From positions 1-27,817 of IMG/VR virus record IMGVR_UViG_3300023198_000081: DNA of 27,817 nt, one strand, 5' to 3'. The position numbers and the translations under genes were made by a program. The notes beneath the pieces are model-generated. The model saw only the letters and a program-made list of their open reading frames with translations, ran no database searches and was not told the origin of the DNA. This DNA is from a virus. Shown piece after piece: positions 1-27,817 of this stretch (positions are counted from its first letter, which is position 1; every line of letters starts with the position of its first letter).

Positions 1-17
1 TTTTGGTATATGTTAGC

Positions 18-60
18 ATTAAAAGTATTTAAAAGTCCCTTAAAATGCTCTAAAATGAGT
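18..60 (-). repeat. Four 11-bp phased imperfect repeats at the left edge
   Basis: Reading the minus strand from 60 downwards, four consecutive units of about 11 bp can be lined up: ACTCATTTTAG, AGCATTTTAAG, GGACTTTTAAA and TACTTTTAAT. They lie downstream of the metallophosphoesterase gene and therefore in front of whatever gene follows to the left of the window. A similar 11-bp phasing is present at the endolysin start (1594-1648). One-turn spacing is what a row of protein-binding sites would show, but AT-rich DNA produces such patterns easily. Confidence 0.3.
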
Positions 61-63
61 TTA

Positions 64-798
64 CTAGAGAGGCATAGGCTCTAAAATAGGTAGATTACCA
101 TTATCTAATATTACTCCTACTGCTATGATAGGCTTTTTAGTAAAATTCTTAGCATAGTTAGCAGCGTAACTCCTTACATTAAAAGCGCTACCTAACTGTA
201 AACTCCATAATAGACTATCCTGGTTAGCATGGTATATAATTGAACTCTCAGTATGGATATGTCCCTGGCAAATTTTAGTATTCCAGTTAATAGCCCTATT
301 AATAGCTCCATTACGCCCAGAGCTACCAGTACCATGTATATACTTTACGCCATCTATATCAAAACTATCAGCCCAAATCCATCCAGGAGTACCTAATACA
401 TCATTAAAATCCTTTAGCCAGGCCTGGGATAATCCAGAGGCTACTAATTTTCTACTTATTATAGCATCATGGTTACCTATGCATATAGTAGCTACTGGCC
501 ACTCCTCCCAGAATGGCTTAATTTGCTTAATAGCTAAAGCTAACTCATCTCCTGCACTTTTACCATCTGGGCTAATCTCATGAAATGAGCTAAAACTATT
601 ATCTAGCAAATCTCCAGTCATGTGAACGGCATTACAGTTATATTTTTTATAGATACTTTTACAAAACTCAAAAAATCCAGGCTCTATAAATGGAGCATGT
701 AAATCAGGTATCACTAATACCCTCCTCTCATGCTTATCTCTATTTTTTTTAATTAGCTCAGCCTCCTCTGGAGTTAGTCTATACTGTTTATTAGTCAT
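64..798 (-). CDS. Calcineurin-like metallophosphoesterase
   Basis: This is a metal-dependent phosphoesterase of the calcineurin-like superfamily. Numbering from the upstream in-frame ATG at 822, the standard metal-ligand blocks appear in order: PDLH (D40, H42), TGD (D71), GNHD (N117, H118), an isolated H163 and GHIH (H188, H190). All blocks are present, so the enzyme should be active; the substrate (a nucleotide, a protein phosphate or nucleic acid) cannot be read from sequence. I prefer the ATG at 798 (MTNK) because a TATATTTG promoter box lies just upstream at 803-810, so a transcript from it would begin at or next to this ATG; the longer form starts at 822. It is the last gene of the window, after the lysis genes, and may have its own promoter. 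Phages often carry such enzymes as accessory genes. Confidence 0.88.
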   Translation of the reverse strand: MTNKQYRLTPEEAELIKKNRDKHERRVLVIPDLHAPFIEPGFFEFCKSIYKKYNCNAVHMTGDLLDNSFSSFHEISPDGKSAGDELALAIKQIKPFWEEWPVATICIGNHDAIISRKLVASGLSQAWLKDFNDVLGTPGWIWADSFDIDGVKYIHGTGSSGRNGAINRAINWNTKICQGHIHTESSIIYHANQDSLLWSLQLGSAFNVRSYAANYAKNFTKKPIIAVGVILDNGNLPILEPMPL

Positions 799-802
799 AA
801 TG

Positions 803-810
803 CAAATATA
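803..810 (-). promoter_or_regulatory. Bacteroidetes-type -7 promoter box (TATATTTG)
   Basis: The minus strand reads TATATTTG, an exact match to the Bacteroidetes -7 consensus TAnnTTTG, in the noncoding gap before the metallophosphoesterase. It ends four bases before the ATG at 798, so the message would be leaderless or nearly so. I do not find a TTG at the usual distance for the -33 element. The same octamer also occurs by chance inside coding sequence, which lowers confidence. Confidence 0.45.
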
Positions 811-864
811 GTTATATAGCACTACCTTAATAGTACTACTTATTAACGAAAATTAACAAATTAT

Positions 865-1098
865 TTACTTCCCCTTGTTAAAGGATAAAGCTATAAGAGG
901 TAATACCGCTATAAAACTCAATATAAGAGCATTTACAGATATATCTCCTTTAGCAGCTATATCACTAGTAGCAGCTATTACTAATACTCCTGATACGCTC
1001 CTACGAGCTGAGAATTTACCAGTAGCAGTATGCTTAAATATTCCAGGTATAGAGCCTAAAGCCTTAGCTATCTCTTTTATAGGTAATATCTTACTCAT
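865..1098 (-). CDS. Small membrane protein, holin-like
   Basis: A 77-residue protein with a basic, glycine-containing N-terminal half (GKFSARR around residues 27-33) and two hydrophobic stretches: a moderate one around residues 35-48 and a clear one around residues 55-73 (VNALILSFIAVLPLIALSF). The C-terminus is short and basic (NKGK). Size, two membrane segments and position next to the endolysin suggest a holin or another lysis membrane protein. The start overlaps the end of the 50-residue gene upstream by eight bases (ATGAGTAA), which favours this strand over the equally long plus-strand reading frame at 875-1108. I recall proteins of this type (FSARRTVSG-like segment) in other Bacteroidetes phages, but no function is established for them that I know of. 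Confidence 0.6.
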   Translation of the reverse strand: MSKILPIKEIAKALGSIPGIFKHTATGKFSARRSVSGVLVIAATSDIAAKGDISVNALILSFIAVLPLIALSFNKGK

Positions 1099-1243
1099 TA
1101 TTAGGTAAAATAAAATCTATAACCTTATCTATATAGTTAAATATAGCATCATCCTTAACGCCTGGAGTTAATCTAACTACTATTTTAATAAAAGCTAATA
1201 ATCCTAATACTAACTCTGCCCAATTTTCTAAAATAAAATCCAT
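1091..1243 (-). CDS. 50-residue membrane protein, lysis region
   Basis: The ATG at 1243 opens a 50-codon frame beginning MDFILENWAELVLGLLAFIK and ending at a TAA at 1091-1093. Residues 9-25 form one hydrophobic helix next to a tryptophan; the rest is amphipathic and ends FILPNNE. It fills the gap between the endolysin and the 77-residue membrane protein, and its stop overlaps the next start by eight bases. One-helix peptides of this type beside endolysins are often holin-like or spanin-like accessory proteins. I recall similar sequences in Bacteroidetes phages; the role is inferred. Confidence 0.6.
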   Translation of the reverse strand: MDFILENWAELVLGLLAFIKIVVRLTPGVKDDAIFNYIDKVIDFILPNNE

Positions 1244-1255
1244 TTTTTTTATTAT

Positions 1256-1615
1256 TTAATTATATAGCCAGCACGCTGCAGGCTTATTTTTATCTAAATC
1301 TATATGCAAAAAGGATTTAGCTATACCCACTCTATTTATTCCATTTTTATAAATAGCTTTTAATAGCTTAGTCCTATCTGCAGAGTTATTACAATGTAAA
1401 TCTACTGCTATACCTTTTAAGTGAGATGAGCCAACTCTACCGCCTATTACTGCATTATGTAGCTTAGTCCTATAGCCAGAATTTACACGCAAAGGGCTAC
1501 CAAAATCCGCCCTAATTTTATCCAACTTTTTTAATAATTTGCAGCACATTTTAGAGCCACTACCAGGCTCATCTGGGCTATCAAACTCATCTAAACTAAA
1601 GTATTTTAAATCCAT
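1256..1615 (-). CDS. Endolysin, peptidase M15-type
   Basis: A 119-residue peptidoglycan peptidase of the M15 (zinc D-Ala-D-Ala carboxypeptidase / L-Ala-D-Glu endopeptidase) group. The zinc site is complete: SSHLKGIAVD gives H65 and D72 in the S-x-H-x-x-G-x-A-x-D motif, and LHID gives H104 and D106. The VNSGYRT segment around residues 44-50 and the FDSPDEPGSG segment near the N-terminus are typical of phage M15_3 enzymes. There is no separate cell-wall-binding domain and no signal peptide, so it would depend on a holin for access to the wall. It sits between two membrane peptides (1736-1915 upstream, 1091-1243 downstream), forming the lysis cassette. The start codon lies inside a run of 11-bp repeats. 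Confidence 0.88.
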   Translation of the reverse strand: MDLKYFSLDEFDSPDEPGSGSKMCCKLLKKLDKIRADFGSPLRVNSGYRTKLHNAVIGGRVGSSHLKGIAVDLHCNNSADRTKLLKAIYKNGINRVGIAKSFLHIDLDKNKPAACWLYN

Positions 1616-1648
1616 TTTAAATCTATTTTAAGCACTTCTAAGCAACTT
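1594..1648 (-). repeat. 11-bp phased repeats over the endolysin start
   Basis: On the minus strand five 11-base units follow one another: AAGTTGCTTAG, AAGTGCTTAAA, ATAGATTTAAA, ATGGATTTAAA and ATACTTTAGTT. The fourth unit contains the endolysin ATG. The two central units differ at one base. The surrounding 120-base noncoding gap (1616-1735) holds no reading frame and no clear promoter; a TTATTTTG at about 1676-1683 is only a poor match to the -7 box. The array could be an operator or a translational control element for lysis, but this is inference. Confidence 0.35.
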
Positions 1649-1735
1649 TAACCCCTTTTAGGTATGCTAGTATCAAAATAAAAAGATAATTGATTACTAG
1701 GTTAAACGGTACACTAAAAAAATAAAGTTTGATTA

Positions 1736-1915
1736 TTACTTGTTTTTCTTAATTTCTTTTCTATGGGCATGCCATTTATCAATGGTAAAAACTATAGATA
1801 CTAATAACAATAGTATCTTTAATCCTGCCTCTAATTCTGTAAATGTTAAAGCTAAAGTAGTACTATTTACTGCTGCTACTTGGCCTATTTCGGATAGTGT
1901 TTTTTGTATTGGCAT
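1736..1915 (-). CDS. 59-residue membrane protein, holin candidate
   Basis: The ATG at 1915 opens a 59-codon frame: MPIQKTLSEIGQVAAVNSTT at the start, a hydrophobic helix around residues 32-46 (LKILLLLVSIVFTI), then WHAHRK and a strongly basic C-terminus (EIKKNK). One membrane helix with a charged cytoplasmic tail, in the gap just upstream of the endolysin, is the form of many small phage holins. It is preceded by a hairpin terminator candidate at 1933-1954, so it probably begins the lysis unit. The plus-strand frame at 1740-1934 covers the same bases and is rejected because it has no neighbours on that strand. Confidence 0.62.
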   Translation of the reverse strand: MPIQKTLSEIGQVAAVNSTTLALTFTELEAGLKILLLLVSIVFTIDKWHAHRKEIKKNK

Positions 1916-1932
1916 TACTATTATCTATTTTT

Positions 1933-1954
1933 AAAAAGGCTTTTAATTTAGCCT
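1933..1954 (-). terminator. Hairpin terminator after the connector gene
   Basis: The minus strand reads AGGCT, an 8-base loop, AGCCT, then TTTT. The five-base stem is perfect, followed directly by the T run, about 40 bases after the connector stop and 18 bases before the start of the next membrane peptide. It is a short, weak intrinsic terminator candidate. Confidence 0.45.
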
Positions 1955-1993
1955 CATTTTTTAATTTAGTATATCTTTTTACTATTTTCACTA

Positions 1994-2497
1994 TTAAAAT
2001 AAATTCATATTATTAGTATATTTTGTAGTAGATGGGCAAATATCAGCGCCAGTACTCTGAGAATATTCTGGGTATAATTCAGAATTATAGCAGAGGAAAT
2101 CTATTAACCTAGCCCTATACCACTCAGCAGTATTTTTTACGCTATCAGATAAATCTCCTAACTGCTCTCTGCTTAGCGCTACTCCATTCTCTGATGTTTT
2201 GCTATATATATTAGCTCCCTCTAGTTTATATGCTAAAAAAGGGATGGCCTGCAGAGTAGCATAATGCACTAGAACGCTCTGTATATAATCGTTAATTAGT
2301 TTCTCCTCATTAGTACCTAAATTATTAGCTAATATATTAGCTTGTAAAGTAGTATATAAAGCACTACCTAGAGCGCTCTCTATATAAATACGCTGGGCAT
2401 CTTTTAGATGAGGTAATAATAGAGATGGGCTAACATTCCCTGCAATAGCATAAGATTTTAATTTTTCCTCTGAGATAAATAATACTGTAGATGACAT
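1994..2497 (-). CDS. Head-tail connector (adaptor-like) protein
   Basis: A 167-residue mostly helical protein. It has the pattern seen in phage neck adaptors of Bacteroidetes phages: an N-terminal FISEEKL, a helix with LLPHLKDAQRIYIESALGSA around residues 26-45 leading to LYTTLQ, a long central helical region, and a C-terminal segment RLIDFLCYNSELYPEYS. Adaptors of this type bind under the portal and form the first ring of the neck. The gene follows the portal by 15 bases, which fits. The family assignment is from memory of sequence pattern and position, not from a database match. Confidence 0.55.
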   Translation of the reverse strand: MSSTVLFISEEKLKSYAIAGNVSPSLLLPHLKDAQRIYIESALGSALYTTLQANILANNLGTNEEKLINDYIQSVLVHYATLQAIPFLAYKLEGANIYSKTSENGVALSREQLGDLSDSVKNTAEWYRARLIDFLCYNSELYPEYSQSTGADICPSTTKYTNNMNLF

Positions 2498-2512
2498 AAT
2501 TTTATATTTTTC

Positions 2513-4465
2513 TTATTTATTTATAAATCCTTTGTTAGGCATATCTGCAGGCCTTACTGCCCATTCAGTTTCCTTATTAGGTACTGGCTTAAATCCTCTC
2601 CTCCTAGCCTCAGTAGTACCTATAATATCATTATTTTTACTAGCTCTCTCTCCTTTTTTCTGTACAAAAATAACTCTGAGCCATTTATGTTGGCACGCTC
2701 CTCCGCCCTTATAAAATTTATGTAACTCATTAGTACTAAGCTCTTTACCATGACAATTATTAAGCCAGATAGAGTAAGTATTAGCTCCTCCTTTACCCCA
2801 TCCTGGATTAACTGCCATTCTACTCATCTTTAATATATCAGATTTTCTATATACTAGCCCTGAGTTAGCTTTACCTACCATAAGCCTACAAAATTCTCTC
2901 TCTGGGCTTTGGCTACCGCTATATCTATATCTTACTCTAAATTTATTACCCTTTTCAGTAGTCTGCTTACTAGTACCATCCTGGTTACTTGGCTTATTAG
3001 GAGTAGGGCTACCATCTTTAACCGCTAATTCAGTTTTATTATTTAGCTGAGCCTCATAATCATCCTCCTCAGTTTCTCCATCAGTATCCTCTATAGCTAA
3101 TACATCATAATCCTTTAGTAAATCCTCCTCATACTCTCCTAATCCCTCTAAAAGGCTATCTAGCTTATCTAAGCTAATATCTTTATTAAGTGAGGTATTA
3201 GCATCAACTACCTCCTCATCACTCTCTAAAGGCTCTAAATTAAGCTCCTGGCGTATTTCTGAAGTAGTCATAACTTTCTCTAATATCTCAGTACCAAATT
3301 TATTAGCAAATGGAGTTAAATCTTTTATCTTAAAAGGTACATTAATATCATTAATAGCAAAAATCTTACTAAATGTTTTTACTAATATATCCTGGTAAGG
3401 CTGGATTACACTCCTACTATATAACTCATAAGCCTCTATTATCTCATTTTTACCTCCTAACTGGCCTGGAGTTTTTACTCCATGTAAAGATGGATTTACT
3501 ACTCTGTGGCCAATCATTAAATTTTGTATTACTAACTCATTTAGGGCTAGGTATTGCTGAGGTGCATCTGATAAAGCTAAATTTTGTATATCTGGAGTAT
3601 TTACCCCCTCATCAGTAAAGGTTAAAATCATTTTTTTACCTCCTACTCCAGTCATTTTACGAGTTATAGCGTTCTCTATTATTTGCTGCTCCTCCTCAGT
3701 AGGCTGGCCTGAGTTAAAATTTATCCAGGTAGTAGGGCTAAAGCCTCCAGCTATGTTATTATAATGATACTCAGACACTAAGCTATCAGTTAGTATCCAG
3801 TTTGTAGAGGATGAGTAACTTGGAGAGCCGTATAAATCTAGCCCTGGAGTATAATCTCTTACATATAATAGCTGATTAGTAGCACTCCTATCATAAGTAT
3901 TAAAGGCAGCTATAGGAGTAGGAGTATTTTCTTTGCGCCTAGTATTACCCCAGTCAGCACTAATCCAGTACTCCTCTACTACTCCATTACTATTAGGTAC
4001 TCCTATCCTTATTTTTTCTACTGGTACATGAGTTACAGATACTACACTCCTTTTATCCTTAGAATAAATTATATTAAGCGCTATAGCTCCCTGGAGGTAT
4101 AAATCTTTAGCTGCTTTACCTAGTAACTCCTCTATACTTTCCTTAGAGTTTATATTTTTTAGTAGTAAATTTAGCTTACTAGTAGCCTCTATATCTCCAT
4201 TAGGCTCTATTAGTATCCCTTTCCCTGCTATCATAGTACTAGCGCTATCAGTAATAGCCCTATGAGTAGCTGAGTTATTATACATAGAAATTAAAAACTG
4301 AGGATAGAGATTTTTATAAGGAGCATCTATACCATAATTAATCCAGCCATCTCCATTTGCCTCATATGCTTTAGGAGTAATAACCTGGTTTAAATATACC
4401 TCTCTTAAAGGAGATACATAAGGAGAGTTATTAGTAATTTTTTTATTTTTTTTAGCTTTAGCCAT
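2513..4465 (-). CDS. Portal protein with C-terminal extension
   Basis: A 650-residue portal protein, the dodecameric ring through which DNA is packaged. Residues 1-420 resemble siphovirus portals: an N-terminal basic arm, YPQFLISMYNNSATHRAITD around residues 53-72, LYLQGAIALNIIY, a central region with glycine- and tyrosine-rich loops, and SRSVIQPYQDILVKTFSKIF in the C-terminal helical part. Residues about 420-505 are acidic and low in complexity, probably a flexible linker. Residues about 507-620 form a separate domain with conserved-looking blocks (EFCRLM, VYRKSDI, YKGGGACQHKWLRV) that I have seen at the ends of portal or minor head proteins of Bacteroidetes phages; its function is not known to me. 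Total length is larger than most portals (about 400-520) because of this extension. The gene sits downstream of the capsid genes, far from terminase. Confidence 0.8.
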   Translation of the reverse strand: MAKAKKNKKITNNSPYVSPLREVYLNQVITPKAYEANGDGWINYGIDAPYKNLYPQFLISMYNNSATHRAITDSASTMIAGKGILIEPNGDIEATSKLNLLLKNINSKESIEELLGKAAKDLYLQGAIALNIIYSKDKRSVVSVTHVPVEKIRIGVPNSNGVVEEYWISADWGNTRRKENTPTPIAAFNTYDRSATNQLLYVRDYTPGLDLYGSPSYSSSTNWILTDSLVSEYHYNNIAGGFSPTTWINFNSGQPTEEEQQIIENAITRKMTGVGGKKMILTFTDEGVNTPDIQNLALSDAPQQYLALNELVIQNLMIGHRVVNPSLHGVKTPGQLGGKNEIIEAYELYSRSVIQPYQDILVKTFSKIFAINDINVPFKIKDLTPFANKFGTEILEKVMTTSEIRQELNLEPLESDEEVVDANTSLNKDISLDKLDSLLEGLGEYEEDLLKDYDVLAIEDTDGETEEDDYEAQLNNKTELAVKDGSPTPNKPSNQDGTSKQTTEKGNKFRVRYRYSGSQSPEREFCRLMVGKANSGLVYRKSDILKMSRMAVNPGWGKGGANTYSIWLNNCHGKELSTNELHKFYKGGGACQHKWLRVIFVQKKGERASKNNDIIGTTEARRRGFKPVPNKETEWAVRPADMPNKGFINK

Positions 4466-4479
4466 GATTTTTTATTTAA

Positions 4480-5295
4480 TTAGTCTGGTACATATATAAA
4501 ATTATTAGGATTACCATCTGGCTGCTCTTTATAAGTTACCTCACTATCTGCATTATAAATTAAAGCCTTACCGCTCTCCACTATTTTACCTACTACTGCA
4601 TCATTTATATCTAAATTAGTTATGCTATCCTGCTTATATATCTCATAGCTATAAAATCCAGTATCTTTTAATAAAGCCTCCTGGTTTAATCCATTAGCAG
4701 TACCAGTAGTAATTACTGTAATAGGATAACTTACAGTATTAGTACCTGGAGTAATTATTACACTAGTATCTGGTATCTGTAAAAGAGTAGTACTCTCTTT
4801 AGTAAAATCATTAGTAATATTAATAAGCCAGCTAAAAGGGTTTCCTATTATTCTTTGAAATGATACACTAGTTAAAGTTATCGATGTACCATTATCTCCC
4901 CTAAAAATTACACTATCATTTGTACCTCCTCTAGTATAATCAAATGTATGAGTACCTACAGTACCATCTAAAATTGTATAACCTAATCCAGAGTAAAATG
5001 ATAATTGAGTAGTACCTATATTTTCAGAAACTACATAAGTAACTCTATAACTTAAACCATCTCCAGTTATATTAGACTGGGTTAATCTATTAAGTCCATA
5101 TATTACATCTATTTTAGCACTACCTAAATCAAATGTAACACTACCATCTGGATTACTCCAATTAACTCCTAAAGGAAAATCAAGAAATAAAGGATTAAGT
5201 ACTAAATTACTACCTATACTAGTACCAATATCATATCCTCTATCTAATAGATTAGAATAAACTGTATTAGTTATATCCTGCTTTAAATATAGCAC
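4480..5295 (-). CDS. Virion structural protein with inserted carbohydrate-binding-like module
   Basis: A 271-residue protein starting at a GTG whose first G is also the last base of the upstream TAG (TAGTG). The N-terminal strand (residues 1-19) and residues 152-271 together look like a small structural protein common in Bacteroidetes phages: WLINITNDFTKEST, then GFYSYEIYKQDSITNLD and an ALIYNADSEVTYKEQ ending. Between them, residues about 22-149 look like a beta-sandwich module of the CBM4/9 type: NLVLNPLF, a tryptophan, then SYRVTYVVSENIG and a closing SVSFQRI. This segment resembles the modules of the 833-residue fibre protein (compare YKFSYDITENNIG and NISVKEV there). I infer a module inserted into a head-decoration or head-fibre type protein that would expose a sugar-binding face. 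The gene lies just upstream of the portal. Confidence 0.55.
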   Translation of the reverse strand: MLYLKQDITNTVYSNLLDRGYDIGTSIGSNLVLNPLFLDFPLGVNWSNPDGSVTFDLGSAKIDVIYGLNRLTQSNITGDGLSYRVTYVVSENIGTTQLSFYSGLGYTILDGTVGTHTFDYTRGGTNDSVIFRGDNGTSITLTSVSFQRIIGNPFSWLINITNDFTKESTTLLQIPDTSVIITPGTNTVSYPITVITTGTANGLNQEALLKDTGFYSYEIYKQDSITNLDINDAVVGKIVESGKALIYNADSEVTYKEQPDGNPNNFIYVPD

Positions 5296-5474
5296 TATTT
5301 TTTATCTTTTTTACTTACCTTTTTAGTATTATTTTCTACCTCCTCAAAATAATTAGAGTATCCTGCTTTTATTACTAACTTTATCTGCTCCTGGCTTAAA
5401 TATTGTAATACTATAGTTTTACCAGATGGCGCTATACTTACCTCCTTATACTCCTCCTTTAACTTATATCTCAT
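5295..5474 (-). CDS. 59-residue conserved-looking phage protein
   Basis: The ATG at 5474 opens a 59-codon frame beginning MRYKLKEEYKEVSIAPSGKT and ending in a lysine-rich tail. The TAG stop shares a base with the GTG start of the next gene, which is strong evidence that it is translated. The sequence is a short beta-like part (residues 1-25), a helix with LSQEQIKLVIKAGYSNYFE (about 26-44) and a disordered basic tail. It is the first gene after a terminator and a TATATTTATA box and so begins the portal operon. I do not recognise a function. Confidence 0.62.
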   Translation of the reverse strand: MRYKLKEEYKEVSIAPSGKTIVLQYLSQEQIKLVIKAGYSNYFEEVENNTKKVSKKDKK

Positions 5475-5496
5475 CTTATTACAGTTATTAGTTTAT

Positions 5497-5506
5497 TATA
5501 AATATA
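5497..5506 (-). promoter_or_regulatory. Candidate late promoter box TATATTTATA (portal unit)
   Basis: The minus strand reads TATATTTATA, 22 bases before the ATG at 5474 and 17 bases after the T run of the terminator at 5524-5559. A terminator followed by a box and a new gene is the expected layout of a promoter. It shares CTAGAGTT just upstream with the copy before terminase. It differs from the host TAnnTTTG box by an A in place of G. Confidence 0.45.
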
Positions 5507-5523
5507 AAACTCTAGTAATTAGT

Positions 5524-5559
5524 AAAAAAAAAGAGGATATACCCTAAGATATACCCTCT
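5524..5559 (-). terminator. Rho-independent terminator after the probable tail tube gene
   Basis: On the minus strand AGAGG, a two-base bulge and ATAT pair with ATAT and CCTCT across an 8-base loop, followed directly by nine T. It lies 30 bases past the stop of the gene at 5589. The same stretch also contains a direct repeat of GATATACCCT two bases apart (plus strand 5536-5545 and 5548-5557). The T run makes it the clearest intrinsic terminator among the structural genes. Confidence 0.75.
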
Positions 5560-5588
5560 AATATTGTTTAAAATTTACTTAAATCTAA

Positions 5589-6122
5589 CTAGTAAGCAGG
5601 GCTTACAGTTAATCCAGTTACATTATCCCATGGAGTAGTAGTATATGCTCCACAGTTACGCATAGGCTCTCTCTCCTGGCTCATTATTGTTAAGTCATAA
5701 CCATAAGTATCCCCTAGGGCAGTACCAGTAGCAGCAGTACCAGCAGTTAGCTCAGCGCCTAATACCTCTCCCATAGCCCATTGGTTATTATTATTATCTA
5801 AAATAAAACAAACCATTCTAGTCTGAGCTATTAATTTTAACTCATCCCTCATAGCGTTATCTAATCTATGTAGTTTTATAGTTAAAGTATCCTCATAGAA
5901 TACAGTACCATTTTCAGTACTAATAGTTATTCCCTCTGAAAAACTACCAGTAGATTTTGGTAAATCGTATCTATAAGCAGTAGCTGCAGTAACTGCAGAT
6001 AATACAGTACCAGTATAAGTAGGAGCATAATCTGTTAAAGGTAGTAATAAGATAGAGCGAATACCCCCTACGCTATCTTTACAGTCCAATAATCTTCCAG
6101 CAGTCAAATCACAAATAGCCAT
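5589..6122 (-). CDS. Probable major tail tube protein
   Basis: A 177-residue protein that opens AICDLTAGRLLDCKDSVGGI and contains NGTVFYEDTLTIKLHRLD (about residues 71-88), a central LIAQTRMVCFILDNNNNQWAMGE and a C-terminal GTALGDTYGYDLTIMSQER. This LTAGR-DCKDSVGG type is frequent in Bacteroidetes siphophages and I take it for the tail tube subunit, which stacks in rings around the tape measure. The evidence is pattern recall and size; a head decoration protein is the alternative because it lies directly after the major capsid gene. A strong terminator follows it, and a hairpin separates it from the capsid gene, as expected for highly expressed structural genes. Confidence 0.55.
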   Translation of the reverse strand: MAICDLTAGRLLDCKDSVGGIRSILLLPLTDYAPTYTGTVLSAVTAATAYRYDLPKSTGSFSEGITISTENGTVFYEDTLTIKLHRLDNAMRDELKLIAQTRMVCFILDNNNNQWAMGEVLGAELTAGTAATGTALGDTYGYDLTIMSQEREPMRNCGAYTTTPWDNVTGLTVSPAY

Positions 6123-6159
6123 ATTTTTTTATTTTTTTTATTATTTATTAAAAGTATAT

Positions 6160-6183
6160 AGGGAGAGTTTTTAGGCTCTCCCT
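6160..6183 (-). terminator. Strong hairpin between capsid and tail tube genes
   Basis: AGGGAGAG (6160-6167) and CTCTCCCT (6176-6183) form a perfect 8-base stem with an 8-base loop, 13 bases after the capsid stop codon. There is no direct T run after it on the minus strand, only ATATACTTTT. It may be a partial terminator that lowers downstream expression, or an mRNA-stabilising 3' hairpin for the capsid message. Confidence 0.55.
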
Positions 6184-6196
6184 TATAAATTATTTA

Positions 6197-7066
6197 TTAA
6201 GCGTATCTTACAACATCAGCCCCTACTGCATGGTTAGCAGCTATAGAGAAGTTACCAGCAATTCTAATATTTTGGCTTGCATCCTTATCAGCCATATCCA
6301 AAATCGTTAAATTTACAAAATCAGAGATTAAATCAGTAGCTGCAAATAAATTAGATTTTCTAGATGCTATCATAACATCAGCAGACATACCTGGAGCATG
6401 AGCAATTTTAATACCCTCAAAAGTTAATGGAATTTCAGCAGCATAGTATAGATTTAAGTAACCTAATTTACTCATAGCTGAGATATAAAAACGAATAGCA
6501 GCAGTACCCATATAAATAGTTAAATCCTCTTTACCATAACATGCAGTTGGTATAGCATCTCTTACTTTACCTAGCTCTACTATAATATTACCAGCATCTA
6601 AACCAACACCTACTACATCTACTACAGTAGCATCTGCTAAAGTTGTAGCCTCTAAATCAGTCCATATAGTATTTTCTACATTAGCTCCAATACTTTCCCC
6701 TAAATACTCCATCATAAAAGCAGTAAAATCTGCATCCATTCCTGAGTTAGTTACTCCTGCAGCCATATTTTGAGCCATCCAATCTTGCTCTAAATCTCTC
6801 TTACATACTTCAAGATTTAATTTTTTCTTAGCTGGAGTAATTACTCTATCAGTTAAAGTTAATGCTCCTGCAGTTGAAAAGCTACAATCTGTATCTGCAC
6901 TAATTAAACTCTCTGAAGATACTACTGTTAAATTTCTTTTATACTTTACATTTTCTAAAAATGTAATATTACCCTCTGATAATGTTAAGCCTGATTTAAT
7001 ACATGCTCCTAGATAATCTCCAGCCTGAGAGCCAGTATAATTACCATTTACTGTTGGATTTGCCAT
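6197..7066 (-). CDS. Major capsid protein (HK97-like fold expected)
   Basis: A 289-residue protein whose size and position (after the protease and scaffold genes) are those of a major head protein. Features seen: a flexible N-terminal arm, LEVCKRDLEQDWMAQNM around residues 84-100, an acidic helix-rich middle (FMMEYLGESIGANVENTIW), YGKEDLTIYMGTAAIRFYIS resembling the P-domain of HK97-type coats, then FEGIKIAHAPGM, VMIASRKSNLFAATDL and a final FSIAANHAVGADVVRYA. These blocks match the general pattern of Bacteroidetes phage coat proteins. No fused protease or Ig domain is visible. A strong hairpin follows the gene. Confidence 0.75.
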   Translation of the reverse strand: MANPTVNGNYTGSQAGDYLGACIKSGLTLSEGNITFLENVKYKRNLTVVSSESLISADTDCSFSTAGALTLTDRVITPAKKKLNLEVCKRDLEQDWMAQNMAAGVTNSGMDADFTAFMMEYLGESIGANVENTIWTDLEATTLADATVVDVVGVGLDAGNIIVELGKVRDAIPTACYGKEDLTIYMGTAAIRFYISAMSKLGYLNLYYAAEIPLTFEGIKIAHAPGMSADVMIASRKSNLFAATDLISDFVNLTILDMADKDASQNIRIAGNFSIAANHAVGADVVRYA

Positions 7067-7088
7067 AATTCTTTATTTTTTTTTATTA

Positions 7089-7709
7089 TTATTTTGTTAT
7101 ATTTCGTAAGTTATATCTAATACGCTCTTTAGCAGTCATCTTTAAAATAGCCTCTCTGCTTTTATTTTGCTCTTTTACTGTAGAGAATTTATTTAAAGTA
7201 ATCTCATCAGATGCTGGAGCATTAGATAACTCCTCTACCTTTTTAGATAGCTCAGTAATCTCTGCTTTATAAGTATCTAAGATACTAGATAGCTCTGTAG
7301 AGATAACATTTACTAACTCCTCCTGGCTAAATTCGTACTCCTTAGTACTCTTAACTTTTTTAGGTAATCTATCTGCCTCTTTCTCTAATACTACCTCCTC
7401 CTCAGCTACTTCCTCTACTACTTCCTCCTCAGTTTCTGGAGTTTCTTCTACCTCCTCTACTACTTCTACCATTTCAGATATTACACCATCATCTACTACC
7501 ATAAATCCTCTACCATCCTCTAAAGTGTACTCTCCTGGAGCTAATTTTATAGTAGTACCATCCTCTACTAAAATTGATACATCAGCACCAGCCTCTAGCA
7601 TATCAAAAGTAGATACAATAATAGTACCATCCTCTAACTTTTCTTGTACTGCCATTTTAACCTCAGCATCTAAGCCTAACGCTACTCTTACTCTGTTTTT
7701 TAAATCCAT
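7089..7709 (-). CDS. Scaffold-like head assembly protein
   Basis: A 206-residue protein in three parts. Residues 1-80 form a small beta-rich domain with repeated short motifs (LEDGTIIVST, VEDGTTIKLAPGEYTLEDG, VVDDGVISEM). Residues about 80-120 are extremely acidic (mostly E and V). Residues about 125-206 are predicted coiled-coil (ELSSILDTYKAEITELSKKV) with a basic end. Position between protease and coat, acidity and coiled coil are typical of a head scaffold removed by the protease. It starts 18 bases after a TATATTTATA box. There is no enzyme motif. Confidence 0.6.
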   Translation of the reverse strand: MDLKNRVRVALGLDAEVKMAVQEKLEDGTIIVSTFDMLEAGADVSILVEDGTTIKLAPGEYTLEDGRGFMVVDDGVISEMVEVVEEVEETPETEEEVVEEVAEEEVVLEKEADRLPKKVKSTKEYEFSQEELVNVISTELSSILDTYKAEITELSKKVEELSNAPASDEITLNKFSTVKEQNKSREAILKMTAKERIRYNLRNITK

Positions 7710-7727
7710 TTTAGTATAGTTTTTTGT

Positions 7728-7737
7728 TATAAATATA
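7728..7737 (-). promoter_or_regulatory. Candidate late promoter box TATATTTATA (scaffold-capsid unit)
   Basis: Exact copy of the decamer, 18 bases before the ATG of the scaffold-like gene and followed by an A-rich leader. The gap upstream to the protease stop is only 12 bases, so any upstream element lies in the protease coding end; a TTG is found about 24 bases upstream of the box there. Confidence 0.4.
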
Positions 7738-7749
7738 TTATCTTTTGCT

Positions 7750-8637
7750 TTATTGTACTTTCAATATCTTATTACTCCAATTTAACATAGCAGTACCTCC
7801 ATAAAGGTTATAAGTAATAGTACCAAAATCAGAGTATTTACCAGTATCAATACTTTTAGTTTTATTTAAAAAGGCATTAATCTTTTTTATATCTGTAATA
7901 GATAAGTAGCTCCTAGATATTAATTTTTTACCTATATTAATACTCATTTTAGTAGCATTTAATCCTCTCATCTCATCCTCTATAATAGCCCTCTGAGCAT
8001 TTAAGATAGCTCTACTAGGATAATCTTTATAACTAGCTAGCTCTAATATCTCAGATAGAGCAGTTAATATATCCTCATCGGTATCCTCTGTATTTTCTAC
8101 CTTAGTAGATAAACTAGCTAGCCTATCTATATAAAATCCCTCTATAGAAAATCCTTTAACTTTTTTAGCTAGTATATCCTGCCATACCTCATTATTTTCT
8201 ACTTTCATAGATAATACCCAGCTCCCCTTAGGTAAATCTAGGCCGTATATATTACTTTTATCATGTTTAGTATCCTCTACTATCCAACTCTCTACAGTAG
8301 TTACATCCTGGATTTTATCTCTATGCTCATAAGTAGCGCTACTCTGGTTATTATTCATTAAGTATAATTCTGAGGCTCTTTTAACTGTAGCCTCACTAAA
8401 AAATACATAAAATTCCTTACCATTCTCATCCCTCCTATATATCTGCTTATTAGGTATTAGAGCCGCTCCTACTATAAGGCGCTTATGCTCATCTACTTTA
8501 GCTAAAGATAAGTTATTTTTAGTTTCTTTACTTAAAAAAATCCACTCACTTTCTATCGCAGGAAATTCTACCAGGCTAACCGCATCTATTGCCAGGCTAC
8601 TATGCTGCTCATCTATAATTAACTCTACTATATCCAT
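7750..8637 (-). CDS. XkdF-like head maturation protease
   Basis: A 295-residue protein. Residues about 45-175 match the pattern of the XkdF-type phage serine protease family (Peptidase_S78_2): RLIVGAALIPNKQIYR, FYVFFSEATVKRASELYL, an ATYEHRD with likely catalytic H105, ESWIVEDTKHDKSNIYG and GFSIEGFY with likely catalytic S164. After an acidic linker, residues about 205-295 (YPSRAILNAQRAI to YNLYGGTAMLNWSNKIL) form a second helical domain that I recognise as a recurring C-terminal domain of Bacteroidetes phage head proteins, of unknown role. The protease would cleave scaffold and coat during head assembly; it stands directly before both genes. A TATATTTATA box lies 14 bases before its start. 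Confidence 0.75.
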   Translation of the reverse strand: MDIVELIIDEQHSSLAIDAVSLVEFPAIESEWIFLSKETKNNLSLAKVDEHKRLIVGAALIPNKQIYRRDENGKEFYVFFSEATVKRASELYLMNNNQSSATYEHRDKIQDVTTVESWIVEDTKHDKSNIYGLDLPKGSWVLSMKVENNEVWQDILAKKVKGFSIEGFYIDRLASLSTKVENTEDTDEDILTALSEILELASYKDYPSRAILNAQRAIIEDEMRGLNATKMSINIGKKLISRSYLSITDIKKINAFLNKTKSIDTGKYSDFGTITYNLYGGTAMLNWSNKILKVQ

Positions 8638-8651
8638 TTTTTTACTTTTAT

Positions 8652-8661
8652 TATAAATATA
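8652..8661 (-). promoter_or_regulatory. Candidate late promoter box TATATTTATA (protease)
   Basis: Exact copy of the decamer, 14 bases before the protease ATG, in the 34-base gap after the tape measure gene. The sequence just upstream, AGTAAACTATAAT, resembles AGTAACTATAAT in the same place upstream of the copy before terminase. Confidence 0.4.
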
Positions 8662-8671
8662 TTTTATGTAA

Positions 8672-10417
8672 TTATAGTTTACTCCTCCTCCTAATTTTTG
8701 CTAATTTTGCCTGGCTATCACTCATGCTATCAGTAAGTACATAAGCCTTAATAGGAGCAGTAGATAAGCCAGCTATACTATCTCCAGTATCCTCAGTAGT
8801 AGCTCCTCCTCTGGAAAATCCTACTCCTCCTCCTGCTACATTCATATTACTTAAAGCGCCTCTAAACATCTTAGCAGATTTAGAGTTTATAACTACCTCT
8901 CCTCTGGATAATCTAGCATTTACACTATCACTAGTACCATTACCATAGCCTCCTACTATACCTCCTCTGGCCATTTTAGGTATCTCTGTTGCATTAATAG
9001 CATCTACCTGGCGCTGCCCTGCTAAAATAGCTATACCTGCCGCTATAGGCGCTAATACTTGCCCTACTACTGGTATGCCTATCATAGAGTTAAATGCACC
9101 CTGCGCACCTATAAAGGTATTAATCCTACTCTCTGCTATTTTTGTAGCTTTCCATGCATCACTCCCCTCATTTTGTAAATCTGCTACTCCTCCTAGCATA
9201 GAGCCTAAACTAGCTAAATCTCCAGTATTTAATGCTCTCTCCTTATCTGAGGTTACTTTATTCTGCTCCTGCTTTTTCTTATTATATTTCTTATTTATCT
9301 CTGCTTTAAGGCTTTCAGCATGCTCAGTATCTGCTACTCCTGCTAGCGCTCTCTCCCTATCAAATTCTAGCTGCATATTAGCACGCTCTAAAGCATCCTC
9401 AGTAAATGCTACTGCATTTTCTTGTTGGATTAATAGTAATCTCTCTCCCTCAGATAATAATAAAGCCTCTTTATCTGCTAATAATTTCTCATCTATTGCT
9501 AACTGCTTTTCTGCAGCGGCCTCTTTAGCAGCTATCTCAGCATCTATCTCAGCCTGCCTCTCTGCAGCATTAGCCTTTTCTTTATCTCTGGTAGATTGCT
9601 TTAAACCATTTAAAAAATTCTGTAAACCTATCTGCTTAGCAGTACTCTCCTCTTTTATAGCTGCTAACTCTATCTGCAAATCAGCCTCAGCATCTAAATC
9701 CTCTGCCATGCTCTCTCCTAAAGAATTCTCCTCCTGCTTAATCCTTAATGCCTCCTCAGCTATAGATATACGCTCTGCCATTAATGATTGCTCTTTAGCA
9801 AATGCTTTTTCTGCAGCCTCTGTACGCTCTTTATCTGATTTAGTTATATCCTCAGCTATTATTTTTAATCCCTCTATCTCTGCCTTATTCTCTGCAGTCC
9901 TTACTCTTAAATCTCTCTGAGCATCTGTAAGAGAATTAAAGGCTTTTTTAAGGTTTATAGCAGCATTAGCCTCTGCTTGTATCTCATCAGTTATACCAGA
10001 TAAAGCTCCTTTTACATCCTCTGCAGCTCCTTTAAAATCTCCAGAGAATACTTTAGCAATAGCAGAGCCTACTGAGCTTATTCTATCAGTAATAACTGCT
10101 ACTGCAGCACCTATACCAGCAAAAGCAACCTCTAAAGCCTCAGCTCCTGCCTTAGTATTTTTAAACCATGTAGCTAGCGCTCCAAATGCTAACAATAAAA
10201 CACCGATACCAGTACTAGCTATACCTGCAGTAATAGAGCTAAATAATACTTTACTAGTAGCTTTTACTGATACCATAGCTTTTTTAACTCCTCCCATAGC
10301 CATACTAAGTAAAGTAGTCTGCTTAGCTGCATCTTTAGAGCCATCTCCTACCTTTTTTATATCCTTACCAGCTTTACTAGCCTCTACTAATACCTCTAAT
10401 ATAACCTTTTCAACCAT
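8672..10417 (-). CDS. Tail tape measure protein
   Basis: A 581-residue protein that sets tail length and is injected with the DNA. It has a short basic N-terminus, alanine/glycine-rich hydrophobic segments around residues 55-85 (ITAGIASTGIGVLLLAFGAL) and 95-130, then a long coiled coil from about 150 to 390 rich in A, E and K, a second glycine/alanine hydrophobic part around 435-470 (GAFNSMIGIPVVGQVLAPIA) and a flexible C-terminus ending RRRSKL. Length at about 1.5 A per residue suggests a tail near 87 nm at most. The opposite strand has a 281-codon shadow frame (9075-9920), an effect of the repetitive alanine-glutamate coding. It follows the fibre gene and precedes the head genes, not the chaperone gene as usual. 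Confidence 0.85.
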   Translation of the reverse strand: MVEKVILEVLVEASKAGKDIKKVGDGSKDAAKQTTLLSMAMGGVKKAMVSVKATSKVLFSSITAGIASTGIGVLLLAFGALATWFKNTKAGAEALEVAFAGIGAAVAVITDRISSVGSAIAKVFSGDFKGAAEDVKGALSGITDEIQAEANAAINLKKAFNSLTDAQRDLRVRTAENKAEIEGLKIIAEDITKSDKERTEAAEKAFAKEQSLMAERISIAEEALRIKQEENSLGESMAEDLDAEADLQIELAAIKEESTAKQIGLQNFLNGLKQSTRDKEKANAAERQAEIDAEIAAKEAAAEKQLAIDEKLLADKEALLLSEGERLLLIQQENAVAFTEDALERANMQLEFDRERALAGVADTEHAESLKAEINKKYNKKKQEQNKVTSDKERALNTGDLASLGSMLGGVADLQNEGSDAWKATKIAESRINTFIGAQGAFNSMIGIPVVGQVLAPIAAGIAILAGQRQVDAINATEIPKMARGGIVGGYGNGTSDSVNARLSRGEVVINSKSAKMFRGALSNMNVAGGGVGFSRGGATTEDTGDSIAGLSTAPIKAYVLTDSMSDSQAKLAKIRRRSKL

Positions 10418-10545
10418 GATTTTTTATTTAATTTATTACTATTTAATCTCTTATCTTTAATATTTTCAATATCCTTAATTACTAAACTCATATAGCTTAG
10501 ATTTAAAAGCATATTTTTTTTAACTATCTTAAATCTATCTATCAT
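10396..10545 (-). CDS. 49-residue basic protein upstream of tape measure
   Basis: The ATG at 10545 overlaps the TGA of the fibre gene as ATGA, and the frame runs 49 codons to a TAG at 10396-10398, overlapping the start of the tape measure by 22 bases. The sequence begins MIDRFKIVKKNMLLNLSYMS and is rich in lysine and asparagine, probably helical. The overlaps at both ends and the otherwise empty gap argue for a real gene. The function is unknown; a small tail assembly factor would fit the place. Confidence 0.5.
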   Translation of the reverse strand: MIDRFKIVKKNMLLNLSYMSLVIKDIENIKDKRLNSNKLNKKSWLKRLY

Positions 10546-13043
10546 AATGTTACTCCAGTCCTAATCTCTGTAAAGGTTATATTACTAGCCCACTCTATAA
10601 TAGTATCTGCATGGCCTCTAACTCTCATTGCAAAATTAGTACCACTAACTATACCAGTAGGCTGCCAGTTAGTAGTATGGCCGCTATGTTTAATTACATC
10701 TCTCTCTCTGGATATACTTAATACTCCTGATTTATTAATTATAACTCCTCTCTCTACCCAGCTACCAAAATCTCCTACTACTCCACCTCCTGACGTATCA
10801 GTACCTCCTACTCTAACGGCTAATACGTCTGCGTGAAAATACATAGCAGTATTATCAGGAATAGCAAATAAGCTATCAGTTACTCCATTTAAAAAGCTAG
10901 ACTTATTACTACCATCTGTAGACTGTAAGCTATAAATTAAATTGGTACTCTGCCTAGGAGCTAAATAAGGTAGTACCTCTTTTACGGATACATTATCTAC
11001 TGAGCCATTAAAAATATTAGAACGAAGATAAACTCTGTTATTTGAACTTGGATTAGTTACATTAACTATAACTGTATGTGTTCCATCATAGGATGGAGAG
11101 TTTGCAGTTACATAGCCCCCCATACCTAAAGCTAAAGTACCCGAAACATAATTAGAAACAGTAAAAGTAATACTAAAAGTTTTACCTAAAGTTGATAATC
11201 CGCTAATTTCCTGGAATAAACTATTGTAAGGGTTTAATCCTGCTGAATTTGCTTGATAACCTCCTAAAAGAGAGCTACCTATACTCCAATCTGCACCTGC
11301 TGAATTCCATTTCCAATCCTGCCCTACCTCTTTTACTGAGATGTTAGATATAGTAACATCTGTACCCCCTGAGTATCTTCTAGCTATACTTAAAGTAGTA
11401 TTATCTGCCTCAAAATATTTAACATGAGAGCCTAAAGTACTATCCATAGCAGTAACTATAGCAGAATTTAATTTTAATGCTCCTATATTATTTTCAGTTA
11501 TATCATAACTAAATTTATATTGTTTACCAATAACCAAAGAAGAATAGCTAGTTTGAAGTACCCCCGCTACTGGAGTATGTTGTATCCTAGCTCCTAGGCT
11601 AGTTAATTCTGAGCCATCATTAAATATCCAATACTGCCCTACTTCTTTTACTGATACATCCTTAATATAAATTTTTTGGTTTGCTCCAGCAGTTTCTCCA
11701 TATTTTCTATGTATAAATAAATCATTATTACCAGTAGCTTTATAGTAAAAAGTAAAATCCTTATAAGAAGTAGTTAAACTAACATCTCCAATATTATTAA
11801 TAGTAGCTGCTCCGCTACTTTCTAATATTTCAGCATTAAAAATTGAAGTAGATTTCATACTCAATACTATTTTGTATTGAACACCAGTAGTAAATATATC
11901 CTGCTGATATATACCTACATTACTATTACTACTATCTATATTTAAAATAGCATCATTCTGAAAAGATACAGTAGATGAGCCTGATTTATAAATATCCCAA
12001 TTTTGAGCAACTTCTGTTAATGATACATTTTGTAAATAAAAACTCTCTCCTATTTCCTGAGTTACTCTAGGGTATACATCAATTGACTGCCCAGTAATAC
12101 TAGTACATGTAAAAAATAAATCAATAGTTTGAGATATACCAGCCTCAGTAGGATAATTACCTCCTGCCTGCGTATTAGAGCTATTACTTTCTGATATTCT
12201 TACAGATAAATCAGTACCATCTGAGGTAATAAATGTAGCTTTAAATCTATAGTTTTTATCTATCTCTAAATCACTAGATACATCCTGCTTAACTCTTTGC
12301 TGCCAGTAGATAGTCTGCTTTTCTATTACATCATTTCTAAAGCCATCAGCAATAGCCGTTAATCTCCTTTTACCAGTACTAGGGTTTACATTCCAATCAG
12401 TAAACTGAACACCGCCATCTAAATTACTATCTGTAGCATCTTGGAAATCTTCAAAATTACCATTTTCTACTAGCTCTACTCCTGGAGTAAAATCTCCATT
12501 ATTTACTAGCTCTGCTCCTATCTCACTAAAATCTCCATTAAGTATCTCCTCTGCTCCTATCTCATCAAAATCTCCATTAGTAACTAGCTCATCTCCTAAG
12601 CGACTTATACCAGCCTCAGGAGGATTACCCCCTAGCACTATAGAGTTAGTAGCAGTAGCCTCTGCTCTAGCGCCTGAGATGCTAGTATTACTAACTAAAT
12701 CAGTTACTGTATTATTATCTCCAGATATTACATTACTATAATTATTACTAGTAAGAATATGGCTAGCTCCAGCTATTAAATTATCTCTAGTATTCCTACC
12801 TATAGTATTAGATGCTCTAGCTATTGATAAATTCTGTGTAGCGCTAGGGCTATTAAATACTAATGGATTATTTGCTATATAGCATTTACTATCTGATTTA
12901 TTAAATACAAATCCATAAGCCTCACACTCATCCAGAGTAGGTAAAACCTCTACTAGTACCTCTCCTACATACTCCTCATAAATAACCTGGCTTAATCTGT
13001 TTATATTTTTAGGCCTTACAGTATATCCGATTATAAAATTCAT
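10542..13043 (-). CDS. Modular tail fibre / receptor-binding protein candidate
   Basis: An 833-residue multidomain protein. Residues 1-60 are an attachment part with TLDECEAYGFVFNKSDSKCY. Residues about 66-140 form short repeats with N and G turns (RNTRDNLIAGAS, NVISGDNNTV, ATATNSIVLGG), probably a trimeric beta-roll or beta-helix. Residues 151-197 hold four tandem copies of an E-[LI]-x-x-NG-[DN]-F motif. Then follow four CBM4/9-like beta-sandwich modules, ending near residues 345, 468, 574 and 690 with SLTEV or SVKEV. Residues about 695-833 form a C-terminal domain (GGGVVGDFGSWVERGVI, TIIEWASNITFTEI) of a type seen at the ends of Bacteroidetes phage fibres. Carbohydrate-binding modules suggest adhesion to surface polysaccharide. 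It is the third large gene of the tail-tip group. Confidence 0.65.
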   Translation of the reverse strand: MNFIIGYTVRPKNINRLSQVIYEEYVGEVLVEVLPTLDECEAYGFVFNKSDSKCYIANNPLVFNSPSATQNLSIARASNTIGRNTRDNLIAGASHILTSNNYSNVISGDNNTVTDLVSNTSISGARAEATATNSIVLGGNPPEAGISRLGDELVTNGDFDEIGAEEILNGDFSEIGAELVNNGDFTPGVELVENGNFEDFQDATDSNLDGGVQFTDWNVNPSTGKRRLTAIADGFRNDVIEKQTIYWQQRVKQDVSSDLEIDKNYRFKATFITSDGTDLSVRISESNSSNTQAGGNYPTEAGISQTIDLFFTCTSITGQSIDVYPRVTQEIGESFYLQNVSLTEVAQNWDIYKSGSSTVSFQNDAILNIDSSNSNVGIYQQDIFTTGVQYKIVLSMKSTSIFNAEILESSGAATINNIGDVSLTTSYKDFTFYYKATGNNDLFIHRKYGETAGANQKIYIKDVSVKEVGQYWIFNDGSELTSLGARIQHTPVAGVLQTSYSSLVIGKQYKFSYDITENNIGALKLNSAIVTAMDSTLGSHVKYFEADNTTLSIARRYSGGTDVTISNISVKEVGQDWKWNSAGADWSIGSSLLGGYQANSAGLNPYNSLFQEISGLSTLGKTFSITFTVSNYVSGTLALGMGGYVTANSPSYDGTHTVIVNVTNPSSNNRVYLRSNIFNGSVDNVSVKEVLPYLAPRQSTNLIYSLQSTDGSNKSSFLNGVTDSLFAIPDNTAMYFHADVLAVRVGGTDTSGGGVVGDFGSWVERGVIINKSGVLSISRERDVIKHSGHTTNWQPTGIVSGTNFAMRVRGHADTIIEWASNITFTEIRTGVTL
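12446..12593 (-). repeat. Four tandem NG(D/N)F motif units inside the fibre gene
   Basis: Codons 151-199 encode DELVTNGDFDEIGA, EEILNGDFSEIGA, ELVNNGDFTPGV and ELVENGNFEDF one after another, units of 11-14 residues. The DNA repeats as well: the plus strand repeats AAATCTCCATTA and TCTGCTCCTATCTCA between 12496 and 12577. In normal CBM4/9 modules this motif opens a domain of about 120 residues; here only the last copy leads into one. It looks like slippage or repeated recombination at the module boundary. Confidence 0.65.
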
Positions 13044-13044
13044 G

Positions 13045-15132
13045 TTATAAATTCCTTATAGTTATTAATTTTAATTTACTCATAGCTCCAGCCCTATACT
13101 CTATCTTATAAATTCTATATCTTGTACTCTTAATTAGTATAATATCATTAAAATTTAATTTAAAAATATCCTCAGAATTTAAATAAGCCTCTACCTCTAT
13201 TATCCTAGTATCTTTATTATATAACTCATCAATGTACTGTAGCCAGTAAGTATTATATAGAGTATTAAGAGTTATAACGCTACTGTACTGCTCAGCTACT
13301 GTATTAAATCTATAGCTATCAGAGGTATTAGTATAAGGATAAGCATCCATAGCAGAAAATAATAGCATAGTATTTTTATTAGTAAATCCTCCTACTGTAT
13401 AGGTATTAGGTAAATTTACTACTCCATTATCATATAATATCCTTAAATTATTCTCCCAGTATCGTAATGGCTGCCCTGCTGGGCTTACACTACTATCTAT
13501 AATCTGAGGCATAACATTAGTACCTAATCCATTACCTAAATCTACTACATAAGTATCAGAGAATGGAGTAACCTCTACCTCATCACTCTCCTTATCTATA
13601 ATCTCTATATTAGAGTTATAATTATAACCAAAAAGCCAATCACTAGGGCTATTTAAATTAGGAGTTATCCAATCATCTTTATCCTCAGAAAATTTAAATT
13701 TAATCTCCCTACTTAAACCATCTATAGGAGTATATTTAAACTCACTCTCATCAATTTTATTAGTCCAATCTAATTTATTCCCAGCACCTACCCAATCCTT
13801 ATAAGGCTCTATAATTAAATTATTAGGGTTATTTTCATCTACTAATATCACTAATTTAAACATATCTATTATCCCCTTAAAGTAATCCCATTGGCTATTA
13901 TCTCCTCTAAATCCTAGTAATATTCTATCCATATCCTGGCTAGTATTAGATGATAAAAGCCATGATACCCAGCTACTATTAGTACTTACATCTATAGATA
14001 CTGAGCCTCCAATACCTTTTATTTCTATCCAGCAACTATCTCCAGCATCTAATAATATACTAGTAAATCCAGGAGTAATAACTCCAGATGTTGAGCCATT
14101 CCAGATAACATAGCCAGTATTTACATTAGCACTATAGGTAGTATTAGTATGATGTAAAGTAATTTCTACATTATTACTACTATTATTAAAATATAAGTTA
14201 CCAAATAACTCTACCTCAGTACCATTATTAATAGCAGTAAATTTATCAGTACCTAAGTTATATAATGCAGCCTGCGCTCCAGTAGCTACTGTAGCATTAG
14301 CTATAGCTCCAGAGGTAGTATAAGTACCTATTATATTATCTAAATCACAGTAATAATCACTAGATGCCGCAGCACCAGATATATTAAAATCTACATATAA
14401 TTTATTAAACTTAGTACTATTTAAAAATGCAGAGCTAAAAGTATATCCAGCATCTCTAAAAATATTCTGTAATAGATATAAAGCATTTACCCAGGGGCGG
14501 AAATAATCAGGTAAATAAGGGCTAAAAAAGTTACCTAAAGTATTAGTACTATGGCCTGCCCAGTTTACCATAGGATATTTTAATACTGAGGTAGTAGTAG
14601 CTCCTACAGTACCAGCAAAACTATTAGCTGGTAAAGGATTAAATAAATTTAATATACCAGTCCAGCTATTTTCTACATTATTAGAGGTATATAAATGGTT
14701 TAGCTCAGATAAATCTAAATCCCTAAATACCTTATCCCCTATACTATCCTTTAAATTTACTACCTCAGAGTATATAGTTACATTATAAGTAATAGCTCCA
14801 TCCTTTATAGATATATCATTTAACTGTAAATATCCCTCAAAAGTATTAAGAGTATCCTCCTTTACTATTATCCTAGTTTTTTTATGAGTATCAAAATTAC
14901 TACTAGCAGTTACATCGAAAATATTATTAAAAAATATATTATTATTTTTAGTACCTGGTATATCAAAACTCTTAGAATAACTAGCATCTGCCTCAGCTAC
15001 ATTAGTAAAATCATCTATATTTAATACTAGAGGTATAGGCTCATTTTCAAATAAATCTAAAATATACTCTCCAGTAGGGAATGTAAGAGGTAAGGTAGTA
15101 CTCTGAGGATAGGCTATTAATTGTTGCTCCAT
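13045..15132 (-). CDS. Large tail-tip / baseplate protein
   Basis: A 695-residue protein. The N-terminal 150 residues contain LDLFENEPIPLVLNIDDF, then SYSKSFDIPGTKNN, NIFFNNIFDV, KKTRIIVKEDTLNTFEGYL and ITYNVTIYSEVVNLKD. This start is typical of a tail protein family of Bacteroidetes siphophages. The middle is beta-rich and N/S/T-rich; the end (residues about 645-695) has IEVEAYLNSEDIFKLNFNDI and a final YRIYKIEYRAGAMSKLKLITI, resembling the hub parts of tail tips. I infer a baseplate hub or tail-associated protein. It lies between the 472-residue tail protein and the fibre, two bases from the first and one base from the second, so the three are surely co-transcribed. Confidence 0.6.
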   Translation of the reverse strand: MEQQLIAYPQSTTLPLTFPTGEYILDLFENEPIPLVLNIDDFTNVAEADASYSKSFDIPGTKNNNIFFNNIFDVTASSNFDTHKKTRIIVKEDTLNTFEGYLQLNDISIKDGAITYNVTIYSEVVNLKDSIGDKVFRDLDLSELNHLYTSNNVENSWTGILNLFNPLPANSFAGTVGATTTSVLKYPMVNWAGHSTNTLGNFFSPYLPDYFRPWVNALYLLQNIFRDAGYTFSSAFLNSTKFNKLYVDFNISGAAASSDYYCDLDNIIGTYTTSGAIANATVATGAQAALYNLGTDKFTAINNGTEVELFGNLYFNNSSNNVEITLHHTNTTYSANVNTGYVIWNGSTSGVITPGFTSILLDAGDSCWIEIKGIGGSVSIDVSTNSSWVSWLLSSNTSQDMDRILLGFRGDNSQWDYFKGIIDMFKLVILVDENNPNNLIIEPYKDWVGAGNKLDWTNKIDESEFKYTPIDGLSREIKFKFSEDKDDWITPNLNSPSDWLFGYNYNSNIEIIDKESDEVEVTPFSDTYVVDLGNGLGTNVMPQIIDSSVSPAGQPLRYWENNLRILYDNGVVNLPNTYTVGGFTNKNTMLLFSAMDAYPYTNTSDSYRFNTVAEQYSSVITLNTLYNTYWLQYIDELYNKDTRIIEVEAYLNSEDIFKLNFNDIILIKSTRYRIYKIEYRAGAMSKLKLITIRNL

Positions 15133-15134
15133 AA

Positions 15135-16553
15135 TTATCCTCTTTGTATTCTTTTATTAATAGCATACTCTATATCTAAATTATACTGAGCTACTTTATC
15201 ATTAGCCTCTGTATATTTATCATAGCTTTTATTAGTTACTATTACTGGTATCATATACTCCCCAAAATCTGCAGGAGCAGTATCTGTATCATCATAGCCC
15301 TTTAATATATAAACCTCTGGAGATATAAATAACTGCTCTAACCAGGCTGCCTCCTCATCACTCCTAAACCAGTCCGAGTTAAGGCTAATAGTTTCCGTAG
15401 CATTAGAATTTAAAATACTCCTCCCTCTCTGGTATCCATGCTTTACATATTTAGAGCCGTTCCAATTACCTTTAACTTTATTAAATTCTGTTCTATCTAT
15501 ATCTGTAGTCCTAGTATTTTTCTTAGTAAAATTATAATAATCCCATACTCCATACTTATTAAGCCAGGTTAATCTAATTTTCTCAAATCCTTTACAATCT
15601 GCACCCTGCTTAAAATATGTATAAGCATAAGTAACTGTATTGGTAGGAGTTTGCAAAAATACTAGATAACTATTCCAGTTAGTAGGTATAGTAATCCCTG
15701 CTCCTTTCATATTAGCAGTACCTACTCCTATATATTGTAAATGTTTTTCAGCATCCTCTAAAGTAGTATCTACTGCAGTATTATACCCTCCATTAGCTGG
15801 AGTTATTTGCGTAGTTACTTCTGATATAAAAGTATTAGTATTATCAAAAAACTGTATTTTATACTGGCTAGGCTTAGGATGAGTATTAGCAAATTTACCA
15901 GTTAAAAAAGCTAAAGTAGCATAATCATTATCTCCTATAAATTGCCCATAATTAAAATCGTATAAAGGAGTAGTAGGAGCATCAGTAAGAAATTTAGAGG
16001 TATTACTTAAAGGTAAATAACTATTATTATTCCAGTCATCCAAATTAATACCATAATTATTACCTAGATATTTACCCTCATTATTATAAGCTACTCCATT
16101 AAAAGATAGATATAATTCAAAAGTATTTTGAGCTAAGTATTGAGTAGGAGATACTGTAGGAGTACTAGCCCACTCTGAGCCAAATTTTAAGGTAAATCTC
16201 CTAGTATTATTAGTACTTAAACTAACTTTATCTATACAATGTATAGCACACTCAGAGCCAGCTACATTATCTAAGCCTTTAAAAGCGCTCTCTATACCTG
16301 GATATATACTACCTAAATTATCAGAGTTTACATACTGCTCTAATATCTCATTTACTTTAATAATACCATTACCCAAATTATTAGGAGAGAATTTAAAAAG
16401 TCCTAAATAATCTCCTCCAGTAGAGCCTCCCCATATCTCTAAAATATATTTAAATTTATACTGAGTATTATTACTATCATTTACAGAGTAAACCCAATCC
16501 GTTCCTACTGGCATCTCCTTATATAGAGGCTGTTGTAGTGTTATATATGCCAT
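15135..16553 (-). CDS. Tail protein, probable distal tail component
   Basis: A 472-residue beta-rich protein with the start LQQPLYKEMPVGTDWVYSV and KYILEIWGG. The C-terminal third carries the most conserved-looking blocks: FEKIRLTWLNKYGVWDYYNF (about residues 324-343), HGYQRGRSIL, ISLNSDWFRSDEEAAWLEQL (about 393-412), LFISPEVYIL and a final YNLDIEYAINKRIQR. I know this pattern from Bacteroidetes phage tail operons, always beside the tail-tip protein. It probably forms part of the distal tail; no enzyme motif is visible. Twelve bases separate it from the tail completion gene. Confidence 0.55.
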   Translation of the reverse strand: MAYITLQQPLYKEMPVGTDWVYSVNDSNNTQYKFKYILEIWGGSTGGDYLGLFKFSPNNLGNGIIKVNEILEQYVNSDNLGSIYPGIESAFKGLDNVAGSECAIHCIDKVSLSTNNTRRFTLKFGSEWASTPTVSPTQYLAQNTFELYLSFNGVAYNNEGKYLGNNYGINLDDWNNNSYLPLSNTSKFLTDAPTTPLYDFNYGQFIGDNDYATLAFLTGKFANTHPKPSQYKIQFFDNTNTFISEVTTQITPANGGYNTAVDTTLEDAEKHLQYIGVGTANMKGAGITIPTNWNSYLVFLQTPTNTVTYAYTYFKQGADCKGFEKIRLTWLNKYGVWDYYNFTKKNTRTTDIDRTEFNKVKGNWNGSKYVKHGYQRGRSILNSNATETISLNSDWFRSDEEAAWLEQLFISPEVYILKGYDDTDTAPADFGEYMIPVIVTNKSYDKYTEANDKVAQYNLDIEYAINKRIQRG

Positions 16554-16564
16554 CTTATTTTATT

Positions 16565-17077
16565 TTATTTTGTGTATTCATTACCTAATATATTCTTTAA
16601 CATCTTAGCACTATCTACTCCATAGGCTTTTATTATCTCTGGCGCTAATCTTTTTCTATGCATTGCAAAAGCATCCCTAAAAAACCAGGTAGGCTGAATA
16701 CCATAACTCTTTATATGCATAGCTATAGCAAATGCTGCAGAGTTTATATTAGCCTCAGTCTTAGCCTTAAATTTACCACTCTTACTATCCCTTAATTTAA
16801 TTGGCTTAATCTTAATCCATTTAGCTATAGCGCTACTTGGTGGCATTTTACCAGGCTCTCTACCCTCCTCTACAAAAGGGAAGTAATCAGCCGCACTAAA
16901 ATCCATCTCTAACGCTCCGCTAGGATATACTTTTACATTAAAATTAAGGCTCTTACTTAAAGTACTTAACTTAGTATTTATCTTACGCCTTTTTAAATAA
17001 AATCTAGCTCTATGTATAACATTATCCCCAAACTTTTTAAATGCTTTCTCAGTATTTTTAAAGTTATTATTAGCCAT
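16565..17077 (-). CDS. HK97 gp10-like neck / tail completion protein
   Basis: A 170-residue basic protein. The centre has FPFVEEGREPGKMPPSSAIAKWI (about residues 66-88, split here as FPFVEEGREPGKMPP and SSAIAKWI), the signature layout of HK97 gp10-type neck or tail completion proteins, in which a GxxP-MPP turn is followed by the conserved helix. The end has QPTWFFRDAF, another mark of the family. These proteins join tail to head. It follows a 133-base noncoding gap (17078-17210) with repeats and a gene fragment. Confidence 0.65.
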   Translation of the reverse strand: MANNNFKNTEKAFKKFGDNVIHRARFYLKRRKINTKLSTLSKSLNFNVKVYPSGALEMDFSAADYFPFVEEGREPGKMPPSSAIAKWIKIKPIKLRDSKSGKFKAKTEANINSAAFAIAMHIKSYGIQPTWFFRDAFAMHRKRLAPEIIKAYGVDSAKMLKNILGNEYTK

Positions 17078-17084
17078 TAAATTT

Positions 17085-17160
17085 TAATCCTTTTATATAT
17101 ATCATTCTTGTTATATGCAGTTTGCTATGCACTTTTATTTTTACTATCTCTATATCTTAC
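17085..17160 (-). pseudogene. Decayed copy of the end of the replication-type gene at 24797-25225
   Basis: Minus-strand bases 17118-17098 are identical over 21 bases to 24865-24845, inside the 3' end of the helix-turn-helix gene. The similarity extends upstream: both have AAAATAAA(A)GTGCATA before this block, and the intergenic copy lacks about ten bases in between. Read in the same frame it gives VRYRDSKNKSA, stop, QTAYNKNDIYIKG, against AKYQDDKIKCIPKSKKVAYNKNDITKG in the gene (each split at the gap). It has a stop codon and no start, so it is a remnant, not a gene. The alternative is a shared DNA-binding site. Confidence 0.5.
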
Positions 17161-17209
17161 TCATTCTTAAATACTTATCCTACCTATTAGCTATGCAGTT
17201 TGCTATGCA
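17114..17209 (-). repeat. 18-bp direct repeat in the gap before the tail completion gene
   Basis: TGCATAGCAAACTGCATA (minus strand) occurs at 17192-17209 and again at 17114-17131, 60 bases apart. The core TGCATA occurs once more beside the stop of the 190-residue gene. The second copy runs into the duplicated 21-base block. I see no reading frame in this 133-base gap. The repeat may mark the recombination that left the gene fragment, or be a protein-binding site. Confidence 0.6.
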
Positions 17210-17210
17210 G

Positions 17211-17783
17211 TTATGCAGGAGGCTCTATATACTCATCATTAGGAAATACTATAGGATTATTTTCTACTGGAGCATTAATAAATAGGCTACAATCTATAGG
17301 CATATTATCACTAGTAAAGTTTAAGCAGGCAAAGTAGGTAGATGGTACTGTTAAATTAAGTGTACAATTCCAGCCAGATACTAAATTATCAAATCTCTCA
17401 TTGAATGGCTCTAGGCTATACTCAACATCCTGAGCCTGGCCATAAATACCAGTATTTTGCTGAACATTTAACATCTGCCCATGCTTATACTGAGCTATTA
17501 CATCTATTAAAATCTGAAAAGTATCGCTTAATACTTGTTGCTCATTACTCCTATCTGTTTTTACTAAATCCATAGCTAATACATTAAAGCTAAAAGTAAT
17601 CTCCTGCACTCCTGCAGTTACATTACTAGGCACTATATGTACTAAAGGATATACAGAGTTAGATGATATATCTATAGTATCAATATCTCCAGAGCTAACA
17701 TTATGTACTAATCCATGAGATAAGCAAACGCATTTTAAAGCATCTATTACATTATTATAGCTAGTATTAATTTTTTTATCCAT
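17211..17783 (-). CDS. Tail terminator-like structural protein (tentative)
   Basis: A 190-residue protein. The N-terminal part (YNNVIDALKCVCLSHGLVHN) is helical, followed by YPLVHIVPSNVTAGVQEITFSFNVLAMDL and QVLSDTFQILIDVIAQYKHG around residues 45-103, then beta-rich segments with FNERFDNLVSGWNCTLNLTV. The alternation of a long helix with a beta-sheet and the place beside chaperone and gp10-like genes recall tail terminator proteins, and I recall relatives in Flavobacterium phages. The start ATG shares its A with the stop TAA of the frameshift extension (TAATG), so translation is coupled. Assignment to terminator is inferred. Confidence 0.5.
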   Translation of the reverse strand: MDKKINTSYNNVIDALKCVCLSHGLVHNVSSGDIDTIDISSNSVYPLVHIVPSNVTAGVQEITFSFNVLAMDLVKTDRSNEQQVLSDTFQILIDVIAQYKHGQMLNVQQNTGIYGQAQDVEYSLEPFNERFDNLVSGWNCTLNLTVPSTYFACLNFTSDNMPIDCSLFINAPVENNPIVFPNDEYIEPPA

Positions 17784-18031
17784 TATTTTCTTTTTAAATC
17801 CTCATTTAATTCTACATCTTTAGTATAAGAGAGCCAGTTTAAAGCAGAGTTTACTGGCTGCATTACTACCTCATCCATTTTTAATATATCTCCTCCAGCC
17901 ATTCTATGTATAATACAGTACCATCCATATTTACTACCTATATTATCTCCGCTATCTTCCTGCTCTGGCTCTTTGCCTGGCTCTCCAAAGATAATTGCAT
18001 ATTCTCTATGCGTATCCTCCCTATATCGCAA
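17783..18031 (-). CDS. Tail assembly chaperone C-terminal part, made by -1 frameshift
   Basis: An 82-codon frame in the -1 register relative to the upstream gene. It has no good start of its own; the first usable codon is a TTG formed at the end of the T run. If ribosomes slip back one base on that run, the product is a 262-residue fusion of the first 180 residues of the 210-residue protein and this extension. The extension has an acidic linker (EPGKEPEQEDSGDN) and a domain KYGWYCIIHRMAGGDILKMD then VNSALNWLSYTKDVEL; W-Y, GGD and a final helix are typical of the T part of gpG-gpGT tail chaperones. Its stop overlaps the next start as TAATG. A homopolymer sequencing error that split one gene is the main alternative. 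Confidence 0.7.
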   Translation of the reverse strand: MRYREDTHREYAIIFGEPGKEPEQEDSGDNIGSKYGWYCIIHRMAGGDILKMDEVVMQPVNSALNWLSYTKDVELNEDLKRK

Positions 18032-18570
18032 AAAAAAACTAGCGCTCCATAAATCGTATCTATACTTAGCCTCTCATTAAATAGCTCTCTCCTCTCTTTT
18101 ATGCCCTTTAAGCTATATGGCTCTATAGTATATTTATTATCCTCTCTGGATTTTATTGGCCTATATAATACTGCAAATATCTTATCCATATTATGCCAGT
18201 TATTTTGTAGGTAGTTATCTAAATCTACAAACTCAGCCAAAGAAAAATCATCAAAATCTGGTATAAATCCATACTCTATACCTTTTATCTCTACCACTCT
18301 ACTTAACTCATTATTAGGCATAGTACTAGTTAGCTCTAATAACTGATTATAAGCCTCTCTTAGCTGCTTTAATGGTACTTTAGATAGTAACCTTTCATCT
18401 ATACCTACTAAAGCCTCTAGGCTCTTAATCATTAACTGTATCTCAGTAGTATCCTCTTTATCTATAGCTAGCATTAGTTTACTATACTGCCCTAAACTTA
18501 CCTCATCCCAGCTAGTAGGTAGCTTAAACTCAGTTAAATTATCATCTATTTTTAGCTTTACTATTCTCAT
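17938..18570 (-). CDS. Tail assembly chaperone, short form (gpG-like)
   Basis: A 210-residue mostly helical protein. It begins with a beta strand pair (MRIVKLKIDDNLTEFKLPTS), then WDEVSLGQYSKLMLAI and helices with IQLMIKSLEALVGI and PLKQLREAYNQLLELT. A second helical half has DDFSLAEFVDLDNYLQNNWH and IFAVLYRPIKSR. This helical build, the size and the overlapping -1 frame make it the short form of a tail assembly chaperone, which would coat the tape measure before tube assembly. It begins the tail operon: upstream are a terminator, a perfect inverted repeat and a TATATTTATA box only four bases before the ATG. The tape measure is not next to it but 7.5 kb away. Confidence 0.65.
   Translation of the reverse strand: MRIVKLKIDDNLTEFKLPTSWDEVSLGQYSKLMLAIDKEDTTEIQLMIKSLEALVGIDERLLSKVPLKQLREAYNQLLELTSTMPNNELSRVVEIKGIEYGFIPDFDDFSLAEFVDLDNYLQNNWHNMDKIFAVLYRPIKSREDNKYTIEPYSLKGIKERRELFNERLSIDTIYGALVFFCDIGRIRIENMQLSLESQAKSQSRKIAEII
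18030..18038 (-). promoter_or_regulatory. Slippery run T9 for programmed -1 frameshift
   Basis: Codons GTT TTT TTT TGC in the zero frame contain nine consecutive T. A -1 slip re-pairs T with T in both sites, as in the X XXY YYZ rule, and continues as TTG CGA TAT. The zero frame goes on for 30 codons to a stop at 17938. A small hairpin GCATA-GAGAA-TATGC lies 18 bases downstream (17997-18011), farther than the usual spacing. Confidence 0.65.
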
Positions 18571-18574
18571 TTAT

Positions 18575-18584
18575 TATAAATATA
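18575..18584 (-). promoter_or_regulatory. Candidate late promoter box TATATTTATA (tail operon)
   Basis: Exact copy of the decamer, ending four bases before the chaperone ATG at 18570, so a message would be nearly leaderless. It is in a 128-base noncoding gap that also has a terminator and an inverted repeat upstream, the best context of the five copies for a real promoter. Confidence 0.5.
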
Positions 18585-18644
18585 AATCATTATTATTTAA
18601 TATTTAAGCTATTTTAAATACATCTAAGCAATTAAATAAGGCCT

Positions 18645-18659
18645 ATAGTATCATACTAT
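18645..18659. repeat. Perfect inverted repeat ATAGTAT-C-ATACTAT
   Basis: Seven-base arms around a single C, in the gap between terminase and the tail operon, between the terminator and the TATATTTATA box. Short arms and one-base centre suit an operator for a dimeric DNA-binding protein better than an RNA hairpin, because the loop would be too small. About 60 bases separate it from the box. Confidence 0.4.
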
Positions 18660-18660
18660 T

Positions 18661-18686
18661 AAAAAACTCTATTACTTAATTAGAGT
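18661..18686 (-). terminator. Rho-independent terminator after large terminase
   Basis: Minus-strand ACTCTA pairs with TAGAGT across a 9-base loop, and the stem runs directly into a T6 run. It lies 12 bases past the terminase stop codon at 18699. The 6-base stem is A/T-rich but the T run is clear. Confidence 0.6.
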
Positions 18687-18698
18687 AAATTTACTAGG

Positions 18699-20009
18699 TT
18701 ACCTTACTGCGTATTTACCTTTGCTAACTCCGAGCTCATAATAGCAGCGCATCATTATAGCATCAGAGTAATCTGGAGAGCGCCCTATTAAATCCTTAAT
18801 CTTATCCTTACTTAGTATAGCTAGCTTACCATCCTTATCTATATTAATCCTCCTTATCTGCTCTAGCTCCTGGATTAAAGCCTCTTTAATTTTAATGCTA
18901 TTAGTACTAACTCCTATCTGGCCTCTATTTATTAAATCAGCTAACTTATAACTGCATTGAGTTTTTAAATTAGTATAATTCTCTCCCTTTAATGGCCTGC
19001 TATTATTTACAAATCCCTTACATCTTAGTATATCTTTAGCACCTCCTCCTACTCCGTCCTCATCTACCAGTATATTACTTAGTTTTATACCCTCTCTATT
19101 TTGTATCTCTCTAATCTTATTAGCTACATCTACCATACTACTCATATCCATAGTAACTATATCTATTATCTGCAGCCCATTCCATAAATATATAACAGTT
19201 TTATCCTTACCAAATCTAGCTATATCTGCAGTAATATACTTATCTCCAGTAGGTACTACATTACTAAACATATTTATAATAGCATCATACTCTACCAGAG
19301 CATCCTTACTATCATCATACTCCCAATCTCCTCTAAGTAATCTAGCCTTACTTATCTCATCTAGCTTATTTAACTGCTCAGTATAATGCTTACTAATATG
19401 CTTATTATCTGTTACTAGAGCCTGGATAAATTGCTTATGATTAGGTAATACTCCCTCCCTACTCTCCTTATATATATTATATACCCAGCCCTTAGCAGGG
19501 TTACAACTCATATATAATTTAGGTATTAGGCCATACTCATCTAGCTTATACCTTAATCTACTACTTAGTACATTCTTAGCCTTTTCAGTTATCTGGTTAG
19601 CCTCATCTATGCAGGCAAAAGTTAGCTCTAAACTTCCTAAGCTATCAAAATTAGCATCACTAGGATATAAAAATAAATCCTTTAGTATGATACTGCTACC
19701 ATTATAAAAGGTTATTATATTGCTCTGGGCATTGTAAGTATAATGCTCTCCAGCCTTTATATTCCACTGGTTACAAACATCCCAAAAGGTTAATAAAGTA
19801 GTTTTTTTAAGAGCATCTAATTTACTCCTACCTATTAGGCCTCTTACTCCTGGATACTGTAGGCAGTTTATGATAGCATAAGCGCATAGTAAATAACTCT
19901 TACCTCCTCCTGCAGCACCTCCATAAAGTAGCTCAGTAGTAGTATTATCTAGCATATACTTAAAGGCCTGCTTTTGCTTATTAGTTAAATCTGGATTTAT
20001 ATCTATCAT
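18699..20009 (-). CDS. terL: Large terminase subunit
   Basis: The 436-residue packaging motor: an ATPase that pumps DNA into the head plus a nuclease that cuts it. Walker A is GGAAGGGKS (residues 30-38), Walker B is LTFACIDEAN with D135 and E136, and LYMSCNPAKGW (about 165-175) fits the coupling motif. The RNase H-type nuclease has TADIARFGKDKT (D262), ILVDEDGVGGG (D316, D318) and SPDYSDAIMM (D413, D416). All motifs are present, so it should be active. It follows the small subunit by 51 bases, and a terminator follows it. No portal gene is near, which is unusual. Confidence 0.95.
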   Translation of the reverse strand: MIDINPDLTNKQKQAFKYMLDNTTTELLYGGAAGGGKSYLLCAYAIINCLQYPGVRGLIGRSKLDALKKTTLLTFWDVCNQWNIKAGEHYTYNAQSNIITFYNGSSIILKDLFLYPSDANFDSLGSLELTFACIDEANQITEKAKNVLSSRLRYKLDEYGLIPKLYMSCNPAKGWVYNIYKESREGVLPNHKQFIQALVTDNKHISKHYTEQLNKLDEISKARLLRGDWEYDDSKDALVEYDAIINMFSNVVPTGDKYITADIARFGKDKTVIYLWNGLQIIDIVTMDMSSMVDVANKIREIQNREGIKLSNILVDEDGVGGGAKDILRCKGFVNNSRPLKGENYTNLKTQCSYKLADLINRGQIGVSTNSIKIKEALIQELEQIRRINIDKDGKLAILSKDKIKDLIGRSPDYSDAIMMRCYYELGVSKGKYAVR

Positions 20010-20060
20010 CTCCTTTTACGAATTATTAAGCAGAATACTAATAATAATAATGCTAGTAAT

Positions 20061-20414
20061 CTAGCAGTTAGGAGTTTCATCTAGGTTAATATTAATTTTA
20101 ATCTTATCTCCTTTACTAGTTATATCAGTTTCCTGGCGCTCTATATAGCCTCTGCTCTTAGCTCTAGTCTTTAGGTAGAATAATACGGCTGCTACATTAC
20201 CATCCTTAATTAAACTCTGTAGCTGGCTCTCAGCATCATCTATTAAGCCCTCAGTAATATCCTCTACTATAGCCTTAAAATCCTCATGCTTATCCATCCA
20301 GTTATAATAGGTACGCCTATTAATATTCATAGCCCTGCATGCTCCAGCTACATTACCTCCCTGCTTAGTAAGTAGAGTTAAAAATTTATCCCTATCCTTT
20401 TGATTATATGCCAT
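20061..20414 (-). CDS. terS: Small terminase subunit
   Basis: A 117-residue protein that should recognise phage DNA and hand it to the large subunit. The N-terminal helix-turn-helix is clear: FLTLLTKQGGNVAGACRAM, then NINRRTYYNWMDKHEDF (about residues 12-46). A middle helical part (DDAESQLQSLIKDGNVAAVL) would form the oligomer ring, and the acidic tail (INLDETPNC) would contact TerL. It stands just upstream of terL and begins the late region, 34 bases after a TATATTTATA box. Confidence 0.85.
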   Translation of the reverse strand: MAYNQKDRDKFLTLLTKQGGNVAGACRAMNINRRTYYNWMDKHEDFKAIVEDITEGLIDDAESQLQSLIKDGNVAAVLFYLKTRAKSRGYIERQETDITSKGDKIKININLDETPNC

Positions 20415-20448
20415 CCTTTTTTATATATGTATAATTAGTGTATTTTTA

Positions 20449-20458
20449 TATAAATATA
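20449..20458 (-). promoter_or_regulatory. Candidate late promoter box TATATTTATA (terminase)
   Basis: Exact copy of the decamer, 34 bases before the terS ATG and three bases past the stop of the 61-residue gene. CTAGAGTT stands just upstream, as in the copy at 5497. It would mark the beginning of late transcription. Confidence 0.45.
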
Positions 20459-20461
20459 ACT

Positions 20462-20647
20462 CTAGCCATTATAGTTACTACCCTCAGTATTTAATCCTCC
20501 TTTATTATCCTCATTATTAATAGCCTTTTTTAAATCATCATACTTACCAGCCTTAATATCCTTATCTATTTTACGCTTTAATTTACGCTTAGTAGCCCTA
20601 TCTAATTTAGGCTTATTACCATAAACCTCCTTAGTTTTTCTATCCAT
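20462..20647 (-). CDS. Small basic protein of unknown function
   Basis: Sixty-one residues. The first 40 are very basic and helical (KLDRATKRKLKRKIDKDIKA), the last 20 are N- and G-rich. The start overlaps the end of the upstream gene by eight bases. It could bind nucleic acid, but basic composition is the only evidence. It is the last gene before the terminase genes. Confidence 0.55.
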   Translation of the reverse strand: MDRKTKEVYGNKPKLDRATKRKLKRKIDKDIKAGKYDDLKKAINNEDNKGGLNTEGSNYNG

Positions 20648-20831
20648 AATAATCCTTTACTATATGAGTTAATTTATCATGCTTTAATAATTGATATTTA
20701 CCATTATCTCTCTCTGGTATTCTCTTAAATCCAAACTGCATATAATAGCCTAAATCCTGAGTAATTATCTCTGGTATTTTTATCTTTTTTATCTCTCTCT
20801 TTTGCCTAGTCCTACCTTTAGTTAATCTCAT
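20640..20831 (-). CDS. Small basic protein of unknown function
   Basis: Sixty-three residues, starting with a basic stretch (MRLTKGRTRQKREIKKIKI), followed by a part with aromatic residues (DLGYYMQFGFKRIPE) and YQLLKHDKLTHIVKDYYG. The ATG overlaps the TGA of the DUF3310-like gene as ATGA, and its stop overlaps the next gene. I do not recognise the family. Confidence 0.55.
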   Translation of the reverse strand: MRLTKGRTRQKREIKKIKIPEIITQDLGYYMQFGFKRIPERDNGKYQLLKHDKLTHIVKDYYG

Positions 20832-21127
20832 CTTATAATATCTTTAGCCTCATAAAGTTTTATTCTCTCTAGCCTTTTAATCTCCATATTAAGATGGGCT
20901 ATAGCTTTAGTATAGTCATCTATCTCCTTATCTATATCACTCATAGCCTTACTCTTTTTAGAGCCAGCTCTTAGGATATAACTGCATACACTACCTATAT
21001 TATAGCTTAATCCAAAATCCTCTATAATATGAGAGGCCTGGTATTTAAATATTTTACCTATATAGTAGCTAGGAGTTAATCTTAACTCATCTTTACTTAG
21101 TAACATTTTAGGGTTTATTTTAGTCAT
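20828..21127 (-). CDS. DUF3310-like (SaV-type) protein
   Basis: A 99-residue protein. The core, SHIIEDFGLSYNIGSVCSYI then LRAGSKKSKAMSDIDKEIDDYTKAI (about residues 32-77), follows the DUF3310 pattern, in which a helix with I-E-x-F-x-L is followed by x-G-x-x-x-x-Y-I-x-R-A-G-x-K and D-x-x-K-A-x-x-Y-x-x-x-E-I. These are small phage proteins, often coded among early and middle genes, with unknown function; they may be nucleotide-related. ATGA overlaps at both ends show that it is part of one long operon. Confidence 0.6.
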   Translation of the reverse strand: MTKINPKMLLSKDELRLTPSYYIGKIFKYQASHIIEDFGLSYNIGSVCSYILRAGSKKSKAMSDIDKEIDDYTKAIAHLNMEIKRLERIKLYEAKDIIR

Positions 21128-21243
21128 AATCTCTCTCTTAATTTGTTATTATTCTTTGCTGCTCTTTTACCATCCTTATATAATTTAACCATTTTATATA
21201 TAAGGGCTATCCATGCTATACCTAATAATATTGTAAATATCAT
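21124..21243 (-). CDS. 39-residue one-helix membrane peptide
   Basis: The ATG at 21243 overlaps the TGA of the upstream gene (ATGA), and its own TGA overlaps the ATG of the DUF3310-like gene (ATGA). The sequence is MIFTILLGIAWIALIYKMVK followed by a basic tail (LYKDGKRAAKNNNKLRERL). One membrane helix at residues 2-17 with positively charged residues after it gives an N-out, C-in topology. Four-base overlaps on both sides make it a real gene in spite of its size. The function is unknown. Confidence 0.65.
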   Translation of the reverse strand: MIFTILLGIAWIALIYKMVKLYKDGKRAAKNNNKLRERL

Positions 21244-21443
21244 TTATTTTTATATTTAGTTAATTTTTCTATTATCTCCTCATCATTATACACTTTTCTA
21301 GCTCCTTTATAATCCTCTGGATTATATAGGCTCTTAACCTCAGTAATCTCATCTTTAGAGTTAAAGTATAGTATCCAGCCTCTAGCTATTCCATAATAAT
21401 CTAGCGCTCCCTTAGTTTTTACTATTAATTGTAGTGTAGTCAT
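21240..21443 (-). CDS. Hypothetical protein, 67 residues
   Basis: A small protein with a beta-type N-terminal half (TLQLIVKTKGALDYYGIARG, WILYFNSKDEITEVKSLY) and a helical end (DEEIIEKLTKYKNK). It is joined by ATGA overlaps to genes on both sides. No family is recognised. Confidence 0.55.
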   Translation of the reverse strand: MTTLQLIVKTKGALDYYGIARGWILYFNSKDEITEVKSLYNPEDYKGARKVYNDEEIIEKLTKYKNK

Positions 21444-21658
21444 TGCTTATAGTATTCTTTATATAATCCCTCTAGGCCATAAAATACAGTACCTAGGCAG
21501 GCCTGACATGAGGAGTTACCTTTAAAATTAGTACCAGCTACTTTATTCCAGAAATTAATAGCTATAGCCTTATCCTGCTCATTAGCTGCTCTGCCAGTTT
21601 TTATAGATAGCCAGATAGTACTTAGCTCTTTTATCTCATCTTTATCTAGCTCTCTCAT
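21440..21658 (-). CDS. Hypothetical protein, 72 residues, with CxxC
   Basis: A helical protein with INFWNKVAGTNFK and SSCQACLGTVFYGLEGLYKE in its second half. The single C-x-x-C followed by a helix with LYKEYY recurs in small proteins of Bacteroidetes phages, as far as I recall, next to the zinc protein upstream. Two cysteines alone are not a full zinc site. ATGA overlaps join it to both neighbours. Confidence 0.55.
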   Translation of the reverse strand: MRELDKDEIKELSTIWLSIKTGRAANEQDKAIAINFWNKVAGTNFKGNSSCQACLGTVFYGLEGLYKEYYKQ

Positions 21659-21891
21659 TTTCTCCAGAAATTTTTAGGGCAACTCTCAGTACTCCAGGAT
21701 GCTTTAACCTCTACTGGGCAGCCACATACTAGGCACTCATCTTTATCTGCCTCATAGTACTTACACGCTAAACATGTTAATACTCTCTCATCATATAGCT
21801 CCTTACTACTCTTTATAAATCCTCCTGCAGCAAACTTAGCAGCGGCTAGAGTAAAGTTACTCAGTTTCTTTAATTTCTTTGGTTTTGTCAT
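21655..21891 (-). CDS. Small zinc-binding protein
   Basis: Seventy-eight residues. The N-terminal third is basic and helical; the rest has TCLACKYYEADKDECLVCGCPVEVKA and a final ESCPKNFW (motif split at residues about 39-64 and 69-76). The pattern C-x-x-C, C-x-x-C-x-C-P and C-P-x-x-x-W fits a zinc ribbon seen in many Bacteroidetes phage and prophage proteins. The 35-base overlap with the end of the sigma-like gene is larger than usual; the other frame is the sigma tail, which is lysine/glutamate-rich and probably free to vary. The function is unknown. Confidence 0.6.
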   Translation of the reverse strand: MTKPKKLKKLSNFTLAAAKFAAGGFIKSSKELYDERVLTCLACKYYEADKDECLVCGCPVEVKASWSTESCPKNFWRK

Positions 21892-22420
21892 CTATATTAT
21901 CCTTTATATAATTCCTTACCTTTTTTAGTGTATTAAATATACTAGTACGGCTTATACCAGTTTTGGCAGCTAGGCTATCAAGAGTATAGGAATCTCTATA
22001 ATAGGTTAAAAATAATTCTCTATCGTACCAATATAAATTGCTTAATAAATCATCTATACCATCTAATCTAATATGCGTACCACTCCTAGCATCATCTCCT
22101 GGCTTATTCTCATAATGCTCTGGCATATATGTTAAGGTACTAGTATTACTATCAAATAGCTCATAATACTTATTATACTTATAATAGTAGCGGCTAGTTT
22201 TACTCTTAATATTTAGGCTTATCATCCTTATTATATACCAGAGCAATCCATCCTTATTATATATATCCTGGAGCGTTTCCTTTTGCATCTTTAGGCAGGC
22301 CTCCATTACCATTTGTACTACATCACTAGCCTTATCCTCATCCTGGCATATATTAAAAGCTACCTCCTTATACTTATCATATCCTAAGGCTAGAGCCTCA
22401 TATACATCTCCTTTACTCAT
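21857..22420 (-). CDS. Sigma-70-family-like protein (phage sigma factor candidate)
   Basis: A 187-residue protein with the layout of an ECF-type sigma factor. Residues about 15-60 resemble region 2: KEVAFNICQDEDKASDVVQM, then VMEACLKMQ and LLWYIIRMISLNIKSKTSRY. Residues about 140-175 resemble region 4: FLTYYRDSYTLDSLAAKTGI, then SRTSIFNTLKKVRNYIKD, a helix-turn-helix. An acidic linker joins them. Phage sigma factors direct RNA polymerase to late genes; this gene lies upstream of terminase at the early-late junction, and five TATATTTATA boxes stand before late genes. That link is inference. A structural helix-turn-helix regulator without polymerase binding is the alternative. Confidence 0.6.
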   Translation of the reverse strand: MSKGDVYEALALGYDKYKEVAFNICQDEDKASDVVQMVMEACLKMQKETLQDIYNKDGLLWYIIRMISLNIKSKTSRYYYKYNKYYELFDSNTSTLTYMPEHYENKPGDDARSGTHIRLDGIDDLLSNLYWYDRELFLTYYRDSYTLDSLAAKTGISRTSIFNTLKKVRNYIKDNIDDKTKEIKETE

Positions 22421-22802
22421 CTATTAACTCTATTTCGTTTAAAGCGGTTAAGCATCTACTAGCAGACTGTAGTACATCAGAATAATATATATTGCATGTT
22501 TCAATATCTCCGCTCTCTTTTAATCCAGATATAAATCCAGCTATAGCATAGGTTAAATTGGTAGGTATTATCCTTATCCATTCATAAAAATACTCCTCCT
22601 TTTCCTCACTAAAGGAGTTAGAGTAATCAGTAATTACATTAATAACCTCAGATAGTAGCCTAAAAGCCTCTTTAGATGGCCTTAGAGCCTTTAAAGATGC
22701 ATCTAGCTCTAAGTAGTAGGTAAGCATGATAATCTCATGCTCAGCGCTTATATATAAACTATCTCTCTCTGCTCTATTAAGGTATTTTAACTTATTACTC
22801 AT
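22413..22802 (-). CDS. Hypothetical helical protein, 129 residues
   Basis: An acidic, almost all-helical protein with SAEHEIIMLTYYLELDAS, EAFRLLSEVINVITDYSNS and TYAIAGFISGLKESGDIE. It has no enzyme motif or clear membrane helix. The end overlaps the sigma-like gene by eight bases, and four bases separate its start from the SSB-like gene, so it belongs to the same unit. A partner of one of these proteins is possible but not shown. Confidence 0.5.
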   Translation of the reverse strand: MSNKLKYLNRAERDSLYISAEHEIIMLTYYLELDASLKALRPSKEAFRLLSEVINVITDYSNSFSEEKEEYFYEWIRIIPTNLTYAIAGFISGLKESGDIETCNIYYSDVLQSASRCLTALNEIELIDE

Positions 22803-22806
22803 CTAC

Positions 22807-23052
22807 TTAAAAAGGTAAATCATCCTCTGTAGTAGTATTAGTAGTATCTGGCTTTACATATACATCAGATAAAGCAGCGCTAAAAAATTTACCATTTGCT
22901 CCCTCTTTAATCCAGAGCGCTATCTGCTGCTCAGTACCATCCTTTAAAAGTATCTTACCTTTATAATCTGGCTGATTTTCTGCAGTCTTATAATCATTCT
23001 TAAATATACTACCAAATCCTGGCTTTTGTTTAAATTCACTCATCTTACTCAT
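22807..23052 (-). CDS. Small protein with SSB-like acidic tip
   Basis: An 81-residue protein: GFGSIFKNDYKTAENQPDYK, then GKILLKDGTEQQIALWIKEG, GKFFSAALSDVYVKP, and a final TTEDDLPF. The last residues are the acidic DDxPF tip with which bacterial single-strand binding proteins contact replication partners, and the body is a short set of beta strands with the G-K-I-x-L and A-L-W-x-K pattern seen in small phage proteins of this place. I infer a single-strand DNA-binding or replication accessory protein. It has its own TATATTTG box at 23072-23079. A second ATG at codon 4 is possible. Confidence 0.5.
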   Translation of the reverse strand: MSKMSEFKQKPGFGSIFKNDYKTAENQPDYKGKILLKDGTEQQIALWIKEGANGKFFSAALSDVYVKPDTTNTTTEDDLPF

Positions 23053-23071
23053 TTTTAAATTATTACTAGTA

Positions 23072-23079
23072 CAAATATA
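23072..23079 (-). promoter_or_regulatory. Bacteroidetes-type -7 promoter box (TATATTTG)
   Basis: TATATTTG on the minus strand in the 82-base noncoding gap between the resolvase gene and the SSB-like gene, 19 bases before the ATG at 23052. It matches TAnnTTTG exactly. No TTG lies at the usual -33 spacing. It would give separate transcription of the SSB-like, sigma-like and small genes. Confidence 0.5.
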
Positions 23080-23134
23080 TCTATTTTATATACATATTAA
23101 ATCTAACTTATCAAATAGTACTAACAAATTACTC

Positions 23135-23503
23135 TTACTCATCTGTTAATACTACTATACTAGGCTCATTACTCCAGTACTTTTCTGCAGTTAGGCTATA
23201 TACATAACTATCCTCATCTAGTAGAGCATCTAAAAAAGCCTTACATAAATTATCTATATCTGGCTTAGCTTTATGAGGCTTACCTAACATCTGCTCCCTT
23301 TTCTTTTTACTCCATGATTTAGCCATAGGTATATAAAATATTAGGCTTACCTTATCTCCTGGTATATATTGTAGCTTTATAGCCTGGCGCTCTAGCTCAT
23401 TACAAAAATCCCAGTATTTAAGTACTATAGGCCTCTTTTTCCATCTATCCGCTCTAGTCATCCTAGGTTTAGGGCAGGGCTTTATATTAAACTCTATCCT
23501 CAT
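23135..23503 (-). CDS. RusA-like Holliday junction resolvase
   Basis: An endonuclease of the RusA family that resolves branched DNA. It opens with a beta strand and the K-P-R motif (IKPCPKPRMT), then the conserved block HKAKPDIDNLCKAFLDAL with acidic residues of the active site (D-x-D and the D of LDAL), DEDSYVYSLTAEKYW and a final strand. This is complete for the family (about 120 residues). I choose the ATG at 23503, the ninth codon of the longest frame, because it lies just past the helicase stop; the longer start at 23527 would overlap the helicase gene by 23 bases. The place in a replication module fits. Confidence 0.85.
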   Translation of the reverse strand: MRIEFNIKPCPKPRMTRADRWKKRPIVLKYWDFCNELERQAIKLQYIPGDKVSLIFYIPMAKSWSKKKREQMLGKPHKAKPDIDNLCKAFLDALLDEDSYVYSLTAEKYWSNEPSIVVLTDE

Positions 23504-23504
23504 C

Positions 23505-24800
23505 TTAAAATGGTTTAAAATCCTCATTAGTAAATTTAGAGGTAGCTCCTCTAAAATCTAGTACTGCAGTACCTAAACTACCTGCTCTATTCTTAGCTAC
23601 TATAATCTCTGTAGTAGTATCATTATTTTTACTATAGTAACCATCTCTATATATAAATAATACTTTATTAGCATCCTGCTCTATAGCACCGCTCTCCCTT
23701 AAATCTGATAGCATAGGCCTTTTATTACCTCTACTCTCTACTGCTCTGGATAACTGAGATAAGCAGATAATAGGTATATCTAACTCCTTAGCTAGGGCTT
23801 TTAATTGCCTAGATATAAAAGATATTTGCTGCTCTCTATTTTGCTGCTTATTAGATTTATCTCCTCCAGATAATAGCTGCATATAATCTATAATAATCAT
23901 ATCTATTTTAGTCTTATGGTTTAGCTTTTTAGCTACTGATTTTATACCGAATAGCTCAGAGGTTTCTGCATCTACATTAAGTAGGCCAGAGTTTATTATA
24001 TCTGAGGTATCTGCATATACTCCTTTATACTCCTCCTCAGTTAGCTTACCTCTATGTATTCTATCTCCCTCAATTCCAGATAGATTAGATACTAATTTTA
24101 ATCCTAGCTCAGTAGCAGTCATCTCTACAGAGTACATTAGCACCCTCTTTTGCTGCCTAACTGCCTCCAGCATAAAGTTAAGAGCTAAGGTAGTTTTACC
24201 CATTCCAGGCCTAGCTGCTAATACTATTAACTCTCCTTTACCCCATCCATTAGTAAGCCTATCTAAATCATTAAAGCCAGTAGATATACCAGTACATCCT
24301 CCAGCATTAGTACTAGCCTCCTCTATGGCCTTAAAAGTATCTTTAAATAGTGTAGTAGTATTAACTATAGTTTCTTTAGGAGCAGCACCTACCTTATCTA
24401 AGTAAGTACTAACCTCAGCCGTTAAATCAAATATATCAGTATCTAAATTAGCTGCCTTTTGCATTTTGGATATTCCAGCTAGCATATCTCTCCTCATCTC
24501 TAGCTCCTTTAATACTCTACAGTAATCAGGTAATACCATCTCATCACAAAACTCTCCAGAGATATTTGAGATAGTAATTAAATCTACTTTACCTTTTAGC
24601 TCTGCAGCTACTAGGCTCATATCTGGTATCTTACTAGCATTATATAACTCTATACATGTTACATATATTAGCCTATTATCATTAGTATAAAAGCTACTAG
24701 GCTGGAGTACGCTAGCTATTATATGTATAGCATCTGAGGTATTCATTAAAGCGGCTAGCACTTTAATCTCTAAATTATTATCATTAGGTATATCTATCAT
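23505..24800 (-). CDS. dnaB: DnaB-type replicative DNA helicase
   Basis: A 431-residue hexameric helicase. The N-terminal domain (residues about 1-130) is the helical primase-interaction part of DnaB. The RecA-like domain has Walker A LAARPGMGKTT (195-204), YSVEMTATELGLKLV after it, the Walker B IDMIIIDYMQLL (299-310) and the DnaB motifs ICLSQLSRAVE and PMLSDLRESGAIEQDA (about 362-377), then a typical YRDGYY. The family is usually 430-460 long, so it is complete. It is coupled by ATGA to the helix-turn-helix gene upstream. It unwinds the phage DNA at the fork; loading may depend on that upstream protein. No primase is seen, so host primase is likely used. Confidence 0.95.
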   Translation of the reverse strand: MIDIPNDNNLEIKVLAALMNTSDAIHIIASVLQPSSFYTNDNRLIYVTCIELYNASKIPDMSLVAAELKGKVDLITISNISGEFCDEMVLPDYCRVLKELEMRRDMLAGISKMQKAANLDTDIFDLTAEVSTYLDKVGAAPKETIVNTTTLFKDTFKAIEEASTNAGGCTGISTGFNDLDRLTNGWGKGELIVLAARPGMGKTTLALNFMLEAVRQQKRVLMYSVEMTATELGLKLVSNLSGIEGDRIHRGKLTEEEYKGVYADTSDIINSGLLNVDAETSELFGIKSVAKKLNHKTKIDMIIIDYMQLLSGGDKSNKQQNREQQISFISRQLKALAKELDIPIICLSQLSRAVESRGNKRPMLSDLRESGAIEQDANKVLFIYRDGYYSKNNDTTTEIIVAKNRAGSLGTAVLDFRGATSKFTNEDFKPF

Positions 24801-25225
24801 ATTAATTTATTAATTTTAGTTAAGGGCTTATAAAGGCCTTTAGTTATATCATTCTTGTTATATGCTACTTTTTTACTTTTAGGTATGCACTTTATTTTAT
24901 CATCTTGATATTTAGCCCAGCTAACTAGCTCAATATAAGTACCATAAGGAGTAGATTTACTAGTTATCATCTGTGCAGTTTTTAGCTTTTTTAGTATGCA
25001 CCTTATCCTACTTACTTTAATACCAGTACTATCAGATAAACTATATAAAGATACTAGGCACTCTCCTGCCTTTACTGAGCATAGCCTACCTCCATACTGC
25101 CAGCTATTCTCTTTATGGTTTACTCTACTTAGTAACTCTATCCAGAGATGCATAGTATAGCTATCCTTATAAAGTTTAGTATCTCTTATTTTTCTATGTA
25201 GCTTTATAAATCCCTTAGCTCTCAT
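24797..25225 (-). CDS. Helix-turn-helix replication-type protein (DnaD/O-like)
   Basis: A 142-residue protein. It begins GFIKLHRKIRDTKLYKDSYT, the usual opening of phage replication organisers, followed by LWIELLSRVNHKENSW and a winged helix-turn-helix (SLYSLSDSTGIKVSRIRCIL then KKLKTAQMITSKST). IELVSWAKYQDD closes the wing. The C-terminal helper domain of longer relatives is missing; the protein ends in a basic tail. It stands next to the helicase and overlaps it by four bases, which suggests origin binding or helicase loading. A decayed copy of its 3' end lies in the tail operon at 17085-17160. Replication initiation is the preferred role; a plain regulator is possible. Confidence 0.65.
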   Translation of the reverse strand: MRAKGFIKLHRKIRDTKLYKDSYTMHLWIELLSRVNHKENSWQYGGRLCSVKAGECLVSLYSLSDSTGIKVSRIRCILKKLKTAQMITSKSTPYGTYIELVSWAKYQDDKIKCIPKSKKVAYNKNDITKGLYKPLTKINKLI

Positions 25226-25742
25226 AAGCTAGGCTATTTATATGCTCTACACTAAAAGAGTAATTAAATGCCTTAAAAGCCTCTTTAAGTACCTTAATAG
25301 TAGCCTCTAGCTCTCTGGTATATATATACTCCTCTATATTACCTATCTTAAAGCTAAGCATAAAAGGAGCGGCCTCCTGGTTTACTATACCTTTATCTTT
25401 AAATACTTTTAGCATATCCTCCTTAGTCATAGCCATATTATCTATACCTAGATAACTCTTTTTTAGGTTATCATATAACTCCTTATACTCAGCCCAGTAC
25501 TTATAATTATCCTTATGCTTAGCCTCATAGTAGTAAAAGCTAGTCCTATCTCTATGTATATGCTTACTTAACTCATCATAAGTAAATCCTAAATCCCTCA
25601 TTAAAAAATTAGCGCTAGCTACTCTACCTAATACTAATACTCTAGCTCTATTACCTCCATTAATATCCTTAGCTGGTACATCTAATAGGGCTGCAGTTAA
25701 ATCAGTTATATCCTGGAGTATCTTTTTATTATTCTTAATCAT
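25215..25742 (-). CDS. DnaA domain IV-like DNA-binding protein
   Basis: A 175-residue protein. Residues about 8-80 follow the C-terminal DNA-binding domain of DnaA: DLTAALLDVPAKDINGGNRA, then RVLVLGRVASANFLMRDLGF, TYDELSKHIHRDRTSFYYYE and AKHKDNYKY. In DnaA the same order is V-x-x-x-x-I-x-x-x-x-R, R-x-x-A-x-Y-L, and G-R-D-H-T-T-V-x-x-A; here HRDRTSFYYYEA replaces that last signature. The AAA+ ATPase domain is absent. The second half is helical and unknown. The gene overlaps both neighbours (11 and 8 bases), between the annealing protein and the replication-type gene. I infer an origin-binding protein; I did not see obvious DnaA boxes. Confidence 0.65.
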   Translation of the reverse strand: MIKNNKKILQDITDLTAALLDVPAKDINGGNRARVLVLGRVASANFLMRDLGFTYDELSKHIHRDRTSFYYYEAKHKDNYKYWAEYKELYDNLKKSYLGIDNMAMTKEDMLKVFKDKGIVNQEAAPFMLSFKIGNIEEYIYTRELEATIKVLKEAFKAFNYSFSVEHINSLAYES

Positions 25743-26310
25743 TTTTATTATTACTTTGGTTAATCATTCTAGTTAAAGTACTCTCCTGCTTTTTAGTCAT
25801 TTTATAATTATGCATTTTTTTAGATACTGCAGAGCCTTTACCAGTATTAATAAACTCTAGCATAATATTATAAATATCTACTGTCATTATAGATTTAGGC
25901 TTAGCTACTGGCTCATTTACCTTATTACTATCAGCATCTTTAGTATCATCTAGTAAAAATAAATTACCTAGAGCATACTTTTTAGCATAGGAGCTACTAC
26001 TACCAAAACTCTGCGCTATATCCATCCCTTTACGCTCTGGATTTACTCCAGCCTGAGCCTCTACAAATATAGACTTTTCGCCATCTGATATAGTAACCTT
26101 AGAGGTTAATACTAAATATCCAGCTATCTCCTGGGTAGTTTCTGTAATAGTAAGGTAGCAGTTATATTTTTTTAGTAAAGGCTTTAGAGCCTCTAATATA
26201 TCCTCTGCAGAGCGATATTTATACTTACCAAAGTTATTAAATTGATTTTTAGGTGCTTTTAGCTCATTCTGGATATTTACTAGATAATCCATTTTAGTTA
26301 ATTTTGTCAT
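25735..26310 (-). CDS. erf: ERF-family single-strand annealing recombinase
   Basis: A 191-residue protein for homologous recombination by annealing single strands. The ERF core is clear: LVNIQNELKAPKNQFNNFGK, then YKYRSAEDILEALKPLLKKY (about residues 10-50), VTISDGEKSIFVEAQAGV and the signature KGMDIAQSFGSSSSYAKKYA followed by LGNLFLLDDTKDAD (about residues 93-127). The C-terminal third is basic and less ordered. It is five bases from the gene upstream and overlaps the gene downstream by eight bases. With the resolvase it supplies phage-coded recombination. Confidence 0.88.
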   Translation of the reverse strand: MTKLTKMDYLVNIQNELKAPKNQFNNFGKYKYRSAEDILEALKPLLKKYNCYLTITETTQEIAGYLVLTSKVTISDGEKSIFVEAQAGVNPERKGMDIAQSFGSSSSYAKKYALGNLFLLDDTKDADSNKVNEPVAKPKSIMTVDIYNIMLEFINTGKGSAVSKKMHNYKMTKKQESTLTRMINQSNNKND

Positions 26311-26314
26311 TTAT

Positions 26315-26725
26315 TTATTTATTTAATTTAATACTAATCATTTCTTTACCTCCTTTATATATAGGAGCAGCTATTAGCTCTCCAGTATCTAAATCTATTA
26401 CATCTACTTTTAGGGCTGCCTTATGCTTATCCTTTATAGCCTTTAACTCTATCTCTCTGGCTACTATCTCAGGGATATTAGAGTAATCATATCTACCAGC
26501 GCTACTCTTATTAGTTATCTCAGCATCTCCATAGGTAAAGGTTTTACCATGCTTAGCAGCCTCATCTATTACTGCATCAGATATACTAGCCTTAGCTAGC
26601 TTTACTATCTCCTCTAGCTTTTTAAGGCTTACTATAGCCTCTAAAGGGTTTATAGTACCATCCATAACTGAGCTAGTAATATTATTTACTACCTCATGTA
26701 CTTTTATATTTTTTATTATATTCAT
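26315..26725 (-). CDS. Conserved-looking protein beside ERF, unknown function
   Basis: A 136-residue protein. The N-terminal half is helical (NPLEAIVSLKKLEEIVKLAK then ASISDAVIDEAAKHGKTF) and the second half has TYGDAEITNKSSAGRYDYSN, EIVAREIELKAIKDKHKAAL and a strand ending GGKEMISIKLNK. I recall relatives beside ERF genes in other Bacteroidetes phages, which suggests a role with the annealing protein (for example a nuclease partner or mediator), but no catalytic motif is visible. ATGA overlap joins it to the zinc-finger-like gene. Confidence 0.55.
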   Translation of the reverse strand: MNIIKNIKVHEVVNNITSSVMDGTINPLEAIVSLKKLEEIVKLAKASISDAVIDEAAKHGKTFTYGDAEITNKSSAGRYDYSNIPEIVAREIELKAIKDKHKAALKVDVIDLDTGELIAAPIYKGGKEMISIKLNK

Positions 26726-26964
26726 AATTCTTTTAATTTTTCTAGTGTTGGAAATTCCATAAATCTTTTTAATAAATCTTTACGCTCATCTGATAACTCA
26801 GGAGTATATTTACCCTCCTGCTCCTGCTCTTTTATGCAGTCAAAACATTCTCTCTCACATTCATTAACCTCATCATTTGTTAAATCATTATGGCATCTCT
26901 CACATTTTTGAGCCTCTGAGCCGTTAAACTCTGTAGGGTTTTGTAATATAGGTATATAAGTCAT
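26722..26964 (-). CDS. Small zinc-finger-like protein
   Basis: Eighty residues. CERCHNDLTNDEVNECEREC is followed by FDCIKEQEQEG, giving C-x-x-C, C, and C-x-x-C around residues 20-43, a likely zinc ribbon. The C-terminal half is acidic and helical. The gene starts one base after the stop of the 53-residue membrane peptide. The role is unknown; zinc fingers of this size often bind DNA or a protein of the replication module. Confidence 0.55.
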   Translation of the reverse strand: MTYIPILQNPTEFNGSEAQKCERCHNDLTNDEVNECERECFDCIKEQEQEGKYTPELSDERKDLLKRFMEFPTLEKLKEL

Positions 26965-26965
26965 T

Positions 26966-27127
26966 TTAAAGGGTTATTAAGTTAATAATGGTTAGTACCA
27001 TGCAGAGAGCATATAATAAGCCATACATAGCAGCAAAAGATAAAGTATAAAATAATATATTTTCCCCTACTGAGTACTTAGGTTTTGTACTTACTTTTTG
27101 TAATAGTTTAGAGTTTAGTTTTTGCAT
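26966..27127 (-). CDS. 53-residue membrane peptide
   Basis: The ATG at 27127 opens a 53-codon frame to a TAA at 26966-26968, filling an otherwise empty 241-base gap. It begins with a basic part (MQKLNSKLLQKVSTKPKYSV) and then has a long hydrophobic stretch (residues about 24-53, LFYTLSFAAMYGLLYALCMV and VLTIINLITL), one long or two short membrane helices. It is the first gene after a strong terminator and one base before the zinc-finger-like gene. Early phage membrane peptides sometimes exclude other phages or alter the host membrane; this is only a possibility. Confidence 0.58.
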   Translation of the reverse strand: MQKLNSKLLQKVSTKPKYSVGENILFYTLSFAAMYGLLYALCMVLTIINLITL

Positions 27128-27148
27128 CTTTAATATTTTTAAATTAGT

Positions 27149-27190
27149 AAAAGACTAGGAGGATAGCTCCTAGTTTCGGCCTCTTAGGCC
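27149..27190 (-). terminator. Double hairpin terminator in the early region
   Basis: On the minus strand GGCCT-AAG-AGGCC (27190-27178) is followed by ACTAGGAG, a 5-base loop and CTCCTAGT (27174-27154) and then CTTTT. The second stem is a perfect eight base pairs. It begins 15 bases past the stop of the gene at 27206. I see no TAnnTTTG box between it and the next gene at 27127, so downstream genes may depend on read-through or antitermination. Confidence 0.7.
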
Positions 27191-27205
27191 TCATCAGTTT
27201 TACTC

Positions 27206-27550
27206 TTAGCTCTCAGCATGTAACTGCCACTCATCTCTAGGCTCAGCTATTACATCTATATCATGCTTTTTAGTACTCCTTAAAAGATACTCAGCCTCAA
27301 ACATTAGCTCCCTCATTTTCTCCTTTAATAGCTTTATTTCATCATAAATAGCCTCTCTATCCTCTCCATCAAAATTATAATCTTTTCTTAAAGGATTGGG
27401 AGAGTTTAGTAATAACTGTAAAGCATCATGCTTTAGCTCTGTATCTCTTTTATCAGTACCTCTATCATTCTTATCTATGCTCTGTACTGCATCTACTGTA
27501 ATAGTAATGCTCTTAGTGTTAAAATTCTTTTTACTCATGTTATTTATCAT
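27206..27550 (-). CDS. Hypothetical early protein, 114 residues
   Basis: A charged protein. The N-terminal part (KNFNTKSITITVDAVQSIDK) looks like beta strands; the middle has NRGTDKRDTELKHDALQLLL-like charged helix (KNDRGTDKRDTELKHD), and residues about 70-95 form a helix (YDEIKLLKEKMRELMFEAEY). The ATG at 27538 (MSKK) is an equally good start. A terminator follows. I do not recognise a family. Confidence 0.5.
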   Translation of the reverse strand: MINNMSKKNFNTKSITITVDAVQSIDKNDRGTDKRDTELKHDALQLLLNSPNPLRKDYNFDGEDREAIYDEIKLLKEKMRELMFEAEYLLRSTKKHDIDVIAEPRDEWQLHAES

Positions 27551-27580
27551 TTTTAGTATGCCAGTTTTAGCTGGGCTTTA

Positions 27581-27811
27581 TTAGTTATTTAATTTATTTA
27601 ATGTATCTTTTATCTCTATTTTAGCATCCTCCTCTAACCATAAATAATGCTTATCAGAGTACTCTAAAATTAAATCTACTATTTTAGTATAATCCCATTT
27701 ATTTAAAGGAGCGCCTAATAGATGGCCTATATACTCTCCATTAGCTACTAGTAACTCTATATACTGAGTTAAAATTTCTCTCCTTAAATCTGATTTAGTT
27801 TCTCTTTTCAT
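27581..27811 (-). CDS. Hypothetical early protein, 76 residues
   Basis: A helical, charged protein (MKRETKSDLRREILTQYIEL, then LVANGEYIGHLLG, KIVDLILEYSDKHYLWLEED). No family or motif is recognised. It is the first complete gene at the right edge; only six bases lie upstream in the window, so its promoter and any co-transcribed gene are outside. Confidence 0.5.
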   Translation of the reverse strand: MKRETKSDLRREILTQYIELLVANGEYIGHLLGAPLNKWDYTKIVDLILEYSDKHYLWLEEDAKIEIKDTLNKLNN

Positions 27812-27817
27812 AATTTT

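Follow-up and report, generated by a model that had tools for sequence, protein, structure and literature searches.

A small protein encoded next to the portal gene carries an insert

The window analyzed here is a whole stretch of 27,817 nucleotides, positions 1 to 27,817 of the virus record IMGVR_UViG_3300023198_000081, and the window features given below in the form start..end lie on its minus strand. A split match to a core HMM within a 271-aa ORF with a GTG start (4480..5295) defines a small protein with an inserted module, which we call the pre-portal protein. The stop of a 59-aa ORF (5295..5474) and the start of the 271-aa ORF share one base, and the next gene downstream encodes the portal protein (2513..4465; PHROG portal families, best E 6.6e-45).

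The core HMM, built from six insert-free relatives of 149-153 aa, matched residues 1-21 (5233..5295; HMM positions 1-24) and residues 151-270 (4486..4845; HMM positions 32-150) of the 271-aa protein and nothing between them. Because the insert-free profile matches in these two pieces only, residues 22-150 (4846..5232) are an insert, standing in place of ~7 profile positions of the insert-free family; matches of a module HMM place the carbohydrate-binding module (CBM)-like module proper at residues 45-148 (4852..5163). The original prediction, made without database searches, had described a small protein interrupted by ~128 residues at 22-149; the split match bears this out, with an insert of ~129 residues and bounds right to about one residue. 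It had also proposed a search for relatives without the insert, and these were found as ~150-aa proteins at the same place before the portal. The module of the pre-portal protein arose as an insertion, a conclusion about which we have practically no doubt.

None of 10 core relatives had a PHROG match at E 0.01. The core gave one match among PDB sequences (E 1.8) and eight scattered Pfam families, the best being DUF7743 (E 1.4e-4) in one of 15 members. With the weak model of the window protein, Foldseek returned no match at E 0.001 or better; the absence of a fold from the VIA lists is no proof that the fold itself is absent. When 50,697 named-phage records were searched by tblastn, the window protein had no match at E ≤ 10, and the first module of the two-module relative L006 had none at E ≤ 0.001. 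The closest named phages were the Nonlabens phages P12024S and P12024L (portal 28%, another protein 26%), and because these nearest named relatives, though distant, are Nonlabens phages, our guess from sequence is a flavobacterial host. Kinship of the pre-portal protein with P12024S_05 of Nonlabens phage P12024S was considered and was not detected by hhalign (probability 0.28%).

The insert belongs to a module family that also fills the fibre

An independent module HMM (221 rows, with the window clade left out) scored residues 45-147 of the pre-portal protein at 34.0 bits (E 1.1e-10). The best of 1000 shuffles of the insert reached 9.2 bits, and the likeness between insert and fibre is therefore beyond chance. 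In the 833-aa fibre-like ORF (10542..13043), which carries a module array, the same HMM scored 41.6 bits at residues 347-468 (11640..12005), 59.7 bits at residues 470-573 (11325..11636), the own-fibre module most like the insert, and 63.6 bits at residues 576-690 (module at about 575-690, 10974..11321), while a fourth stretch was weak at 9.5 bits. Among the 47 window ORFs, none besides the pre-portal protein and the fibre scored above 4.2 bits. These two proteins also match each other directly, at 29% identity (E 3.1e-7). The proposal that insert and fibre modules are of one type is thus upheld by an HMM that finds both without help from the window clade.

The fibre array, delimited at residues 140-690 (10974..12626) by the module HMM and by comparison with relatives, also contains four 36-39-nt repeats (repeat family D1, 12452..12604) that code for ELVxNGDF-type start motifs without module bodies, as well as, at intervals of 315-369 bp, four 22-nt repeats located where modules end. 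The array is itself an insertion, a point absent from the original prediction: its place is spanned without an array in 28 of 30 fibre loci, the array being present in L018 (on the L006 contig) and L043 being too short. The middle fibre modules have been replaced between the window and L006, and window positions 10997-12009 match the L006 fibre DNA only in a 33-bp and a 31-bp patch at the module joint. In locus L016, the fibre gene (1431-2687) has a single module in its C-terminal domain, at a place other than that of the window's array.

In the loci gathered, the module family occurs in 96 distinct ORFs, fragments among them, with up to seven matched stretches per ORF. Viral contigs yielded at least 457 relatives, whereas in a genome collection 2 of 55 pattern matches were relatives, a contrast that is indicative only, as alignments and patterns differed. 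A crude regular-expression sort of 93 carriers gave 37 LamG-type proteins, three pre-portal proteins, three window-type fibres, and 50 unsorted ones, which include a group of ~900-aa tail proteins, most of them matched weakly and only once. Proteins of ~900 aa (MSVQLIVYPQ...) are encoded upstream of the fibre in most of the loci L019-L047, their mostly weak single match falling at about residues 85-185; this stretch is perhaps a distant version of the module.

Close relatives carry no, one or two modules

Relatives were gathered by scans of viral contigs with the 271-aa protein, the portal, and aligned relatives. Insert-free relatives occupy the same pre-portal place in L007, L008/L009/L012 (one sequence), L010, L011, L013, L016/L050 (one contig), and L048. 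The portals of L007, L008, L010, L011, L013, and L048 are 86.2-91.9% identical to that of the window, the comparison spanning 371 residues for L011 and 291 for L013. Two-module proteins were found in L001 (391 aa) and L006 (387 aa), whose portals are closer still to the window's, at 99.2% identity over 388 residues and 98.8%, respectively. The DNA flanking the first module, which the window lacks, is ~95.5% identical between window and L006 for 4,325 bp on one side and 4,055 bp on the other. L001 and L006 are 95.9% identical over a 5,369-bp DNA alignment, yet each has a different family member as its first module, the two being 42% identical in the alignment used. In the first-module part of the gene, the stretches of at least 20 bases common to L001 and L006 measure 129, 27, 80, and 20 bp and correspond to the flanks and the module edges. 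Among 49 distinct ORFs that each stand immediately before a portal gene as its nearest upstream ORF, four had modules (window, L001, L002 on the L006 contig, and L100), a count that predates the scan that added L142 and L163 and that is no population frequency, because the loci were partly fetched by the module.

The pre-portal protein of L100 belongs to a second family and carries two modules after its N-terminal ~22 residues. Homology between the two pre-portal families was not detected by hhalign (probability 1.25%, E 0.042). The second family forms a series of its own, with no module in L163, one in L142, and two in L100, whose portals are pairwise 96.3, 96.5, and 98.0% identical; the small protein is more divergent than the portal (67-80% identity in its C-terminal part). 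In both families, the extra module is placed ahead of the resident one, and in L001 and L100 it opens with a second start motif, GSE(E/L)ITNGDFATDS(N/D)W. Other members of the second family have no module (L165 and L166), one module (L144), or one module and a long C-terminal extension (L140, L141, and L143). The proteins of L140 (1556-3598), L141 (3442-5391), L143 (4001-6034), and L165 (1244-2911) are 555-680 aa long, and because their long C-terminal extensions contain D-rich repeats, the protein of this second family apparently serves as a platform to which other domains can be added.

The module family is predicted to have a CBM-type fold

The 387-aa protein of L006 was modelled from 36 sequences with a mean pLDDT of 71.6, with ~90 in the first module, 70-92 in much of the core, and block values of 35-71 in the second, window-type module. 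The modelled first module superposes on solved CBMs as a CBM4/16/22-type β-sandwich. Its best match was a porphyran-binding CBM (8xmz; Z 11.6, 2.6 Å over 114 residues), with further matches to a hyaluronan-binding module (Z 10.6), CBM16 (2zew; Z 10.5), CBM4 (1gu3; Z 9.8), CBM22 (Z 9.8), and CBM families 6 and 35 (Z 9.4-10.2). The model of the window protein, built without foreign module rows, was poor (mean pLDDT 54.9), and on it the module region reached a best Z of 7.5 with a CBM35 chain, below the caution level of 8; its weak top matches, with Z up to 7.5, were mainly CBM-bearing chains and insecticidal-protein domains. By sequence, the kinship of this module with the family is clear. A Pfam search at E ≤ 1 linked no CBM family, CBM_4_9 included, to the window protein, to the fibre, or to any of the ten modules scanned. 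The Pfam scan of these ten modules gave only three unrelated weak families at E ≤ 1, BACON not being among them. The original prediction of a CBM4/9-like type therefore holds in part: the first module of L006 has the β-sandwich fold in common with CBM families 4, 16, 22, 6, and 35 and the porphyran CBM 8xmz in its model (Z 9.8-11.6, with 9.4-10.2 for families 6 and 35), but unlike those families it has no Pfam CBM match at E ≤ 1.

On these models, the module family very probably has a CBM-type fold. Because the best fold matches of the first L006 module are CBMs, carbohydrate binding is the likeliest function of the modules, which we predict with moderate confidence. Judged by the position of its gene before the portal, the pre-portal protein would be a surface-exposed component of the virion, and we give about even chances to a location at the head or neck.

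The module could instead serve as a spacer or a variable surface decoration without carbohydrate binding, in which case module number would alter reach, stability, or the antigenic or receptor surface. A fold reveals no ligand, and no CBM family of Pfam matches at E ≤ 1; moreover, two folds with no known sugar ligand, an Eph ligand-binding domain and meprin, also matched the first L006 module at Z 9.5-9.8, within ~2 of the best CBM. However, carbohydrate-binding modules make up the majority of the top single-domain matches, and the arrays fill long fibre-like proteins, which are usually host-binding, and we consider the spacer reading unlikely, if the most serious of the alternatives.

Modules appear to be exchanged between phages as cassettes

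Carbohydrate binding thus remains the preferred reading of what the module does; exchange of modules between genes can be followed at the DNA level. The first module of L006 is 88% identical over 330 bp, edge to edge, to a module in a LamG-type protein of L072, whereas identity in the flanks, 66% and 62%, is close to the 64% expected on average at random. Likewise, the first module of L001 shares 72-77% DNA identity with modules in proteins of L058-L063. Among the 93 carrier genes, we found 23 module-confined homology islands, five of them at ≥85% identity (99.2, 95.7 twice, 93.9, and 88.2%) and four of these independent, the two 95.7% islands being counted against two near-identical carriers. 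Flank identity was mostly at the random level (random mean 0.64, 95th percentile 0.71), with one flank above the 95th percentile in six of the 23 islands, the 93.9% case included. In a set of 297 DNA matches of ≥200 bp between carriers, 22% ended no more than 30 bp from the end of a module, against a null of 7%, and 20% had their start close to that of a module, against a null of 12%; a large share of the others lie in conserved segments outside the modules. Because close relatives differ in having no, one, or two modules and near-same modules occur in unrelated proteins, these phages appear to swap modules like cassettes, a conclusion that we hold with high confidence.

The modules have conserved edges, starting with ...NGDFATDS[DN]W and ending with IDNVSVKEVG. 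If joints arise at these edges through DNA homology, the edges would be expected to share codons beyond what the amino acids require. We compared 161 modules from 68 loci in 10,972 pairs below 40% identity, with serine codon boxes kept separate; the columns compared are not mutually independent. At the C edge, the codon ratio was 1.23, versus 1.07 in the conserved columns of the core (P 0.0045; the edge exceeded the core in 100 of 100 half-samples), and at the N edge codon conservation was not significant (1.12 versus 1.06, P 0.20). The modest conservation at the C edge is consistent with recombination at the edges but is no proof of it. The window has genes for an ERF-family single-strand annealing protein (25735..26310; PF04404, E 3e-31) and a RusA-family Holliday junction resolvase (23135..23527; PF05866, E 2.3e-16). 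Rad52-like phage recombinases, one Erf among them, are described as making mosaics between diverged sequences (PMC3945230), and the phage's own ERF protein is a plausible agent of module exchange.

The modules might also spread mainly through easily recombining edges, a near-neutral or selfish expansion that permissive loops would tolerate. The occurrence of inserts in several carriers unrelated to one another, the leftover start-motif repeats without bodies, C-edge codon conservation, and presence or absence among close relatives would all suit an expansion of this kind, but open frames are kept in the compared genes and pre-portal insertion is infrequent among the 49 distinct ORFs, and we regard it as improbable.

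Movement within the genome between the fibre and the pre-portal protein, as the original prediction suggested, found no support in the comparison of modules. The nearest relative of the first L006 module is the one in L072, with the modules of the window and L006 fibres ranking 92nd to 189th of 190 and those of L006's own fibre 103rd, 137th, and 149th. For the first module of L001, whose contig lacks its fibre and which was therefore ranked only against the window and L006 fibres, these fibre modules rank 84th to 160th of 191. Copying from the own fibre would account for the same family occurring in both genes, and one own-fibre module does rank 6th of 190 for the window module (third without itself and two orthologues). 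Their identity is only ~30%, however, and we think such copying very improbable; on sequence grounds, this rank does not settle the source of the window's own module. Finally, although metagenome contigs with repeated modules are prone to misjoins and the L100 sequence contains ambiguous residues, assembly chimeras are scarcely credible as the origin of the one- and two-module forms, which come from several contigs of different metagenomes, have open frames and joints at module edges, and recur in a second family.

A model for module display beside the portal

The explanation that we favor, with fair but not high confidence in the whole, combines a permissive loop, cassettes from other phages, and adhesive display. 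The pre-portal protein would be a virion surface protein with a permissive loop just past its first strand, into which a phage-type CBM-fold module may have entered when sequence homology drove recombination with genes of other phages that bear modules, rather than by copying from the own fibre. Whole modules would be gained, lost, and replaced as cassettes with joints at their conserved edges, the ERF annealing protein of the phage being a candidate agent. Displayed near the head-tail junction, the modules would most likely attach to polysaccharide on the host cell or in its surroundings, and this binding could help adsorption. More tentatively, and with less than even odds in our judgment, the largely phage-borne CBM-fold family may be a mobile adhesin cassette whose edges act as recombination handles, hopping from one phage to another among virion proteins that are not related (two separate pre-portal families, fibres, and tail proteins of the LamG type) and giving portal-side proteins rapidly replaceable glycan-binding domains.

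Lactococcal 936 siphophages are described as having CBM-decorated virions, with CBMs on the neck passage structure, the major tail protein, and evolved Dit, and two of their CBMs bound host cells (Hayes et al. 2019, PMC6669499). The likeness lies in CBM-type modules on structural proteins beyond the receptor-binding protein, the portal-region collar included, and in variants among relatives (PMC6669499), the placement here being the one suggested by gene position. As described there, the neck modules of the 936 phages sit at the C terminus of collar proteins ~500-900 aa long whose N terminus is BppU-like (PMC6669499). By this description, our case differs in that the module lies inside a ~150-aa pre-portal protein (271 aa with the insert) of other phages and in that its number varies between none, one, and two, with traceable module-confined DNA exchange with other genes. 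Binding was observed for the two 936 CBMs (PMC6669499), whereas here it is predicted from the fold.

Tandemly repeated BACON domains in gut phages, crAss-like ones among them (de Jonge et al. 2019, PMC6949934), are likewise described as presumed carbohydrate-binding arrays in tail-associated proteins, with largely horizontal transfer of separate domains in two lineages. The module studied here differs in being another domain by Pfam scan, in its pre-portal insertion, and in DNA-level transfer with borders at module edges. Protein mosaicism in phages is already established in general: recent fragment exchange has been described as strongest in tail fibres, spikes, and some other classes (PMC10684548), and the exchange here is of this same kind, without such a pre-portal case among the examples consulted. 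The one collection of papers searched yielded neither a description of this module family nor an account of a pre-portal protein whose number of modules varies.

In two protein families, then, a likely adhesion domain has been gained, lost, and replaced beside a portal that stays 96-99% identical. If the modules do bind glycans at the head or neck, attachment could be retuned away from the tail tip, and the natural alleles with no, one, or two modules are ready-made test material for such retuning. The sequence-level joints can also serve the study of how phages shuffle parts of proteins and not whole genes.

Two side observations concern other genes. The ~177-aa gene that follows a 289-aa gene is present in two tandem copies in L007 (1657-2730) and L008 (1841-2917) and in one copy in the window (5589-6122). 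In the gene for a tape-measure-like protein (window 8672-10417), DNA similarity to L006 stops between 9514 and 9960, and because of this break the gene seems to have been partly replaced between close relatives.
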